Shown here piece by piece: positions 1 to 64,000 of a stretch of DNA of 64,000 bases. This DNA is from Nonomuraea gerenzanensis (GTDB lineage Bacteria > Actinomycetota > Actinomycetes > Streptosporangiales > Streptosporangiaceae). Positions within the stretch are counted from its first letter, which is position 1. Each line of letters starts with the position of its first letter. The notes under the pieces are model-generated. The model was not told the origin of the DNA. It ran no database searches and saw only the letters and a program-made list of their open reading frames with translations. The position numbers were made by a program, and so were the translations under genes. The stretch covers positions 2,728,001 to 2,792,000 of the forward strand of contig NZ_CP084058.1 of assembly GCF_020215645.1 (NCBI RefSeq), read 5' to 3'.

Positions 1-206
1 CCCATCTCCAGGTCCACGCCCGCCAGCGGCGAGCCCTGGTAGCCGGTGACGTAGGCCCGCGTGTCCAGGCCGCGCGCCTGGTCGAGGCGGCGCTGCTCCA
101 GGGTCAGGCGGACCAGGGCCTGGATGCCGGAGATGAGCACCCGGCCGTCGAGCGCGGTGTACTTGTCGTCGAGCGACACGGGGGCGGGAGTCTCGCTCAC
201 GCTCAC
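1..206 (-). CDS. Indolepyruvate ferredoxin oxidoreductase family protein, N-terminal part
   Basis: Only the first 68 or so codons lie in the window; the gene continues past base 1. The visible protein has LDDKYTALDGRV, GIQALVRL and GYQGSPLAGVD, the typical opening of the long fused indolepyruvate/2-oxoacid:ferredoxin oxidoreductases, where this stretch begins the thiamine-diphosphate pyrimidine domain. The family oxidatively decarboxylates aryl-pyruvates or related 2-oxoacids to acyl-CoA in the cytoplasm. GTG at 206 is chosen because AGGAGGT lies just upstream; an in-frame GTG at 200 is possible. It diverges from an Lrp/AsnC regulator, the usual arrangement for amino-acid catabolism, so that regulator probably controls it. 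The substrate cannot be told from this fragment. Confidence 0.8.
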   Translation of the reverse strand, partial: MSVSETPAPVSLDDKYTALDGRVLISGIQALVRLTLEQRRLDQARGLDTRAYVTGYQGSPLAGVDLEM

Positions 207-305
207 GCGGACCTCCTGGGCGTCGTACGTGCTCGCTTGGTGATTCCCAGCACAGCAACGCGGGCATGACATGCGCAAGTATTAGATGAGAAAGTGGGCG
301 TAAGA

Positions 306-351
306 CGCAAACAATATGAGTTCATGGGCTTCGTGGATGATGTTATTTGCG
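306..351. promoter_or_regulatory. Possible Lrp-type operator in divergent promoter region
   Basis: The 164-base gap between the two divergent genes is much richer in A+T than its surroundings. It holds CGCAAA (306-311) and its inverted copy TTTGCG (346-351). Lrp-family proteins often bind degenerate inverted repeats in such gaps. This is inference from position and symmetry only. Confidence 0.3.
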
Positions 352-370
352 GCTGAAGGAGGCGTTCTCC

Positions 371-820
371 GTGCCTGACCTGGATGAGATCGACCACCGG
401 GTGCTCCGGCTCCTGCGGGAGGACGGCCGCCGGACGTTCTCCGAGATGGCCGAATGTATCGGGCTGTCGGTGGCGGCGGTCAAGCGGCGGGTCGACCGGC
501 TCAAGGAGCTGGGTGTGATCACCGGGTTCACCGTGCAGATCGACTACGCCAAGCTGGGGTGGGGCATCGAGGCCTTCACCGAGCTGCGCTACCCGGGCAC
601 CACGCCGGTCACCGAGATCATCCGCACGGCCACCGACGTGCCCGAGGTGCAGGAGGTGTTCACGATCGCGGGGGATCCGGACGCGCTGATCCACGTCCGC
701 GTGCGCGATCTCGGGCACCTGCAGCAGGTCATCGACCGGCTGCGCAGGGCCGGGGACGTCACGGGCACCAAGACACTGCTCGTGCTGGGCTCGTGGACCA
801 GGGACGCGCCGGTGCCGTGA
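371..820 (+). CDS. Lrp/AsnC family transcriptional regulator
   Basis: A 149-residue DNA-binding protein of normal family length. Residues 1-50 form the AsnC-type winged helix-turn-helix (LDEIDHRVLRLLREDGR, then VAAVKRRVDRLKELGVI). Residues 60-145 look like the RAM amino-acid-sensing domain (a DVPEVQEVFTIAGDPDALIHV-like stretch). GTG at 371 is preferred over TTG at 347 because AAGGAGG (356-362) sits eight bases before it and falls inside the longer reading frame. It diverges from the 2-oxoacid oxidoreductase gene, which it probably regulates in response to an amino acid. The effector cannot be inferred. Confidence 0.9.
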   Translation: MPDLDEIDHRVLRLLREDGRRTFSEMAECIGLSVAAVKRRVDRLKELGVITGFTVQIDYAKLGWGIEAFTELRYPGTTPVTEIIRTATDVPEVQEVFTIAGDPDALIHVRVRDLGHLQQVIDRLRRAGDVTGTKTLLVLGSWTRDAPVP

Positions 821-888
821 CGAACGTGAGTCGTGCCGGTGCCGGTGCCGTGAGGGGCCTGGGCCGTGCCGGTGCCGCGGCAGGGGTG

Positions 889-2319
889 TCAGCTGTCCGG
901 CCCGGGTTCGTCGCGGCGGGAGAAGTAGCGGACGAGCAGGCCGATCGCCAGCAGCGTCGCCACGCCCAGGCCGAGCATCCAGACGGAGGTACCGGTCAGG
1001 GGCAGCTCGGGGCCGGCGTGGTGGGCGGGAGGCGGCACGTCGTTCCTGTCGGCGGCGGCCTTGCCGGTGGCGGAGGGCGGCTCGGCCGGGACGGGCTCGG
1101 GAAGCGGCAGGTCGTCGCCCTTGACCTCGTGCCCCTTCTTGCCCGGGGTCTTGGACGGCGCCGGGGCGGCGGGCTGCACCAGCGTTTCGGCGCAGGCGCG
1201 GTTGTCGGCGGTGTGCTGCTCGCGGTCGCCGGTGCTGACCGTGGCGCAGTTCTCGACCAGGCCGGTGGTGCGGGGGGTGACCGTGAACGTGAGGGTTCTG
1301 CTCTCGTTCGGCGGGAGCGGGCCGAGGGGGCAGGAGAGGGTCGGGCCGGCTCCGGGGCACTCGGCGGGGCGGGCGGCGATCGTGGCCTGGGTGGGGTCCT
1401 GGACGGTGACGTCCGTCGCCTGTGAGGGGCCGTGGTTGGTGACCGTCAGGGTGTAGGTGATCGTGCCGTCCTGGGCCGATGACGGCGGGGCCGTCTTGCG
1501 GAGCTCGACGTCCGCCCTGGTCACGGCTTCGGTGGTGAGCTGCGTCTCGTCGCCGGGGGTGCCGGGGGAGGTGACGTGGGCTCGGCTGGTGAGGCTCGTG
1601 CCGTCGCTGAGGGCGGGGTCGGTGGTGATGGGGAGCGCGTACGTGGTGCTGCGGCCCGGGGGGATCGTCAGGCCGGGGCCGCCGCAGGTGATGGTGCGGC
1701 CGGTGCGGGAGCAGGCGGCGGGGAGGGGGCCGGGGGTGAGGTTGTGGTCGAGGATGGTGGCGAGGATGACGTCGGTGGCGTCCTGGTCGCCGGTGTTCGT
1801 GACGGTGAGGACGTAGCGGGACTCCGCGCCGATGATCAACGGGGCCGGGGTGAGGTCGCCGGTGAGGTGGAGGCTGGGGCCCAGGGGGGACGGGGGTGTG
1901 GTGGGGTCCTCCGGGGGGAGTGGGGCGGGGTCGGGGCCCGGGGGTGGAGCGGCCGGGTCGGGGTCCGGCCGTGAGAGGGAGTCCGGGCCTGGCTGGGCGG
2001 TCACGGGGGCGTTGACGAGCGGGGTGCTCCCCGTCGCGATCCTGGTCCGGGGCGCGGGAGCGTTGGAGGGTGAGGTGCCGGTGGCGCCGGTGGCGCCGGC
2101 GCTGCTGGTGGTGCCGGCGCGGCCGGAGGTGCCGGCGGTCGCGAGGGTCGCGAGGGTCGCGAGGGTCGCGGGGGTCGCGAGGGTCGCGGGGGTCGCGGGG
2201 GTCGCGGGGGTGCGGTCGGCGGCGGCGGCCGGTGCGGCCCGGCCGCTTCCGGCCGGCGCGGCGAGCGCGATGAAGGCGATGAAGGCGATGAGCGCCGCGA
2301 TCCCGGGCCTGCCGCCCAT
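889..2319 (-). CDS. DUF11-repeat cell-wall-anchored surface protein (LPXTG)
   Basis: A 476-residue exported protein. A hydrophobic signal segment lies in the first 28 residues. A Thr/Pro/Ala/Leu low-complexity stretch follows (about 35-65), made by a 9-base DNA repeat. Two DUF11-like beta-sandwich repeats cover about 150-390; the second contains YTLTVTNHGPSQATDV. The C-terminus is a full sortase signal: LPLTG (439-443), a hydrophobic helix, then a charged tail with SRRDEP. Sortase would link it to peptidoglycan. DUF11 proteins are surface structural or adhesive proteins without a known enzymatic role. No sortase gene is adjacent. The ribosome site TAAGGA lies just before the ATG. Confidence 0.85.
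   Translation of the reverse strand: MGGRPGIAALIAFIAFIALAAPAGSGRAAPAAAADRTPATPATPATLATPATLATLATLATAGTSGRAGTTSSAGATGATGTSPSNAPAPRTRIATGSTPLVNAPVTAQPGPDSLSRPDPDPAAPPPGPDPAPLPPEDPTTPPSPLGPSLHLTGDLTPAPLIIGAESRYVLTVTNTGDQDATDVILATILDHNLTPGPLPAACSRTGRTITCGGPGLTIPPGRSTTYALPITTDPALSDGTSLTSRAHVTSPGTPGDETQLTTEAVTRADVELRKTAPPSSAQDGTITYTLTVTNHGPSQATDVTVQDPTQATIAARPAECPGAGPTLSCPLGPLPPNESRTLTFTVTPRTTGLVENCATVSTGDREQHTADNRACAETLVQPAAPAPSKTPGKKGHEVKGDDLPLPEPVPAEPPSATGKAAADRNDVPPPAHHAGPELPLTGTSVWMLGLGVATLLAIGLLVRYFSRRDEPGPDS
2137..2208. repeat. Tandem 9-base repeat, eight units, inside the DUF11 gene
   Basis: Eight consecutive units of GGTCGCGAG or GGTCGCGGG run in frame through the gene. On the minus strand they encode TPA/TLA tripeptides. 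The units differ at essentially one position, so the array looks young and could expand or contract without a frameshift. Confidence 0.9.
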
Positions 2320-2457
2320 GTCCTTACCCCCGCGTGGTGCCGTCGTGCCTGCTCGACCCAGATGCCAGCCTCCTACCGGTCGCGGGCCGCGCGCCGGCGG
2401 TCAGACCGCACCCATGCGCCGCCGTGGCGCAGTCTTTGCCCAGGAGGGCGCGCGGGT

Positions 2458-3036
2458 TCAGGCGGCGGCGACCCACTCGTCCACCAGGGCGCAGAGCTGA
2501 TCCAGCGCCTCCTCCACCCGCTCCCGATCCCCGGTGGTCAGGAAGTCGATCTGCAGCCCCGTGTACGCCGAGTTGGCCAGCGTGGAGATGCGCGACGCGT
2601 CCGCCTCCCGCACCCCCCGCTCCCGCAGCAGCCCCGCCACGAACTCCGACCGGTCCGCCAGCAGCCTCGGCACGTGACCCGCCAGCTTGCCCGCCGCGGC
2701 CAGCCCCTCGATCTCGTGGATCAGGCGGGCGACCGGCAGGTTCTCCTCCCGCGTCTGCCAGTCCCAGGTGCGCCGGATGATCGTGCCCACGCTGTCGGCG
2801 CCCGACCAGCCCGGCAGCGAGCGCAGCCAGGCCCGGTGCCGCTCGTCCAGGCGCTCCATGGTCGCCGACAGCAGGGCCTCCTTGTCGGCGAAGTGATGGG
2901 TCAGCACACGCGTGGACTTGCCCAGGTGCTGGGCCAGCGGGCGCATCGACAACGTCGAGAGGCCGTGCCCGGCCAGGTAGTCGACGATCTGGTCGAGCAG
3001 CTCAGCGCGGCGCTGCGGGTCGGCGGTCCTGGCCAT
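2458..3036 (-). CDS. TetR family transcriptional regulator
   Basis: A 192-residue regulator. The N-terminal TetR helix-turn-helix covers about 8-55 (LSTLSMRPLAQHLGKSTRVL, then HHFADKEALL). The rest is a helical ligand domain without recognisable specificity. It is divergent from an MFS exporter with only 82 bases between them, the standard layout for a drug-responsive repressor controlling its own exporter. The gap holds GTTACC direct repeats at 3072 and 3095 that may belong to its operator. Confidence 0.88.
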   Translation of the reverse strand: MARTADPQRRAELLDQIVDYLAGHGLSTLSMRPLAQHLGKSTRVLTHHFADKEALLSATMERLDERHRAWLRSLPGWSGADSVGTIIRRTWDWQTREENLPVARLIHEIEGLAAAGKLAGHVPRLLADRSEFVAGLLRERGVREADASRISTLANSAYTGLQIDFLTTGDRERVEEALDQLCALVDEWVAAA

Positions 3037-3071
3037 GGCGCAATCCCTTTGACGTCATTCGGGTGACGACT

Positions 3072-3100
3072 GTTACCCTAACGGGGAAACACTCGTTACC
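3072..3100. promoter_or_regulatory. Putative TetR operator between tetR and MFS gene
   Basis: Two direct copies of GTTACC (3072-3077 and 3095-3100), 23 bases apart, lie in the short divergent gap. This is where a TetR repressor would cover both promoters. Assignment rests on position only. Confidence 0.35.
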
Positions 3101-3118
3101 TTTATCGAGGGGATATCC

Positions 3119-4300
3119 ATGCCTGTCGCCGTACGGCAGCGTGCCCGGCTGCCCGCGTGGCTGCTCGCGCTGGTGTTCACCACGTTCACCTTCGCCACGG
3201 ACGACTACGTGATCGCCGGGGTGCTGCCCGCGATCTCGGCGGACCTCGGGGTCAGTGAGGCGGCGGGCGGGCAACTCGTCACCGCCTTCTCGCTCGCGTT
3301 CGCGCTGGCCGCGCCCGTCGCCTCCGTGGTGACCGTCACCTGGCCCCGGCGCGGGCTGCTCACCGGCGCGCTGGCGCTGTTCGTCGTGGCCAACTGGGCC
3401 GCGGCGCTGACGACCTCGTACGTGCTGCTCATGGGGTTGCGGGTGCTGGCGGCGGTCGCGGCGGCGGCCGTCGTGCCCGCCGCGTACGCCATCGCCACCA
3501 CCCTGGCGCCCGCAGGGCGTCAGGGCCGCTACCTGGCGCTGGTGATGGGCGGGCTGACCGGGTCGCTCGCGCTCGGCGTGCCCATCGGCACCTGGGTGGG
3601 CGGCGCGTTCGGCTGGCAGGCCACGTTCTGGGCCGGCGGGGCGCTGGGGGTGGTCGCGCTGGTGGCTCTGCGGGTGACCCTGCCCGAGACGCCGCCCGTC
3701 CCCGCCCTGCCGATCCGGGAGCGGCTGGCGCCGCTGGCCCGGCCCCAGGTGCTGCTGGGGCTGCTCGGGATCGTGGCGATCGTGCTGGGCAGCATGATGG
3801 TGCTGACCTACCTCGCCCCGTACCTGCACGACCTGGCGGGGGCGGGGCCGGCCGCGCTCGGGTGGGTGTTCGTGCTGGCGGGGGTGGCCGGGTTCGCGGG
3901 CGGGCAGCTCGGCGGGCGGGCCGCCGACCGGTGGGGGCCGGACCGGGCGCTGGTGACCGGGGTCGTGGGGTTCGCGGTGGTGATGGCCGCACTCGGCGCC
4001 TGTTGGTTCCTGCGCCCCGTGCCGCTGGTGGCGCTGCTGCCCCTGCTGATCGTCTGGGCGGGGGTGTCCTGGTGGATCCCGCCGCCCGCGCAGACCCGCC
4101 TGCTCGCCCTGGCCGGGCCCGCGGGGCCGCAGGCGCTCGCGCTGAACAGCAGCGCCGTGTACGTCGGGGTGTCGGGCGGGGGCGCGGTGGGCGGGCTGGT
4201 GCTCGGCGGGCACGGCAGCGGGTGGCTGCCCGTCGTGGCCGCCTGCGTCGAGCTGGTCGCCCTGGCCCTCTTCTGGCTGGCCGCGCGGGCCAGAGGGTGA
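3119..4300 (+). CDS. MFS transporter (DHA1-type drug efflux)
   Basis: A 393-residue integral membrane protein with about twelve hydrophobic segments. The first loop region begins FATDDYVIAGVLPAISADLG, matching the start of DHA1 arabinose-efflux/chloramphenicol-exporter proteins. The helix-5 region contains the antiporter-like GVPIGTWVGGAFGWQATF. These proteins export small hydrophobic compounds or sugars using the proton gradient. The divergent TetR gene supports an inducible efflux role; the substrate is unknown. The ATG is preceded by GAGGGGAT. Confidence 0.88.
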   Translation: MPVAVRQRARLPAWLLALVFTTFTFATDDYVIAGVLPAISADLGVSEAAGGQLVTAFSLAFALAAPVASVVTVTWPRRGLLTGALALFVVANWAAALTTSYVLLMGLRVLAAVAAAAVVPAAYAIATTLAPAGRQGRYLALVMGGLTGSLALGVPIGTWVGGAFGWQATFWAGGALGVVALVALRVTLPETPPVPALPIRERLAPLARPQVLLGLLGIVAIVLGSMMVLTYLAPYLHDLAGAGPAALGWVFVLAGVAGFAGGQLGGRAADRWGPDRALVTGVVGFAVVMAALGACWFLRPVPLVALLPLLIVWAGVSWWIPPPAQTRLLALAGPAGPQALALNSSAVYVGVSGGGAVGGLVLGGHGSGWLPVVAACVELVALALFWLAARARG

Positions 4301-4370
4301 GCGCAGGCGGGTGATTCCGCGTTCGACGAACAGCGGCTGGAGGCGGGTGCCGGGCGCTTAGGGTCGGGGT

Positions 4371-5123
4371 GTGAGTGGCATCGCGCGTTACGACGAGATC
4401 GCCGACTTCTACGCGGCCGGCTGGGCCGACGACATCGACGACCCCGCCTCCCGCCGGCTGCTTGAGCTGCTGGAGCCGGTCGCAGGCCGCCGCGTGCTGG
4501 AGATCGCCTGTGGTCATGGGCGGATCAGCCGGGCGCTGGCCCGGCGGGGTGCCGAGGTGGTGGGGGCCGACATCTCGGCCGCCCTGATCGAGAAGGCGGA
4601 GGCGGCCGAGCGGGAGGCTCCGCTGGGGGTCCGGTACGTGCACGCCGATGTCACGGCCCGTCCCGCGCCGCAGGGCCGGCTCGGGGTTGCCGGGCCGTTC
4701 GACGTCGTGGTGTGCAGCTTCGGGTTGTCGGACATCGACGACCTGGAGGGTGCCCTGGCGACCACGGCCGCCGTCCTGCGGCCGGGTGGGGTCTTCGCCT
4801 GCTCGATCCTGCATCCGTGTTTTCCCGGGGGCCAGGAGGTGTCGGGCTCGTGGCCGACCGGCGGGCGTTACCACGACGAGGGGTGGTGGCGGGCGGACGG
4901 TGAGCTGTCGTCGCTGCGCCGCCAGGTGGGGGCCAACCATCGCACGCTCTCGACGTACGTGAACGCCCTGCGCCGTCACGACCTGTGGGTGGAGGAGGTC
5001 GCGGAGCCCGAGCCCGCCTCCGCGTGGGCGTCCAAGCGGCCCGATGCCGCCAGGTTTCCGGTGTTCCTGGTGCTGAGGTGCGTCAAAGGTGACGCTGATC
5101 CCCGGCACCCGCCATCGGCTTAG
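4371..5123 (+). CDS. Class I SAM-dependent methyltransferase
   Basis: A 250-residue cytoplasmic methyltransferase. SAM-binding motif I is VLEIACGHG at 42-50, followed by an acidic residue at the end of strand 2 (VVGADIS). The post-motif segment FDVVVCSFGLSDIDDL matches motif II of the UbiE/Methyltransf_11 group. The acceptor is not evident. The start is GTG. Its 3' end overlaps the 3' end of the convergent TetR gene by 41 bases, so both C-termini use the same DNA. Confidence 0.85.
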   Translation: MSGIARYDEIADFYAAGWADDIDDPASRRLLELLEPVAGRRVLEIACGHGRISRALARRGAEVVGADISAALIEKAEAAEREAPLGVRYVHADVTARPAPQGRLGVAGPFDVVVCSFGLSDIDDLEGALATTAAVLRPGGVFACSILHPCFPGGQEVSGSWPTGGRYHDEGWWRADGELSSLRRQVGANHRTLSTYVNALRRHDLWVEEVAEPEPASAWASKRPDAARFPVFLVLRCVKGDADPRHPPSA

Positions 5124-5883
5124 CGGCAGCGCCGTCCGTCGCCTGAGCGCCGTCGCCGCCCGCCATCTCGCCGCGCGTCGCCGACAGCCCCTCCAGCAGG
5201 CACGTCAGCGCGAACTCGAAGCGCCGCTCGCTGTTCCGCTCCACGTCGCTCCCCCTCCCGGCGGCCATCCGCCGGGCCAGCAGCGGATGCCGCTCGGCGA
5301 CGTCGCGCAGGTAGAGGGTGGTGGCGTGCTCGCTCCACTCGACCCCGCTCGCCCGCATGCGGCTCAGCGTGTCGCGCCAGGCCACCTCGGCGATCACCGC
5401 GCCCACCACCTGGTCGTTGACCGTCGCCATCGCCGCGTCCAGGTCGGCGTCGGCGAACCCGGCCTGTGACAGGAGCCGGAGCCCGGTCTCGGCCAGGGTG
5501 AACGCGTTGGGGCCCAGGTTCGGCCTGACGGTCAGCTCCAGCAGCGCCCACCGGTGGCGCAGCAGCATCTCGCGGGTGCTGCGGGCCAGCCCCGCCAGGC
5601 CGCGCCGCCAGTCGGGCTCGTCGGGGTCGGTGCGCACCTCGCCGAGCACCCGGTCCAGGGCCAGCTCCAGCACGTCGTCCTTGGTGCGGACGTACCAGTA
5701 CAACGAGCCGGCCGTCACCCCCAGGTCGGTCGCGATCCGGCGCATGGACAGGCCGCGGTGCCCCTCGGTGTCCAGCACGGGCACGGCCGCGTCGACGATC
5801 TGGCCCCGGCTGAGCTGGCGGTCGCGCAGCGGCCGCTCGTGGCGCAGCCACACGGAGCCGTCGGAGGAGTCTGAGACAGGCAT
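5083..5883 (-). CDS. TetR/AcrR family regulator with TetR_C-type ligand domain
   Basis: The DNA-binding domain reads LSRGQIVDAAVPVLDTEG, then LSMRRIATDLGVTAGSLYWYV. The C-terminal half (PNLGPNAFTLAETGLRLL and later) resembles the tetracycline-repressor-like C-terminal family. ATG at 5883 is chosen because GGTGGG precedes it; the frame stays open to ATG 5928, which has no clear ribosome site. A stem-like inverted repeat lies just upstream at 5930-5954. The last 41 bases overlap the convergent methyltransferase gene. The target is unknown. Confidence 0.82.
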   Translation of the reverse strand: MPVSDSSDGSVWLRHERPLRDRQLSRGQIVDAAVPVLDTEGHRGLSMRRIATDLGVTAGSLYWYVRTKDDVLELALDRVLGEVRTDPDEPDWRRGLAGLARSTREMLLRHRWALLELTVRPNLGPNAFTLAETGLRLLSQAGFADADLDAAMATVNDQVVGAVIAEVAWRDTLSRMRASGVEWSEHATTLYLRDVAERHPLLARRMAAGRGSDVERNSERRFEFALTCLLEGLSATRGEMAGGDGAQATDGAAAKPMAGAGDQRHL

Positions 5884-5929
5884 CGACCCACCGTACTCGA
5901 CGCGACGATCAGTGTTCATGTGGCTCATA

Positions 5930-5954
5930 CGGCGTTCAAGATTGTCGAACGCCG
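5930..5954. promoter_or_regulatory. Inverted repeat: TetR operator or terminator
   Basis: CGGCGTTC (5930-5937) and GAACGCCG (5947-5954) are perfect complements around a 9-base spacer. It lies directly upstream of the tetR reading frame and just after the stop of the next minus-strand gene. It could be an autoregulatory operator or the terminator of that gene. Confidence 0.5.
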
Positions 5955-5974
5955 GATGAGCGACCCGGTTCGGG

Positions 5975-6376
5975 TCACCACTCCCGCCACTCGTCGGTGA
6001 TCTCGTGACGGGTCAGCCCGCGGCGGGCCGCCAGGGCGTCGACGTCGATGCCGGCCTCGACGATCGACTCCTCCAGGTAGGCGCAGAGCTGCTCGCGCTC
6101 CTCGGTCTCGTAGGCGGCCTCGCCGTGCTGCTCGTTGACGTGGTTGAGGGCGAGCACCACCCGCTGGACGACCGCGAGGACCTCCTCGTCGGAGGGCGCG
6201 GACAGCGCGGTGAGGTCGCTGTCGAAACGTGACAGGACCTCGTCCGTGCCGCGCAGCAGGGACTCGGGGAACAACTCCGCGGCATACGCCTCGGCGGGGT
6301 CGAGCTCGCCGCCGGCGACCAGGCGGGCGTCCTCGGCGACGCGCTCGCGCCAGCAGGTGGTGGGTCGAACGGCCAT
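5975..6376 (-). CDS. Conserved hypothetical protein
   Basis: About 133 residues, acidic, with no signal peptide or membrane segment. It is predicted mostly helical, with stretches such as EEVLAVVQRVVLALNHVNE and EEREQLCAYLEESIVEAG. I do not recognise the family. ATG at 6376 is preferred because the longer frame to 6406 runs into the promoter region of the divergent repair gene. It is divergent from the AlkD-type gene. Codon use looks normal. Confidence 0.65.
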   Translation of the reverse strand: MAVRPTTCWRERVAEDARLVAGGELDPAEAYAAELFPESLLRGTDEVLSRFDSDLTALSAPSDEEVLAVVQRVVLALNHVNEQHGEAAYETEEREQLCAYLEESIVEAGIDVDALAARRGLTRHEITDEWREW

Positions 6377-6480
6377 GCGCCGGACCCTAGCGAACGGCAC
6401 CGTCAATTCCGCCGCCCGGCCGGACGCGTACGGAACTCGTCGTAGGCTGCATCACACGCCTGATGGACGGGAGGGCAGAA

Positions 6481-7164
6481 GTGGCCGGGACGACGCAGAC
6501 CGAGACGGTCGCCGAGCTGATGGCCGAGCTGGCCGCGCTGGAGGACCCGAGGATCCGCGAGGTGAACGAGCGGCACGGCGACGATCACGGGGTGAACCTC
6601 GGCAAGCTGCGCGCCGTCGCCAAGCGGCTGAAGACGCAGCAGGACCTCGCGCGGCAGCTCTGGGAGACGGACGACACCGCGGCGCGGCTGCTGGCGCTGC
6701 TGATCTGCCGCCCCAAGGCGTTCGGCCGGGACGAGCTGGACACCATGGTGCGCCAGGCCCGCGCCCCCAAGGTGCACGACTGGCTCGTGAACTACGTGGT
6801 CAAGAAGAGCCCGCACGCCGAGGAGCTGCGGCTGGCCTGGTCCGCCGACCCGGACCCGGTGGTGGCGAGCGCCGGGTGGGCGCTGACCACCGAGCGCGTG
6901 ACGAAGCGGCCCGAGGGCCTCGACCTCGCCGGGCTGCTCGACGTGATCGAGGCGGAGATGAAGGGCGCCCCCGACCGGCTGCAGTGGGCGATGAACCACT
7001 GCCTGGCCCAGATCGGGATCGACCACGCCGGCCACCGCGCCCGCGCGATCGGCATCGGGGAGCGGCTGGAGGTGCTCAAGGACTATCCGACCTCGCCGGG
7101 CTGCACATCGCCGTACGCACCCGTCTGGATCAACGAGATGGTGCGCCGCCAGGATCAGCGGTGA
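6481..7164 (+). CDS. DNA alkylation repair protein (AlkD-like HEAT repeats)
   Basis: A 227-residue protein built of paired helices, with RLKTQQDLARQLWETDDTAARLLALLI, the DWLVNYVVKKSP region and VVASAGWALTTERV, all characteristic of the AlkD/DNA_alkylation family. AlkD glycosylases remove positively charged alkylated purines (3-methyladenine, 7-methylguanine) without base flipping. Many actinobacterial relatives have lost residues and may act otherwise, so activity is inference. GTG at 6481 is favoured by GGGAGGG five bases upstream; ATG at 6463 lacks such a site. Confidence 0.82.
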   Translation: MAGTTQTETVAELMAELAALEDPRIREVNERHGDDHGVNLGKLRAVAKRLKTQQDLARQLWETDDTAARLLALLICRPKAFGRDELDTMVRQARAPKVHDWLVNYVVKKSPHAEELRLAWSADPDPVVASAGWALTTERVTKRPEGLDLAGLLDVIEAEMKGAPDRLQWAMNHCLAQIGIDHAGHRARAIGIGERLEVLKDYPTSPGCTSPYAPVWINEMVRRQDQR

Positions 7165-7234
7165 GGACGAACTCGACCTGGTGCAGCGGGTCGCCGTCAC
7201 CGTAGTCGTAGGTGCGTACGGTGCCGGAGCGGCA
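7130..7234 (-). pseudogene. Possible C-terminal protein remnant between alkD-like and MmyB-type genes
   Basis: The minus strand reads as a protein-like 3' end (TVRTYDYGDGDPLHQVEFVL, then a short tail and stop at 7130) with no start codon and an in-frame stop shortly upstream. It overlaps the 3' end of the AlkD-like gene. The composition looks like real protein, not shadow, but the parent family is not recognised. It may be the last trace of a deleted gene. Confidence 0.3.
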
Positions 7235-7251
7235 GCGTCACGGTAGGCGGT

Positions 7252-8025
7252 TCACGCCCACCGGTGCCGCTCGGTTCCCTGGTCGGCGGGGTAGAAGCTC
7301 TCGATGCGCAGCTCCTGGGCCGTGATGTCCTGCGGGGTGCCCACGGTGGTGATCATCGAGAAGTAGCTGACGGTCAGGCCGTCCCTGGCGAAGGTCACCG
7401 GGACGACGGGCAGGAGCGGGGCCGTGCGGTCGGGGCCGCGCGGGACGGCGGGCAGGATCTCCTCCAGCAGAGCCCGCGTGGTGGCGTCCGGGATGCCGCC
7501 GACGGCCTCGCGGTGCACGCGCTGGATGAGGGCGGGGGCGACCTCGTCCCAGTTGGCGACGTGCGGGCGCAGCTCCCGGGGGTCGAACATGAGCCTGATC
7601 ACGTTGGTGGAGGCGGTCGCGGGCGGGATGCCGCGCAACCAGGCGAACATCATCTCGGCGGAGCGGTTGACCTGGACGATGTCCCAGTGCCGGTCCATGA
7701 CCACGGCCGGGTAGGGCTCGTGATGGCTCAGCACGCGCTCCAGCGCCGCCCGGACGGTGGCCATCGCGGGCTCGCTCATGGCGCTCTCCCGGTAGGTGGG
7801 GGCGTATCCGGCCGCCAGCAGCAGGTCGTTGCGCTCGCGGAGCGGGACCTGGAGCGCCCCCGCCAGCGTCATGATCCACTCGCGGCTGGGGGTGGACCGG
7901 CCGCTCTCGACGAAGCTGAGGTGGCGCGGCGAGACCTGGGCGTGGTGGGCCAGCGCGAGCTGGCTCATCCGCCGCACCCGCCGCCAGTGGCGCAGCAGCT
8001 CGCCCAACGGTGTGCTCACCCCCAC
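7252..8025 (-). CDS. XRE regulator with MmyB-like ligand-binding domain
   Basis: A 257-residue regulator. The N-terminal helix-turn-helix (about 8-65) includes HHAQVSPRHLSFVESGRSTP, typical of the actinobacterial MmyB group. The C-terminal half has VMDRHWDIVQVNRSAEMMFAWL, the PAS-like MmyB ligand domain thought to bind fatty-acid-like or hydrophobic molecules. It diverges from the CMD-like gene across 125 bases. Members of this family usually control the divergently transcribed enzyme gene, so that gene is the likely target. Start is GTG 8025 or the in-frame GTG 8019. Confidence 0.85.
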   Translation of the reverse strand: MGVSTPLGELLRHWRRVRRMSQLALAHHAQVSPRHLSFVESGRSTPSREWIMTLAGALQVPLRERNDLLLAAGYAPTYRESAMSEPAMATVRAALERVLSHHEPYPAVVMDRHWDIVQVNRSAEMMFAWLRGIPPATASTNVIRLMFDPRELRPHVANWDEVAPALIQRVHREAVGGIPDATTRALLEEILPAVPRGPDRTAPLLPVVPVTFARDGLTVSYFSMITTVGTPQDITAQELRIESFYPADQGTERHRWA

Positions 8026-8150
8026 AGTGAACGGCTTCCGGCGCCCCGGCGCACTTCCCCCGCAGGGAATTGGAACGCCGCACCGCGCGCCGGAGAGTGA
8101 GGGCTCCGGCCACGGGAGGAGCCCCTGGCCATCCCCATGGAGGTCACGAG

Positions 8151-8702
8151 ATGACCGTCTTCACCGTGCACACCGTCGAATCGGCCCCCGAGGCGTCCAG
8201 GCAGCCGCTGGACGAGCTGCGGCAGCGGGTGGGGTTCGTGCCCAACCTGGCGGGCCACCTCGCCGGGTCCCCGGTCGCGATCGACGCGTTCAACCAGTTG
8301 CAGCGGGCGCTGCGGCACTCCACGCTCACCGCCGCCGAGCGGGAGGTGGTCGGGCTCACGGTCAGCGTGGCGAACCGGTGCGCGTGGTCCGTGGCGGCGC
8401 ACACCGCGTTCGCCGAGGGGGCCGGCCTGGCGCCGGAGGTGATCGAGGCGCTGCGGGCCGGCAAGGACGACCTGACGGACGAGCGGGCCACCGCGCTGTG
8501 CGCCTTCACCAGGGCGGTCCTGCGGTCCGGCGGGCTGGTGGGGGAGGCGGAGCCGGCCGGGATGCTGGTGGCGGGGTTCTCCCCTGAGCAGGTGCTGGAG
8601 GTGATCACGCAGGCCGCGTTCACGTCCATGGCGAACTGGGTCGCGAACGTGATCGGCACGCCGCTCGACGCCGCGCTCGCGAGCAGGGCCTGGGAGGGGT
8701 GA
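8151..8702 (+). CDS. Carboxymuconolactone decarboxylase-like (AhpD-fold) protein
   Basis: A 183-residue all-helical protein of the CMD/AhpD superfamily. The conserved pattern appears as LTVSVANRCAWSVAAHTAF, but the usual CxxC is CAWS: the second redox cysteine is serine while the downstream histidine remains. Canonical AhpD uses the cysteine pair for peroxide reduction, so this protein is unlikely to be a standard peroxidase. Start ATG 8151 follows GGAGGT. It is divergent from the MmyB-type regulator, which probably controls it, and ends before a strong terminator hairpin. Confidence 0.82.
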   Translation: MTVFTVHTVESAPEASRQPLDELRQRVGFVPNLAGHLAGSPVAIDAFNQLQRALRHSTLTAAEREVVGLTVSVANRCAWSVAAHTAFAEGAGLAPEVIEALRAGKDDLTDERATALCAFTRAVLRSGGLVGEAEPAGMLVAGFSPEQVLEVITQAAFTSMANWVANVIGTPLDAALASRAWEG

Positions 8703-8709
8703 GAGAAGG

Positions 8710-8742
8710 CCGATGGCGGCCGCGCGCCGCGGCCGCCATCGG
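8710..8742. terminator. Bidirectional terminator hairpin
   Basis: A perfect 15-bp stem (CCGATGGCGGCCGCG with its complement) around a CGC loop lies between the convergent CMD-like and cutinase-like genes. No U-tract is visible, as is usual in high-G+C actinomycetes. Confidence 0.85.
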
Positions 8743-8756
8743 GGAGTGTCAGGTGA

Positions 8757-9650
8757 TCAGGAGCTGGGGCAGGTGTGGCGGTACTCCTCGATCGACAGCC
8801 CGCTGGGCGGCGGGCACAGGAACCGCTCGTAGCGGGTGTCGTCGTCGACGAACCGCTTGAGCCAGGCCACCATCGACTTGGCCATCGTGGTGTTGGTGGT
8901 CTGCGGGAAGAAGTGGCTGGCGTTGTTCAGCTCCAGGTACGCCTTCTCCGACGAGGACGGGATGCTGTTGTAGAACGGCTCCGAGTGGGTGGTGACGGAG
9001 GCGACGGAGTCGCTCTCACCACCGATGATCATCGTCGGCACCCGGATGCCCGACCACGACTTCGTCAGGTTCCAGGGCGCGAGCGGCACGGCCGCCTGCA
9101 GCGACGGGCGGTCGTCGGCCGCCTCCAGGGTGCCGCCACCGCCCATCGAGTGGCCGGCGACCGCGAGCCGCGACGGGTCGATGCGGCTGCGTACCGTCGT
9201 CGAGCTGTCCTCGACCAGGTAGTCGAGCGCGGCCAGGAGCTGGCGGCCCCGGCTGGCGGGCTGGTCGTAGATGCTGTTGGTCTCGATGCCGATCACGACG
9301 AAGCCGTGCGAGGCGATCCGCGGGCCGAGCCACGACAGGCTGGACCACCTGGCCGTGTACCCGGGCGAGATGGCGATCGCGCCGAACGTGCCCTGGCTGG
9401 TGTCGGTCGGGTAATAGATGGTGCCGCCGCCGAAGCCGGTCACGCTCAGCGAGGAGACGCTGGTCTGCGCGGTGCTGAACGGGCCGCGGCTGGCTTCGAG
9501 GATGGCGTCCGTGGGGTCGGGGCCCCGGTCGTACGGGCCCTGCGCCTGGGCGGGGGAGGCGGCCATCAGGGCGCCGCCGACCAGTGAGACGGTGAGGGCG
9601 AGCTTGGTCAACGTTCGCGCGCCGAACCGGGGGGTGGATAGCTGCACGTC
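8757..9650 (-). CDS. Secreted cutinase / polyester (PET) hydrolase homologue
   Basis: An exported alpha/beta hydrolase closely resembling Thermobifida cutinases and LCC-type PET hydrolases. Residues are numbered in the 303-residue frame from ATG 9668. The signal peptide ends at AQA-QG near 43. The mature start is PYDRGPDPTDAILEAS. The catalytic serine is Ser174 in GHSMGGGG. Asp220 (GGESDSVA) and His252 (NASHFFP) complete the triad. Tyr104 and Met175 form the oxyanion hole, and Trp199 (PLAPWN) matches the substrate-clamping tryptophan. Cys285 and Cys300 match the C-terminal disulfide. His before Ser and Phe after the catalytic His place it with type I cutinase-like enzymes. It would hydrolyse cutin, suberin or synthetic polyesters outside the cell. 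GTG 9650 is preferred (AGGGAG nine bases upstream). Confidence 0.92.
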   Translation of the reverse strand, partial: DVQLSTPRFGARTLTKLALTVSLVGGALMAASPAQAQGPYDRGPDPTDAILEASRGPFSTAQTSVSSLSVTGFGGGTIYYPTDTSQGTFGAIAISPGYTARWSSLSWLGPRIASHGFVVIGIETNSIYDQPASRGRQLLAALDYLVEDSSTTVRSRIDPSRLAVAGHSMGGGGTLEAADDRPSLQAAVPLAPWNLTKSWSGIRVPTMIIGGESDSVASVTTHSEPFYNSIPSSSEKAYLELNNASHFFPQTTNTTMAKSMVAWLKRFVDDDTRYERFLCPPPSGLSIEEYRHTCPSS

Positions 9651-9719
9651 GTCATACTCCCTGCTCATCGAGGGTGACTGCTGTCTGTCGCCATTGTTCG
9701 GATGCGCAGTCAGCCGTGC

Positions 9720-9738
9720 ATCGGTGAAATCACCGGTC
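9720..9738. promoter_or_regulatory. Putative operator upstream of the cutinase gene, copy 1
   Basis: ATCGGTGAAATCACCGGTC contains CGGTGA-AA-TCACCG, a 6-bp-arm palindrome. Its exact reverse complement occurs at 12595-12613, upstream of the LuxR-type regulator. The site begins 52 bases before the cutinase ATG 9668. This suggests both genes are controlled by one factor, plausibly the LuxR protein itself. Confidence 0.65.
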
Positions 9739-9744
9739 CTGTGT

Positions 9745-12543
9745 TCAGGACATGAGCCTTACCAGTTCGACGCGGGAGCGGATGCCGAGCCGGCTGAAGA
9801 TGTTCCTGAGGTGGTGCTCGACGGTGCGGCGGCTGAGGAAGAGCTGCTCGGCCACCTCCTTGTTGGTGGCGCCCTCGGCGACCATGCGGGCGATCTGCAG
9901 CTGCTGCGCCGTGAGCTGGCCCGTCGTCACGTCCAGCACCGGGCGCACGGGGTCGCCGGAGGCCCGCAGCTCGGTCCTGGCCTGCTCGGTCCACAGGCGC
10001 GCGCCGTACCGCTCGAACGTCTCCAGCGCAGAGTGCAGGTGCGTCCTGGCCGCCCCCGGCCGCCGGTCGCGCCGCAGCGCGCTGCCGTAAAGCAGTCTGG
10101 TACGGGCCGCCTCGAACTCGTACACGCCCTGCCCGTGCAGGTCGAGCGCCTCCCTGAACAGCTCCTCCGCCTCGCCCGGTGGCGCCAGCAGCGCCCGGCA
10201 GCGGGACACCAGCGCCCGCAGGCCGGGGCTGCGCGTGCTGCCCACCCAGCGCTCCAGCACCCGCAGCGCCGACCCGGCCGCCTCGTGGTCGCCGGTACGC
10301 GCGCACGCCTCGATGAAGTGCGGCGTGGCCATGACCCTGATGACCACGTGGTTGCTGTTGCGCCGCTCGGCACGCAGCCGGTTGGCCGCGTCGGCGGGGC
10401 GGCCCGCGGCCAGGTCGAGGTAGGCCAGCGCCCAGTTGCCGATCGCGCCCGCCACGGCCAGGTCGTGCGCGTCGGCCAGGTCGATGGCGGCGTCGGCGCG
10501 CACCCGGCAGGTGTCCTGGTCGCCCTCGACGGCCGCCGTGATCGCCAGCCAGGCCAGGTGCTGGGCGGCCGTGTTGAGCTGGCCGGTCTCCTGTGCCAGG
10601 CGCAGGCCCTGGGCGGCGGTGGTGGCGACGGCGGCGTACCGGCCCATCCAGATCTCCGGGTAGATCATGTACTCCAGGAGCTGCGGCATGGCCGAGACCG
10701 CGCCGCGCACGCGGGCCGCCTCGATGGCGCGCGCCGACAGGCGGTGCGCGGTGGCGTCCTCGCCGAGCAGCATGCTGGCCACGCACGCCCACACCAGCAC
10801 GGCGGGATCGCGCACGGAGCCGGCCAGCTCGACCACCCGCCGCAGCGGCGCCGCCGCCTCTTGGTGGGAGCCGCTGAAGGTGGAGGCCATGCCGGCCAGG
10901 TACTCGAACATGAGCTGCGTCGGCACCGTCTCGTCGGGGCGGCGCAGCGCGGCGGCCTGGCGGGCGATCGCGATGAACGCGCGGTTGTCGCCCGCCCGGT
11001 AACTGGCGTCGGCGGCCCGGACCAGCGCGCGCACGCCCAGCATGCGGTGGCTCTCCAGCAGCCAGGTCGCCGCCGAGAGCAGCTCCTCGCGGGCGCTGCC
11101 CGTCTCGCCGCCGAGCAGCTCCAGGCTGCCGTGCAGGAGCTGGACGTGGGCGCGCAGCTCGTCGGGGGCCGCGAGGCTGCGCAGCCTGGCCAGCAGGGAG
11201 CGGGCGACCTGGGGGCGGCCCGCCACCCAGGCGTACCGGGCGGCGGCGGCCAGGCGCTCGGCCTTGGCGGGGTGGTGTGGGTCGGTGAGCTCGGCGGCGC
11301 GTTCCAGGGCCAGGTACGGCTCGGGGTGCGTGTGCGCGGGGTGGGCGTCGAGGGCGGCGGCGGCCAGGTCGTCGGCGAGGGCGGCGGGCGGGCCGTCGAG
11401 GGCGCAGGCCCGGTGCCAGGCGTGGCGCAGACGGTGCGAATCGCCCCTCGGCCCGCCGTCCCCGAGGAGGCCTGTCGGCCCGCCGTCCCCGAGGAGGCCC
11501 GCCTGCTCATCGTTCCCCAGCAGGCTCGCCAGGAGGCGGTGGCTGCTGCGGCGCCGCAGGAGGGACGCGCCGTAGTAGACCACGCCGCGCACGGCCGGGT
11601 CGCGGAAGTCGTAGCGGTCACCCACGGAGTGCAGGACGCCCGCCCGCTCGGCCGGCTCCAGCACCGTGAGCGCGCACGAGGGCCGGGCCGCCCGGATCAG
11701 CGTGGGCAGGTCGAGCCCGGGATCGGCGGCGATCAGCAGGAGCAGCCGCTGCGCCTCGGCGGGCAGCGCGGCCAGCAGGCTCGTGTGCTCGCGCCACAAC
11801 CGCCCGCCCTTCGGCAGCGTCACGGGCGGCGCGGCCAGGCCGGCGAGCTGGTCGGGGGTGAGCGAGGCGATCAGCTCGGCCAGCGCGAGCGGGTTGCCCC
11901 TGGCGATCTGGTCCAGCGCCGCCAGCAGGTCCTCGGCCACCTTCCCCGCCGCCAGATCGCCTGCCAGCTCCCGTACGGCGGCCGCGTCCAGCCCGCCCAG
12001 CACCCGCACGGGCACGCCCTCCGGCGACCGCGCGGCCTCCCTGGCGGTGAACAGCAGCGCCACCGCCTCCCCTGTCACCCGCCTGGCCGCGAACGACAGC
12101 ACCTCCCTGCTGTCGGTGTCCAGCAGGTCCACGTCGTCCACGCAGGCCAGCACCGGCTGCTCGGCGGCCACCGCCGACAGCAGGCCCAGCACGGCCGCGG
12201 GCAACGTCAGCCCGCCGGCCCCGGTGCCGGACTCCAGCGCCGACATCAGTGCGCGTGCCTGCGCGCCGGGCAGCGAGGCGGCGCCCGCGGCGACGGGCCG
12301 CAGCAGGCCGTGCAGCCCGGCGTACGGCAGCCGCGACTCCGACTCCACCCCCGAGACGCGCAGGACACGGAAGCCGGGGGCGGCGTGCGCGATGGCCAGG
12401 TCCAGCAGCGCCGTCTTGCCCATGCCGGGCGCGCCCACCAGGAGCAGCGCTCCGCCGGAGCCGGCGCGGGCGTGGTCGAGCAGCCGCAGCAGGGCGCGTT
12501 CTTCCTCGCCGCGCCCGCGTAAGAGAGGCTTGTCGGAGGACAC
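9745..12543 (-). CDS. Large ATP-binding LuxR (LAL-type) transcriptional regulator
   Basis: A 932-residue regulator. Residues 9-300 form an AAA/NB-ARC-like ATPase with Walker A GAPGMGKT at 37-44 and Walker B in VLACVDDVDLLD. The middle is helical, TPR-like. The last 60 residues form a LuxR/FixJ helix-turn-helix (LTAQQLQIARMVAEGATNKE, then LFLSRRTVEHHLRNIFSRLG). The family switches on secreted enzymes or secondary metabolism after binding a ligand and ATP. GTG 12543 is chosen because LLRGRGEEERAL starts the ATPase there; no Shine-Dalgarno is visible, so the mRNA may be leaderless. It sits upstream of, and in the same direction as, the cutinase gene. Confidence 0.9.
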   Translation of the reverse strand: MSSDKPLLRGRGEEERALLRLLDHARAGSGGALLLVGAPGMGKTALLDLAIAHAAPGFRVLRVSGVESESRLPYAGLHGLLRPVAAGAASLPGAQARALMSALESGTGAGGLTLPAAVLGLLSAVAAEQPVLACVDDVDLLDTDSREVLSFAARRVTGEAVALLFTAREAARSPEGVPVRVLGGLDAAAVRELAGDLAAGKVAEDLLAALDQIARGNPLALAELIASLTPDQLAGLAAPPVTLPKGGRLWREHTSLLAALPAEAQRLLLLIAADPGLDLPTLIRAARPSCALTVLEPAERAGVLHSVGDRYDFRDPAVRGVVYYGASLLRRRSSHRLLASLLGNDEQAGLLGDGGPTGLLGDGGPRGDSHRLRHAWHRACALDGPPAALADDLAAAALDAHPAHTHPEPYLALERAAELTDPHHPAKAERLAAAARYAWVAGRPQVARSLLARLRSLAAPDELRAHVQLLHGSLELLGGETGSAREELLSAATWLLESHRMLGVRALVRAADASYRAGDNRAFIAIARQAAALRRPDETVPTQLMFEYLAGMASTFSGSHQEAAAPLRRVVELAGSVRDPAVLVWACVASMLLGEDATAHRLSARAIEAARVRGAVSAMPQLLEYMIYPEIWMGRYAAVATTAAQGLRLAQETGQLNTAAQHLAWLAITAAVEGDQDTCRVRADAAIDLADAHDLAVAGAIGNWALAYLDLAAGRPADAANRLRAERRNSNHVVIRVMATPHFIEACARTGDHEAAGSALRVLERWVGSTRSPGLRALVSRCRALLAPPGEAEELFREALDLHGQGVYEFEAARTRLLYGSALRRDRRPGAARTHLHSALETFERYGARLWTEQARTELRASGDPVRPVLDVTTGQLTAQQLQIARMVAEGATNKEVAEQLFLSRRTVEHHLRNIFSRLGIRSRVELVRLMS

Positions 12544-12594
12544 GTCGCCAGTGTTACGCGCGGATGTCAGGACTGAAAGAGGACGTTCGTAAGA

Positions 12595-12613
12595 GACCGG
12601 TGATTTCACCGAT
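12595..12613. promoter_or_regulatory. Putative operator upstream of the LuxR gene, copy 2
   Basis: GACCGGTGATTTCACCGAT is the exact reverse complement of the site before the cutinase gene. It begins 52 bases before the LuxR GTG start, the same distance as copy 1 from its ATG. Autoregulation plus control of the downstream enzyme is the simplest reading. Confidence 0.65.
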
Positions 12614-12710
12614 ACCCCGGCGGTGGCGGCTCGTTCCCGCGTGCGCGGCCGTACGACCACGGGCGCAGCGCGGCCCGGCGCGCCAGCACCCGACATCACG
12701 GTGGCCGAGC

Positions 12711-13688
12711 TCAGGGCCTGACCCCGACGCGTCTCCTGGACAGCCGGTCGGAGACGGCCGGTACGAGCCCCTGCGGCATGAACAGCACCACCCCGATCAG
12801 CACGAGCGCGTACACCGCGTACGACAGCACGCTCGGCGCGTAGGTCGGCATGCCAGGCAACGCCGCCAGCAGGTCCAGCCCCTGCACGAGCAGCGTGATG
12901 GCGGTGGCTCCCACCACCGCGCCCCAGATCGTCCCGAGCCCGCCGACCACCGCCATCACGATGTACTGGATCGAGAGCAGCACGGGGAACGACGTCGGCG
13001 CGACGTATCCGGTGTAGAAGCAGTAGATCCCCCCGGCCAGCCCCGCGAACGTGGCCGACAGGGCGAAGACGACCAGCTTGTACCGGCCCACCGGGATGCC
13101 GGACGAGGCCGCCGCGATCTCGCTGGTCGCCAGGGCGCGCAGGGCGCGGCCCGGGCGGGAGGTGATCACGTTGTGCGTGACCAGCATGACCAGGGCCAGC
13201 CCCGCCCACGTCAGGTACGCGTACACCGACGCGCTCGTGGCCACGAACGAACCGGCGCCGAACTGCGGGATGCCCTGCAGCCCGATGTCCCCGCCGGTGA
13301 ACTCCAGCTGCCCCGCCAGGGACAGCAGGATGAGCTGCATGGCCAGGGTGGCGAAGGCCAGGTGGTGGCCGCGCAGCCGCAGCAGCGGGACGCCGATGAC
13401 GAGGGCGGACAGCGCGGCGGCCACGGGCGCGGCCACCAGGCCCACCAGCGGGGGAGCGCCGTTCAGCGCCAGCAGGGCCGCGGTGTAGGCGCCGATGGCG
13501 TAGAAGGCGCCCTGGCCCAGCGACACCTGCCCGGCGTACCCCATGAGCAGCGACACCCCGACCGTCACCATGGCGGCCAGGCCGAGCAGGATGTAGACGG
13601 CCAGCGCGCTGTCGTCGAGCACGGCCGGCAGGACGAGCGTCACGACGGCGACCAGCAGCCCGGCCGCGAGCCCCAGCCGCCTGCTCAT
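12711..13688 (-). CDS. livM: Branched-chain amino acid-type ABC permease (LivM)
   Basis: A 325-residue permease with about nine to ten hydrophobic segments and the LivM signature LLMGYAGQVSLGQGAFYAIGAY near the N-terminus, plus AVVGGLGTIWGAVVGA near the C-terminus. It forms the membrane channel with LivH. ATG 13688 follows AGGAGT and overlaps the livH stop by four bases (ATGA), showing translational coupling. It is the last of five genes in the operon. The soluble receptor and PaaX context suggest the cargo may be an aromatic or other carboxylic acid and not an amino acid. Confidence 0.92.
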   Translation of the reverse strand: MSRRLGLAAGLLVAVVTLVLPAVLDDSALAVYILLGLAAMVTVGVSLLMGYAGQVSLGQGAFYAIGAYTAALLALNGAPPLVGLVAAPVAAALSALVIGVPLLRLRGHHLAFATLAMQLILLSLAGQLEFTGGDIGLQGIPQFGAGSFVATSASVYAYLTWAGLALVMLVTHNVITSRPGRALRALATSEIAAASSGIPVGRYKLVVFALSATFAGLAGGIYCFYTGYVAPTSFPVLLSIQYIVMAVVGGLGTIWGAVVGATAITLLVQGLDLLAALPGMPTYAPSVLSYAVYALVLIGVVLFMPQGLVPAVSDRLSRRRVGVRP

Positions 13689-14545
13689 GTGGACTCCTGG
13701 GAGATGGCCGGGCGGCGGCCCGCCTGCACGATCATGACGACGAGCATGAGTCCCAGCGCGACCTCCAGCTGGTGCGAGCCGTAGCCGTAGCCGGCGGCCA
13801 TGGTCTCGGCCACGCCCAGCAGCAGCGCGCCGACGAGCGTGATCACGGGACGGGTGAGCGCGCCGAAGACGGCGGCGGCGAAGCCGTTGACGATGAGCGT
13901 GACGTCGGTGTCGAACGAGATCGGCCGCAGCGGCGTGACCAGCACCCCGGCGACGCCGCCGAGCAGCCCGCCCAGCGCGAACGCCAGCAGCCCCATCCGC
14001 CGGGTGTCGATGCCGACGACGCGGGCGGCGTACGGGTTGGAGGCGCACGCGGTCAGCGCCTTGCCCAGGTAGGTGCGCCCGAAGAAGAGTGCGAGCAGCA
14101 CGAACGTGCCCGCGGCCACGCCGATGACCAGCAGGTGCTGCGTCTGGATGCGCGCCCCCGCCAGCGTCACCGAGCCGGCCAGGCCGGGCGCCGAGCGCGG
14201 CTGGTCGCCCCAGAGCACGATCTCCACCGCGTACGCGAGCACGCCCACGCCCAGCGTGACGATCAGCGACGACAGCGGCGTGGTGCCCGGCTTGCCGATG
14301 GCGGCCAGCCCGGTCAGCAGGCCCGCCACCGCCGCCGCCAGGACGGCGGCCACCTCGCTGACCCCGTGCGGCAAGCCCAGCCCGAGCAGGGAGGACGTGC
14401 ACAGCCCCGCGACGACGGCGAAGGTGCCCTGCGCGAAGTTCACCACGCCGGTGACGCGGTGGATGACGACCAGGCCGCTGGCGATGAGCGCGATGGCGGA
14501 GCCGACCGCGAGCCCGTTGAGGAGGTAGGTGAGGAATGCGCTCAC
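13685..14545 (-). CDS. livH: Branched-chain amino acid-type ABC permease (LivH)
   Basis: A 286-residue permease with eight or so hydrophobic segments. The opening LLNGLAVGSAIALIASGLVV and the following VTGVVNFAQGTFAVVAG are hallmark LivH sequences. It pairs with LivM in the inner membrane. It ends within the start codon of livM and begins 25 bases after the livF stop. Length and motifs are normal. Confidence 0.92.
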   Translation of the reverse strand: MSAFLTYLLNGLAVGSAIALIASGLVVIHRVTGVVNFAQGTFAVVAGLCTSSLLGLGLPHGVSEVAAVLAAAVAGLLTGLAAIGKPGTTPLSSLIVTLGVGVLAYAVEIVLWGDQPRSAPGLAGSVTLAGARIQTQHLLVIGVAAGTFVLLALFFGRTYLGKALTACASNPYAARVVGIDTRRMGLLAFALGGLLGGVAGVLVTPLRPISFDTDVTLIVNGFAAAVFGALTRPVITLVGALLLGVAETMAAGYGYGSHQLEVALGLMLVVMIVQAGRRPAISQEST

Positions 14546-14570
14546 GCCCTGGCCGCCCCTTCGCCGCCGC

Positions 14571-15226
<656 letters not shown>

Positions 15227-15230
<4 letters not shown>

Positions 15231-15982
15231 GAGGCCTGTCCGAGATAGGCGGCCAGCACCAGCGGGTCGGCGCGCACCTCGGCCGGCGGGCCGTCGGCGA
15301 TGACCTGCCCCAGGTCGAGCACCACGACGCGGTCGGCCAGCCGGGTCACGAACGCCACGTCGTGCTCGATGAGCAGGATCGTCAGGCCGTCCGCCCGCAG
15401 CTCCTCCACCAGCCTCGCCAGCCGCTCGCGCTCCTCGCCGCGCAGCCCGGACGCGGGCTCGTCGAGCAGCAGCAGCCGGGGCCGCGCGCACAGGGCGCGG
15501 GCCAGTTGCAGCGCCCGCTGCTGGCCGATCGGCAGCCGGTCGGCCGGCCGGTCGGCCCACTCCGCGAGCCCCACGCGCTCCAGGGCGGTGGCGGCCTCGG
15601 CGGCGATCTCGCGCTCGTCGGCCCGGTGCCGGGGCAGCCGCAGCGCGGCCGAGCCGAACCCGGCCCGGGTGCGCCCGTGCGCCCCCACCATGACGTTCTC
15701 CTCGACCGTCATGCCGCGGAACACCCTGGCCGCCTGGAAGACGATCGACATGCCGAGCCGGGCCCTGCGGTGCGGCGCGAGCCGGTCCACCCGCTGACCG
15801 AGGAAGGAGATGCGGCCGTGGTCGGCCGTCAGGTGCCCGGTGATCAGGTTGAACAAGGTGGACTTGCCGGCGCCGTTCGGGCCGATCACGCCGCAGACCT
15901 CGCCGTCCGCGACGCTCAGCGAGACGTCGCGGACGGCGTAGACGCCCCCGAAGGAGCGGGAGACCCCGGTGACGGTCAGCAC
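15227..15982 (-). CDS. livG: ABC transporter ATP-binding protein (LivG)
   Basis: A 251-residue ATPase. Walker A is GPNGAGKST. The LivG feature MSIVFQAARVFRGMTVEENV follows. Walker B is LLLLDEPASGL and the switch histidine is in LLIEHDV. The usual signature motif LSxGQ appears as LPIGQQRAL, a mild departure. GTG 15982 lies five bases after the receptor gene stop, and the gene overlaps livF. It works with LivF, LivH and LivM in one importer. Confidence 0.92.
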
Positions 15983-15987
15983 GCGCC

Positions 15988-17178
15988 CTACCCCTGCGCG
16001 TTCACGGTCTTGGTGAGCTGCTCCTTGGCCCATTCGGTGGGAACGAACTGGCCGTTCTGCACCGTGTTCACCGAGATGTACTCGGGCGACAGGCCGGAGT
16101 GGTCGGTGGCGGAGTAGCGGAAGCGGCCGTTCGGGGTGATCAGGTCCATGGCCTCCAGCGCCTTCTGGACCTTGGCCTTGTCGGTGCTGTTCGCCTTCCT
16201 GATCGCCTCGAACAGCAGCAGCGAGGCGCTGTAGCCGTCCTGGGCGAACTGGGGCGGCGGGTAGCCGTGCTTCTGCTCGTACGGCGTCGCCATCTGGTCG
16301 ATGACCTGCTTCTGCTTGCCGTCGGGCAGGTGGTCGCCGACCACGCCGATCGCGCTCTGCACGGTCATGCCCTCGGCCTGCGCGCCCATCGGCTCCAGCC
16401 ACAGCTTGCTGGCCTGCGAGGCGGTCAGGAACAGCGGCGTCTTGAGCCCCGAGGCCACGTACTGCTTGGCCGCCGTCACGCCCGGCGCGCCCGAGCCCCA
16501 GAACACCAGCGCCTCGGCCTTGGAGTCGCGCACGTGCGTGAACATCGCGCTGAAGTCGGAGGTGGTGGTCTCGTACGGCTCGTCCACGGCGATCGTCACG
16601 CCGTACTTCGGAGCCAGCTCGACCATCGACTTGTGGCCGGAGACGGAGTACGCGCTCTTGGAGTCCCACGCCACGGCGATCGTCTTGATGCCCTCGGCCT
16701 GGATGTACTGCAGGTAGCGCTCGGCGTACATGCTGGACAGGGCGGGGGTGACGAAGATGTAGGACTTGATCGGCTCGACCTGCTCCTGCGCCGGTGCCAG
16801 CGACAGGTAGGGCATCATGTCGCGCTGCGCGAGCGGCTCGACCGCCAGCGCCGAGTTGGAGAACACCGGCCCGATGAGCGCGTCGATCTCGCCCTTGATC
16901 TGGTTGTAGGCCACGATGCCCTGGTCGGGAGCCGTCTTGTCGTCCCGCGTGATCAGCTCCACCTTGCGGCCCAGCAGGCCGCCCTGTGCGTTGACCTGCT
17001 CGACGGCCAGCTCGACGGCCTTCTTGTCCTCGCTGCCGAGCGGGGTGTAGTTGCCGGTGAGGGAGACGATGAGCCCCACCTTGATGGGATCCGCCTGGCC
17101 ACCGCTCGACCCGCCCCCGCCGCCGCAGGCCGTCGCGGCCAACAACAGGCAGACCAGGGACGGAAGAAACCTGCGCAT
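15988..17178 (-). CDS. ABC transporter substrate-binding lipoprotein (LivK/Peripla_BP_6)
   Basis: A 396-residue lipoprotein. The signal ends in the lipobox LAATAC, so Cys18 is the lipidated residue, followed by a Gly/Ser linker. The mature domain begins IKVGLIVSLTGNYTPLG, the Peripla_BP_6 pattern. The C-terminus carries GLSPEYISVNTVQNGQFVPT. ATG 17178 is chosen over the frame start at 17205 because AGGAGGT lies just before it. It is first in the livKGFHM operon and divergent from paaX. With that neighbour the ligand may be an aromatic acid, but this is inference. Confidence 0.9.
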   Translation of the reverse strand: MRRFLPSLVCLLLAATACGGGGGSSGGQADPIKVGLIVSLTGNYTPLGSEDKKAVELAVEQVNAQGGLLGRKVELITRDDKTAPDQGIVAYNQIKGEIDALIGPVFSNSALAVEPLAQRDMMPYLSLAPAQEQVEPIKSYIFVTPALSSMYAERYLQYIQAEGIKTIAVAWDSKSAYSVSGHKSMVELAPKYGVTIAVDEPYETTTSDFSAMFTHVRDSKAEALVFWGSGAPGVTAAKQYVASGLKTPLFLTASQASKLWLEPMGAQAEGMTVQSAIGVVGDHLPDGKQKQVIDQMATPYEQKHGYPPPQFAQDGYSASLLLFEAIRKANSTDKAKVQKALEAMDLITPNGRFRYSATDHSGLSPEYISVNTVQNGQFVPTEWAKEQLTKTVNAQG

Positions 17179-17204
17179 CAGGACCTCCTGGGCCGGTGGC
17201 CCCA

Positions 17205-17233
17205 AAAGTAGGCAGGTACATTACGGCTGTCAA
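17205..17233 (-). promoter_or_regulatory. Promoter of the liv operon
   Basis: On the minus strand a TTGACA -35 box (17228-17233) and a TACTTT -10 box (17205-17210) are separated by exactly 17 bases, a close match to the housekeeping consensus. The putative PaaX motif at 17240 lies just upstream. Confidence 0.7.
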
Positions 17234-17239
17234 TAGAGT

Positions 17240-17248
17240 GCCTAATTT
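17240..17248 (+). promoter_or_regulatory. GCCTAATTT motif, putative PaaX site
   Basis: GCCTAATTT upstream of paaX is repeated at 18088-18096 before the CoA ligase gene, where it is half of a perfect inverted repeat. Binding here would block the liv and paaX promoters. Confidence 0.5.
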
Positions 17249-17264
17249 CCGGAGACAAGCTGTT

Positions 17265-18071
17265 ATGCGGCCTCAATCGGTGATTCTCACCTTCCTCGGG
17301 GACCACGTGTACGGGCGCGGATTCTGTGTTTCCTCGCGGAGTTTCATCGAGGCGTTCGGCAAGGTGGGGATCTCGGAGGAGGCCACCCGCTCCACGCTGA
17401 CCCGGATGGTGCGCCGCGGGCTGCTGCGCCGGCAGCGCTGCGGCCGGCGCATGTTCTTCGGCCTCACCCCGACCAGCGCCGAGGTGCTCAAGGACGGCGA
17501 GCGGCGGCTGTGGCACAGCGGCGTGGTCAACGACGCCGACGAGGACAGGTGGACGCTGATCGGCTTCTCGCTGCCCGAGTCGTGGCAGCGGCAGCGGCAC
17601 GAGCTGCGCTCGCGGCTGGTCTGGGCCGGGTTCGGGCCGTTGCAGAACGGGTTGTGGATCGCTCCAGGCGAGGTGGACGCCACCGGCGTGGTCGAGGACC
17701 TGGGCGCCAACGTCCGCGTCTTCGCCGCCGAGCCGCGCCGGCCCACCGACATGCAGACCCTGGTGGGGGAGGCGTACGACCTGGCCGGGCTGGGCGAGCA
17801 GTACCGGGCGTTCCTGCGCCGCTGGGACCGGGCGGACCCGGCGCCGGAGGCGCCCGACGACCTGGGCCGGTCGCTGATGCTGCTCACCGGCTGGCTGCAG
17901 ATCATCAGGGCCGACCCGCGGCTGCCGCTGCGCTACCTGCCGGACGACTGGCCCGCCGAGAAGGCACAGCGGGTCTGCCACGCGCTGCACGAGCGGTTCA
18001 GGCCGCAGGCGGAGCGGATCGTGGCGGAGCTGCTCGACACGGTTCCCGATGAAAGTTCGGCAGAACCGTGA
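17265..18071 (+). CDS. PaaX family transcriptional repressor
   Basis: A 268-residue regulator. The N-terminal winged helix (VILTFLGDHVYGRGFCVSSR, then STLTRMVRRGLLRR) and the central Cas2-like/effector domain (RWTLIGFSLPES, RSRLVWAGFGPLQNGLWIAP) are the PaaX arrangement. PaaX-type repressors sense an aryl-CoA or acyl-CoA thioester and control genes for making and using it. That fits the acyl-CoA ligase downstream and the importer upstream. ATG 17265 with GGAGA upstream is preferred to the longer frame. It is the strongest hint to the pathway logic of this island. Confidence 0.88.
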   Translation: MRPQSVILTFLGDHVYGRGFCVSSRSFIEAFGKVGISEEATRSTLTRMVRRGLLRRQRCGRRMFFGLTPTSAEVLKDGERRLWHSGVVNDADEDRWTLIGFSLPESWQRQRHELRSRLVWAGFGPLQNGLWIAPGEVDATGVVEDLGANVRVFAAEPRRPTDMQTLVGEAYDLAGLGEQYRAFLRRWDRADPAPEAPDDLGRSLMLLTGWLQIIRADPRLPLRYLPDDWPAEKAQRVCHALHERFRPQAERIVAELLDTVPDESSAEP

Positions 18072-18097
18072 CAGCCATCGCAAATTGGCCTAATTTG
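18068..18097 (+). promoter_or_regulatory. Promoter with overlapping PaaX-type operator, CoA ligase gene
   Basis: GTGACA (18068-18073) and TAATTT (18091-18096) form -35/-10 boxes with 17-base spacing. The perfect inverted repeat CAAATT-GGCCT-AATTTG (18081-18097) covers the -10 box, so a bound repressor would occlude the polymerase. The right half matches the motif before paaX. Confidence 0.65.
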
Positions 18098-18114
18098 GGG
18101 TCCGGGAGTCGCCG

Positions 18115-19587
18115 ATGCGTAATCAGGGGATTGGCTCGTGGCCGGCACGCAGGGCACGCATGACGCCCGACGCCGTCGCGCTGTCGTACAAGGGAGATCA
18201 CTACACCTATCGTGACCTGCGCGATCGCGTGAACAGGCTGGCCAGTGCGCTCGGCGTGCGGCGCGGCGACCGGGTCGCGTTCCTCGGGGCCAACCAGCCC
18301 GCGATGGTGGAGACGCTCTTCGCGGCGGGGCTGCTGGGGGCCGTGTTCGTGCCGCTCAACACCCGGCTGACCGGGCCGGAGCTGCGCTACATCCTGGAGG
18401 ACGCCGATCCGGCGCTGCTCGTGCTGGGCGAGGAGCGCGACGGCGAGGGGCTGCCGGGGCGCCACCTGCGGGCCGCCGACTACGAGGCCCTGCTCGCCTC
18501 CGGCTCGCCCGAGCCGATCGACGAGCCGGTGAGCCAGGACGACGTGTGCCTGATCATGTACACCTCGGGCACCACGGGCCGGCCCAAGGGCGCCATGCTC
18601 ACTCACGGCAACCTCACCTGGAACACGGTCAACCTGCTCGTGGACGTCCCGCTGCGCCACGACGAGGTGGCGCTGATCGCCGCGCCCCTGTTCCACATCG
18701 CGGCCATGGGGCAGGCGCTGATCCCGACCGTGCTCAAGGGCGGGCGGGCGGTGCTGGAGCCGGCGTTCGACGTGGCGCGTGTCTTCGACCTGATCGAGGC
18801 GGAGCGGGTGACGCTGATCGCCGGGGTGCCGACCATGTTCCAGTTCCTCGCGGGCTCGTCGCGCTGGGTCGAAGCCGACCTGTCGAGCCTGCGGCACCTG
18901 CTGTGCGGGGGAGCGCCGGTGCCCGAGCCGCTGATCCAGGCCTACCAGGAGCGCGGGCTGACGTTCATGCAGGGGTACGGCATGACGGAGACCGCGCCCG
19001 GCGCCCTGTTCCTCGGCGCCGACCGCGTCACCAGCAAGGCCGGCACGGCCGGGGTGCCGTGCTTCTTCTCCGACGTGCGGCTGGTGGCGCCCGACGGCTC
19101 GCCCGCCGCACCGGGTCAGCCCGGCGAGCTGTACGTGCAGGGCCCCAACGTGATGCCCGGCTACTGGCGGCGCCCGGAGGCGAGCGCCGAGGTGCTGTCG
19201 GCGGACGGGTGGTTCCGCTCGGGCGACATCGGCGTGGCCGACGAGGACGGGTACGTGCGCATCTCCGACCGTGTCAAGGACATGATCATCTCTGGTGGGG
19301 AGAACATCTACCCCGCCGAGGTGGAGAGCGTGTTGTACGAGCACACCGCGGTCGCCGAGTGCGCGGTGATCGGCGTGCCGGACGAGCGATGGGGCGAGGT
19401 GGGCAAGGCGCTGATCGTGCTGCGGCCCGGCGCGACGGCCTCGCCGGAGGAGCTGCTGAAGCACCTCGACGGCCGCCTGGCCCGCTACAAGGTCCCCAAA
19501 CACGTGCACTTCGTGGCCGAACTGCCCAAGAACGCGGCGGGCAAGCTCCTCAAGGCCCCGCTGAGAAAGCTCTACGGACAAGGATGA
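18115..19587 (+). CDS. AMP-dependent acyl/aryl-CoA ligase
   Basis: A 490-residue adenylate-forming enzyme that activates a carboxylic acid with ATP and joins it to CoA. Visible motifs are the phosphate loop YTSGTTGRPKG at 149-159, MQGYGMTETAPG, the hinge SGDIGVADEDGYVRISDR, GGENIYPAEVE, and the C-terminal catalytic lysine Lys477 in NAAGKLLK. Chain type (fatty, cinnamate or benzoate) is not fixed by these motifs. The PaaX regulator suggests its thioester product may be the inducer. It begins 43 bases after paaX, with its own promoter and operator. Confidence 0.9.
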   Translation: MRNQGIGSWPARRARMTPDAVALSYKGDHYTYRDLRDRVNRLASALGVRRGDRVAFLGANQPAMVETLFAAGLLGAVFVPLNTRLTGPELRYILEDADPALLVLGEERDGEGLPGRHLRAADYEALLASGSPEPIDEPVSQDDVCLIMYTSGTTGRPKGAMLTHGNLTWNTVNLLVDVPLRHDEVALIAAPLFHIAAMGQALIPTVLKGGRAVLEPAFDVARVFDLIEAERVTLIAGVPTMFQFLAGSSRWVEADLSSLRHLLCGGAPVPEPLIQAYQERGLTFMQGYGMTETAPGALFLGADRVTSKAGTAGVPCFFSDVRLVAPDGSPAAPGQPGELYVQGPNVMPGYWRRPEASAEVLSADGWFRSGDIGVADEDGYVRISDRVKDMIISGGENIYPAEVESVLYEHTAVAECAVIGVPDERWGEVGKALIVLRPGATASPEELLKHLDGRLARYKVPKHVHFVAELPKNAAGKLLKAPLRKLYGQG

Positions 19588-19593
19588 TCCATC

Positions 19594-20697
19594 ATGCGTA
19601 CCTCACCGCCCTTCCGTGCCGACCACGTCGGCAGCCTGCTCCGCCCCGCCGAGCTGCTGCACGCCCGCCAGACCCTCACCGGTGACGCGCTGCGCGAGGC
19701 CGAGGACGCGGCGATCAGGGACGTGGTGCGCAAACAGCGGGACGCGGGCCTGCAGAGCGCGACCGACGGCGAGTACCGCCGGGCCTCCTGGCACATGGAC
19801 TTCATCTACCAGCTCGACGGCGTCGGCCAGGCCGACGACGAGCACATCACGGTGCGCTTCCACAACGCGGAGGGGGACCTGGAGTACACCCCCGCCGCGC
19901 TGCGCGTGCACGACCGGATCCGGCTGCGCGAGCCGATCTTCGCCGACGACTTCATGTTCCTGCGCGAGACCGTCTCCGGCGGGGTCACGCCCAAGCTGAC
20001 CATCCCGTCGCCCAGCATGGTGCACTACCGGGGCGGGCCCGCCGCGATCGATCCCCAGGTGTACCCGGACGTGGAGGAGTTCTGGCGCGACCTGAGCGCC
20101 GCCTACGCCGAGCAGGTACGCAGGATCGGCGCGCTGGGGTGCACGTACCTGCAGTTCGACGACACCAGCCTGGCCTACCTGAACGACCCGTCGCAGCGGG
20201 CCGAGCTGGCCGAGCGCGGCGACGACGCCGACCACCTGCACCTGCGCTACATCAAGCAGATCAACGCCGCGCTCGCCGCCAAGCCCGCCGGCATGACGAT
20301 CACCACGCACATGTGCCGGGGGAACTTCCGCTCCTCCTGGGTCGCCTCGGGCGGCTACGACTTCGTGGCCGAGGCGCTGTTCAACGAGCTGAAGGTGGAC
20401 GGCTTCTTCCTGGAGTTCGACGACGAGCGGTCGGGCGGCTTCGAGCCGCTGCGGTTCGTGCCGCCGGGCAAGATGGTGGTGCTCGGGCTGGTCACGACCA
20501 AGCGGGGCGAGCTGGAGTCGAAGGACGCGCTCAAGCGGCGGATCGACGAGGCGGCCAAGTTCGTCGACCTGGATCAGCTCTGCCTGTCGCCGCAGTGCGG
20601 CTTCTCCTCCACGGTGGAGGGGAACGCGCTGACGGAGGAGCAGCAGTTCGCCAAGATCCGGCTGATCGTCGAGACGGCTCAGGAGGTCTGGGGCTGA
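19594..20697 (+). CDS. MetE C-terminal-like zinc methyltransferase family protein
   Basis: A 367-residue stand-alone TIM barrel of the cobalamin-independent methionine synthase family. Zinc ligands are visible: His239 and Cys241 (THMCRGN), Glu274 (FFLEFDDE) and Cys335 (LSPQCGF). It starts FRADHVGSLLRP, typical of the short MetE-like proteins. Without the MetE N-terminal half it is unlikely to be the main methionine synthase. Relatives transfer methyl or alkyl groups to thiols, for example epoxyalkane:CoM transferase. It follows the CoA ligase by six bases and its 3' end overlaps the convergent hydrolase by 19 bases, so it belongs to the PaaX island. Confidence 0.85.
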   Translation: MRTSPPFRADHVGSLLRPAELLHARQTLTGDALREAEDAAIRDVVRKQRDAGLQSATDGEYRRASWHMDFIYQLDGVGQADDEHITVRFHNAEGDLEYTPAALRVHDRIRLREPIFADDFMFLRETVSGGVTPKLTIPSPSMVHYRGGPAAIDPQVYPDVEEFWRDLSAAYAEQVRRIGALGCTYLQFDDTSLAYLNDPSQRAELAERGDDADHLHLRYIKQINAALAAKPAGMTITTHMCRGNFRSSWVASGGYDFVAEALFNELKVDGFFLEFDDERSGGFEPLRFVPPGKMVVLGLVTTKRGELESKDALKRRIDEAAKFVDLDQLCLSPQCGFSSTVEGNALTEEQQFAKIRLIVETAQEVWG

Positions 20698-21461
20698 AGC
20701 ACCCCGTCGAGGAACCCCCTGACGGTCTCGGCGAGCGGCTGCCGGTGGTCGGACAGCGCGTGGTCGGTGGGCCACTCGCGCTGTTCGGCCCCCCGGTAGG
20801 CCGCCACCAGCGGCCGGTGGTGCAGCCGCGCCGGTGACACCGGGTCGTCGGGGCTGCCGATCAGCAGGACCGGCCGACCGGCGAGCCGGGGCGCCAGGCC
20901 GGCCAGGCTCCACCGCTCGCCCGCCCGCTCCATCTCCGCCACCAGCGCCTCGCCACTCGTCCCGCGCAGGGGCAGCAGGTCCTCCCCGAACGCCTCGACG
21001 TACCGGGCGCGGCTCGCGGCGTCGAGCGAGCGGGCCACCGCGCCGAAGTCGAACCCCGCCACCGACACGACGGCGGCGACGGACGGGTCGGCGGCGGCGG
21101 TCATCAGCGCGGCGAATCCGCCCGCGCTGTGCCCGAACAACGCCAGCCGCCCGGGGTCGAGCCGGTGCGCGGCGGCGAACTGCTCGGCGCGCACGGCACG
21201 GGCCACGGCGGCGGCGTCCTCCAGCACGTTCGCCCACGACCAGGTGCCGCCCATGCCCCAGGAGCCCCGGTAGTGGAAGGCGACGGCGGCGTAACCCGCC
21301 GAGCGCAGCGCCTGGGCCACGTCCAGATTGCGCTCGTTGCCCGGGAAACCCTGCAAGAAGAGCACGACGGGGTGCGGCCCCGGCCCGGACGGCAGGTGCA
21401 GCAGCCCGGCGAGGGGCACACCGCCGCTCTCGAACGTCACGGCGGGGGTGGCTGCGCGCAT
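20679..21461 (-). CDS. Alpha/beta hydrolase (serine hydrolase, BAAT/DLH-like)
   Basis: A 260-residue cytoplasmic hydrolase without signal peptide. The nucleophile elbow is GHSAGGF (LALFGHSAGGFAAL), the acid is in IGSPDDPVSP, and the histidine is in WPTDHALSDHR. The early FLQGFPGNERN supplies the oxyanion region. Substrate is not predictable. It diverges from a TetR gene; a strong palindrome in the gap suggests repression by that TetR. Its last 19 bases overlap the convergent MetE-like gene. Confidence 0.85.
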   Translation of the reverse strand: MRAATPAVTFESGGVPLAGLLHLPSGPGPHPVVLFLQGFPGNERNLDVAQALRSAGYAAVAFHYRGSWGMGGTWSWANVLEDAAAVARAVRAEQFAAAHRLDPGRLALFGHSAGGFAALMTAAADPSVAAVVSVAGFDFGAVARSLDAASRARYVEAFGEDLLPLRGTSGEALVAEMERAGERWSLAGLAPRLAGRPVLLIGSPDDPVSPARLHHRPLVAAYRGAEQREWPTDHALSDHRQPLAETVRGFLDGVLQPQTS

Positions 21462-21476
21462 GATGATCCTCCCTAG

Positions 21477-21512
21477 ATCGAACCGATCGGTACGATAGCA
21501 GGGATCGAACCG
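21477..21512. promoter_or_regulatory. TetR operator region with near-perfect palindrome
   Basis: ATCGAACCGATCGGTACGAT (21477-21496) is palindromic at 18 of 20 positions. A second GATCGAACCG half-site starts at 21503. They lie midway between the divergent hydrolase and TetR genes, as expected for a shared operator. Confidence 0.7.
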
Positions 21513-21529
21513 CTGAGTACCATCTAGGG

Positions 21530-22123
21530 GTGCCAGTACCGAAGGGAAGCACCCTGGACCCCGAGCGGACCCGGGCGACGATCATCGAGACGGTCATGCC
21601 GATCCTGTACGAGCGCGGCCTCGACGGCGTCGGCGTGGCGGAGCTGTGCGCCGTCACCGGGGTGTCGAAGGAGACGCTCTACCGGCACTTCGGCTCCAAG
21701 GAGGGGCTGATCGAGGCGGTGCTGGAGGCGCGCAGCGAGCGCGTGACCCGCTGGCTGCGCACGGCCGCGGAGTCGGCCGGCGAGGAGCCCGCCGACCAGC
21801 TCGCCGCCGTGTTCGACGCCCTGCTGGAGTGGCACGGCGAGCCCGGCTTCCGCGGCTGCGCGCTGCTCAACGCCGCCGCCCAGCACCACGACGCGCCCGA
21901 GCTGGACCTGGTGGGGCGGCACCTCGAACGCCGGCTGGCGCTGCTCACCGAGATCGCCACGAGGGCGGGGGCGGGCGATCCGGGGGCGCTGGCCCGCCAG
22001 TGGCTCGTCCTGGTGACCGGCTGCACCGTCGTCGCCGATCAGCATCCGGGCACGCGCGACGCCGCGCGGCTCGCCCGCGAGGCCGCGCTCGCCCTGCTGA
22101 CGGCGGCCCGGGCCGGCGCTTAG
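21530..22123 (+). CDS. TetR family transcriptional regulator
   Basis: A 197-residue repressor. The DNA-binding domain contains LDGVGVAELCAVTGVSKETL, then YRHFGSKEGLIEAVLEAR. The C-terminal region with EWHGEPGFRGCALLNAAAQ is shared by a common TetR subgroup that responds to electrophiles or small organics. It is divergent from the alpha/beta hydrolase gene, with a palindromic operator in between. The start is GTG 21530; the ribosome site is weak. Confidence 0.87.
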   Translation: MPVPKGSTLDPERTRATIIETVMPILYERGLDGVGVAELCAVTGVSKETLYRHFGSKEGLIEAVLEARSERVTRWLRTAAESAGEEPADQLAAVFDALLEWHGEPGFRGCALLNAAAQHHDAPELDLVGRHLERRLALLTEIATRAGAGDPGALARQWLVLVTGCTVVADQHPGTRDAARLAREAALALLTAARAGA

Positions 22124-22142
22124 CCGGCGAGCGGGAAGTGGT

Positions 22143-22180
22143 GCGGCACCTCCCGAGCCCGGAGCTTCGGGAGATGCCGC
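22143..22180. terminator. Terminator hairpin between convergent genes
   Basis: GCGGCACCTCCCGA (22143-22156) pairs with TCGGGAGATGCCGC (22167-22180) over 14 bp with a single mismatch, around a 10-base loop. It sits after the TetR gene and before the end of the convergent epoxide hydrolase gene. Confidence 0.75.
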
Positions 22181-22250
22181 CGATCAGCGGGCGCGACCGG
22201 CCGGCGGCGGGGCCCCGCGCCCGTCGCCGCTCGCTCGCGCGCCGGTCCGG

Positions 22251-23468
22251 TCACCGCATGGCGCGGAAGCCGTCGCGCAGCTCGCGGGTGAGCAGCCGCG
22301 GCTGCTCCCAGGCCGCGAAGTGCCCGCCCTCGTCCAGGCGGTTGTAGTGGACGAGCCGGGGATAGGCCTGCTCAGTCCAGCTCTTCGGGGCCTGGTAGAG
22401 CTCGTCGGGGAAGACGCTCACGGCGACGGGGATCGACACGCCCTTGACCGCGAAGAACGGGACGGTGTTCTCCGCGTAGAGCCGCGCCGCGGAGATCGCC
22501 GTCCTGGTCAGCCAGAAGTGTGTGATGTTGTCGAGGACGTCGTCGCGCGTCAGGCCCACGGCCTCGCCGGCGAAGCTGCGGGAGATCAGGTCCAGGCTGG
22601 CCGCGTCATGGTCGAGCATGAACGCCGCGAGCCCCACGGGCGAGTCCATGAGCCCCGTCAGCGTCTGCGGGCGCGTGGCCATCATGAGGGCGTAGGCGAC
22701 GTGCTTCCAGAAGAAGTCGAGCTGCTCGCAGGTGCGCAGCTCCTCCTGTGACAGGCCGGGCGGCAGGGACGCCAGGGCGTTGCCGGCGCCGGTGATGTCG
22801 CCCTGGAACAGCTTGTCGATCTCGGGCGGGACGACGCCGGGCATGTTGGTGTGGATGCCGAGCAGCCCGTCCGGCTCGTCGGCCGCCATCAGGTCCACGA
22901 CGAGCGCGCCCCAGTCGCCGCCCTGGGCCACGAACCGCTGGTAGCCCAGGCGCCTCATCAGCTCCGGATAGGCGCGGGCGATGCGCGCCGGGCCCCAGCC
23001 GGGCGTCGCGGGCTTGCCTGAGAACCCGTAGCCGGGCATGGACGGGATCACCACGTGGAAGGCGTCCGCCGCGGTGCCGCCGTGCGCCGTCGGATCGGTG
23101 AGCGGCTCGATGAGCTTGAGCTGTTCGATGACCGAGCCGGGCCACCCGTGGCAGACGATCAGCGGCAGGGCGTTCTCGTGCTTGGAGCGGACGTGGATAA
23201 AGTGGATGTCCAGCCCGTCGATCTCGGTGACGAAGTTCGGCAGCGCGCCGAGCCTCGCCTCGCACCTGCGCCAGTCGTACTCGTCGGCCCAGTAGCGGGC
23301 GAGCTCCTGGACGGTCGCGAGCTGCACGCCCTGCGACTGGTCGGCGACGGTCTCCCTCTCCGGCCAGCGGGTCGCCGCGATGCGAGCGCGCAGGTCCTGG
23401 AGCTCGCGCTCGGGGACGACGGGGATCGTGAAGGGGCGGATCGCGGCGGACCCGGTCGTGACAGACAT
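22251..23468 (-). CDS. Epoxide hydrolase family protein (EHN-type)
   Basis: A 405-residue alpha/beta hydrolase of the microsomal epoxide-hydrolase-like group. The N-terminal EHN region is PFTIPVVPERELQDLRARIA. Oxyanion HGWPGS, nucleophile Asp in QGGDWGALV and catalytic His in DEGGHFAAWEQP are visible. Such enzymes open epoxides to diols, although many actinobacterial members have unknown substrates. ATG 23468 follows GAGGAGA six bases upstream; the upstream part of the frame is not translated from a good site. It is divergent from the second large LuxR regulator and may be its target. Confidence 0.88.
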   Translation of the reverse strand: MSVTTGSAAIRPFTIPVVPERELQDLRARIAATRWPERETVADQSQGVQLATVQELARYWADEYDWRRCEARLGALPNFVTEIDGLDIHFIHVRSKHENALPLIVCHGWPGSVIEQLKLIEPLTDPTAHGGTAADAFHVVIPSMPGYGFSGKPATPGWGPARIARAYPELMRRLGYQRFVAQGGDWGALVVDLMAADEPDGLLGIHTNMPGVVPPEIDKLFQGDITGAGNALASLPPGLSQEELRTCEQLDFFWKHVAYALMMATRPQTLTGLMDSPVGLAAFMLDHDAASLDLISRSFAGEAVGLTRDDVLDNITHFWLTRTAISAARLYAENTVPFFAVKGVSIPVAVSVFPDELYQAPKSWTEQAYPRLVHYNRLDEGGHFAAWEQPRLLTRELRDGFRAMR

Positions 23469-23686
23469 GGATGTCTCCTCGGTCGGCAGGCGGCCCTGTG
23501 CCGCCTGGCCCGATGACGATCCCGCAGGTGGAAGAGCCATCGCCCCAGGGGGAATCACGGGGATCGCCCCCGTGGCAGCAAACTTCGCAAAACTGTCGAA
23601 ACACTCCTAAGCGGACTAAAATCAAGAGAGCATGACCCGTCGTGGCCGCGCAGAGCCTGCTGCGGCGTGCCAGGAAGGTCGAGCCC

Positions 23687-26509
23687 ATGGGCGTGTTCGC
23701 CACCATCGACACCCGAGCGGCACTGCGAGGCCGCGATCGCGAGCTGGCCGCGCTGGAGCGGGCCCTGGCCACGGCACGGTCGGGGAACAGCGCGGTCCTG
23801 GTGCTGCGGGGCGAGGCGGGCATCGGCAAGACCGCGCTGCTGGAGCACACGACGCGCCGGGCCACCGGGTTTCGGATCTCCGGCATCGCCGGTGTCCAAT
23901 CGGAGATGGAGCTGGCGTTCGCGGGCCTGCACCAGCTCTGCGGGCCGCTGCTGGACGGGCTCGACGCCCTGCCGGGGCCGCAGCGTGACGCCCTGTCGGT
24001 CGCGTTCGGGATGCGGGAGGGCGAGGCGCCCAGCCGGTTCCTGGTGGGGCTGGCCGTGCTCGGCCTGCTGGCTCGCGCCGGCCGGGCCCGGCCGCTGCTC
24101 GTCCTCGTCGATGACGCGCAGTGGCTCGACGACGGGTCCGCGCAGGTGCTGGCGTTCGTGGCCAGGCGCCTGATGGCCGAGCAGGTGGCACTGATCTTCG
24201 CGGTCCGTGAGCCCGCGGACATGCGGGACCTGGCGGGGCTGCCGGAGCTGACCGTCGAGGGCCTCGACGAGGCCGATGCCCGCGCCCTGCTGGCCTCGGC
24301 CGCGCACGTGCCGCTCGACCCGCCGGTACGCGACCGGATCGTCGCCGAGGCGCACGGCAACCCGATGGCCCTGCTGCACCTGCCCCGCGCCCTGGCCCCC
24401 GCCGAGCTGGCGGGGGGCTTCTGGCTGCCCGGCAGGCAGCCCCTGGAGCGGCGCCTGGAGAACGCCTTCCATCAGCGGTTCCGCGCGCTTCCTGAGGACA
24501 GCCGCCGGCTCCTGCTGATCGCCGCGGCCGAGCCCACCGGCGACGCCGGCCTGTTGTGGCGGGCGGCGACCCTCCTGGGGACACCGGCGCGGGCCGCCGT
24601 GCCCGCGGAGGCCGACGGGCTCGTCGAGCTCGCCGCCGGCGTGCGCTTCCACCACCCGCTGGTGCGCTCCGCGATCTACCAGCGGGCGGCCGCCCCGGAC
24701 CGCCGGGCCGTGCACCGGGCGCTGGCACAGGCCACCGATCCCGATCGCGATCCCGACCGCCGGGCGTGGCATCGCGCCCACGCCGCCGCCCGTCCCGACG
24801 AGAGCATCGCCGCCGAGCTGGAGCGCTCGGCAGGCCGGGCGCACGCCAGGGGAGGAGCCGCCGCGGCGGCGGCCTTCCTGCGCCGGGCGGCGGAGCTGAC
24901 ACCCGACCCCGCCCTCCGAGTCGCCCGCACGCTGGACGCCGCCCAGGCCGCGATCGACGCCGGCGGACCGGCCCAGGCCGACGCCCTGCTCGCCGCCGCC
25001 GAGGCAGGCCCGCTCGACGACCTGCGCCGGGCCCGGCTCGAACGGCTGCGCGCCCGGCTGGTGTTCGCCAAGGAGCGCGGGAACGACGCGCCCCGCCTCC
25101 TGCTCGCCGCCGCGCGCCGGCTGGCGCCGCTGGACGCCGCCCTCGCCAGGGACACCCTGCTGGAGGCGGTCGGCGCCGCGATCTTCGCCGGCCGGCTCAG
25201 CACCGGCCCCGGACAGCGGGAGGTGGCCGAGGCGGCCCGCGCCGGCCCACCGCCGCCCGCGCCGCCGCGCATGGTGGACGTTCTGCTCGACAGCATGGCC
25301 GGTCTGATCGTCGACGGCCCCGCCGCCGGCGCCCCCGCGCTCCGGCACGCGCTGGATCTCGTGCGCGAGCAGCGCGAGCCCGGCCTGACGGACGCGGAAC
25401 GGCGCCGGCTGTGGCTGGCGTTCCGGGTGACGCCCGAGCCCATCGCGCCCGAGCTGTGGGACGACGCCGCCTGGCAGGAGCTGGCCGAGGGCGCCGTCGC
25501 CAGCGCCCGCCAGGCGGGGGCGCTGTCCGTCCTGCCGATGGCGCTGACCTACCAGGCGGGGTTCCTGCTGCACGCCGGAGAGTTCGACGCCGCGGCGGCG
25601 CTCATCGACGAGGCCACGGCGATCTCCGAGGCGACCGGCGGCGCCCCCATGATGTACACGTCCCTGGTGCTGGCAGCCTGGCGTGACGAGGAGGGCGAGG
25701 CGCTCGACCACATCAGGACGACCGCCCTGGAGGTGGGGGCACGAGGGGAGGGCCGTGCCCTCGGCCTGGCCGAGTACGCCACCGCGGTCCTCTACAACGG
25801 CCTCGGCCGTTACGACGCCGCGCTGGCGGCGGCCAGGCGGGCCTGCCAGTACGAGGATCTGGGGTTCTACGGCTGGGCGCTGGCCGAGCTCATCGAGGCC
25901 GCCGTCCGCTGCGGGCAGCCGGAGCTCGCCGAGCCGGCGCTGGAGTCGCTCACCGAGCGCACGCGAGTCAGCGGCACCGAGTGGGCGCTGGGCATGGCGG
26001 CCCGCTCGCGGGCGCTGCTGAGCGGCGGGGATGCCGACGCGCTCTACCGGGAGGCCATCGAGCATCTGGACCGCTGCCGGGTCACACTGCACCTGGCCCG
26101 CGCCCGGCTGCTGTACGGCGAATGGCTGCGGCGGCGCAACCGCCGCCAGGAGAGCCGCGCCCAGCTGCGCCCGGCGCACGAGACGTTCAGCGGGGCCGGA
26201 GCGCGCTGCTTCGCCGAACGCGCGAGGCGTGAGTTGCTGGCGACCGGGGAGACCGTCCGCAAGCGCACCGTCTCCACGGCGGCGGAGCTGACCAGCCAGG
26301 AGGCGCAGATCGCGGGGCTGGCCAGGCTCGGGCACACCAACGACGAGATCGCCGCCCGGCTGTTCATCAGCCCGCGCACGGTGGAATGGCATCTGGGCAA
26401 CGTCTTCGCCAAGCTGGGGGTCAGCTCCCGTCGGCATCTGCGGGCGGCGCTGGCCGCGCCGAAGCCGCCGACCGCCCAGCGCGGCCATCCGCTGACCCGC
26501 CGTCCGTAG
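23687..26509 (+). CDS. Large ATP-binding LuxR (LAL-type) transcriptional regulator
   Basis: A 940-residue protein with an N-terminal ATPase (Walker A GEAGIGKT, Walker B LLVLVDDAQWLDD), a long alanine/arginine-rich helical middle, and a C-terminal LuxR helix-turn-helix (LTSQEAQIAGLARLGHTNDE, then LFISPRTVEWHLGNVFAKLG). ATG 23687 is preferred because AGGAAGG lies eight bases upstream; the frame is open from GTG 23642. It lies divergent to the epoxide hydrolase gene across a 218-base gap, suggesting control of it. It shares the architecture of the regulator at 9745 but little evident sequence identity outside the motifs. Confidence 0.9.
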   Translation: MGVFATIDTRAALRGRDRELAALERALATARSGNSAVLVLRGEAGIGKTALLEHTTRRATGFRISGIAGVQSEMELAFAGLHQLCGPLLDGLDALPGPQRDALSVAFGMREGEAPSRFLVGLAVLGLLARAGRARPLLVLVDDAQWLDDGSAQVLAFVARRLMAEQVALIFAVREPADMRDLAGLPELTVEGLDEADARALLASAAHVPLDPPVRDRIVAEAHGNPMALLHLPRALAPAELAGGFWLPGRQPLERRLENAFHQRFRALPEDSRRLLLIAAAEPTGDAGLLWRAATLLGTPARAAVPAEADGLVELAAGVRFHHPLVRSAIYQRAAAPDRRAVHRALAQATDPDRDPDRRAWHRAHAAARPDESIAAELERSAGRAHARGGAAAAAAFLRRAAELTPDPALRVARTLDAAQAAIDAGGPAQADALLAAAEAGPLDDLRRARLERLRARLVFAKERGNDAPRLLLAAARRLAPLDAALARDTLLEAVGAAIFAGRLSTGPGQREVAEAARAGPPPPAPPRMVDVLLDSMAGLIVDGPAAGAPALRHALDLVREQREPGLTDAERRRLWLAFRVTPEPIAPELWDDAAWQELAEGAVASARQAGALSVLPMALTYQAGFLLHAGEFDAAAALIDEATAISEATGGAPMMYTSLVLAAWRDEEGEALDHIRTTALEVGARGEGRALGLAEYATAVLYNGLGRYDAALAAARRACQYEDLGFYGWALAELIEAAVRCGQPELAEPALESLTERTRVSGTEWALGMAARSRALLSGGDADALYREAIEHLDRCRVTLHLARARLLYGEWLRRRNRRQESRAQLRPAHETFSGAGARCFAERARRELLATGETVRKRTVSTAAELTSQEAQIAGLARLGHTNDEIAARLFISPRTVEWHLGNVFAKLGVSSRRHLRAALAAPKPPTAQRGHPLTRRP

Positions 26510-26527
26510 CGATGCCGGGACCGCCGG

Positions 26528-27775
26528 TCAGAGCGTGACCACCGAGGCGGTGTGGCGGGCGCGTTCTGCCGCCCACACCACCCGGTGCGTCATCAGGCTC
26601 TGCGCCGCGTCCGACCGCAGCAACGAGGCGTCACCCGAGGCGACCGCCGCGAGGAAGGCGTCGGTCAGCCCCTCGTCCCCGCCCCCGTGCCCGTCCGCCG
26701 CCGACGGCCCCGTCAGGTCGCGCGGGTGCAGGATCTCCTCGGCCCCCGTGCGGAAGTCCACCACCCGCAGGCTGAGCCCGTCGCCGTCGAGGTAGCCGTG
26801 CGTGCCGAACAGGCGGGTGCGGCGGTGCTCCAGCGGGGTGAAGGCGCTCATCGTGAACGAGCACGTCGCCCCGTCGTCGAACTCCATCACCACCTCCTGG
26901 TGGTCCACCACGTCGTTGTCGCACGCGTACACGCACCGCCCGTACGGCCCGGTGCGCAGCGCGTCGAGCACCGCCTCCTCCGTACGCCCCGGCGTGACCG
27001 CCGACAGCGGCCAGAACTCGCTGTCGGGATCCCCGAGACAGCCCAGGTAGAGCCGCGGCGCCGAGTACGGGCACGACGGCTCCAGCGGGCAGTCCAGGCA
27101 TCGGTCGGCCGCCCCGGCCGGCCGTTCCGAGGGGCGGAAGTGCGACAGGGAGCCGAACGACGACACCCGGACGGGCGGCCGGCCGAACAGGTGCACCAGC
27201 CAGTCGATGTCGTGGCACGCCTTGGCCAGCAACATCGGCGCCGAGGTGTCCTGGCGGCGCCAGTGCCCGCGCACGAACGAGTGCGCCTGGTGCCACCACC
27301 CGACCGGCTCCAGGTGCTGCACGCTGACGAGCCGCCCGATGCGGCCCTCGTCCAGCAGTTCCTTGACCGTCCGCGTGTACGGTGTGTACCGCAGCACGTG
27401 GCAGACCGCGAGCATGATGCCGTTGCGCTGGGCCGCTTCGGCGATCAGGACGGACTCCTCCTCGTCCGTCGCCATCGGCTTCTCCAGGAGAATGTGGTAA
27501 CCGAGGTCCGCCAGCGTCACCGCGGGGTCGGTGTGCAGGCGGTCGTGGGTAGCGATGACGGCCGCGTCCGCCAGCCGGCCGGCCGCCGCCAGCGCCTTCC
27601 AGTCGTCGTAGGCCAGCTCCGGCCGGATCCCGAACTCCGCCTCGAACGCCGCCCGCCGCCCCGGGTCGGGCTCGGCCACCGCCACCACCCGCCCGGCGCC
27701 CGTGGCGTGCGCGCGGCGCGCGTAGGTCAGCCCTCGCAGGCCCCCGCCGACGACGGCTAGAGTCACCTCAGTCAT
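26528..27775 (-). CDS. Gfo/Idh/MocA family NAD(P)-dependent oxidoreductase
   Basis: A 415-residue sugar or inositol dehydrogenase-type enzyme. The Rossmann motif is VVGGGLRGLTYARRAH and the catalytic-lysine motif is LLEKPMAT. An unusual insertion near the middle has four cysteines (CLDCPLEPSC, then YLGC) that could bind metal; it is seen in some family members but has no assigned role to my knowledge. It diverges from the ROK gene and shares a promoter motif with the ABC operon, so it probably oxidises the sugar imported by that system or a product of it. Confidence 0.87.
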   Translation of the reverse strand: MTEVTLAVVGGGLRGLTYARRAHATGAGRVVAVAEPDPGRRAAFEAEFGIRPELAYDDWKALAAAGRLADAAVIATHDRLHTDPAVTLADLGYHILLEKPMATDEEESVLIAEAAQRNGIMLAVCHVLRYTPYTRTVKELLDEGRIGRLVSVQHLEPVGWWHQAHSFVRGHWRRQDTSAPMLLAKACHDIDWLVHLFGRPPVRVSSFGSLSHFRPSERPAGAADRCLDCPLEPSCPYSAPRLYLGCLGDPDSEFWPLSAVTPGRTEEAVLDALRTGPYGRCVYACDNDVVDHQEVVMEFDDGATCSFTMSAFTPLEHRRTRLFGTHGYLDGDGLSLRVVDFRTGAEEILHPRDLTGPSAADGHGGGDEGLTDAFLAAVASGDASLLRSDAAQSLMTHRVVWAAERARHTASVVTL

Positions 27776-27797
27776 GGAACCTTCCCCGAAGAAATAT

Positions 27798-27814
27798 CAT
27801 GGAGAGCATCATTA
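27798..27814. promoter_or_regulatory. Putative ROK operator, copy 1
   Basis: CATGGAGAGCATCATTA matches the pattern CATGGAnnnCATCATTA, also found at 29004-29020 before the ABC operon. It lies in the gap between the divergent oxidoreductase and ROK genes. The shared 14 fixed positions make chance unlikely. Confidence 0.65.
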
Positions 27815-27848
27815 TTCGGTCTGAGAAAGCGGACAGCAAGGGGGGCCG

Positions 27849-28967
27849 ATGGCGGCGGAGCTGAGCGGCGGTGACCTGTCGCGGCTGCGGCAGCTCAACG
27901 CGCTGGCCGTGATCAAGGTGCTCCAGGGCCAGCCGTCGCTCACCCTCACCGAGGTCGCCAAGCGCACGGGCCTGTCGCGGGCCTCCACCGAGGACGTGGT
28001 GCGCGAGCTGCTGCAGAAGGGCTGGGTGGCGGAGGCGGGCGCCACGGCGGGCGGGGTCGGCCGCCCGGCCAGGCGCTACCGGTTCAGGGCGGACGCCGGC
28101 CGGGTGCTGGGCGTCGACATCGGCGGGCACAAGATCCGCGCGGTGGTCGCCGACCTGGACGGCAACGTGCTGCACACCGCCCGCGTGCCCGTCACGCCCG
28201 AGCTGGGCAGGCTCGACCGCCTGGAGGCGGTGGACCGGGCGGTCGGGGAGTCGCTGGCGGGCGCCGGGCTGACCGGCGGCGACGTCTGGGCCTCGGGCGT
28301 CGGCACGACGGGGCTGGTCGACGGCTCCGGCAAGGTGATGCTGTCGGAGGCGCTGCCCGAGTGGACCGGCGTGGACCTGGCCGCGCACGTACGCCGCCTG
28401 GCCCCCGCTCCCGTGCTGGTCGAGAACGACAGCAAGCTCGCCGCCCTGGCCGAGTGCTGGCGCGGCGTGGCCCGCTACGCCAAGGACATGGTGTTCCTGC
28501 TGGCCGGGCTCCGCACCGGGGCCGGCCTGGTGATCGACGGCAAGCTGCACAGGGGCTTCGGCAACGCCTCGGGCGAGATCGGCGCGCTGCCGGTGCTGGG
28601 CTGGATCCGCGCGCAGGATCACCTCGGCGGTGAGGCCGGTGACGTGTTCGCCGCCGCGCGGGAGGGTGACAAGGCGGCACTGGCGGCCGTGCGCCGCTAC
28701 GTCAAGGATCTCGCGCTCGGCGCGTCCGCGCTGGTCCTGACGCTGGACCCGCAGATGGTCGTGGTCGGCGGCGGCTTCTCGCGCTCGGCCGACGTGCTCA
28801 TCGAGCCGCTCAAGCGGGAGCTGGACCGCTGGTGCATCCGCACGCCCGAGGTCCGCATGTCGGCGCTCGGCGACGAGGCCGTGGTGCTCGGCGCCGTCCG
28901 CCTCGCGCTCGACGACGTGGAGGAGCGCCTCCTCGACGGCCGGACCCCGCTCGCGAGCCGCCCGTGA
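27849..28967 (+). CDS. ROK family transcriptional regulator (NagC/XylR type)
   Basis: A 372-residue regulator. An N-terminal winged helix (LTLTEVAKRTGLSRASTEDV) precedes a ROK sugar-kinase-like domain (VLGVDIGGHKIRAVVADLDG and VENDSKLAALAECWRG). The zinc-binding CxCGxxGC motif of true ROK kinases is absent, supporting a repressor. ROK repressors are released by a sugar or sugar phosphate. Its likely targets are the divergent oxidoreductase and the downstream ABC operon, both preceded by the same motif. ATG 27849 follows a G-rich ribosome site. Confidence 0.88.
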   Translation: MAAELSGGDLSRLRQLNALAVIKVLQGQPSLTLTEVAKRTGLSRASTEDVVRELLQKGWVAEAGATAGGVGRPARRYRFRADAGRVLGVDIGGHKIRAVVADLDGNVLHTARVPVTPELGRLDRLEAVDRAVGESLAGAGLTGGDVWASGVGTTGLVDGSGKVMLSEALPEWTGVDLAAHVRRLAPAPVLVENDSKLAALAECWRGVARYAKDMVFLLAGLRTGAGLVIDGKLHRGFGNASGEIGALPVLGWIRAQDHLGGEAGDVFAAAREGDKAALAAVRRYVKDLALGASALVLTLDPQMVVVGGGFSRSADVLIEPLKRELDRWCIRTPEVRMSALGDEAVVLGAVRLALDDVEERLLDGRTPLASRP

Positions 28968-29003
28968 GACATCTGTAACACGGCCACTCTTGCCAACAAT
29001 TTC

Positions 29004-29020
29004 CATGGACTCCATCATTA
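29004..29020. promoter_or_regulatory. Putative ROK operator, copy 2
   Basis: CATGGACTCCATCATTA includes the perfect palindrome ATGGA-C-TCCAT. It lies just upstream of the ABC sugar operon and matches copy 1 at 14 fixed positions. Confidence 0.65.
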
Positions 29021-29048
29021 CTCCCACGTTCTAGGAGAGGACCGGGAG

Positions 29049-30302
29049 ATGTGGAAGTCGGCACGGAGCGGTGCGGCGCTCCTCTGCGTGGCACTGCTCG
29101 CCTCCGCGTGCGGCGGCGGTGAGCAGGCCGGCACGGACACGCAGCCTGAGGAGAGGGTGAAGCTGTCCTACGGCGTCTGGGACGCCACCCAGCAGGCGGT
29201 CATGCAGGAACTGGCCGCGGAGTTCACCAAGACCTACCCGAGCATCACCGTGGACGTCCAGCTCACCCCCTGGGTCGACTACTGGACGAAGATGAAGGCC
29301 GCGGTCAGCGGCGGCGCGGCGCCCGACGTCTTCTGGATGAACGGCCCCAACTTCCAGCTCTACGCCTCCAACGGCGTGATCAAGCCGATCGAGGAGCAGA
29401 TCGACACCTCGGTCTACCCCAAGGCCCTGGTGGACCTCTACACCTACGAGGGCAAGCTGTACGGCCTGCCGAAGGACATGGACACGGTCGGCGTCTGGTA
29501 CAACAAGACGCTCTTCGACGCCGCCAAGGTGAAGTATCCGGCCGACGACTGGACCTGGACGGACTTCAAGGAGGCCGCGGCCAAGCTCACCGACGCCGAC
29601 AAGGGCGTCTACGCCGTCGGCGCCCAGCTCACCAGCTTCCAGGAATACCAGTACAACACGATCTACCAGGCCGGCGGCCACGTGATCTCCCCGGACGGCA
29701 AGCAGTCCGGCTACGCCGACCCCAAGACGATCGCGGGCCTGAAGTTCTGGACCGACCTCATCGCCGCCAAGCAGTCGCCCGACCTCAAGACCATGACCGA
29801 CACCACCCCGCTCCAGCTCTTCGAGGCCGGCAAGCTGGCGATGTACTGGGGCGGCTCCTGGAACGTGGCCGAGTTCGGCAAGAACGACTACACCAAGGAC
29901 AAGGTGGACGTGGCCCCGCTGCCCAGGGGTGAGAAGCAGGCCACGATCATCCACGGCGTCGCCAACGTGGTCTCGGCCAAGACCGAGCACCCGGCGCAGG
30001 CGTCGGCGTTCGTCAAGTTCCTCGGCTCCAAGCAGGCCGCCGACCTGCTCGGCAAGAAGGGCCCGATCCCGGCCTACAACGGCACCCAGCAGGACTGGGT
30101 CAAGGCCCACCCCGAGTGGAAGCTGCAGACGTTCCTGGACGCGGTCGCCTACGCGGTGCCCTACCCCGTCTCCAAGAACACCGCCGCCTGGCAGGAGGCC
30201 GAGCTCACCCACCTGACCAAGGCGTGGACCGGTGAGGTGCCGGTCGAGCAGGCAGCCGCGAACCTCGCGGCGGCGATGAACGACCTGCTGGCCAAGGAAT
30301 GA
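29049..30302 (+). CDS. ABC sugar transporter substrate-binding lipoprotein
   Basis: A 417-residue family-1 extracellular solute-binding protein. The lipoprotein signal ends LLASAC with the lipid-accepting Cys near 21. The body has LSYGVWDATQQAVMQELAAE, APDVFWMNGPNF and AMYWGGSWNVAEF, all typical of carbohydrate receptors. It captures an oligosaccharide or monosaccharide outside the membrane and delivers it to the two permeases that follow. The sugar is unknown; the secreted GH30 enzyme nearby suggests plant polysaccharide fragments. ATG follows AGGAGAGG. No ATPase gene is nearby, so a shared MsiK-like ATPase elsewhere probably energises it. Confidence 0.92.
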   Translation: MWKSARSGAALLCVALLASACGGGEQAGTDTQPEERVKLSYGVWDATQQAVMQELAAEFTKTYPSITVDVQLTPWVDYWTKMKAAVSGGAAPDVFWMNGPNFQLYASNGVIKPIEEQIDTSVYPKALVDLYTYEGKLYGLPKDMDTVGVWYNKTLFDAAKVKYPADDWTWTDFKEAAAKLTDADKGVYAVGAQLTSFQEYQYNTIYQAGGHVISPDGKQSGYADPKTIAGLKFWTDLIAAKQSPDLKTMTDTTPLQLFEAGKLAMYWGGSWNVAEFGKNDYTKDKVDVAPLPRGEKQATIIHGVANVVSAKTEHPAQASAFVKFLGSKQAADLLGKKGPIPAYNGTQQDWVKAHPEWKLQTFLDAVAYAVPYPVSKNTAAWQEAELTHLTKAWTGEVPVEQAAANLAAAMNDLLAKE

Positions 30303-31219
30303 CGCGCAGGAGACACGTGGCGAGCCGCGGACCGCGGACCGAGGCCCTGTGGGGGTACGCGTTCATCGCCCCCACCGGGCTCGGCCTGGCGATCTTCTAC
30401 CTGTGGCCCGTCCTGCAGACCGCCTACTTCTCCTTCACCGAGTGGGGCGCGTTCGGCGGGCACACCTGGACGGGCCTGGAGAACTACACCCGCCTGATCG
30501 CCGACCCCGAGGTCGGCCGGGCGGTGCTCAACACGCTCACCTACACCGCGCTGGGCCTGCTCGGCATCCCGCTGGCGATCGTGTTCGCCGCCCTGCTCAA
30601 CCGTCCGGGGCTGGGCGGCGTGACCCTGTACCGCACGGCGTTCTTCCTGCCCGTGGTGACCATGCCGGTCGCGGTCGCGATGCTCTGGCGCTGGCTCTAC
30701 AACGGCGACTACGGCCTGATCAACCAGGTGCTCGCGCTCGCCGGCATCGACGGCCCGAACTGGATCGCCGACCCGGCCACCGCCCTGTACGCGCTGATCG
30801 TGGTGGGCGTCTGGAGCAGTGTCGGCTACAACCTGATCATCTTCCTGGCCGGCATGCAGGCCATCCCCAAGGAGCTGTACGAGGCGGCGGCCATGGACGG
30901 GGCCGGCCGCGTCCGCCAGTTCTTCAGCATCACGCTGCCGATGTTGTCGCCGACGGCGTTCTTCATCTCGATCGTCTCGGTGATCGGCTCGCTGCAGCTG
31001 TTCGACCTGGTCTTCGTGATGACCGGCTCCGGGCAGGCGGCGCGGGCCAACCCGGCGTACTCGCGGCTGCAGACCGTGGTGCAGCTCTTCTACGAGCGGG
31101 CCTTCGTCACCGACGACCGCGGCTACGCCGCCGCCATCGTGATGGCGCTGCTCGTGCTGATCGCGGTGCTGACAGTCCTGCAGTTCCGGCTCCAGCGCAG
31201 GTGGGTGCACTATGTCTGA
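30299..31219 (+). CDS. Carbohydrate ABC transporter permease (MalF type)
   Basis: A 306-residue inner-membrane permease with six or so hydrophobic segments. The start TEALWGYAFIAPTGLGLAIF and the EAA loop KELYEAAAMDGAGRVRQFFSI, which docks the ATPase, identify the MalF group. It overlaps the receptor gene by four bases (ATGA) and the next permease by eight bases, so the three proteins are translationally coupled. Confidence 0.92.
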   Translation: MTRRRHVASRGPRTEALWGYAFIAPTGLGLAIFYLWPVLQTAYFSFTEWGAFGGHTWTGLENYTRLIADPEVGRAVLNTLTYTALGLLGIPLAIVFAALLNRPGLGGVTLYRTAFFLPVVTMPVAVAMLWRWLYNGDYGLINQVLALAGIDGPNWIADPATALYALIVVGVWSSVGYNLIIFLAGMQAIPKELYEAAAMDGAGRVRQFFSITLPMLSPTAFFISIVSVIGSLQLFDLVFVMTGSGQAARANPAYSRLQTVVQLFYERAFVTDDRGYAAAIVMALLVLIAVLTVLQFRLQRRWVHYV

Positions 31220-32027
31220 GCGTCGCCCGCTGGGCGTGCACGCCGTACTGATCATCTCGTCGCTGCTGATGGTGGCGCCGTTCGCCTGGCAGATCATCAC
31301 CTCGCTCAAGACGCTGAGCAGCGCCACCGCCGTGCCGCCGACGTTCCTGCCCGAGGGGCGCTGGGACAACTACGCGAAGGTCTTCGACCTGCTGCCGTTC
31401 GGCGAGCAGTTCCTCAACACCGTGCTGATGGCGGCGGGGCGGGTGGCCGGCCAGGTGCTGTTCTGCTCGATGGCCGCCTACGCCTTCGCCCGGCTCCGCT
31501 TCCCCGGCAGGAACCTGCTGTTCGGGCTGTTCCTGTCGGTGCTCATGGTGCCGCCGCAGCTCTTCGTGATCCCGCAGTACCAGATCATGTCCGCGCTGGG
31601 CTGGCTCAACAGCCTCCAGGCGATCATCGTGCCGGGGCTGTTCAGCGCGTTCGGGGTGTTCCTGCTGCGGCAGTTCTTCCTGGGCCTGCCGCGCGAGATC
31701 GAGGAGGCGGCGCGGCTCGACGGGGCCGGGCCGTGGCGGATCTACTGGTCGATCATGCTGCCGCTGGCCCGGCCCGGGCTGGTCGCGCTGGCCGTGCTCA
31801 CGCTGCTGTGGGCGTGGAACGACCTGTTCTGGCCGCTCGTGGTCAACACCGACCCGGAGAAGATGACGCTGTCGGCCGGGCTGGCCTCGCTGCAGGGGCA
31901 GTACCAGACCGACTACCCCGTGCTGATGGCCGGCTCGCTGATCGCCTCGCTGCCGGTGATCGCGGTCTTCGTCTTCCTGCAGCGGCAGTTCATCCAGGGC
32001 ATCGCCCACACCGGGACGAAGGGCTGA
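31212..32027 (+). CDS. Carbohydrate ABC transporter permease (MalG type)
   Basis: A 271-residue permease with six hydrophobic segments. The EAA loop is REIEEAARLDGAGPWRIYWS, and the N-terminal MVAPFAWQIITSLKTLSSA is typical of MalG-like proteins. It partners with the preceding MalF-type protein. It ends the operon and is followed directly by a strong terminator hairpin. Confidence 0.92.
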   Translation: MSERRPLGVHAVLIISSLLMVAPFAWQIITSLKTLSSATAVPPTFLPEGRWDNYAKVFDLLPFGEQFLNTVLMAAGRVAGQVLFCSMAAYAFARLRFPGRNLLFGLFLSVLMVPPQLFVIPQYQIMSALGWLNSLQAIIVPGLFSAFGVFLLRQFFLGLPREIEEAARLDGAGPWRIYWSIMLPLARPGLVALAVLTLLWAWNDLFWPLVVNTDPEKMTLSAGLASLQGQYQTDYPVLMAGSLIASLPVIAVFVFLQRQFIQGIAHTGTKG

Positions 32028-32057
32028 GCCCGGCGAGAGCTGCGCCTCTCGCCGGGC
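32028..32057. terminator. Bidirectional terminator hairpin
   Basis: A perfect 12-bp stem (GCCCGGCGAGAG with CTCTCGCCGGGC) and 6-base loop, located between the ABC operon and the convergent GH30 gene. Confidence 0.85.
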
Positions 32058-32066
32058 CCACGTGCG

Positions 32067-33398
32067 TCACTTGAGGACGACGGTGGTGAGCGACCTCGGC
32101 TGCAACGTCACCGTGCGGCCCGTCACGGCGGACGGGGTGAGGTCGTTGGTGTTGTCGGTGACGTACGCGGTCGCCCGCCCGTGCACGCCCTTCCACGTGA
32201 CCGGGGCGGTGCCGGTGTTGAGCGCGACGATCACGCGCGAGCCGTCGGGGTTGCGGAACGCTGAAACTTTCAGCGCCGGATCGGCCGCGCTCGCCTCCAC
32301 CCGCACCGCGCCGGGCCGGATGAACCTGCTGTACGCCGCCAGCGCCCACAGCCGCTTCGACACGTGGTACTCCCTGGCCACCTCGTCGAGCTGCAGCAGC
32401 GCCCTGGTCGTGCCGCGCGAGCCGCCCAGCCAGTAGACGTAGGCGCTGACCTCGCCCAGCGTGAGCGCGTCGTGCACGGCCTGTGCGATCGTGAAGCCGT
32501 CGTAGCCGCTGCCGTCGTCCCACGCCTCGTTCCAGGTGGTGCCGTTGGGGTTCCACTCCGACATCCAGGTCTTCCTGTCCGTCGGGAGCGGGGCGTCCAC
32601 GGGGCTGGCGTAGGTGTGGCCGGTGTGCGTCTTGACCCAGCGGCGGGCCTCGGGGTCGGCCTCGATCGCCGCCGTGTACGCCTTGGACTCGTTCCAGCCG
32701 AAGGAGTCGCAGCAGACCAGCTTGGTGTTCCTGGCGATCGGCCCGAGCACCTTGACGAACTCGGCGGCCTGCTCGGGGGTGAAGCGCATGGAGGCGTACG
32801 TGGCCGTCCAGTCGGGCTCGTTCGTGAACCCGAGATCGGTGATCTTGATGCCTTCCCCGGCGTAGAACTTCGTGTAGGCGACCAGGTAGTTCGCGTACGC
32901 GCGCTGCCACTCGGGCAGGAGCGTGCCGCCGTTCTTGTCGTCGCCGTTGTCCTTCATGTAGCCGGGGGCGCTCCAGGCGTCGGCGAAGAAGCGCTTCACC
33001 CCGTACCGCTGGGCCTCCTTGGCCACCCAGACCTGGCTGTTGTCGTCGCCGTCCCAGACGTACTTGGGCGGGGCGTCAGGGCCGCCCGGGTTCTCGGGCT
33101 GGATCGACACCATGTGGTCGTACGGGCTGCCGGCGGGGGAGGAGCCGATGCCGAGCCGCAGGATGCTCAGCCCGGCCCCCTTGTTCCGGTCGAACCACAG
33201 GTCGAGGACCTCCCGCTGCTTGTCCGCCGGCAGGGCCTCGAGCAGCTCGTTGCGCCGGAACGCCTGGGAGATGCCGAAGCCGTCGATCTCCTGGTGGCGG
33301 ACGCGCTCGTTCACGGTGATGGCCGGGGGGTCGGCGGGATGTGCCGGGTGCACCGCGGGTAAGCCGAGCAGGCTGATCGCGACGAGTCCTCGCAACAT
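32067..33398 (-). CDS. Secreted glycoside hydrolase family 30 (xylanase/glucanase-type)
   Basis: A 443-residue exported enzyme. A short signal peptide ends near 22. The TIM-barrel catalytic part has the acid/base Glu194 in GFTNEPD and the nucleophile Glu281 in TWMSEWNPNG. A C-terminal beta domain (VSAFRNPDGSRVIVALNTG) completes the GH30 fold. GH30 members cleave glucuronoxylan, beta-1,6-glucan or glucosylceramide; subfamily is not settled here. ATG 33398 follows GGAGG. CCGAAAGTTTCGG lies directly upstream, a palindrome like those in actinomycete xylanase promoters, supporting xylan. It is adjacent to the sugar ABC operon, which may import its products. Confidence 0.88.
   Translation of the reverse strand: MLRGLVAISLLGLPAVHPAHPADPPAITVNERVRHQEIDGFGISQAFRRNELLEALPADKQREVLDLWFDRNKGAGLSILRLGIGSSPAGSPYDHMVSIQPENPGGPDAPPKYVWDGDDNSQVWVAKEAQRYGVKRFFADAWSAPGYMKDNGDDKNGGTLLPEWQRAYANYLVAYTKFYAGEGIKITDLGFTNEPDWTATYASMRFTPEQAAEFVKVLGPIARNTKLVCCDSFGWNESKAYTAAIEADPEARRWVKTHTGHTYASPVDAPLPTDRKTWMSEWNPNGTTWNEAWDDGSGYDGFTIAQAVHDALTLGEVSAYVYWLGGSRGTTRALLQLDEVAREYHVSKRLWALAAYSRFIRPGAVRVEASAADPALKVSAFRNPDGSRVIVALNTGTAPVTWKGVHGRATAYVTDNTNDLTPSAVTGRTVTLQPRSLTTVVLK
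32259..32275. promoter_or_regulatory. Intragenic LacI-like palindrome in the GH30 gene
   Basis: CGCTGAAACTTTCAGCG has perfect 8-bp arms around a single central base. Its core GAAAcTTTC is the same as in the palindrome before this gene. It lies inside the coding region, near the 3' end. Confidence 0.5.
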
Positions 33399-33407
33399 GG
33401 CGCGCCT

Positions 33408-33420
33408 CCGAAAGTTTCGG
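33408..33420. promoter_or_regulatory. Putative carbohydrate operator upstream of GH30
   Basis: CCGAAAGTTTCGG is a perfect palindrome around a central base, 10 bases before the ATG and overlapping the 5' leader. As I recall, CGAAACTTTCG-type sequences occur before Streptomyces xylanase genes, where LacI-type BxlR-like repressors act. Confidence 0.6.
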
Positions 33421-33493
33421 ATACGTGACGATATATTTCGTCGATCGCCGGAACCGTAAGCGTGTGAAGGCGTTCCCGTCAACCTCGGCCCGC

Positions 33494-33535
33494 ACACCAC
33501 GGCCGCCCCTGGAGAACCGGGGGCGGCCGTGGTGT
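33494..33535. terminator. Terminator hairpin after the SRPBCC gene
   Basis: Perfect 16-bp arms (ACACCACGGCCGCCCC at 33494-33509 and its complement at 33520-33535) with a 10-base loop. It ends the minus-strand SRPBCC gene and insulates the GH30 promoter. Confidence 0.85.
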
Positions 33536-33545
33536 TGGGGAGGAG

Positions 33546-34166
33546 TCACCGCTGGACGGACTCGGCGCGCTCCTTGATGGTCAGCAGCTGCCGGCGCACC
33601 GCGAGGAAGTCGCCGACGTCCTGCATCGCGAGGTAGGTGGTGCCGCGCACGTTCGGCTGCGCGCGGATGCGCACCCGGAAGATCATCCGGGTCCTGCCGT
33701 CCTCCAGGTCGCGCAGCGAGACGGAGCACGTGGTGGCGGCGTCGTCGCCCCGCTTGATCAGCACCAGCGTCCGTGGCGGGTCGAGCTGCTCCACCATGAA
33801 CCCGGACCCGCCCTGCAGCACGTCACCGACCTTCAGCCCGTGCTGCTCCTGCTGCGCCTGCTGCCCCTCTTGCTCCTGGGCGGGCGGCTCCTCGTGGCCG
33901 CTCGTCGCTGGACGGGGCGGGGAGTCGGGCTGGTAACCGCCGAGCCGGATCAGCCAGGCCCAGACGACGGCGGCGGGCGCCTCCACGGTGATCGCCCTGG
34001 TCGCCTGGTACTGCGGCTGCCCGATCAGGTCGTCGCCGGGCATCTCCGCGTGGACCTCGCGGTCATCGGCACCCCAGCGCAGGTGCCAGGGGCGGACGGC
34101 CAGCAGGTAGCCGGCCGCGGCGCCGACCGCCAGCCTGAACAGAGAGCGCGGCATGAACATGAACAT
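33546..34166 (-). CDS. SRPBCC-fold membrane-anchored protein
   Basis: A 206-residue protein. An N-terminal hydrophobic segment (LFRLAVGAAAGYLLAV) may anchor it. The rest resembles the START/SRPBCC lipid-binding fold (ATRAITVEAPAAVVWAWLIRLG). A glutamine- and glutamate-rich insertion follows (residues about 92-110, EEPPAQEQEGQQAQQEQHG). SRPBCC proteins bind hydrophobic ligands, but no specific role can be assigned. ATG 34166 follows GGAG. It lies 60 bases downstream of the zinc-ribbon gene on the same strand and may be cotranscribed with it. Confidence 0.75.
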   Translation of the reverse strand: MFMFMPRSLFRLAVGAAAGYLLAVRPWHLRWGADDREVHAEMPGDDLIGQPQYQATRAITVEAPAAVVWAWLIRLGGYQPDSPPRPATSGHEEPPAQEQEGQQAQQEQHGLKVGDVLQGGSGFMVEQLDPPRTLVLIKRGDDAATTCSVSLRDLEDGRTRMIFRVRIRAQPNVRGTTYLAMQDVGDFLAVRRQLLTIKERAESVQR

Positions 34167-34226
34167 GCGTACTCCTTCGTTTCGCCGATTACTCCATATT
34201 CGCCGGTGCGGGGAAATGGCGGGAGA

Positions 34227-35144
34227 TCAAATCTGGTCGGGCTTCCAGACCGTCAGTCCGTACGTTTCCGCGATCGGCCGCCACGCCGCCGCGAAACGCG
34301 TTTTGGCCTGCTGCGCCGCCTCCGACCTGTCCAGGCCGCGCCGGTAGTCGCGGTCGCTCTCGACCGGGCCCTCGCAGCCCTCGGCCACGTGCCGTCCGGC
34401 CCAGGCCAGGAACGCGGCGTCGGCGTCGTGTGAGGCGTCGAGCGCGTCGACCAGCGCGTCCTTGAGCCTGGCCCCGCCCTTCAGCGCGCTCACGGCGAGC
34501 GTCTGGGCGGTGGCGAGCTGGTCGCGGCGGCTGACCGTGATGTCACGGATGGCCTGCACGCCGTCGGGGTCGCAGCGGGTGGCGGCGGTGATGGCGGCGG
34601 ACAGGCTGGAGCGGGCGTCGCGGCTGCTCGCCAGCAACTCCTCCAGCTCCTGCGCCTGCTGCCTGGCGGCCCGCTCCGAGGAGCGGCCGGTCGCGGTGGG
34701 CGAGGACCCGCCGCCACCGGTCTCCTCGGCCTCCGGGCCGCTCTCCTCGGCCTCCGGGCCGGTCTCCTGGCCGGTGGTGCCGGGAGCGGTGGCGGGGCTG
34801 CTGGGGGCGACGCCCTGGCCCGCGCCGGTGTTCTGGATCGGCTGCGAGGGGTTGGCGGTCACCAGCCACCAGGTCACGACGAAGGCGAGGATGGCCACGG
34901 CCAGGCTGATCAGCACCGGGGCGCGCCGCCACGCCGGGGTGCGCCGCCGCAGCCGCTCGGGCTCGGGACCGGAGGGATATGGCGCGGTGTAAGAGGACGC
35001 CGTGGCGAAGGGGGCGGGGGTGAAGGGCGCGTCGGGCTGCTCCGGAGGGCTCTGCTCGGCACGGCAGCGCGGGCACTGGGCCAGGGTGCCGACGTGTGAT
35101 CCGCAGCGCTGGCAGAAACGGCTCGAACCCGGTTCGTGTGCCAC
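34227..35144 (-). CDS. Zinc-ribbon single-pass membrane protein, hypothetical
   Basis: About 305 residues. The N-terminus has a zinc ribbon with CQRCGSH and CPRCRAE. A basic segment (RRRTPAWRRAP) leads to one transmembrane helix (VLISLAVAILAFVVTWWLV). A Pro/Thr/Glu-rich linker follows, with the repeat GPEAEES/GPEAEET. The outer part is a helical domain ending TYGLTVWKPDQI. Topology implies ribbon inside, helical domain outside. No function is known to me. GTG 35144 follows GGGAGGGG; the frame is open to 35168. The preceding 190 bases are A+T-rich and probably hold its promoter. Confidence 0.72.
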   Translation of the reverse strand: MAHEPGSSRFCQRCGSHVGTLAQCPRCRAEQSPPEQPDAPFTPAPFATASSYTAPYPSGPEPERLRRRTPAWRRAPVLISLAVAILAFVVTWWLVTANPSQPIQNTGAGQGVAPSSPATAPGTTGQETGPEAEESGPEAEETGGGGSSPTATGRSSERAARQQAQELEELLASSRDARSSLSAAITAATRCDPDGVQAIRDITVSRRDQLATAQTLAVSALKGGARLKDALVDALDASHDADAAFLAWAGRHVAEGCEGPVESDRDYRRGLDRSEAAQQAKTRFAAAWRPIAETYGLTVWKPDQI

Positions 35145-35296
35145 GGCACCCCTCCCGGAATATCCCAAGAAAAGAGGGCAAAATCCGGTTTGCCCGACTT
35201 GTGGATTATTCTTCGTTCTCCCGGTCAGGACGAGAATATTTCAAACGACGCGCGCCCGAAGCGGTCGTCACGCAACTGCTCCGGCTCGGCATGAAA

Positions 35297-35323
35297 AGGG
35301 CGGGCCGCCCAGCGGCCCGCCCT
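35297..35323. terminator. Terminator hairpin after the nuclease/lamin-tail gene
   Basis: A perfect 12-bp stem (AGGGCGGGCCGC with GCGGCCCGCCCT) and 3-base loop immediately downstream of the minus-strand gene ending at 35333. An A-run on its far side would give a U-tract in the minus-strand transcript (TTTT after the stem). Confidence 0.85.
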
Positions 35324-35332
35324 CGGGCGGTC

Positions 35333-36586
35333 TCAGCGGCCGAAGCAGATCGTCCGGCCCGCCTGCACCTGGTCCACCTTGTACGTCACCTGGTCGATCG
35401 TCGCCCCCTCACCGTCCACCAGGATGATCGTGTCCCCCTGGTTGCCGAGCTGCACCGCCGAGTCCAGCGTCACCCGCAGGGCGGCGCCGCCGTCGATGCC
35501 GCCGGTCAGCGGCTTGCGCCCGCCGGCCGCGTCCGTCAGGGCCCAGCCGTCGAGGTCGCAGGTCCTGGAGGTGAGGTTCAGCAGCGTGACGGTCTCGTTG
35601 CCGCGGTCGGCGCCCACCGGGTCGGGCAGGGCGGCCACGATGACCACGTCCCCGGCGGCGACGAGCGGCGGCTTCATCGGGGCGCCGGGCGGCGCCGGGT
35701 CCGGGCTGATGATGAAGTCCTCGGGCCACATCGTGAGCTGGATCTGCTGCCCCGACCCCCTGACCACGTCGTGCAGGTTGCCGCGTTCGAGCCGGGGGAT
35801 GAGGAACAGCTCGTCGTCCCGGTTGACCGGGTCCGCGCGCAGCCAGGCGTCGAAGCCGTCGAAGTCGCCGAACCCCGCCGCCAGGTACGGCACGATCCGC
35901 CGGAACAGCTTCGGCCAGATCACCAGCCGCTCCAGCCCGTCCAGGTCCCGCACGGTCGCCGCGCCGTTGGGGTCGGCGGTCGAGCGCGGCCAGATCCCGA
36001 TCGCCTTGCGCCGGGCCGCCTGCGACACCTCCGCCAGGTGCGTGCGCAGCTCGGCGGGCAGCGTGGCGTAGAAGGCCGGGTAGACCAGCCCCGCCGCCAG
36101 GAGCTGCGCGTTGACGGAACGGTCCACCAGCGGCCCGTCCACGAACACGGTCGTGCCGTCCGCCCCCTGGTGGTCGCCGGCGTAGCCGAAGGCGATCAGC
36201 CGGCCGTTGCCGTCGATGCCGTTGGTGAGCACGTGGCCGCGGATCGAGTCCTGGTCGGCGGAGCGCACCTTGTTCGGCAGGTCCTCCCAGAAGCGCACGT
36301 TGGTGAAGCCGAGCAGGCGCAGCAACTCGTCGCGGGCCGCGTTCGCCCCGTCGAGCTCCTGGTGGGTCTCCGCGAAGTGCGTCTCCAGCGCGTCGACGGC
36401 CTCCAGCCGTACGGAGATGCCGCGGGCGTTGATGTCCGGCGGCCGGCCCGAGCGCCGCGGCAGCGCCTCGACCAGGGCGGGTGAGTCGGGAAGGAACTTG
36501 ACGGTGTCGCCGTCGGGCTCGGGGCCCTGGCGGGGCAGGTCCGGATAACGGATCACGAAGCTGCCGCGTAACAGCGTGTAGCTCAT
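35333..36586 (-). CDS. Thermonuclease-like protein fused to a lamin-tail domain
   Basis: A 417-residue protein without a signal peptide. The first 200 residues align with staphylococcal nuclease: DGDTVKF, VRLEAVDALETHF, GNGRLIAFGY and NAQLLAAGLVYP. These keep counterparts of Asp21, Arg35, Asp40, Glu43 and Arg87, although a long insertion separates the metal site from the rest. The C-terminal 90 residues (VTLLNLTSRTCDLDGWALTD, then GDTIILVDGEG) form a lamin-tail (LTD) immunoglobulin-like domain. The likely role is nucleic-acid or phosphodiester cleavage inside the cell, with LTD for binding, but this is inference. ATG 36586 follows GGGGGGA. Confidence 0.78.
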   Translation of the reverse strand: MSYTLLRGSFVIRYPDLPRQGPEPDGDTVKFLPDSPALVEALPRRSGRPPDINARGISVRLEAVDALETHFAETHQELDGANAARDELLRLLGFTNVRFWEDLPNKVRSADQDSIRGHVLTNGIDGNGRLIAFGYAGDHQGADGTTVFVDGPLVDRSVNAQLLAAGLVYPAFYATLPAELRTHLAEVSQAARRKAIGIWPRSTADPNGAATVRDLDGLERLVIWPKLFRRIVPYLAAGFGDFDGFDAWLRADPVNRDDELFLIPRLERGNLHDVVRGSGQQIQLTMWPEDFIISPDPAPPGAPMKPPLVAAGDVVIVAALPDPVGADRGNETVTLLNLTSRTCDLDGWALTDAAGGRKPLTGGIDGGAALRVTLDSAVQLGNQGDTIILVDGEGATIDQVTYKVDQVQAGRTICFGR

Positions 36587-36683
36587 GGAATCCCCCCATG
36601 CGAGCTGATGATGGTCCCCCGACCGGTAGTCAGCGGAGCGTAACTCGCATAGAGGGCATCGTCCATGTAGCTGGGCAAAGCGG

Positions 36684-37232
36684 TCAGCGGTACACGGCGA
36701 CGGCCGCCTCGGCGACCAGCGTGTCCACGATCTCCACCAGCTCGGCCACCGGTGAGCCCGCGGCCGTGGCGATCTCCCGCAGCCGGGCGACCAGCCGGTT
36801 CGCCGGCTGGTCGAGGTAGAGCTCCGCCTCCAGCCGCAGCACCGCCACGAGCCCGCACAGCCCCGCGCAGCGCGCGTCGGGCGGTTTCCAGCCCTCGACC
36901 GCCGAGCGCACCCCCGAGGAGGCCCGCACGATCGAGGCGATGTCGGCGAGCTCGTAGCGCGTGTACGGCAGCACGCCCATGCGCCGCTTGCTGACCTGGA
37001 CGAGCACCCCCGAGTCGAGCAGGTCCTCGCGGGCGCGGTCGTAGACGCCGTCCGCCACCGCCCGCTTGATCGCGGCCCTGGGGTCGGCCGGGGCGGCCCG
37101 GCCGGCCAGCAGCAGGTCGAGCAGGGCGGCACCGGCCAGCCCGAGTGCCAGCGACGCCTGGTGGACGCGCGGCCGGCCGGCCTGGTCGTGGCCGATCAGG
37201 TACAGGTCGTGGTGGAGCGGCAGCCGGTTCAT
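36684..37232 (-). CDS. GPP34 family protein
   Basis: A 182-residue protein with the bacterial GPP34 pattern: LPLHHDLYLIGHDQAGRPRV at the start, LGLAGAALLDLLLAGR, and VLPYTRYELADIASIV. In eukaryotes the GPP34 (GOLPH3) domain binds phosphatidylinositol-4-phosphate. Actinobacterial copies are common, but their role is not known to me. It begins one base inside the stop of the amino-acid permease gene (TGATG), so it is translationally coupled to it. A second GPP34 gene lies on the other side of the permease. Confidence 0.82.
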   Translation of the reverse strand: MNRLPLHHDLYLIGHDQAGRPRVHQASLALGLAGAALLDLLLAGRAAPADPRAAIKRAVADGVYDRAREDLLDSGVLVQVSKRRMGVLPYTRYELADIASIVRASSGVRSAVEGWKPPDARCAGLCGLVAVLRLEAELYLDQPANRLVARLREIATAAGSPVAELVEIVDTLVAEAAVAVYR

Positions 37233-38635
37233 CAGTCGGGGACGCTCCGCTCCATGGGTCCGCTCCGCGGGGTCGTGCCCTGCAGCGCCGGGGGGCGGCC
37301 GAGTGCGTACAGGGTGATCAGCACCACGACGCCGAGGCCCAGCCAGACCAGGCCGAGCACCTGCGCGAGGACGTTCGCGTTGATCACCACGAAGACCAGG
37401 ATCCCGGCCCCGATGAGCGGCGCGACCAGGTGCGACCACACCTTGTTCGAGCCGCTGCGCAGCGAGTAGTGCACGATCACCGACACGTGCAGGACGATGA
37501 ACGCCACCATGGCGCCGATGTTGATCAGCGTGGAGAGCAGGGTGACGCCGTCGTCGCGGGTGGACATCCAGATGCCGACGCCCACGGACAGCAGGCAGAC
37601 GAGCATGATGGCGTTGGCCGGCACGGAGTGCTTGACCGACACCTTGGCCAGGAACGACGGGAGCTGCCGGTCCCTGGCCATCGCGTACAGCAGCCGTGAG
37701 ACCGCCACCTGCGCGACCATCGTGTTGGCCAGGCCCCACGACAGCGCGGTGGCGAACGAGGTGACGTGCCTGAGCCACTCGCCGCCGGCCACGGCCGCCG
37801 CGTCGTAGAAGGCCGTGTCGCTGGGACTGCTCAGCAGCCCGCCGGGGTCGGGCACGAGCAGCGCGGCGACCCACACCTGCACGATGAACAGCACGCCCGC
37901 CAGCACGAGCGCCAGCCGCATGGCCCTGCCCACCTGCTCCGAGCCGCCGGTGGACTCCTCCACCAGCATGCTGATCCCGTCGAAGCCGAGGAAGGACAGG
38001 ACGGCCACCGACACCGCCGCGAAGATCACCGGCCAGGAGAAGGTGTCCACGTCGAACAGCGGGGAGAGGCTGAAGCCGCTGCCCCTGCCCTGGAGCAGCG
38101 CCCAGAGGCCGACCAGGAGGAACAGCGCCAGCACCACCAGCTCGAACACGATCATGATGCGGGTGAGCCGGACCGTCATCTTGATCCCGCGCAGGTTGAT
38201 CACCGTGTTGATCGCCACGAAGCCGATCAGCCAGGCCCAGACGGGCACGTCCGGCAAGCTGGCGTGCATGGCCACCGAGGCCACGAGGTAGAGCAGGCAC
38301 GGGACGAGGATGTAGTCGAGCAGGATCATCCATCCGGTCATGAACCCGACCGGCGGGGCGATGCCGCGCCCGGCGTAGTTGTAGACCGAGCCCGACAGCG
38401 GGAACGCCTTCACCATCTGCGCGTAGGACGCGGCGGTGAACAGCAGCGCGACCATCCCGACGAGGTAGGCCAGGACCGGCATGCCGCCGGAGGTCGCGTA
38501 GACGGTGCCGAAGATCGCGAAAGGTGCGATGGGCACCATGAACGCCAGGCCGTAGAACACGAGGTCGGTCAGCCCGACCCCGCGACGTAACTCCTGCCGG
38601 TAACCGAACTGCTCAATGTTCTGTTGTGTGCGCAC
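37232..38635 (-). CDS. APC family amino acid/polyamine permease
   Basis: A 467-residue transporter with about twelve membrane segments. The first helix region is RRGVGLTDLVFYGLAFMVPI, helix 6 carries SFLGFDGISMLVEES, and the N-terminal core motif is FPLSGSVYNYAGRGI. These are APC-superfamily features seen in putrescine or amino-acid importers. The substrate is unknown. It is followed without a gap by the GPP34 gene and is divergent from another GPP34 gene, a pairing that suggests a functional link. Confidence 0.88.
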   Translation of the reverse strand: MRTQQNIEQFGYRQELRRGVGLTDLVFYGLAFMVPIAPFAIFGTVYATSGGMPVLAYLVGMVALLFTAASYAQMVKAFPLSGSVYNYAGRGIAPPVGFMTGWMILLDYILVPCLLYLVASVAMHASLPDVPVWAWLIGFVAINTVINLRGIKMTVRLTRIMIVFELVVLALFLLVGLWALLQGRGSGFSLSPLFDVDTFSWPVIFAAVSVAVLSFLGFDGISMLVEESTGGSEQVGRAMRLALVLAGVLFIVQVWVAALLVPDPGGLLSSPSDTAFYDAAAVAGGEWLRHVTSFATALSWGLANTMVAQVAVSRLLYAMARDRQLPSFLAKVSVKHSVPANAIMLVCLLSVGVGIWMSTRDDGVTLLSTLINIGAMVAFIVLHVSVIVHYSLRSGSNKVWSHLVAPLIGAGILVFVVINANVLAQVLGLVWLGLGVVVLITLYALGRPPALQGTTPRSGPMERSVPD

Positions 38636-38752
38636 GACAGGCCTCTCCAGTCGTCATGCAAGGGGCGGGGGGTTCGATCCCGAGATCCTTTCGCAGCCCG
38701 GGGCCGCCTCGCAAGAGCGCCGGCGAGGCGCCGATGCGCCAGTCTGGAGGGT

Positions 38753-39394
38753 ATGGACCTGCTGATCGCCGAAGAACTCCTGCTGCTCGGCTACACGCCG
38801 AAGGGCAAGCCGCTGGTCAACCTGGAGCTGCTTGACTACACGCTCAGCGCGGCCGTGCTCGCCGACCTCATGATCATGGCCAGGATCGATTTACGGAACG
38901 GGCGGATCGTCGTGACGGACCCCGCTCCTCCGGGCGACACCGAGCTGGATTCGGGTCTCGACCGGCTCTCCATGCGCGAGCAGCCGCCGCCGTTCGAGGA
39001 GTGGTGGCCCGCCATGTACACGCCGGAGCGGCGGGCTCGCCTGCTGGAGCGGCTCGCCCGGCGCGGGGCGGTCACCGCAGAGACCCGGACGTACCTGAGG
39101 CTGTTCAAGGAGGAGGTCTTCCCCGAGGCCGACCCGGCGGCCCGCGAGTCGGTACGGCGGCGCGTGCTCGCCGCACTGGAGCCGGGGGCCGAGCCCGACC
39201 GTCGTACGGTGGCGCTCGTCTCGCTGGCGCACGCCGCGGGGCTCATCGCCAAGGCGCTGCCGAAGGCGGATCGCAAGCGGGCGGCCGAGCTGGCGGGCCG
39301 CGACCGGCTGGGCGGCCTGGTCGCGGTGGCGTTCAAGCAGGCCGCGGGGGAGAGCGTGGGCAGGCTGGCCAAGGGCGGCGGCCTGGCCGGTTGA
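38753..39394 (+). CDS. GPP34 family protein, second copy
   Basis: A 213-residue GPP34 protein. Its start MDLLIAEELLLLGYTPKGKP and LLDYTLSAAVLADLMIMARI match the family. The C-terminal part (DRLGGLVAVAFKQAAGESVG) is alanine-rich and helical. It differs clearly from the copy at 36684 and is not a recent duplicate. ATG 38753 follows GGAGGG at short spacing. It is divergent from the permease gene. Membrane-phosphoinositide binding is only a family-level suggestion. Confidence 0.82.
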   Translation: MDLLIAEELLLLGYTPKGKPLVNLELLDYTLSAAVLADLMIMARIDLRNGRIVVTDPAPPGDTELDSGLDRLSMREQPPPFEEWWPAMYTPERRARLLERLARRGAVTAETRTYLRLFKEEVFPEADPAARESVRRRVLAALEPGAEPDRRTVALVSLAHAAGLIAKALPKADRKRAAELAGRDRLGGLVAVAFKQAAGESVGRLAKGGGLAG

Positions 39395-39430
39395 CCGCTC
39401 ACCTCGCCTTCCCGGGCCGCCGTGCCCCGT

Positions 39431-40150
39431 CTACAGGCTGTCGAGCCGTGCCTGGAGGCCGTCGAGGACCCGCTCGAGCCCGTACGCGAAGGCGTCGGCG
39501 TTGCTCGTGGAGGAGTCGCCGCCCTTCTGCGCGGAGTAGCGGGCGCGCATGCGCGGGTAGTCGCGCACCGCCCGCTCCGCCGCCGGCCACAGCTTCTCCA
39601 TCCACTCCTGCTCGGTCTGCCCGCTGCGCGCGACCATGGACACCCAGGCGGCCTCGCTGGTCGTGACCCCGATCACGTACGCCAGGACCGTGGTCATCGC
39701 CGCGTCGGCCTCGTCGAGCGGGAACCCGGCGTCCTCCATGACCCCGAGCATGAACTCGCTCTGCCGCAGCACGTTCGGCCCGAGGTAGGCCAGCCCCGCC
39801 TCGGCGAGCTTGGCGGCCAGCCACGGGTGGCGCAGGATCGTGGCGCGCATGGCGTGGGCCACCTCGGTCAGGGTCGTGCGCCACTCGCCGGTGTCGGGCA
39901 GCGGCAGCTCGCCGTAGACGGCGTCGAGCGCCAGCTCCAGCAGCTCGTCCTTGCTGGCCACGTGGCGGTAGAGCGAGGTGGCGCCGGCGCCCAGCCTGCT
40001 GCCCAGGCGGCGCATGCTCAGGTTGTCGGCACCTTCCTCGTCGAGCAGGCGCACCGCCTCTGCCACGATGGTCTCCCGGGTGAGCAGGGGCTGCTGGCGC
40101 TCCCGGTGCGGGCGCGCCCACACCGAGGGGATCGGCTTGTCGTCGGTCAT
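39431..40150 (-). CDS. TetR family regulator (TetR_C type)
   Basis: A 239-residue repressor. The DNA-binding domain reads LLTRETIVAEAVRLLDEEGA, then LSMRRLGSRLGAGATSLYRHV. The C-terminal part is like the tetracycline-repressor C-terminal domain (LPDTGEWRTTLTEVAHAMRA). ATG 40150 follows GGAGAGGAG. It is divergent from fmdB-fmdA, so it may regulate formamide use, though TetR control of that pair is not established to my knowledge. The gap contains GCGTAC repeated at about 40173 and 40196. Confidence 0.85.
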   Translation of the reverse strand: MTDDKPIPSVWARPHRERQQPLLTRETIVAEAVRLLDEEGADNLSMRRLGSRLGAGATSLYRHVASKDELLELALDAVYGELPLPDTGEWRTTLTEVAHAMRATILRHPWLAAKLAEAGLAYLGPNVLRQSEFMLGVMEDAGFPLDEADAAMTTVLAYVIGVTTSEAAWVSMVARSGQTEQEWMEKLWPAAERAVRDYPRMRARYSAQKGGDSSTSNADAFAYGLERVLDGLQARLDSL

Positions 40151-40216
40151 GAGGGCTCCTCTCCACCTCCAGCCTAGCGTACGGCGTGCGCTCCATGCGT
40201 ACAGCGAACACGGCCC

Positions 40217-40244
40217 TTGACCTCGCCCGCCCGCGACATAGATT
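40217..40244 (+). promoter_or_regulatory. Promoter of the fmdB-formamidase operon
   Basis: TTGACC (40217-40222) and TAGATT (40239-40244) form -35/-10 boxes with 16-base spacing, 33 bases before the fmdB start. Confidence 0.6.
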
Positions 40245-40276
40245 CCTTGGTACGACCCCGCGGAGGTGACGGCCTC

Positions 40277-40558
40277 GTGGCGACGTACGCCTACCACTGC
40301 GCCGGCTGCGGCCCCTTCGAGGTACGCAGGCCGATCGGCACGGCGGAGCCCGCCGAGCCGTGTGCCGCCTGCGGAGAGCCGGCCCCCCGCCGGTACACAC
40401 CCCCGCTCCTGGCCCGCACCCCCGCCGCCGAGGCCCGCGCCCGGCTGGCTCAGGAGGCCGGCGCCCACGAGCCCCAGGTGGTGCGGCAGGTGCCTCCGGC
40501 CCCCGCCCGGCCCGCGCCGCCGCCCGACCCCCGCTGGGCAGGACTGCCCCGTCCCTGA
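40277..40558 (+). CDS. fmdB: FmdB family zinc-ribbon protein
   Basis: A 93-residue protein with two CxxC pairs (YHCAGCGPFEV and EPCAACGE), the FmdB zinc ribbon, followed by a proline-rich tail. FmdB accompanies amidase genes and was proposed as a regulatory or accessory protein for formamidase; its mechanism is unclear. GTG 40277 follows GGAGGTGA. It lies 48 bases before the formamidase gene and is certainly cotranscribed with it. Confidence 0.85.
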   Translation: MATYAYHCAGCGPFEVRRPIGTAEPAEPCAACGEPAPRRYTPPLLARTPAAEARARLAQEAGAHEPQVVRQVPPAPARPAPPPDPRWAGLPRP

Positions 40559-40606
40559 CGGCAAGCCCCGGGCAGGCCCGCCCCTGGAGACAAGGAGCAC
40601 CGTCCC

Positions 40607-41854
40607 ATGCCGGAAGTCGTCTTCAGCGTCGACCAGTCCCTGTCCATGGCCGCCCAGCTCGTGCCCGGGCACAACCGCTGGCATCCCGACATCCCGGCCG
40701 CCGCCACGGTGCGGCCCGGGTCGGAGTTCCGCGTCGAGTGCAGGGAGTGGACCGACGGGCAGATCGGCAACAACGACTCCGCGAACGACGTGCGCGACGT
40801 GGACCTGTCGGTCTGCCACATGCTCAGCGGCCCCATCGCGGTGGAGGGCGCGGAGCCGGGCGACTTGCTCGTCCTGGACATCCTCGACCTCGGGCCCGTG
40901 CCGCAGGCCACCGGCGCCGCGCCCGGCGAGGGGTGGGGGTACACCGGGATCTTCGCCAGGGAGAACGGCGGCGGGTTCCTGACCGACCACTTCCCGCAGG
41001 CGTACAAGGCGGTCTGGGACTTCCACGGCCAGCAGGCCACCTCCCGCCACATCCCCGGCGTGCGCTTCACCGGCATCACCCATCCGGGCCTGTTCGGCAC
41101 GGCGCCGCACCCGTACCTGCTCGCCCGCTGGAACGCCAGGGAGCAGGCGCTCATCGACACCGACCCGCACCGGGTGCCGCCGCTGGCCCTGCCGCCGCTG
41201 CAGCAGGGCGTGCTGGCCGGCACGCTGAAGGGTCCCGAGCTGGAGCGTGTCGGCCGGGAGGGCGCGCGCACGGTCCCCGCCAGGGAGAACGGCGGCAACC
41301 ACGACATCAAGAACTTCACCCGCGGCGCCCGCGTCTTCTACCCCGTCCACGTGCCGGGAGCCCTGCTGTCAGGCGGAGACCTGCACTTCAGCCAGGGCGA
41401 CGGCGAGATCAGCTTCTGCGGCGCGATCGAGATGGGCGGGTTCGTGGACTTCCACGTGGACCTCATCAAGGGCGGCATGGAGAAGTACGGCGTCACCACC
41501 AACCCGATCTTCATGCCGGGCAACGTGGAGCCGCGCTACACCGAGTTCCTGTCGTTCATCGGCATCTCGGTGGACCACGACACCGACACGAACCTCTACA
41601 ACGACGCCACCATCGCCTACCGCAACGCGTGCCTGAACGCGATCGAGTACCTCAAGAAGTTCGGCTACAGCGGCGAGCAGGCGTACCTGCTGATCAGCGC
41701 CGCCCCGGTCGAGGGACGGGTGAGCGGCGTGGTGGACATCCCGAACGCCTGCTGCACGCTGTACCTGCCCACCGCCGTCTTCGACTTCGACATCCGCCCC
41801 ACCGCCGAAGGGCCGCGCCACGCCGACAGGGGAGCGTGCGCGGTGAGCAGCTGA
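40607..41854 (+). CDS. fmdA: Formamidase (FmdA/AmdA family)
   Basis: A 415-residue cytoplasmic amidase that hydrolyses formamide (and more slowly acetamide) to ammonia and the acid. Diagnostic sequences are PGHNRWHPDIPAAATVRPG, REWTDGQIGNNDSANDV, TARENGGNHDIKN (seen as PARENGGNHDIKN) and GAIEMGGFVDFHVDLIKGG. Length is normal. It lies downstream of fmdB. The product ammonia serves as nitrogen source. The convergent neighbour is the multicopper oxidase, which begins its 3' end only two bases away. Confidence 0.93.
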   Translation: MPEVVFSVDQSLSMAAQLVPGHNRWHPDIPAAATVRPGSEFRVECREWTDGQIGNNDSANDVRDVDLSVCHMLSGPIAVEGAEPGDLLVLDILDLGPVPQATGAAPGEGWGYTGIFARENGGGFLTDHFPQAYKAVWDFHGQQATSRHIPGVRFTGITHPGLFGTAPHPYLLARWNAREQALIDTDPHRVPPLALPPLQQGVLAGTLKGPELERVGREGARTVPARENGGNHDIKNFTRGARVFYPVHVPGALLSGGDLHFSQGDGEISFCGAIEMGGFVDFHVDLIKGGMEKYGVTTNPIFMPGNVEPRYTEFLSFIGISVDHDTDTNLYNDATIAYRNACLNAIEYLKKFGYSGEQAYLLISAAPVEGRVSGVVDIPNACCTLYLPTAVFDFDIRPTAEGPRHADRGACAVSS

Positions 41855-41855
41855 C

Positions 41856-43280
41856 TCAGTGCTTCATCCTGCGCGTCTGCGGGCCGTAGCCGAGCGTGCC
41901 CATCATGCCCTGCTCCTGGTGGTAGAGGTTGTGGCAGTGGAACATCCACTCGCCGGGGTTGTCGGCGCGCACGTCGATGTTCAGGCGCTCGCGCGGCAGG
42001 ATGTTCACGGTGTCCTTGCGCGGCCCCTGCGGGCCCGGTGACGAGCGCACCTGGAACGTGTGCCCGTGCAGGTGCATCGGATGCCACATGGGCGACTGGT
42101 TGTCGAGCACGATCCTGATCGTCTCGCCGCGGTCCACGCGCAGGCGCATCGGGTCGGCGGCGAGCCGGTCGTTGAGCGTCCACTCGTTGCCCGACGGGCG
42201 CATGCCGAGCGTCACCGTGACGCTCCTCGACGGGCGCGGCAGCATGTCCTGCTGCCGCGCCTTCAGGTCGGTGTACCTCAGCATCCGCTGGGACAGCTCG
42301 CGCAGCCGCACGTCGCTGGCGGGCGCCGTCGCCCGCTGCGACGTGCGCACGATCGCGAACGCCCGCGCCCCCTTCCCCTCCGCCTCCGCCACCAGCGGGA
42401 AGGCCCCCTCGCCCAGCCGGACCAGGAAGTCGTAGCGCTCGCCCATGCCGATGAGGAACGTGTCCACCGCCACCGGCGCGCACGGGAACCCGTCGGTGTG
42501 CGTCACCGCCAGGCGGTGCCCGCCCAGCGCCACCCGGAACGCGGTGTCGGCCGCCGCGTTGATCACCCGGAACCTGACGAGCCGCCCCGGCTTGCTGGTG
42601 AACACCGCGGGCGCGTCGGCCGCCCGGCCGTTGACCAGGTGGTACGGATGCCGCAGCTCACCCACGACCCCGCCCAGCAGCGCGCTGCGCAGCGTGTCGT
42701 CGTGCGCGGTGCTGGCGTTCAGCCGCCGCAGCGCGTCGTCGGGGGTGCCGCCCACCCCGTCCAGCCAGTCGTCGAGCACGACCGTGAACTCCTGGTCGTA
42801 CCCGAGCGGCTCGTGCGGGTCGGCCACGATCAGCGGCCCGTACAGGCCGCGGTCGTTCTGCATGCCGACGTGCGAGTGGTAGAAGTACGTGCCGGGGTCG
42901 GGGACGGTGAACACGTAGTCGAACGTGCCGCCCGGCGGCACCGGCTGCTGCGTGTAGCCGGGGGCGCCGTCCATCCTGGCGTCCAGCCTGATGCCGTGCC
43001 AGTGCACGGTCGTCTCCTTGGGCAGGTCGTTGACCAGCTTCGCCCGTACCAGGCCGCCGGCCGTGGCCTCGATGCGCGGGCCGGGCAGCTGGCCGTCGTA
43101 GGTCCAGGTGGCGACGGTGCGCCGGCCGATCGAGACCTTCGCCGGCCGCGCCCGCAGCACCGGGTTGCGATGCGGCCGCCCGGTGACGGCCTCCGCCGCC
43201 ACGGGGACCGCGCTGCCCAGCGCGGCGAACATACCGGTCACGAACAACCTGCGGGACAAGCCCCGATACGAACCATTCAC
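41856..43280 (-). CDS. Tat-exported multicopper oxidase
   Basis: About 474 residues. The twin-arginine signal is SRRLFVTGMFAALG near the start. Four copper motifs are intact: VHWHGIRLD, FYHSHVGMQ, HPMHLHGHTF, and FHCHNLYHQEQGMM, which supplies the type-1 histidine and a methionine axial ligand. It would oxidise phenolics or metal ions with four-electron oxygen reduction, folded in the cytoplasm and exported. GTG 43280 is preferred, with a G-rich ribosome site; the frame runs to 43325. No copper regulator is adjacent. Laccase or copper-detoxifying oxidase roles cannot be separated from sequence alone. Confidence 0.88.
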   Translation of the reverse strand: MNGSYRGLSRRLFVTGMFAALGSAVPVAAEAVTGRPHRNPVLRARPAKVSIGRRTVATWTYDGQLPGPRIEATAGGLVRAKLVNDLPKETTVHWHGIRLDARMDGAPGYTQQPVPPGGTFDYVFTVPDPGTYFYHSHVGMQNDRGLYGPLIVADPHEPLGYDQEFTVVLDDWLDGVGGTPDDALRRLNASTAHDDTLRSALLGGVVGELRHPYHLVNGRAADAPAVFTSKPGRLVRFRVINAAADTAFRVALGGHRLAVTHTDGFPCAPVAVDTFLIGMGERYDFLVRLGEGAFPLVAEAEGKGARAFAIVRTSQRATAPASDVRLRELSQRMLRYTDLKARQQDMLPRPSRSVTVTLGMRPSGNEWTLNDRLAADPMRLRVDRGETIRIVLDNQSPMWHPMHLHGHTFQVRSSPGPQGPRKDTVNILPRERLNIDVRADNPGEWMFHCHNLYHQEQGMMGTLGYGPQTRRMKH

Positions 43281-43349
43281 TGCGGATCCCCCCATCCACC
43301 TGGCAAGGTAACGGAGAGTGATCAAGAATGCGTCGCGCCACGCTGAAGA

Positions 43350-43476
43350 TCAACCGGCTCCTGGCGGTGCCGTGGGGCCGCGCACGATCAGCGACACGGG
43401 CAGCAGCAGCGTGCGCGCCGGGCGTCCCGGGTCGTCGAGGCAGTCCAGCAGCATGCGGGCCGCCGCGGCCGGCGGT
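43350..43476 (-). pseudogene. LacI regulator C-terminal remnant
   Basis: The minus strand encodes the last 40 or so residues of a LacI/GalR regulator (AAAARMLLDCLDDPGRPA, then LLLPVSLIVRG and stop at 43350). The rest of the gene is missing. At about 43476 the similarity stops and an opposite-strand hydrolase fragment begins, so this is a deletion scar. Confidence 0.7.
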
Positions 43477-43584
43477 GACAGCGAGCTGCTCATGCTCGAA
43501 GAGGGCAACCACGGCTGCGCCAACCTCACCCCCTGGCACCGTCCCTACACCGCCGACTGGCTGGCCCAGCGGCTCGCGAAAGGC
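43477..43584 (+). pseudogene. FrsA-like alpha/beta hydrolase C-terminal remnant
   Basis: The plus strand reads DSELLMLEEGNHGCANL, then TPWHRPYTADWLAQRLA. This is the C-terminal end of FrsA/pseudooxynicotine-hydrolase-like esterases, including the catalytic histidine in GNHGC. Nothing upstream belongs to it. It has no start and no natural stop and runs into the next remnant. Confidence 0.65.
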
Positions 43585-43598
43585 AGCCCGGGGCCGGG

Positions 43599-43886
43599 GT
43601 GGACACGATCGCCGCCCTGCACGACTCCTACAACGGCTACCGGACGTGTTACTACCGCACGTTCGGGGTGGGCAGCGCGACGGCCTCGCAGCGGGAGGCG
43701 TACGTCAGAGCGCGCGAGTGGATGGACGCGTCCATCGCCATGATCAGACCCGGGGCGGGCACCGACCAGGTGGCGCGGGTGTGGCCGCAGGCGGCCGAGT
43801 TCGGGTTCGAGGACGAGATGGCGGCCTTCGGGCTGCAGTTCGGGCACGGGCTGGGGCTGGGGCTGCACGAACCGGCCGCTTACTGA
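43599..43886 (+). pseudogene. M24 metallopeptidase (Xaa-Pro type) remnant
   Basis: About 95 residues remain of a roughly 400-residue peptidase: YNGYRTCYYRTFGVG, AREWMDASIAMIRPG and AAFGLQFGHGLGLGLHE, with stop at 43886. The N-terminal domain and the last metal ligands are gone. The remaining 97 bases before the Mo-hydroxylase stop hold only short GACCGGCCGG-like repeats. Confidence 0.7.
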
Positions 43887-43982
43887 CCGGCCGGCGCGTG
43901 CCGAACGGCCGGGCGCCCGCATCAGCGGCCCGGGGCCTGCTGACCGGCCGGGCGGCCTCACTCGACGACCTTCGGCGCGGCC

Positions 43983-46133
43983 TCATTCGATGGCCTTCAG
44001 CACGGCCTCACGGTCGAGCGGGAGGTCGCGGACGCGGACGCCGAGCGTCGCGGCGAGCGCGTTGGCGATGGCCGCCGCCACCGGGCCCTGGGCCGCCTCG
44101 CCCGCGCCCACCGACGGCGTGCCCGGATGCTCGACCAGCTCCACCGCCACCTCGGGCGCCTCGGAGAAGCGCAGGATCGGGTAGCTCTCCCAGTCACCGC
44201 TGGTGATCGCCCGCCGGTCGAACCGCACCCGCTCCTTCAGCGTCCAGCTCGTCGCCTGGGTGGCGCCGCCCTCGATCTGGTTGCGCACCCCGTCGGGGCT
44301 GACGACCTGGCCGGCGTCCACGGCGATGGTCAGGCGGCGCACCCGTACGTCCTGCTCGGCCTCCACCTCCGCCACCGCCGCGCAGTACGCGCCGATGCCC
44401 TTGTACCTGGCGAACCCCAGGCCCAGCCCCGGCTCGCCCCAGCCCGCCGCGTCGGCCGCCCGCTCCAGGACCATCCGGGCGCGGGGGTCGCTCAGGTGCG
44501 CCAGCCGGTACGCCAGCGGATCCATCCCCGCGGCCAGAGCCAGCTCGTCCATGAACGACTCGATGGCGAACACGTTCATGAACGCGCCCAGCGAGCGCAG
44601 CGCCGACGACCGGATGGGCGTCTCCAGCACGCGGTGGCCGGTGATCTCCAGCCGCGGGAAGTCGTAGATCGGCACCGCGTTGCGCGCCATGCCCGAGCCC
44701 GACTGCGGCGACGGGTCCACCGCCGCCGGGTACGCCCACGGCCGCTCCAGGTGGGCACCGGCGAGCAGGCCGGGCACGCCGCCCGCGTAACCGGGGCGGC
44801 TGAGGTGGCCCTGGCTCCACACGTCGTAGCGCCAGGAGCGCACCAGGCCCGCCTCGTCCACCACCGCCGCCACGTCCACCGACATGGCCGAGCCGAACGG
44901 CGCCCAGGTCAGCTCGTCGCGCCTGCTCCAGCGCACGTGCACCGGCCTGCCTCCCGCCTCGCGGGCCAGCAGGGCCGCGTCGAGCGCCACGTCGTCGGCG
45001 GCGTTGTGGCCGTAGCAGCCCGCGCCCTCCACGTGGTGGACCTCGACCTCCGCCTCCAGGATCTTCATCAGGGCCCTGCGCAGGGGGTGCACGCCCTGGG
45101 TGTGGCTCCACACCTCCAGGTCGCCGCCGGGGTTCCAGCGGGCGGCGGCGCAGCTCGGCGCGATCGAGGCGTGCGCGATGAACGGCCTGCTGTAGGTGGC
45201 CGCGTGCGGCTCGCCCTCGGGCGCGGGGCCGGCGGGCGTGCGGACGGTGATCGTCTCGTGCGGGCCCCGGCGCAGGAACGTGTGCAGGTCGTGCTCGTCG
45301 GGCAGGGTGTCGTGCTCCTCCCACTCGGCCGCGCGGGCCACGCGGGCCAGCGCCCGGTCGGCGTCCGCCTCCGTCTCGGCCAGGACGCCGACGAACGAGC
45401 CGTCGCGTACGACGTGGAGGTCCGGCAGGGGGGCCAGCCTGGTCAGGCGGGCGGCGGGGGAGGGCGGGCGCAGGACCCGGCCGTAGAGCTGGCCGGGCAG
45501 GCGGAGGTCGTGGATGAAGCGGGGGCGCCCGGCGATCTTGTCGGGCAGGTCCAGCCTGGGCACGCTGACCCCCACGAACACAGGCGCCTCGGCCTGTGCC
45601 GCGTCGGCCTGTGCCGCGTCGGCCTGCGTCGCCTCAGCGCGCGGGGCGTCGGCCACCTGCGCCAGATCGGCGTAGGTCGCCGTCCGATCCCCGCAGCGGA
45701 ACTCGCCGCGCCGCACCATGACCTCCCCGGGAGAGACGCCCCAGCGGCGCGCGGCCTCGGCGGTGCAGGCGGCGCGCACGCCTGCGCACGTTTCGCGCAG
45801 CGGCGGCCCCGCCACGGCGATCGACAGGCTGCCCGCCGTGAAGCCCTGGTCGGGCCCCGCACCGGTGCTCGCCGCCAGCATCCGCACCTGTGCCACGTCG
45901 GCCCCCAGCGCGTCGGCCGCGATCTGGGCCAGCGCCGTGAGCACCCCCTGCCCGAGCTCCGACTTCCCGGCCCGCACGAAGATCACGCCGTCACCCCGCA
46001 CCGAGACCACGCCGTCCTCCGACACGAGCAACATCCCCGGGTCGCTCTCACCGGCCGGCGAGCCCACGGCCGGGCCGCGCTCGTCGGCCGGCGAGCCCAC
46101 CGCCCGGCCGCTCTCCCCGCTGGGCGAGCCCAT
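43983..46133 (-). CDS. Molybdenum hydroxylase large subunit (isoquinoline 1-oxidoreductase/xanthine dehydrogenase family)
   Basis: About 716 residues. It carries the aldehyde oxidase/xanthine dehydrogenase folds: RAGKSELGQGVLTALAQIA, DQGFTAGSLSI, DKIAGRPRFIHDLRLPGQLY, GAGCYGHNAADDVALDAALL, and the catalytic glutamate region SVGAGEAAQGPVAAAIANAL. These hydroxylate N-heterocycles or aldehydes using a molybdopterin cofactor. The N-terminus has two GSPAxE-type repeats (GSPADERGPAVGSPAGES). ATG 46133 or GTG 46136 overlaps the small-subunit stop. Only a [2Fe-2S] subunit accompanies it and no FAD subunit, as in the IorAB group. It looks intact although both flanks are decayed. Confidence 0.87.
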   Translation of the reverse strand: MGSPSGESGRAVGSPADERGPAVGSPAGESDPGMLLVSEDGVVSVRGDGVIFVRAGKSELGQGVLTALAQIAADALGADVAQVRMLAASTGAGPDQGFTAGSLSIAVAGPPLRETCAGVRAACTAEAARRWGVSPGEVMVRRGEFRCGDRTATYADLAQVADAPRAEATQADAAQADAAQAEAPVFVGVSVPRLDLPDKIAGRPRFIHDLRLPGQLYGRVLRPPSPAARLTRLAPLPDLHVVRDGSFVGVLAETEADADRALARVARAAEWEEHDTLPDEHDLHTFLRRGPHETITVRTPAGPAPEGEPHAATYSRPFIAHASIAPSCAAARWNPGGDLEVWSHTQGVHPLRRALMKILEAEVEVHHVEGAGCYGHNAADDVALDAALLAREAGGRPVHVRWSRRDELTWAPFGSAMSVDVAAVVDEAGLVRSWRYDVWSQGHLSRPGYAGGVPGLLAGAHLERPWAYPAAVDPSPQSGSGMARNAVPIYDFPRLEITGHRVLETPIRSSALRSLGAFMNVFAIESFMDELALAAGMDPLAYRLAHLSDPRARMVLERAADAAGWGEPGLGLGFARYKGIGAYCAAVAEVEAEQDVRVRRLTIAVDAGQVVSPDGVRNQIEGGATQATSWTLKERVRFDRRAITSGDWESYPILRFSEAPEVAVELVEHPGTPSVGAGEAAQGPVAAAIANALAATLGVRVRDLPLDREAVLKAIE

Positions 46134-46582
46134 CACTCCGCCGCCTTCAGCACCGCACGCACCACCCGCCGCTGCACCCCGCACCGGCACAGATGCCGAT
46201 CCAGCGCCGCCACCACCGCCTCCTCGTCCGGCCGGGGATCGCGCGCCAGCAGCGCGGCGGCGGTGACCATCATCCCCGACAGGCAGTACGCGCACTGCCC
46301 CGCCTGCTCCTCCAGCACCGCCCGCTGCACCGCGTGCAACGAGTCACCCGGAGCCAGCCCTTCGACCGTCACCACCGCCCGGCCCTCAGCGGCCGACAGC
46401 GGCGTGTCGCAGGCGGCCGTCACCACCCCGTCGAGCAGCACGAAGCACGCCCCGCACAGCCCCACCCCGCACCCGAACCGGGTCCCCACCAGCCCGAGCT
46501 CCCCGCGCAGCACGTCGAGCAGCGGCGTGCCGGGATCGGCCGCCACCTCGGCGGCGGCCCCGTTGACGGTCAGCCGGATCAT
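46133..46582 (-). CDS. [2Fe-2S] small subunit of the molybdenum hydroxylase
   Basis: A 149-residue iron-sulfur subunit. The N-terminal plant-type cluster ligands appear in FGCGVGLCGACFVLLDG with a later Cys in AACDTPL. The C-terminal cluster ligands are in CAYCLSGM and HLCRCG. It passes electrons from the Mo centre. ATG 46582 follows GGAGGTG, and its start overlaps the stop of the broken GntR gene by four bases. It overlaps the large-subunit start, so the two are coupled. Confidence 0.9.
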   Translation of the reverse strand: MIRLTVNGAAAEVAADPGTPLLDVLRGELGLVGTRFGCGVGLCGACFVLLDGVVTAACDTPLSAAEGRAVVTVEGLAPGDSLHAVQRAVLEEQAGQCAYCLSGMMVTAAALLARDPRPDEEAVVAALDRHLCRCGVQRRVVRAVLKAAE

Positions 46583-47066
46583 CGGAACACCTCCGGATGC
46601 CGGCACAGCTCCACCCGCGTACGCCGGATGTGCCCGCGCAGGCACCGCTCCGCGTCCACGACGTCGCGCCGCTCGATCGCGTCGAGCAGCAGCCGGTGCT
46701 CGGCGTTGACCACCCACCGCCGCGCCGGCCCCGTCAGCCGCATGAACGCCCGCCGGTGGTCGTCACCGGTCAGGTGGGGGATGCTCTCGGCCAGGGCGAG
46801 AGGTTCGAGCCGCTCGCGCATCCGGTACATCACCTCCACCTCGTGCATGCCCAGCTTGGGCACCCGTGCACCCCTTCCCTGCGCGGATGGTGCTCGGTGA
46901 GCCCCTCCGCCTCCAGCATGCGCAGCGCCTCACGCACCGGCAGCCGGCTGGCGCCGAGCCGCTCGGCCGGCTCCTCCTGCCTGATCCGCTCGCCGGGCGC
47001 GATGGCGCCGCTCAGGATGGCCTCCCGCAGGTGGTCGGCCACCCGCTGGCTCTCAGGCGCCCGCAC
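46579..47066 (-). pseudogene. GntR (FadR-type) regulator, frameshifted and internally deleted
   Basis: Two overlapping frames make up the remnant. The DNA-binding part (RVADHLREAILSGAIAPGER, then LGASRLPVREALRMLEAEGL) runs from GTG 47066 to about 46865. The FCD part (GARVPKLGMHEVEVMYRMRE onwards) is in another frame; the shift is at a G-run near 46868. In addition about 70 residues of the FCD domain appear missing between LTGDDH and RRAFMRL. A G-run shift could be a sequencing error, but the deletion is not. It still overlaps the Fe-S subunit start (ATGA). Confidence 0.8.
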
Positions 47067-47190
47067 GGCCGAACGCCCCCGGGTACGACACCAGCTCGAA
47101 CTGCATGCCCCAGGGCGCCAGGAAGTACACCCACCGCTTGCCGGGAACCGGCCCCAGGCTGGCCGACGGCTCCCCCGGCTTCGCGCACGT
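47053..47190 (-). pseudogene. VOC (glyoxalase-fold) protein C-terminal remnant
   Basis: The minus strand encodes GEPSASLGPVPGKRWVYFLA, then PWGMQFELVSYPGAFG and stop at 47053, the conserved end of a VOC-superfamily protein. Its N-terminal half is absent; upstream sequence belongs to an opposite-strand remnant. Its end overlaps the GntR start by 14 bases, so the original order was VOC, gntR, Fe-S subunit, Mo subunit. Confidence 0.6.
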
Positions 47191-47242
47191 GGGCGTGCGC
47201 GGCGACCTGTCGGAGCTCGACGGCGTGCGGACGGCCGACCGC

Positions 47243-47801
47243 GACACGTTCACCGGGGAGCTGGCCGAGCGCAGGTTCATCGAGGCGGTGTCCGGGGTGA
47301 TGGCGCGGCGGATGCGCGCCGATCCGTCGATCGTCGTGCTCGGCGAGGACGTGCACCGGCTCAACGGCGGCACCAACGGAACCAGATCGCCAAGGCCAGG
47401 CACATCGGCGGCGGCGACGCCATGCCGCTGGTCCTGCGCAGCAAGGTCGCGATGGGCACCGGCTACGGCTCTCAGCACTCCATGGACCCGGAGGGCCTGT
47501 TCGCCACCGCGCCGGCGCCACGGGGAGTGCCCGGTGGACGACTGGGACCACTGCATCCCCGTCGGCCGGGCCCGCGTGCGGCGGGTGGGCTCGCAGGTGA
47601 CCGTGCTGACGTACCTGGCGATGACCGGGTACGCGCTGCGGGCCGCCGAGTCGTCCGGGGTGGACGCCGAGGTGATCGACCCTCGTGCGGCGGGTGACCG
47701 GCGGGGAGGCGTCGCCGAGCATCAGCAAGGTGCTGGAGCGGGCGGCCATCGCGGGGGAGGAGGAGGTGGCCGCCACACTGGCCGAGATGGCCCGGTGGTG
47801 A
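47243..47801 (+). pseudogene. Dehydrogenase E1-beta (transketolase-like) gene with multiple deletions
   Basis: Four pieces of one E1-beta protein appear in order but in different frames: DTFTGELAERRFIEAVSGVM and IVVLGEDVHRLNGGTNG; then MPLVLRSKVAMGTGYGSQHS; then DDWDHCIPVGRARV and VTVLTYLAMTGYALRAAESS; then GGEASPSISKVLERAAIAGE to the stop at 47801. At least three internal segments are lost. E1-beta is part of 2-oxoacid or acetoin dehydrogenase complexes. This gene cannot encode a working protein. Confidence 0.75.
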
Positions 47802-47855
47802 CCACGGGACAGGGCTGAAAGTCACCTCTTGCTCGGGCGGGCTGGCGCGAAATAT

Positions 47856-47875
47856 GGTGTTAATCGTTTAACACC
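47856..47875. promoter_or_regulatory. LacI-type operator upstream of the lacI gene
   Basis: GGTGTTAATCGTTTAACACC has two perfect 8-bp arms and the central CG typical of LacI-family operators. It lies about 110 bases before the LacI start, in the only intergenic gap of this island. Confidence 0.65.
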
Positions 47876-47945
47876 GGCCGAGGGCCGCCAACTGAACTCT
47901 TCCTTCCTGCTGCCCATCTGACGAGATCCAGCGACTCCAATACCC

Positions 47946-47951
47946 TATAAT
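47946..47951 (+). promoter_or_regulatory. Consensus -10 box of the lacI promoter
   Basis: TATAAT occurs in an A+T-rich patch, flanked by CCCTA and TAGGG inverted ends. No strong -35 is seen. A transcript starting about 10 bases later would leave little or no leader before ATG 47962, or a short one before ATG 47983. Confidence 0.5.
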
Positions 47952-47982
47952 CCTGTAGGGAATGCTAGGTTATTCGACTAAC

Positions 47983-48984
47983 ATGAGACCAACAGCGCGA
48001 CAAGTGGCCGAGCTGGCGAACGTGTCAGTGGCGACCGTCTCCTACGTCCTCAGCGGCAAGGACCGTCCTGTCGCCGCCGAGACCAGGCGGCGGGTGCTCG
48101 ACGCCGCCAGACAACTCGGCTACACCCCCAACCAGGCCGCCAGGAGCCTGCGCAAACGCCGTACGCAGCGCGTCTGCCTGGTCCTGAGCACGTTCGGCGG
48201 CGTGCCCACCGACGCGCGGCTGGCCACGGACCTGCACGAGATGGCCGACGCGCGCGGCTACTCGGTGGTCACGCTCTCCGTCTACGACGAGGCCCGCGCC
48301 CAGGCGGCCGTCGAGGTGCTGCGCGGCGGTATCGCCGACGGGGCGCTCATCCGGCTCACCGGTGGCCACCTGGAGCACGACCTGCTCAGCGGGCTGGCCG
48401 CCACCGGGCTGCCGATGGTGGTGATGAGCAACGAGAGCGGGCTGGAGGGCTGCGACGTCGTCCGCACGCCGGAGGTGGAGGCGTGCGCCGAGGCCGTCCA
48501 GCACCTGCTGGACACCGGCAGGCGGCGCGTCGCCTTCATGGGCCAGCGCTACGAGGTCTACCGCGACAAGCCGGAGGGGCGGCTGCTCGGCTACCTCACG
48601 GCGCTGGAGCGGCACGGCGGGGCCGAGCGCGTCATCACCGGGGGCGCCGACGACCGCGTGGCCGCGTACCAGACGGCGACCGAGCTGCTCAGCTCGCCCG
48701 ACAGGCCCGACGCGATCTTCGCCGCCTCCGACCGGGCCGCGATCAGCGCCATCTGGGCCGCCAGGGACCTCGGGCTGAGCGTGCCCGGAGACGTCGCCAT
48801 CGTCGGTGTCGGCAACATCGACGAGGGTCTCATCAGCAACCCGCAGCTCAGCACCGTCGGCCCGCTCCGGCACGACTACACCGACGTCGTACGCCTGCTC
48901 TTCGACCGCCTCCAGGCCGAGGAGCCGCCGCCCGCCCGCGAGATCGTCCGTTCGTGGACCTTCGTGCGGCGGGGCTCGTCCTAG
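47983..48984 (+). CDS. LacI family transcriptional regulator
   Basis: About 333 residues. The N-terminal helix-turn-helix is TARQVAELANVSVATVSYVL with the hinge NQAARSLRKRR. A periplasmic-binding-protein-like effector domain follows (VCLVLSTFGGVPTD, then DAIFAASDRAAISAI). It presumably represses the ABC-sulfatase operon that begins 14 bases after its stop, releasing on a sugar. The start is chosen at ATG 47983 (MRPTARQV); ATG 47962 is also in frame and would suit a leaderless mRNA. Confidence 0.88.
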   Translation: MRPTARQVAELANVSVATVSYVLSGKDRPVAAETRRRVLDAARQLGYTPNQAARSLRKRRTQRVCLVLSTFGGVPTDARLATDLHEMADARGYSVVTLSVYDEARAQAAVEVLRGGIADGALIRLTGGHLEHDLLSGLAATGLPMVVMSNESGLEGCDVVRTPEVEACAEAVQHLLDTGRRRVAFMGQRYEVYRDKPEGRLLGYLTALERHGGAERVITGGADDRVAAYQTATELLSSPDRPDAIFAASDRAAISAIWAARDLGLSVPGDVAIVGVGNIDEGLISNPQLSTVGPLRHDYTDVVRLLFDRLQAEEPPPAREIVRSWTFVRRGSS

Positions 48985-48998
48985 AAGGGAACCCCCGC

Positions 48999-50264
48999 AT
49001 GTCCGCCCACCCCTCACGCCGTGACCTGCTCCGCCTCGTCGGAGCCGCCGCCGCCGTCCCCGTCCTGTCGTCCTGCGCGGGCGCGCCCGCCACGCAGAGC
49101 GCCGCGCCCGGCACCTTCACGGTGTACTGGAACGCCGGCCACGACTACCAGGCCTACCGCAAGGTGATCGCCGAGTTCGAGCAGGCCAACCAGGTCAAGG
49201 TCAACCTCCAGAAGTACCAGTGGCCCGACCTGCGGACCAGGCTGCTGGCGGACTTCGCCTCCGGCACCGTGCCCGACCTGGTGGAGGAGCCCGGCGGGTG
49301 GGTGCAGGAGTTCGCCGTGTCCGGCAACGCGCGCTCGCTGCAGGACTTCGTCGACCGTGACGGCCAGGCGATGGGCTTCCCCGCCGACTGGCAGCCGGTG
49401 ACGGTCGAGCGCAACTCCTACCAGGACAAGGTTTACGGGGTGCAGCTGCACCTGACCTGCAACACGCTCGTCTACAACAAGGGCATGCTGCGCGAGGCCG
49501 GCCTGGAGGCGCCCACCACCTGGGAGGAGTTCCTCGACGCGGCCAGGAAGCTGACCAGGGACGGCGTGTACGGCGTCGCGCTCAACCAGGACTACACCTA
49601 CATGTGGCCGTGGATGGTGCAGGCCGGCGTGACCCCCTACGACCTGGAGACCAAGGCGATCATGGAGCCGCGCGCGGACGCGGTCGCCGCGCTGCAGTTC
49701 CAGGCCGACCTCGTGCACAAGCACAAGGTGGCCCCGGTGCCGGTGGCCGGCACCGACTACTCGGGCCCGCAGAAGCTGTTCTCCGCCAAGCGCGCCGCGA
49801 TGATCCTCACCGGCCCGTGGGACCTCGACCCCATCAGGAAGACCAGCCCCGACATCGACCTGGGCGTGGCGCCGCCGCTGAAGAACAAGACGGCGGCCAC
49901 CCAGGCGGCCGGCGTCAGCATGTTCGTGCCCGCCAAGGCCACCAGACCCGAGCTGTCGTGGGACTTCATCAAGCGCATCACCGCGCTGCAGGTCGAGCAG
50001 GCCGCCACCAAGGAGACCGGCATGCTGATGCCGCGCAAGTCCTGGGTGGACCTGCCCGAGGTGCAGTCCGACGCCGTCACCAAGGTCTTCGCCGACGCCC
50101 TGCCCACGGCCAGGGACTCCTCCCAGGAGGTGCGCCTGACCGGGCAGCTCGGCAAGTGGGAGGAGCAGCTCAAGGTCATGTACCAGCAGGTGCTCATCCA
50201 GAACGAACCGGCCGCCGAGGCGCTCGACACCTTCGTCAAGGCCGCGGAGGGCTTCCTCAAGTGA
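48999..50264 (+). CDS. ABC sugar transporter substrate-binding lipoprotein (Tat-type signal)
   Basis: A 421-residue family-1 solute-binding protein. The signal has twin arginines (SRRDLLRLVG) and a lipobox (LSSC), so it is probably exported by Tat and lipidated near Cys25. The body has FTVYWNAGHDYQAYRKVIAE, GVQLHLTCNTLVYNKGM and AAMILTGPWDLDPI. AAGGGA precedes the ATG by eight bases. It is the receptor of the operon lacI-receptor-permease-permease-sulfatase. The sulfatase suggests a sulfated sugar or its desulfated product as ligand. Confidence 0.92.
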   Translation: MSAHPSRRDLLRLVGAAAAVPVLSSCAGAPATQSAAPGTFTVYWNAGHDYQAYRKVIAEFEQANQVKVNLQKYQWPDLRTRLLADFASGTVPDLVEEPGGWVQEFAVSGNARSLQDFVDRDGQAMGFPADWQPVTVERNSYQDKVYGVQLHLTCNTLVYNKGMLREAGLEAPTTWEEFLDAARKLTRDGVYGVALNQDYTYMWPWMVQAGVTPYDLETKAIMEPRADAVAALQFQADLVHKHKVAPVPVAGTDYSGPQKLFSAKRAAMILTGPWDLDPIRKTSPDIDLGVAPPLKNKTAATQAAGVSMFVPAKATRPELSWDFIKRITALQVEQAATKETGMLMPRKSWVDLPEVQSDAVTKVFADALPTARDSSQEVRLTGQLGKWEEQLKVMYQQVLIQNEPAAEALDTFVKAAEGFLK

Positions 50265-51133
50265 GGCCGCGCACCCTGTACGGCCGCTACGCCAGGACCG
50301 CCTACCTCTTCCTGCTCCCGGCGATCCTGTTCTTCGCGGCCTTCTTCTACCTGCCCATCGGCAACGTGGTGGCCACCAGCTTCCGCACCGGGCCGATGGC
50401 GGACCAGTGGACGGGCCTGGGCAACTACACCCAGGCCGTGACCGACCCCGCCGTGCAGCACTCGTTCCTCGTCACGGCCGGCTTCTCGGTGATGGTGGTG
50501 CTCGGCTCGATCGTGCTCGGCCTGGCCCTGGCGCTGGCCATCGACCAGCCGCTCAAGGGCCGGGTGGTCTTCCGGGTGGTGCTGCTGGTGCCGTACCTGA
50601 CCTCGGTGGCGATCGTCGGGCTGCTGTGGCGCAACATCCTCGACCCCGAGCTGGGCGTGCTCAACCGGGCGCTGATGGCGGTGGGGCTGCCCACCCAGCA
50701 GTGGCTCAACACCGCGCCGCTGCTCACGATCGCCGCCGTCACGCTCTGGCAGAGCGTCGGCTACACGATGGTGCTGTTCCTGGCCGGGCTGCAGGGCATC
50801 CCGGAGACCTACCACGAGGCCGCCAGGATCGACGGGGCGGACGCCTGGCACCGCTTCTGGCGGATCTCGCTGCCGCTGCTCGCGCCGACCACGCTGTTCG
50901 TGTCGGTGATGGCGGTGATCTCGGGGCTGCAGGCGTTCGGGCAGGCGTACATCATCACCGGTGGCGGGCCGGGCGACGCCACCGACCTGTCGGTCTTCCA
51001 CATCTTCAACGTCGCCTTCCGTACCAGGGACTTCGGCTACTCCTCGGCGCAGTCGGTGCTGCTGCTGATCGTGATCGTGGCGTTCACGCTGATCCAGCTG
51101 CGGGCCGGGCGGCGCTCGGAGGTCACGTACTGA
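50261..51133 (+). CDS. Carbohydrate ABC transporter permease (MalF type)
   Basis: A 290-residue inner-membrane permease with six hydrophobic segments. The N-terminal RTAYLFLLPAILFFAAFFYL and the EAA loop PETYHEAARIDGADAWHRFW are diagnostic. GTG 50261 overlaps the receptor stop by four bases (GTGA). It forms the translocation pore with the next gene product. Confidence 0.92.
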   Translation: MRPRTLYGRYARTAYLFLLPAILFFAAFFYLPIGNVVATSFRTGPMADQWTGLGNYTQAVTDPAVQHSFLVTAGFSVMVVLGSIVLGLALALAIDQPLKGRVVFRVVLLVPYLTSVAIVGLLWRNILDPELGVLNRALMAVGLPTQQWLNTAPLLTIAAVTLWQSVGYTMVLFLAGLQGIPETYHEAARIDGADAWHRFWRISLPLLAPTTLFVSVMAVISGLQAFGQAYIITGGGPGDATDLSVFHIFNVAFRTRDFGYSSAQSVLLLIVIVAFTLIQLRAGRRSEVTY

Positions 51134-51939
51134 TGCGCAAGTGGCTGCTCTACACCCTGCTCGGGCTCGCCTCGCTGATCACGGTCGTGCCGCTGCTCTA
51201 CATGGTCTCGCTGTCGCTGCAGACGGAGGCCGAGACGCTGTCGGCCAACGCCGTGCTCGTGCCGGACTCGCCGCAGTGGGGCAACTACGCCGAGCTGTTC
51301 ACCCGGGCGCCGTTCGGCGACTTCATCGTCAACAGCCTGGTCGTGGCCGGCGCCATCACGCTGGCCCACCTCCTGTTCGACCCGCTCGTCGGGTACGTCT
51401 TCGCCAAGTTCCGCTTCCCGCTGCGCAACACGCTCTTCGTGGCGCTGCTGGCCACGCTGATGGTGCCGTTCTTCGTACGGATGATCCCGCTGTACGTGCT
51501 GATGGCCAACATGGGGTGGCTGAACACCTACCAGGGGCTGATCACACCGTTCCTCATGGACGCGTTCGGCATCTTCCTCATGAGACAGTTCATCCAGCCC
51601 ATCCCCGACGACCTGATCAGCGCCGCCCGCATCGACGGGGCCTCCGAGCTGCGCGTCTACTGGAGCGTCATCCTGCCGCAGACGCGGCCGGCGCTGGCCG
51701 TGCTCGGGCTGTTCACGTTCGTCTTCCAGTGGAACGAGTTCCTCTGGCCGCTGGTCGCCACCTCCACGCCCGAGATGCGCACGATCCCGGTCGGGCTCAC
51801 CCTGTTCAACCAGGAGTACTTCACGCTGTGGCACCTCACGGCCGCCGGCTCGGTGATCCTCTTCGTGCCCACCGCCGTCCTGTTCGTCCTCACCCAGAGA
51901 TACTTCGTCCGGGGCATCGCCCTGACCGGTCTCAAATAA
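51133..51939 (+). CDS. Carbohydrate ABC transporter permease (MalG type)
   Basis: A 268-residue permease with six hydrophobic segments. The EAA loop is DDLISAARIDGASELRVYWS and the C-terminal FQWNEFLWPLVATSTPEMRT is typical of MalG-like proteins. It starts one base inside the previous stop (TGATG) and is followed 13 bases later by the sulfatase. As with the other importer in this window, no ATPase gene is present. Confidence 0.92.
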   Translation: MRKWLLYTLLGLASLITVVPLLYMVSLSLQTEAETLSANAVLVPDSPQWGNYAELFTRAPFGDFIVNSLVVAGAITLAHLLFDPLVGYVFAKFRFPLRNTLFVALLATLMVPFFVRMIPLYVLMANMGWLNTYQGLITPFLMDAFGIFLMRQFIQPIPDDLISAARIDGASELRVYWSVILPQTRPALAVLGLFTFVFQWNEFLWPLVATSTPEMRTIPVGLTLFNQEYFTLWHLTAAGSVILFVPTAVLFVLTQRYFVRGIALTGLK

Positions 51940-51952
51940 GGAGTCTGCTGTT

Positions 51953-53323
51953 TTGCGCCCGAACGTGATCGTCGTCTTCACCGACCAGCAGCGGTGGGAC
52001 ACCGTCGGCCCCCTCACCCCGAACCTCGACAGCATGGCCAGGCACGGCACGCAGGCCACGGTCGCGCTCACCCCGCAGCCGGTGTGCGCCCCCGCCCGTG
52101 CGGCGCTCCAGACGGGCCGCTACCCGACCACGACCGGCGTCTACCGCAACGGCCGCGTGCTGCCCCCCGAGGAGCGCACGCTGGCCCACCACTTCGGCGC
52201 GGCCGGCTACGCCACCGGCTACATCGGCAAGTGGCATCTGGCCGGCACCGAGCCGGTGCCCGAGGACCGGCGCGGCGGCTACCGCTCGTGGCTGGCGGCC
52301 AACGCCCTGGAACACACCTCCGACGCGTACCGGACCATCGTCTACGACGAGGCGAACGAGCCCGTCCTGCTGCCCGGCTACCGCTCCGACGCGCTCGTGG
52401 ACGCGGCCGTGCGCTTCGTGGCCGACCACGCCGGCGAGCCGTTCTACCTGTTCCTGTCGTTGCTGGAGCCGCACCACCAGAACGAGGTGGACAACTACCC
52501 GGCCCCCGACGGCTACGAGCAGCGCTACCAGGGCCGCTGGATGCCGCCGGACCTGGCCGCGCTCGGCGGCACCGCCCACCAGCACATGGGCGGCTACCTC
52601 GGCCAGGTCAAGCGCCTGGACGAGGGGCTGGGCCGGCTGCTGGACGCGCTGCGCAGCATGGACCTGCTGGACGACACGATCGTGGCCTACACCTCCGACC
52701 ACGGCAACCACTTCAAGACGCGCAACGGCGAGTACAAGCGCTCCTGCCACGACGCGTCCCTGCGCGTGCCGCTCGCCCTGCGCGGCCCCGGCTTCGACGG
52801 CGGCGGCGCCATCTCCCGCCCGGTCAGCACCCTCGACCTGCCGCCCACGCTGCTGGAGGCCGCCGGGCTGCCGGTGCCCTCCGACATGCAGGGGCGCTCG
52901 TTCCTGCCGCTGGTGCGCGACCCGCGCGGCGCGTCCTGGCCCGAGGAGGTGTTCTTCCAGGTGAGCGAGTCGGAGGTGGGGCGCGGGATCCGTACGGCGC
53001 GGTGGAAGTACTACGCCGTCGCCGAGGACGCCCACCCCTGGGACGACCCGGCCGCGCCGGCATACCGCGAGCAGGCCCTGTACGACCTGGAGAACGACCC
53101 GTACGAGCTGGTGAACCTGGCGGGGTACGCCTCGCACGCGGGGGTGGCCGCCGAGCTGCGGGAGCGGCTGGTACGGCGGATCGCCGAGGCCGAGGGGGCG
53201 GCGCCGGTGGTCGAGCCGGCGGTGGCGCGGATGGGGCGCGAGCAGGCGATGCCCGACCCGGAGGTCCGCCTCCGCGGCCCCGAGCCGGTCCGCTTCGGCC
53301 ACCAGCCCCGCACCACCCCCTGA
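51953..53323 (+). CDS. Sulfatase (formylglycine-dependent, probable carbohydrate sulfatase)
   Basis: A 456-residue cytoplasmic enzyme of the alkaline-phosphatase fold. The metal-binding start VIVVFTDQQRWDTVG and the CxPxR signature (PVCAPARAALQTGRYP) are present, with Cys45 the residue converted to formylglycine. GYATGYIGKWHLAG and the histidine of YTSDHGNHF complete the site. No signal peptide is visible, so it probably acts on imported sulfated sugars. Start TTG 51953 is supported by AAGGAG nine bases upstream. No formylglycine-generating enzyme gene is seen here. Confidence 0.9.
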   Translation: MRPNVIVVFTDQQRWDTVGPLTPNLDSMARHGTQATVALTPQPVCAPARAALQTGRYPTTTGVYRNGRVLPPEERTLAHHFGAAGYATGYIGKWHLAGTEPVPEDRRGGYRSWLAANALEHTSDAYRTIVYDEANEPVLLPGYRSDALVDAAVRFVADHAGEPFYLFLSLLEPHHQNEVDNYPAPDGYEQRYQGRWMPPDLAALGGTAHQHMGGYLGQVKRLDEGLGRLLDALRSMDLLDDTIVAYTSDHGNHFKTRNGEYKRSCHDASLRVPLALRGPGFDGGGAISRPVSTLDLPPTLLEAAGLPVPSDMQGRSFLPLVRDPRGASWPEEVFFQVSESEVGRGIRTARWKYYAVAEDAHPWDDPAAPAYREQALYDLENDPYELVNLAGYASHAGVAAELRERLVRRIAEAEGAAPVVEPAVARMGREQAMPDPEVRLRGPEPVRFGHQPRTTP

Positions 53324-53368
53324 CCCACCCGGCCCGCGGCATCCCCGGCCGTGCGGTGTGCGCCTGCG

Positions 53369-53440
53369 CCACACGTCACACGCCACACGCCACACGCCAC
53401 GCGCTTGCGTCACGCGGCGTGTGTCAGCGCCCTGCGTGTT
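53369..53440. repeat. Short CACACGCCA tandem repeat with hairpin potential
   Basis: Between the sulfatase and peptidase genes, CACACGYCA-like units are repeated about four times (53371-53403), and GGCGTGTG at 53417 can pair with a CACACGCC unit. It may be an extra transcription stop or just a simple-sequence relic. Confidence 0.5.
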
Positions 53441-53449
53441 GCGGTCCGA

Positions 53450-53494
53450 GCGCCCGCCGCCCCTCAAGGACCCCAGCGGGAGGGCGGCGGGCGC
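53450..53494. terminator. Bidirectional terminator hairpin
   Basis: Perfect 13-bp arms GCGCCCGCCGCCC (53450-53462) and GGGCGGCGGGCGC (53482-53494) around a 19-base loop, between the convergent sulfatase and M28 peptidase genes. Confidence 0.75.
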
Positions 53495-53502
53495 GGGGAG
53501 GG

Positions 53503-55050
53503 TCAGCTCGCGGCGTCCGCCGGCCGGTGCGGGTGGTCGTGCGAGCCGGCGTCACGCGCCGCCGCGACCGGTGCGGCGGTGCCGATGGTGCCCGTGTCGA
53601 ACGCGTACGTGCCCGCCAGCGTCGCGATGGCGTCCGAGTTCACATCCAGCGCCCTGTCGTTGATGTTGCGGATCGTGTCGCAGACGCTGTGGTAGCACGG
53701 GTCGAGCGGAATCCCCGCCGTCCCACCGAAGATCGCCGCCTCCTCCTCGGTCTTGAGCACCTCGGCCCCCGTGAACAGGCCGCCGGACGGGATCCCGACC
53801 GCGATGAACGGCCCGTAGTCGGAGCGCCCGGTGAAGGCCGTCGCCTTGAACGGCAGGCCGCGCCCGGCGAAGAACTTCTCGAAGTCCTCCTCGATCACGT
53901 CGGACCCGGGAGGCCCGGCGGTGCCGAAGGCGTCGCCGTCACCGTCGTAGATGCCGAACGTGTAGTTGGGCGAGGCGATCATGTCGAAGTTGAGGTACAG
54001 GCTGATCCTGGCCCGCTCCTCGGGCGTCAGCGCGTTCACGTAGTGCTGCGAGCCGAGCAACCCGAACTCCTCGGCCCCCCAGAACGCGAACCGGAGCTGG
54101 TTCTTCGGCTTCGTCTTCGCCAGCTGCAGCGCCACCTCGAGGATGCCCGCACTGCCGGAGCCGTTGTCGTTGATGCCCGGCCCCTCCTGCACGCTGTCCA
54201 GGTGGGCGCCCAGCATGACCACGTTGTCCGGATCGCCCTTCCTGCTCTGCGCGATCACGTTGTAGGTGGTCCTGGTCTCCACGATCGGGTCCCAGTTCAT
54301 CTGGACGGTGGTGCCCGCCGTGGCGGCCAGCTCGTCGCCGACCGCGAAGCTGGTGAAGAAGGACGGGATGGTGACGCCCGGCCCGCCGAGCGTGGGGTTC
54401 AGGTCGATCTCGGTACGGCCCGGCTGCCCCTCGTTGAACACGATGGCGGCCGAGGCGCCGGCGGCGATGGCGTTGTCCACCTTGATCCGGAAGTTGCAGG
54501 TGCCGCGCTGCATCAGCGCGATGTTGCCGGCCGTGAACCCGGCGAAGTCGCTCGCCTCGCACCCCGAGCTGGAGGAGTTGGCCACCGGGCCGGGCGGCAG
54601 CACGAGGTCCACCGCCTGCAGCGTGCCGCTGACGGCGCCGGCGGGGGAGTCCTGCATGGCGACGTAGTCGGCGAAGAACCCGTAGGTGTATGTCTTCTGC
54701 TCCCCGCTGGTCCGCTTGAGCACCGGCGGGGTGATGTAGCCGTCGAAGGTGAACTCGAACGGCTGGATCGTCACGTCGTACCCCGCGCGGCGCAGCTTGC
54801 CCGCCACGTAGTCGCGGGAGGCGTCGAAGCCGGGGGTGCCGGAGACGCGGGTGCCGCCGTGGGCGTTCGCGATGGCCTGCAACGCCCACAGGTGCTTCTT
54901 GACGTTCTTGCCCGAGACGGCCTTGACGAGCTTCTGAACGTGATGCCGGCCCCCGTGGGCCTCGGCCGGCGTGGCGAAGGCGACCGGTGAGAGGATCACG
55001 GCCGCGGCGGCGATGGCGCTGACTAAACCTTTTCGTGAACGGGAACGCAT
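53503..55050 (-). CDS. Secreted M28 family aminopeptidase with PA domain
   Basis: A 515-residue exported zinc peptidase. The signal peptide ends at PAEA near 30. A PA insertion (about 150-260; FAGFTAGNIALMQRGTCNF) sits before the catalytic core. Zinc ligands and catalytic acids appear in VVMLGAHLDSV, INDNGSGSAG, FWGAEEFGLLGS, YLNFDMIAS and PCYHSVCD. It would trim N-terminal residues from extracellular peptides. The C-terminal tail is rich in Asp/His/Pro. It is divergent from the aldo/keto reductase gene. Close to the M28A aminopeptidase group (Streptomyces griseus type) but with the larger PA-containing layout. Confidence 0.9.
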   Translation of the reverse strand: MRSRSRKGLVSAIAAAAVILSPVAFATPAEAHGGRHHVQKLVKAVSGKNVKKHLWALQAIANAHGGTRVSGTPGFDASRDYVAGKLRRAGYDVTIQPFEFTFDGYITPPVLKRTSGEQKTYTYGFFADYVAMQDSPAGAVSGTLQAVDLVLPPGPVANSSSSGCEASDFAGFTAGNIALMQRGTCNFRIKVDNAIAAGASAAIVFNEGQPGRTEIDLNPTLGGPGVTIPSFFTSFAVGDELAATAGTTVQMNWDPIVETRTTYNVIAQSRKGDPDNVVMLGAHLDSVQEGPGINDNGSGSAGILEVALQLAKTKPKNQLRFAFWGAEEFGLLGSQHYVNALTPEERARISLYLNFDMIASPNYTFGIYDGDGDAFGTAGPPGSDVIEEDFEKFFAGRGLPFKATAFTGRSDYGPFIAVGIPSGGLFTGAEVLKTEEEAAIFGGTAGIPLDPCYHSVCDTIRNINDRALDVNSDAIATLAGTYAFDTGTIGTAAPVAAARDAGSHDHPHRPADAAS

Positions 55051-55185
55051 GCTGCTCCTCGGAAGAACCAGGCCAAAAAGCGCAGATGTCCCGAAACGTA
55101 TTCATGGGTCGCGTGGTAGGGAAGAGTGACCACGTATCCGTTGCATCACGGACCTGGAACGTCCCAAGTCGAGGTGAGGAACCAC

Positions 55186-56031
55186 ATGTCCATATCGCTC
55201 CCGTCCACCGGCACGCTGGCCATCGGCGGCAAGACCGTGCACCGCCTCGGCTACGGCGCCATGAGCCTGACGGGGCCGGGCGTCTGGGGGCCGCCCGCCG
55301 ACCGCGACGCGGCCGTCCGGGTGCTGCGCCGGGTGGTCGAGCTGGGCGTGAACTTCATCGACACCGCCGACTCCTACGGCCCGTACGTCAACGAGGAGCT
55401 GATCCGCGAGGCCCTGCACCCGTACCCGGAGGGGCTGCTGATCGCCACCAAGGCCGGTTTCGTCCGCACGGGCCCCAGCCAGTGGCACCCGGTGGGACGG
55501 CCGGAGTACCTGCGGCAGGAGGTCGAGATGAGCCTGCGCAGGCTCGGCGTGGAGCGGCTCGGCCTGCTGCAGCTGCACCGCATCGACCCGCAGGTGGCCC
55601 TGGAGGACCAGGTCGGCGAGCTGGCCGCGCTCCGCGACGAGGGCAAGATCGCCGAGATCGGCCTGTCGGAGGTGAGCGTCGAGGAGCTGGAGCGGGCGCG
55701 GCGCGTCACGGACATCGTCTCCGTCCAGAACCGCTACAACCTGACCAACCGCTTCTCGGAATCGGTCCTCGACCACTGCACGGAGCAGGGCCTCGTCTTC
55801 ATCCCCTACAGCCCCGTCGCCAAGGGCGCGCTGACGGGGGCCGGCAGCCCGGTGGAGCACGTGGCCAAGGTGCTCGGCGCCACGCCGTCGCAGGTCAGTC
55901 TGGCGTGGCTGCTGGCCAGGTCACCGATGGTGCTGCCGATCCCCGGCACGTCGTCGATCGCGCACCTGGAGGAGAACCTGGGGGCCTCGACGGTGCAGCT
56001 GACGGCCGAGCAGCTCACCGAGCTGGGCTGA
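55186..56031 (+). CDS. Aldo/keto reductase
   Basis: A 281-residue NADPH-dependent TIM-barrel oxidoreductase. The family pattern is visible: LGYGAMSLTGPGVWG, NFIDTADSYGPYVNEELI (catalytic Asp and Tyr), ATKAGFVRTG (Lys), LLQLHRIDP (His), and the cofactor segment VLPIPGTSSIAHLEENL. It reduces an aldehyde or ketone in the cytoplasm; the substrate is unknown. ATG 55186 follows GAGGTGAGGA. It stands alone, divergent from the M28 peptidase and convergent with the chitinase. Confidence 0.9.
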   Translation: MSISLPSTGTLAIGGKTVHRLGYGAMSLTGPGVWGPPADRDAAVRVLRRVVELGVNFIDTADSYGPYVNEELIREALHPYPEGLLIATKAGFVRTGPSQWHPVGRPEYLRQEVEMSLRRLGVERLGLLQLHRIDPQVALEDQVGELAALRDEGKIAEIGLSEVSVEELERARRVTDIVSVQNRYNLTNRFSESVLDHCTEQGLVFIPYSPVAKGALTGAGSPVEHVAKVLGATPSQVSLAWLLARSPMVLPIPGTSSIAHLEENLGASTVQLTAEQLTELG

Positions 56032-56039
56032 ACGACAAG

Positions 56040-56072
56040 GGGGCCGGCCCCCAGGCGCGGAGGGCCGGCCCC
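56040..56072. terminator. Bidirectional terminator hairpin
   Basis: GGGGCCGGCCC (56040-56050) pairs with GGGCCGGCCCC (56062-56072) over 11 bp, between the convergent reductase and chitinase genes. Confidence 0.75.
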
Positions 56073-56086
56073 GGTCTCTCAGCGGG

Positions 56087-58045
<1,959 letters not shown>

Positions 58046-58102
58046 GACGCTCCGACATCCGGTTGGGGGGTGTACAGGGGGTGGGATGTCCCGGAAACTA
58101 TT

Positions 58103-58115
58103 AGGAAAGTTTCCT
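58103..58115. promoter_or_regulatory. Putative operator upstream of chitinase
   Basis: AGGAAAGTTTCCT is a perfect palindrome around one central base, and GGAAACT is repeated just beside it (58093-58099). The GAAAsTTTC core matches the palindromes at the GH30 gene. Confidence 0.5.
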
Positions 58116-58170
58116 TTTAGTTATGGGCCGACGGTAACCCCAACCTGCGGAACGAGTCAATACATGTCGC

Positions 58171-58899
58171 TCAGATCGTGAAATCGCGCAGTAAGCCGGA
58201 GTAGCGCTTGGGGAGCGGCCTGGCGTACTCGCCGCGCGTGCTCGTCCGCAGGCCGAGCGCCACCAGCGACTCGGCGAAGCGGGTCGCCGCGCCCACCCCG
58301 TCGATCACCGGCACGCCCGTGGCCCGCGACGCCTCGGCGCAGAAGTCGGCCATGCCCGCGCAGCCCAGCACGATCGCGTCACTCCCGTCGTGGTCGAGCG
58401 CCGCCGCGCACAGCTCGATCACCGCCTTCCTGGCGGGCGGCTCCTCCAGGGCCAGCACCGGGATGTCGCAGGCGTGCACACCTTTGCAAGCCGCGGCGAA
58501 GCCGTAGCGATGGGCCAGCTCCCACGCCCTGCCGACCGTCCTGGACAGCGTGGTCACCACGCTGAAACCCCGGCCGACCAGCGTGGCGGCGTGCATCGCG
58601 GCCTCCGCGATGCCGACCACCGGGCCGCCTGCCAGCTCGCGGGCGGCGTCCAGGCCGGGGTCCCCGAAGCAGGCGATCACGTACGCGTCCACCCCCTCCC
58701 GCTCGCCCGCCGCGATCTCGGCCAGCACCCCCGGCACGGCCAGCGCCTCGTCATAGTGACTCTCGATCGACTCGGGGCCCATGGCCGGGCTCACGGCCGT
58801 CACGGTCGTCCCCGGGGACGCCACCGCCCTGGCGCAACGACCGATGGAGGCGGTCATGGCCAGGGCGGTGTTCGGATTGATGACGCGGACGTGGGTCAT
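58171..58899 (-). CDS. Aspartate/glutamate racemase family (hydantoin racemase-like)
   Basis: A 242-residue cofactor-independent racemase. It opens VRVINPNTALAMTASIG, as hydantoin racemases do. The two catalytic cysteines are in YVIACFGDPGLDAAREL and IVLGCAGMADFC. Hydantoin racemases interconvert the enantiomers of 5-substituted hydantoins; other members act on related molecules. ATG 58899 overlaps the stop of the NCS1 permease gene by four bases, so transporter and racemase are coupled. No hydantoinase or carbamoylase lies in the window. Confidence 0.88.
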   Translation of the reverse strand: MTHVRVINPNTALAMTASIGRCARAVASPGTTVTAVSPAMGPESIESHYDEALAVPGVLAEIAAGEREGVDAYVIACFGDPGLDAARELAGGPVVGIAEAAMHAATLVGRGFSVVTTLSRTVGRAWELAHRYGFAAACKGVHACDIPVLALEEPPARKAVIELCAAALDHDGSDAIVLGCAGMADFCAEASRATGVPVIDGVGAATRFAESLVALGLRTSTRGEYARPLPKRYSGLLRDFTI

Positions 58900-60356
58900 G
58901 CGGGGACGATCCGGGGCGTGCGGCGCTCCAGCGCGACCATCGCCACGAACCCGAGCCCGCAGCCCAGGAACCAGCTGTAGTCGGCGATCCACATCAGGTC
59001 GGCGGCCGTGACCAGCTTCGGCACCAGGACCGAGGCGATGGCGGGCACCCCGCTGAGCAGCGTCGCCCAGATGGCGTTGCGGTTGTAGCCCCGGTCGAAC
59101 CAGTACCGGCCGCCCTGGTCCATCGTGAACAGCTCGTCCACCGACACCCGCTGCCGCGCGCAGACGTAGTAGCCGGCGATCAGGATGCCGAACAGCGGCC
59201 CGATCAGCGCTCCCAGCAGGCCGAGCGTGTAGTGGATGGCGTCCGGGTTGCCGTACCAGTTCCAGGGCGTCAGCAGCACGGAGCCGACCGCGGCGATCAT
59301 GCCGCCGGTGCGCCAGCTGATGCGCTGCGGGCTGACGTTGGAGAAGTCGAAGGCCGGCGAGATGAAGTTGGCCACGATGTTGATGCCGACCGTGGCGATC
59401 ACGAAGGTCAGGCCGCCGAGCAGGATCGCGAACGGCGTGTCGATGCGCTGCACCGTCTGGATCGGGTCGGTGATCAGCTCGCCGAACACCGGCACCGTGG
59501 CCGACGCCGTGATCACCGTCAGCAGCGAGAAGAACAGGAAGTTGATCGGCAGGCCGAGGAAGTTGCCGCGCTTGACGGCCTCGAACGAGCGTCCGTAGCG
59601 GGAGAAGTCGCCGAAGTTCAGCATCGGGCCGGAGAAGTACGACACGACCAGCGCGATCGCGCCCAGCATCACCGGGATCGACTCGGCGAACCCGAGGCTC
59701 TCGCCCTGCGACAGGTCCAGGCTGAGGTTCTCCCAGCCCGCCTGGCTGACCAGGTAGACCGCGAGCACGACCATGACCACGTACACGGCGGGCCCGGCCC
59801 AGTCGACGAACCGGCGGATCGCGTCCATGCCGCGCCAGAACACCGCCGCCTGCGCCACCCACAGGATGGCGTAGCAGATGTAGCCGAGCACGGACAGGCC
59901 GAGGAAGCGCGGCTCGTTCAGCGCGGCGGTGGCGGGCCAGAACTTGAGGAAGATGATGATCAGCGACTGCGAGGCGAGGTACGTCTGCACGCCGTACCAG
60001 GCGATCGCGATCGCGCCGCGCACGATGGCCGGGATGTTCGCGCCCAGCACCCCGAAGACGGCGCGGTTGATCACCGGGTACGGCACCCCGGTGACCTGGC
60101 TGGGCTTGGCCACCAGGTTGCAGAAGACGTTGACGATGACGATGCCGGCCAGCAGCGCGAACAGCACCTGCCAGCTCGCCAGCCCCAGCGCGAACAGGCT
60201 GCCCGCGGTGACGTAGCCGCCGACGCTGTGCACGTCGGACATCCAGAAGGCGAAGATGTTGTAGGAGGACCAGGTCTGCTTGCGCAGCGGGGCGAGGTCC
60301 TCGTTGGTGAGCCGGGGGTCGTAGGCGGGGGCTGGGGCGACGGTGGGTTGAGTCAT
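58896..60356 (-). CDS. NCS1 family permease (hydantoin/allantoin/nucleobase type)
   Basis: A roughly 486-residue importer with about twelve membrane segments. The NCS1 opening is NEDLAPLRKQTWSSYNIFAFWMSD, with PVINRAVFGVLGANIPAIVR and PMLNFGDFSRYG as further markers. The family carries nucleobases, allantoin, hydantoins or cytosine with sodium or protons. The coupled racemase points to a hydantoin-like ring. ATG 60356 (with AAGGA upstream) is preferred over ATG 60365. It is divergent from the cupin-XRE gene, with a strong inverted repeat between. Confidence 0.9.
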   Translation of the reverse strand: MTQPTVAPAPAYDPRLTNEDLAPLRKQTWSSYNIFAFWMSDVHSVGGYVTAGSLFALGLASWQVLFALLAGIVIVNVFCNLVAKPSQVTGVPYPVINRAVFGVLGANIPAIVRGAIAIAWYGVQTYLASQSLIIIFLKFWPATAALNEPRFLGLSVLGYICYAILWVAQAAVFWRGMDAIRRFVDWAGPAVYVVMVVLAVYLVSQAGWENLSLDLSQGESLGFAESIPVMLGAIALVVSYFSGPMLNFGDFSRYGRSFEAVKRGNFLGLPINFLFFSLLTVITASATVPVFGELITDPIQTVQRIDTPFAILLGGLTFVIATVGINIVANFISPAFDFSNVSPQRISWRTGGMIAAVGSVLLTPWNWYGNPDAIHYTLGLLGALIGPLFGILIAGYYVCARQRVSVDELFTMDQGGRYWFDRGYNRNAIWATLLSGVPAIASVLVPKLVTAADLMWIADYSWFLGCGLGFVAMVALERRTPRIVPA

Positions 60357-60389
60357 CTGCGGCATCCTTGGGGGGTGCGGTCGCCGGAC

Positions 60390-60413
60390 GGTGTTAAGCC
60401 ATCACTTAACACC
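60390..60413. promoter_or_regulatory. Operator between NCS1 and XRE-cupin genes
   Basis: GGTGTTAAG (60390-60398) and CTTAACACC (60405-60413) are perfect 9-bp inverted repeats around 6 bases. An extra GTGTTAAAG half-site is at 60441, 13 bases before the regulator start. The location fits autoregulation and control of the permease operon. Confidence 0.65.
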
Positions 60414-60453
60414 GGAGAGAGCGATCCCCTGATTGCACCCGTGTTAAAGCCCT

Positions 60454-61080
60454 GTGACGGAGGTTATGAACGACCTGGAAGCGGTCAGCAGCGAGCGGCT
60501 CGGCCGGCGGCTGCGGGAGCTGCGCGCACGCTCCGGCAAGTCGCTGCGGGCGGTGGCCCGTGAGCTGGGCATCTCGGCCAGCGCGGTGTCCCAGATCGAG
60601 CGAGGCACCATGCGGCCCTCGGTGAGCAGGCTGATCGCGTACGTGTCGGCCATCGGCGTGCCACTGGCGGCCGTCTTCGACCCGGACGAGCGGAAGGAGC
60701 AGGTGGAGCCGCCGGGCGGCCGGAAGGCGGCGCCGCCCGAGCTGGCCGTCAGCCGGGCGGGCGAGGTCGCGCCGATCCGGCTCGGCGGGGGAGTGACGTT
60801 CCGGCGGCTGTCGCCGGGCCCCACCCCCGACGTGGAGTTCTTCGAGTCCACCTACCCGCCGCACGCCGTCTCCACCGCCCACGGCCGCTTCCTCAGACAC
60901 GAGGGGTACGAAGTCGGCACGGTCACGGCGGGGGAGCTGACCATCGAGTTCGAGTCGGAGGTCGTCACCCTGGCGGAGGGCGACTCGATCACGTTCCCGT
61001 GCAGCCGCCCGCACATCATCGGCAACCGCTCCGCCACCGTCACGGCCGTCGCCGTGTGGCTGATCGTGCACGCCGGATAA
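60454..61080 (+). CDS. XRE regulator with C-terminal cupin domain
   Basis: A 208-residue regulator. The helix-turn-helix covers about 12-65 (LRELRARSGKSLRAVARELG, then ISASAVSQIERGTMRPSVSR). The C-terminal cupin (VEFFESTYPPHAVSTAHGRF to the end, with GDSITFPCSRPHIIGN) would bind a small ligand or metal. PuuR-like members control uptake and breakdown of the inducing compound. Start is GTG 60454 or ATG 60466; GGAGG lies between them, very close to the ATG. It is divergent from the NCS1-racemase operon, its likely target. Confidence 0.87.
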   Translation: MTEVMNDLEAVSSERLGRRLRELRARSGKSLRAVARELGISASAVSQIERGTMRPSVSRLIAYVSAIGVPLAAVFDPDERKEQVEPPGGRKAAPPELAVSRAGEVAPIRLGGGVTFRRLSPGPTPDVEFFESTYPPHAVSTAHGRFLRHEGYEVGTVTAGELTIEFESEVVTLAEGDSITFPCSRPHIIGNRSATVTAVAVWLIVHAG

Positions 61081-61142
61081 CGGTTGCGGAACGGGCGCTG
61101 ACGGCACGGACCCGCATACCCCAGCATGGAGGTGTGGCAGGG

Positions 61143-61481
61143 ATGACCGCCTGGCGGCGGGAGGCTGAACGGCGAGGGCCGTACGTGGCCAGAGCGGTGG
61201 CGGAGCTGCGCTCGTGGCCCGCGCTCGCGGCGAGCGACGGCCGGCGCGGCACCACGTTCGCCGTGCGCGGCACCGAGATCGTCCGGCTCTCCGGCGCCGA
61301 CGAGGTGCAGGTGCGCCTGACCGCCCCGGCCATCGACCGGCTGCGCCCCTACCTGAGCACGTGCGAGCAGGTCCAGGCGTGCGCGGACCAGGCGTGGGTG
61401 TCGGTGTACGTGGACGCCGAGCCGGACCTGGAGTTGCTGCTCGCCCTGACCAGCGTGGCGATCAAGGCCCACGTGCCCTGA
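61143..61481 (+). CDS. DUF5519 / luciferase-domain small protein
   Basis: A 112-residue protein resembling the DUF5519 family, sometimes labelled luciferase domain protein. It has GTTFAVRGTEIVRLSGADE and VSVYVDAEPDLELLLALTSV, giving a small alpha/beta fold. No function is known and it is not a light-producing enzyme. ATG 61143 is chosen with GGAGG ten bases upstream; GTG 61134 is possible. It sits between the XRE-cupin gene and the Tm-1-like operon on the same strand, with gaps of 62 and 66 bases. Confidence 0.68.
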   Translation: MTAWRREAERRGPYVARAVAELRSWPALAASDGRRGTTFAVRGTEIVRLSGADEVQVRLTAPAIDRLRPYLSTCEQVQACADQAWVSVYVDAEPDLELLLALTSVAIKAHVP

Positions 61482-61547
61482 GAGGCGTGACGGCCCGCCG
61501 GGTGGGGGAGGTTGCTGGGTGGCAGCGAACCCCGGAGGAGGTCGGTC

Positions 61548-62906
61548 ATGGCCGTGTTACTGCTCGGCACCCTCGACACCAAAGGTACGGAGTACGCCTA
61601 CGTCCGCGACCTCGTCGCGGCGGCCGGGCAGGAGGTCGTGCTGCTCGACGCGGGCGTCATGGGCGCCCCGGCCAGGAGCGCGGACGTCACGGCGCCGAGC
61701 GCCGACGTCACGGCGCCGAGCGCGGACGCCGCGGCGCCGGGTGCGGACGCCGCGGGCTCGGCGGCGCGGGTCGGCGGCCTGATGCCGGACATCGCGGCGG
61801 AGGCCGTCGCCGAGGCGGGCGGCGCGAGCCTCGCGCGGCTCAGGGGCGACGCCGACCGCGGCGCGGCCCTGAGCGTCATGGCCGCCGGAGCCGCGAAGAT
61901 CGCCAGGGAGCTGTGGGAAGCCGGCCGGGTGAGCGGCGTGCTGGCGCTGGGCGGCAGCGGCGGCTCCTCGATCGCGGCGGCAGCCATGGCCGCGCTGCCC
62001 GTGGGGGTGCCCAAGCTGCTGGTCTCCACCATGGCGAGCGGCGACGTGACCCCCTACGTCGGGCAGAGCGACGTGACGCTCATGTACAGCGTCGTCGACG
62101 TCGCCGGGATCAACGCGATCTCCCGCCCGATCCTCGGCAACGCGGCGGCGGCGATCGCCGCGATGGCCGCCGCCTACGACGGGCGCCGCCGCGAGACCCC
62201 TGCCGAGGACAGGCCCCTGGTCGCCGCCACCATGTTCGGCGTGACCACCCCCGCCGTGAACGCCGCCAGGGCCCGCCTAGAGGAGCTGGGCTACGAGGTG
62301 GTCGTCTTCCACGCCACCGGCGCGGGCGGCCGCGCCATGGAGGCGCTGGTCAGGGACGGCTACTTCGCGGGCGTCCTCGACCTCACCACCACCGAGCTGG
62401 CCGACGAGCTGGTGGGCGGCGTCCTGTCGGCGGGCCCCGAGCGGCTGACCGCCGCGGGAGCCGCCGGGGTGCCGCAGGTCGTCAGCCTGGGCGCGGTCGA
62501 CATGGTGAACTTCGGGCCGGTGGAGACCGTGCCGGAGAGGTTCAGGCAGCGGCGCCTGCTGGTGCACAACCCGACCGTGACGCTGATGCGTACCACGGCA
62601 GAGGAGTGCGCCGGGATCGGCAGGGAGATCGGCACGAAGCTGGCCGCGGCCACCGGGCCCGTGGCGCTGTTCGTGCCGCGCGGCGGCGTCTCGGCCGTGG
62701 ACGTCGAGGGCGGGCCGTTCCACGACCCCGGCGCCGACGCCGCCTGCTTCGCGGCCGTGCTGGCGGCGGTGACGGGCGCCGCCGAGGCCGGCGGTCCAGG
62801 GGCGGACGTCCAGGTGGTGGAGAGCGAGGACGACATCAACCAGCCCCGGTTCGCGGTCGCCGCCGCCGACCGGTTGCACGAGCTGATCCAGAAGGGGGCG
62901 GCATGA
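61548..62906 (+). CDS. Tm-1-like ATP-binding domain protein (UPF0261)
   Basis: A 452-residue protein homologous to the N-terminal ATP-binding part of the tomato antiviral protein Tm-1. Landmarks are LLLGTLDTKGTEYAYVRDLV, LALGGSGGSSIAAAAM, PKLLVSTMASGDVTPYVG and FVPRGGVSAVDVEGGPFHDP. Near residues 45-67 there is an in-frame repeat of APSADVT-like heptads. The bacterial reaction is not established to my knowledge. ATG 61548 follows GGAGGAGG. Its stop overlaps the next start by four bases, coupling it to the TIM-barrel partner. Confidence 0.85.
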   Translation: MAVLLLGTLDTKGTEYAYVRDLVAAAGQEVVLLDAGVMGAPARSADVTAPSADVTAPSADAAAPGADAAGSAARVGGLMPDIAAEAVAEAGGASLARLRGDADRGAALSVMAAGAAKIARELWEAGRVSGVLALGGSGGSSIAAAAMAALPVGVPKLLVSTMASGDVTPYVGQSDVTLMYSVVDVAGINAISRPILGNAAAAIAAMAAAYDGRRRETPAEDRPLVAATMFGVTTPAVNAARARLEELGYEVVVFHATGAGGRAMEALVRDGYFAGVLDLTTTELADELVGGVLSAGPERLTAAGAAGVPQVVSLGAVDMVNFGPVETVPERFRQRRLLVHNPTVTLMRTTAEECAGIGREIGTKLAAATGPVALFVPRGGVSAVDVEGGPFHDPGADAACFAAVLAAVTGAAEAGGPGADVQVVESEDDINQPRFAVAAADRLHELIQKGAA

Positions 62907-63718
62907 ACCGCGACGAGGCACTCGCCAGGCTCAGGGCCGAGCAGAAGTCCGGCAGGCTCGTCATCGGGGCGGGCGCGGGCACCGGGCTGTCCGCCAAGGC
63001 GGCCGAGGCCGGCGGCGTGGACCTGATCATCATCTACAACTCGGGCCGGTTCAGGATGGCCGGGCGCGGCTCGCTGGCGGGGCTGATGCCGTACGGGGAC
63101 GCCAACGCGATCGTGGTCGAGATGGCCGGCGAGGTGCTGCCGGTCGTCGAGGACACCCCGGTGCTGGCCGGGGTCTGCGGCACCGACCCGTTCCGGCTCA
63201 TGCCGCACTTCCTCGACCAGCTCAAGGCCATGGGCTTCACCGGCGTCCAGAACTTCCCCACCGTCGGCCTCATCGACGGCGTCTTCCGGGCGAACCTGGA
63301 GGAGACCGGCATGGGCTTCGACCTGGAGGTCGAGCTGATCCGGCTGGCCGCCGAGCGCGGCCTGCTCACCGCCCCGTACGTCTTCACCATCGAGCAGGCC
63401 ACGGCCATGGCCAGGGCGGGCGCCGACATCGTCGTGCCGCACATGGGCCTGACCACCAAGGGCAGCATCGGCGCCAGGACCGCGCTCACCCTGGACGAGT
63501 CGGCCGTCCGCGTCCAGGAGCTGCGTGACGCCGCCGTGGCGGTGAACCCGGAGATCATCGTGCTGTGCCACGGCGGCCCCATCGCCGAGCCCGACGACGT
63601 CGCCTACATCCAGGCGCGCACCACCGGCGTCGCGGGCTTCTTCGGCGCCTCCTCCATGGAGCGCCTGCCCGCCGAGCGGGCCATCGCCGACCAGTTGCGT
63701 GCCTTCAAGAGCCTGTAG
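62903..63718 (+). CDS. Phosphoenolpyruvate hydrolase family / Tm-1 TIM-barrel protein
   Basis: A 271-residue TIM barrel. Features include VIGAGAGTGLSAKAAEAGGV, DLIIIYNSGRFRMAGRGSLA, GVCGTDPFRLMPHFLDQLKA, GFTGVQNFPTVGLIDGVFR, and IVLCHGGPIAEPDDV. In plant Tm-1 this domain is fused behind the ATP-binding domain; here it is a separate gene overlapping it by four bases. Enzymatic activity is unproven; phosphoenolpyruvate hydrolase is only the database family name. The cupin gene follows nine bases later in the same operon. Confidence 0.87.
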   Translation: MNRDEALARLRAEQKSGRLVIGAGAGTGLSAKAAEAGGVDLIIIYNSGRFRMAGRGSLAGLMPYGDANAIVVEMAGEVLPVVEDTPVLAGVCGTDPFRLMPHFLDQLKAMGFTGVQNFPTVGLIDGVFRANLEETGMGFDLEVELIRLAAERGLLTAPYVFTIEQATAMARAGADIVVPHMGLTTKGSIGARTALTLDESAVRVQELRDAAVAVNPEIIVLCHGGPIAEPDDVAYIQARTTGVAGFFGASSMERLPAERAIADQLRAFKSL

Positions 63719-63727
63719 GGAGAACTC

Positions 63728-64000
63728 ATGCACCGCAGACCGGACGACGTGCCGACCATGGTGTTCGGCTGGGGCTCGATCAAGTGGCACGTGACGCCCG
63801 GAAGCGTGCCGGGCGCCTCGTCCACGTTCGGCGAGGTCGTGATCAACCCCGGCCAGGGGCACGACCGCCACCAGCATCCCTTCTCCGACGAGGTGCTCTA
63901 CCTCATCGAGGGGGAGGGGCGGCAGACAGTCGGCGACGGGCCCGAGTTCGCGGTCACGGCCGGGGACGCGGTCTACATCCCGATGGGCACGCTGCACTCG
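63728..64000 (+). CDS. Cupin domain protein, N-terminal part
   Basis: The first 91 codons are in the window and the gene continues past the edge. The cupin motif is visible: GQGHDRHQHPFSDEVLYLIEG, then GDAVYIPMGTLHS, with metal-type histidines and a glutamate. It probably binds a metal and a small organic substrate. ATG 63728 follows AGGGAG. It is the third gene of the operon with the two Tm-1-like genes, suggesting it acts on the same compound. Confidence 0.85.
   Translation, partial: MHRRPDDVPTMVFGWGSIKWHVTPGSVPGASSTFGEVVINPGQGHDRHQHPFSDEVLYLIEGEGRQTVGDGPEFAVTAGDAVYIPMGTLHS

Follow-up and report, generated by a model that had tools for sequence, protein, structure and literature searches.

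A conserved LipR-type palindromic box upstream of a cutinase gene and its adjoining LAL regulator gene in Nonomuraea gerenzanensis, with probable self-activation

LuxR-type and CRP-type activators can act from class I or class II positions. Among the LuxR-type HTH proteins of actinomycetes, PAS-LuxR regulators such as PimM recognise a palindrome with an A/T-rich centre and have antibiotic targets. LipR and lipAR of Streptomyces exfoliatus and S. coelicolor were reportedly the subject of papers by Servin-Gonzalez in 1997 and Valdez in 1999, and the title of the earlier one is said to refer to bldA dependence. A 2025 review (PMC12134079) describes LipR as a direct activator of lipAR that binds upstream of the -35 region; by the same account, in both species lipR lies downstream of lipA within one operon.

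The locus described here lies in a window of 64,000 nucleotides of the N. gerenzanensis genome (contig NZ_CP084058.1, positions 2,728,001 to 2,792,000), and all its features are on the minus strand. It contains a gene for a secreted cutinase or PET-hydrolase-like esterase of 303 aa (8757..9668; Pfam PF12740 PETase, E=1.9e-123), which scores 411.5 bits against a curated Pfam cut-off of 28. In the PDB its sequence is matched best by a triacylglycerol lipase (7ykq) and by PET hydrolases, and it reaches 372 bits against 1jfr LIPASE. Adjoining it is luxR (9745..12543), whose 932-aa product has the LAL architecture of an N-terminal AAA_16 ATPase (residues 8-157) and a C-terminal GerE HTH (876-930). 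As in lipAR, a LuxR-family regulator thus adjoins a PF12740 secreted lipase, and this contiguous gene, together with a conserved site upstream of it, is what would be expected of a LipR-type LAL. A counterpart is seen on an S. exfoliatus contig, where the PETase gene, with 1jfr LIPASE as its best match, has a LAL frame downstream and a box, AGACCGGTGGTTCTGCCGATGC, with 4 mismatches upstream. Unlike lipAR, the window's luxR is upstream of the cutinase gene and has its own promoter-like elements and its own box, so that the operon order of lipAR is not found. The single TTA codon of luxR (codon 8; TTA occurs in 6 of the window's 40 called genes) makes it a candidate bldA-dependent regulator gene, in keeping with the 1997 title, whereas the LAL of the S. 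exfoliatus contig shows no TTA. The site resembles that of PimM in its A/T-rich centre and in its probable recognition by a LuxR-type HTH, but the window LAL has no PAS domain by Pfam, the arms differ, and the predicted targets are esterases rather than antibiotic genes.

Direct reading of the sequence bore out the initial annotation on the boxes themselves: ATCGGTGAAATCACCGGTC occupies 9720-9738, the letters at 12595-12613 are its exact reverse complement, neither string has a second copy on the plus strand of the window, and the core, CGGTGA-NN-TCACCG, is a palindrome with both 6-bp arms perfect. Box 1 (9720..9738, minus strand), the predicted cutinase operator, has the sequence GACCGGTGATTTCACCGAT(GC) when read in the direction of the gene, and its centre is predicted at about -43. 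Box 2 (12595..12613, minus strand), the predicted luxR operator, reads ATCGGTGAAATCACCGGTC towards luxR, and the start codon lies 61.5 bp downstream of its centre. The 19-mer is not a common repeat of the genome. Across all 12.07 Mb, the two boxes are the only matches to the 18-mer ACCGGTGATTTCACCGAT when 2 mismatches are allowed. A 20-mer with up to 3 mismatches has 5 places, the three besides the boxes overlapping called ORFs, and the 14-mer CGGTGANNTCACCG occurs exactly at 8 places, the other six each being inside a called ORF. The ORF covering one of these six (L001) is doubtful, its third-position GC being low. Such a pair had been argued to be very unlikely by chance, but as a repeat alone it is weaker evidence than that: exact inverted pairs of 19-mers number 5 in the whole window, and direct 19-mer repeats are of 156 kinds. 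The case for a functional box therefore rests on intergenic position and on conservation.

Conservation upstream of orthologous gene pairs, proposed as a check on the site, is found on both sides. Among 54 genomes of the genus, 25 loci (L019-L043) have a LAL of at least about 52% identity, and a PETase gene adjoins it in all 25. The box on the PETase side has at most 2 mismatches in 20 of the 25 and 3-5 in the other five; that of G011 likewise has 5. On the luxR side it is present with at most 3 mismatches in 18 of 24 assessable orthologues and is missing or degraded in six (L023, L025, L030, L036, L038 and L041); a LAL fragment at a contig end (G053), outside this count, has a best match of 6 mismatches. 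Autoregulation would therefore not be universal. At PETase loci of a second clade within the genus, four of the six listed lacked both a LAL match in the locus and a box at the gene. Genus-wide, 33 of the 54 genomes contain the 18-mer within 2 mismatches, with 66 strand matches in all, where the reversed control gave 2. Nineteen regions at such sites away from the luxR locus were searched by tblastn, and gene calls were inspected for 11. The clear links were to Abhydrolase_10 esterases (L081, L083) and to other LAL genes, which the site follows (L079, L080); no link was seen for the remaining sites in these 19 regions.

The box recurs well beyond the genus. In a class-wide scan it was matched in 29 of 394 genomes, the reversed control pattern in none. 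Thirty loci, covering 36 places, were read: the box precedes PETase genes in 14 and small secreted lipases in six, lies between luxR and livG in four, and has no link in six, so that boxed genes across the class include PETase, Lipase_2 and luxR/liv. At luxR genes outside the genus, 37 of 90 locus records lack a box within 3 mismatches, many genes being represented twice. Among a further set of named loci, mostly Streptomyces PETase-LAL pairs resembling lipA-lipR, a box with at most 4 mismatches occurs in 63 of 80, against 0 of 400 shuffles; the 80 were taken as the best of 499 relatives that a Streptomyces query retrieved and, being mostly Streptomyces, are not independent. The window LAL falls within the lineage of these lipA-linked LALs, judging from a quick tree of 137 thinned rows with the HTH excluded, in which the window and Streptomyces LALs stand opposite 12 other LALs of the genus, picked for their lack of a box (SH-aLRT 99). 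Two LALs of the class of those 12 (L079, L080) have a box-like sequence with 2 mismatches after the gene.

Promoter geometry suggests how the box might work. In the cutinase promoter a minus-10-like hexamer, AACAAT (9693..9698, minus strand), starts 22 bp after the 18-mer box, and a similar element, its spacing differing by at most 1 bp, appears in the consensus of 14 non-redundant PETase promoters of the genus and of 91 non-redundant named or Streptomyces ones. On the enzyme side the box-to-minus-10 spacing is thus a fixed feature, in a manner that appears class II-like. At luxR the minus-10 element TAACACT (12550..12556, minus strand) is preceded, across a 17-bp spacer, by a minus-35-like CTTTCA (12574..12579, minus strand), and the GTG start (12541..12543, minus strand) lies 13 nt beyond the opening T of the minus-10, so that a leaderless mRNA is predicted. 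Probably, then, luxR has a leaderless promoter of its own, separate from that of the cutinase gene and with its own box. Near the start, a script located TAACACT in 56 locus records, of which 33 are non-redundant, and did not find it in 59 others; the positive count is a lower bound, the element being present also in at least L107, L113, L127, L129 and L226. The 33 non-redundant promoters share the consensus CCcTTTcag at minus-35 distance.

Each window box begins 52 bp upstream of its own start codon (9668 and 12543), as originally reported. This matched offset was rejected as a functional spacing: on the luxR side it varies among orthologues, while helical phase and box-to-minus-10 spacing are conserved. 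From the box centre to the luxR minus-10 the distance ranges from 36 to 133 bp among relatives, and the distances are phased at about 10.5 bp (R=0.77, 23 non-redundant promoters; conservative p ~0.003, or p=0.02 with the period free), in a test that includes three variant minus-10s (TAACTT) and leaves aside 15 boxed records lacking a recognised minus-10. Distances that vary in helical turns suggest class I autoactivation.

We consider it probable that the box is the operator of the LAL encoded between its two copies, with class II activation of the cutinase gene and class I positive feedback on luxR. At the cutinase promoter, whose start is predicted some 34 nt past the 18-mer of box 1, the LAL would occupy the -35 position, centred near -43, and work as a class II activator. 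At luxR, where the promoter is probably leaderless, it would work as a class I activator from some 61 bp upstream, on the same face of the helix. The two centres and the steps of about 10.5 bp among relatives would fit known class I and class II activators, with starts predicted from sequence. We infer that this LAL binds there and that it activates, and likewise where transcription begins and that the signal would be an imported breakdown product. The earlier proposal of a LAL that activates both itself and a polyesterase thus stands as far as an operator-like box common to both genes, and the phasing makes autoactivation likelier; the activating effect itself is predicted.

The LAL might instead activate the cutinase gene at box 1 and repress luxR at box 2, a negative feedback to which we give a minor but real chance. 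Phasing would also arise with certain repressors, those making contact with polymerase or forming loops, luxR has a -35-like element and a -10 of its own and may not need an activator, and the gene is retained in the six genus orthologues where the box is absent or degraded. Yet the luxR-side box lies upstream of the -10 throughout its range, and box 2 itself precedes the -35 as well, which is the usual place of an activator, and only one good box was noticed per luxR promoter, so no loop partner is seen.

A more general regulator could also recognise the box, the LAL being a mere neighbour. The loci read include some with a boxed PETase or Lipase_2 gene but no LAL match (L266, L270, L281, L282 and L284 among them), which would fit this, as would the boxes before Abhydrolase_10 genes; no LAL is seen at eight boxed named loci, of which four lie on short contig ends. 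Binding of the box by the LAL is moreover read from sequence, and covariation of recognition helix and box is not significant. In a raw table from which rows with more than 6 mismatches were removed, the box end is GAT in 71 of 72 rows with the H-type helix (HHLRN) and in 14 of 25 with the Y-type (YHLRN); regulator-operator co-evolution was nevertheless rejected, there being just 3 changes on the HTH-free regulator tree and no significance in independent pairs. Against a general regulator, boxes occur at LAL genes even without an adjoining PETase. Box-less named PETase loci (7 or more mismatches) have no LAL match in 8 of 8 cases, while 64 of the remaining 72 have one (exact p ~4e-7, calculated by hand and uncorrected for phylogeny). 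Four boxed PETases that are off-contig or more than 600 kb from a LAL (G452, G089, G092, G085) are found in genomes with a LAL at E<=1e-120, a level reached in just 31 of the 394 class-wide genomes. With the LipR precedent added, we regard a general regulator as unlikely. Binding by the LAL is supported because the site is rare, conserved, fixed or phased in its promoter spacing and associated with a LAL gene, and because LipR provides a precedent; the regulator would bind a LipR-type box found across actinobacteria.

The luxR-side box might, as a further alternative, have belonged ancestrally to a divergent Liv-type operon and be a relic here or re-used for luxR. In the window, genes for a Liv-type ABC importer of the branched-chain amino-acid family (12711..17205, minus strand; Pfam Peripla_BP_6 and ABC_tran) adjoin luxR, and livM is upstream of luxR in 13 other genomes of the genus. 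In some relatives the luxR-side box faces a Liv-type transporter operon and has a minus-10-like element of that divergent operon, so its conservation may partly serve liv. With two registers allowed, a -10-like element at the PETase-type spacing lies on the liv side in five of six non-redundant luxR loci with a detected divergent livG/livF against eight of 37 without one, some of the 37 ending short. Within the genus, however, 14 loci tested gave one weak divergent match (L037, 29% identity, no -10-like element), and the box persists in most orthologues in helical phase with luxR. Such an ancestry therefore seems improbable as the explanation. In front of the window's Liv operon no box was found, CGGTGANNTCACCG with up to 2 mismatches having no match in 12598-22243; the first codons of a divergent PaaX-type gene do contain, at 17275-17290, a sequence that resembles the box but has one base inserted. 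Within the reach of the scans the switch may be called self-contained, as first described, in the genome of the window; elsewhere the box precedes other esterases and lipases or faces a Liv operon. It is possible that the importer is the uptake partner. A chance or DNA-level repeat without regulatory role, for which the other inverted pairs of the window might speak, is already contradicted by conservation of the box across genera and families amid variable flanks and can be set aside.

The box thus looks like a real one of LipR type, and what appears new is its layout and the probable self-activation. That regulation of this type is undescribed for PET-hydrolase homologues cannot be maintained: the lipA-lipR-like pairs of Streptomyces have the same enzyme family, the same type of regulator and a related box, and the review covers activation of lipAR by LipR (PMC12134079). 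That review apart, our literature search found no LuxR regulator of PET hydrolases. No description of the box, sought also as CCGGTGATT in Streptomyces, was found in the mostly openly readable literature, and the 1997 LipR paper may print a related consensus. Polymer sensing, as suggested initially, is unsupported; a soluble LAL could at most sense an imported breakdown product. More tentatively, and with somewhat less than even confidence, we suggest a cross-family actinobacterial regulon in which LALs would switch on PET-hydrolase-like esterases, Lipase_2 and Abhydrolase_10 enzymes and, in some lineages, a Liv importer, and would amplify themselves through a box slid by helical turns; the lineage of the window would have reduced this to two targets, the regulator and one polyesterase, with a TTA-gated regulator.

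PET-hydrolase homologues have been studied intensively as enzymes, and the literature found has little on how their genes are switched on. A box that can be read from sequence would indicate which hydrolase genes have a common switch, and it points to the LAL as the sensor. Its context suggests that the natural inducer may be the substrate of an importer, and through the inducer the natural substrate of these polyesterases becomes testable. The phased autoregulatory promoters would also provide a natural series for the distance dependence of class I activation.

The two 19-bp sequences of the inverted pair are exact reverse complements, as the initial annotation had proposed, and lie at 9720-9738(-) (box 1, before the cutinase gene) and 12595-12613(-) (box 2, before luxR). 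Since the window contains five exact inverted 19-mer pairs, exactness alone is weak evidence. In the 12.07-Mb genome the 14-bp core of the box has eight exact occurrences, two being these boxes and the other six each having a called ORF over them, one of which is doubtful. With up to two mismatches the 18-mer ACCGGTGATTTCACCGAT is present solely at the two boxes, and with up to three the 20-mer has three extra places, every one overlapping called ORFs.

Box 1 precedes a secreted PETase-family esterase (PF12740, 8757-9668(-)). The esterase sequence is matched best in the PDB by a triacylglycerol lipase (7ykq) and by PET hydrolases, and 1jfr LIPASE scores 372 bits. Box 2 precedes luxR (9745-12543(-)), which encodes a LAL regulator with AAA_16 and GerE domains by Pfam. 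The genes upstream of luxR on its own strand form a Liv-type ABC importer operon (12711-17233(-), by Pfam), and a divergent PaaX-type gene runs from 17265 onwards. A box-like ATCGGTGATTCTCACC with one inserted base occurs at 17275-17290, in the opening codons of the PaaX-type gene, and the raw sequence of luxR contains a short repeated stretch, CGTCCCCGAGGAGGCC, at 11454-11500.

The loci retrieved from 54 genomes of the genus include 25 with a LAL of at least about 52% identity (L019-L043; L numbers denote loci and G numbers genomes), and the PETase gene adjoins the LAL in all of these. The PETase-side box has at most two mismatches in 20 of the 25 and three to five in L035, L036, L038, L042 and L043. 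The luxR-side box is within three mismatches in 18 of 24 assessable loci, those of G044 and G004 being taken from their second contigs (L163, L165) and L042 being left out because a contig end cuts the locus; it is absent or degraded in L023, L025, L030, L036, L038 and L041. A 26th LAL (G053, L044), outside the count, is a fragment at a contig end with no luxR-side box found, and the PETase contig of G011 starts within a LAL C-terminus, its best box having five mismatches. LivM is encoded upstream of luxR in 13 further genomes of the genus. The second-clade PETase genes L192-L195 (four of six places listed) lack a box, and their loci show no LAL match. A shifted PETase box (GATTCACCCGATGC or GATTCACGCGATGC), with one central base lost and one gained after the centre, was seen in L036, L038, L042, L043 and L174.

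A LAL at E<=1e-130 is present in 54 of 150 genomes of the family, and many of these retain the box upstream of luxR, including at loci with no adjoining PETase gene. LivG/LivF matches also adjoin LAL genes in other genera. Of 90 luxR records outside the genus, which include many genes twice, 53 have a box within three mismatches and 37 do not. A class-wide scan with ACYGGTGATTTCRCCGATGC, allowing one mismatch, matched 29 of 394 genomes at 36 places; the reversed control pattern gave zero matches in the same genomes. Context was read at 30 places with a simple third-position-GC script for gene calls, as at all retrieved loci: 14 are upstream of PETase genes, six upstream of small secreted lipases (L262-L265, L270, L272) and four between luxR and a divergent livG, with no evident link at six. 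L263 and the similar L132 are Lipase_2 by Pfam, and the other five small lipases are 41-96% identical to the L263 protein. In G452, G089, G092 and G085 the boxed PETase gene is on another contig than the LAL or more than 600 kb away; each of these genomes has a LAL match at E<=1e-120, which just 31 of the 394 possess. Secreted Abhydrolase_10 (PF20091) esterases follow an exact box in G023 (L081:7506) and a two-mismatch box in G011 (L083:5213), the letters of which recur in G010, G012 and G052. Two-mismatch box-like sequences also lie just 3' of more distant LAL genes (L079:7587 and L080), before genes judged by eye to be FAD monooxygenase-like and transporter-like.

In the genus of G452, which we infer to be Streptomyces, 100 of 246 genomes have PETase genes; of 30 loci read, 29 have an upstream box-like sequence with at most four mismatches and 21 a LAL match downstream, within 1.5 kb of sequence. 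Among the named loci (the best 80 of 499 relatives, mostly Streptomyces), the best upstream 18-mer has at most four mismatches in 63 and at most five in 71, against 0 and 5 of 400 dinucleotide-shuffled controls. A LAL match occurs in 64 of the 80, downstream on the same strand in 56. None of the eight loci without a box (seven or more mismatches) has a LAL match, compared with 64 of the other 72 (exact p ~4e-7, calculated by hand and ignoring kinship). In S. exfoliatus NRRL B-2924 (L322) the PETase gene is preceded by the box AGACCGGTGGTTCTGCCGATGC and has a LAL frame downstream, and its product best matches 1jfr LIPASE (E 1e-155).

At PETase promoters a -10-like element begins 22-23 bp past the 18-mer; it is AACAAT in the window's genus, with the consensus gAcagT in 91 non-redundant named and Streptomyces promoters drawn from the 101 of 110 loci with at most five mismatches. 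With this spacing the box is centred at about -43 and covers the -35 position, which suggests class II geometry. On the liv side, a -10-like element at the same spacing is seen in 5 of 6 non-redundant loci where a divergent livG/livF was detected, against 8 of 37 where none was.

Upstream of luxR, CTTTCA-17 bp-TAACACT is conserved in 33 non-redundant promoters; it was not seen in 59 of the 115 records scanned, some being duplicates and at least five script misses. The start codon is usually 8-14 nt past the first T of the -10, so that the mRNA is probably leaderless, which lends support to 12543 as the start as well. Box 2 of the window is centred 61.5 bp upstream of this codon. Across 56 records (23 non-redundant), with three variant -10s (TAACTT) included and 15 boxed records without a recognised -10 excluded, the distance from box centre to -10 takes 16 distinct values from 36 to 133 bp. 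These distances share a 10.5-bp phase, with R=0.77 for the non-redundant records and R=0.73 for the distinct values (for the latter, Rayleigh p 2e-5; 0 of 20000 random sets). With a minimum gap of 7 bp, a conservative test on nine distance clusters of our own grouping gave p=0.003 when the period was fixed and p=0.02 when it was left free; a 9-bp gap gave p=0.019.

The initial annotation regarded such regulation as undescribed for PET-hydrolase homologues. That view fails, since LipR is described in a 2025 review (PMC12134079) as a direct activator of lipAR that binds conserved sequences upstream of -35. S. coelicolor LipA is treated as a PETase/BHETase homologue in a 2024 paper (PMC11169514), the main text of which contains neither 'lipR' nor 'LuxR'. 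In contrast to lipAR, the gene order in the window is reversed and a second box is present at the regulator gene. As far as literature searches show, this arrangement is new, as are the class-wide box, its link to other esterases and Liv transporters, and the apparent phasing of putatively autoregulatory luxR promoters.

The whole case is built on sequence evidence, and a test for covariation of recognition helix and box failed phylogenetically. Window luxR has a single TTA near its start, at codon 8, found at the same place in five other orthologues of the genus (L020, L021, L026, L028, L029) and missing or differently placed in others; it may add developmental gating. Gating of this kind is reportedly named for S. 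exfoliatus in the title of a 1997 LipR paper. In the likeliest mechanism both boxes are bound by the LAL, which would activate the cutinase gene at box 1 as a class II activator and its own gene at box 2 as a class I activator. Because Pfam shows solely ATPase and HTH domains in the LAL, the signal would be an imported product.
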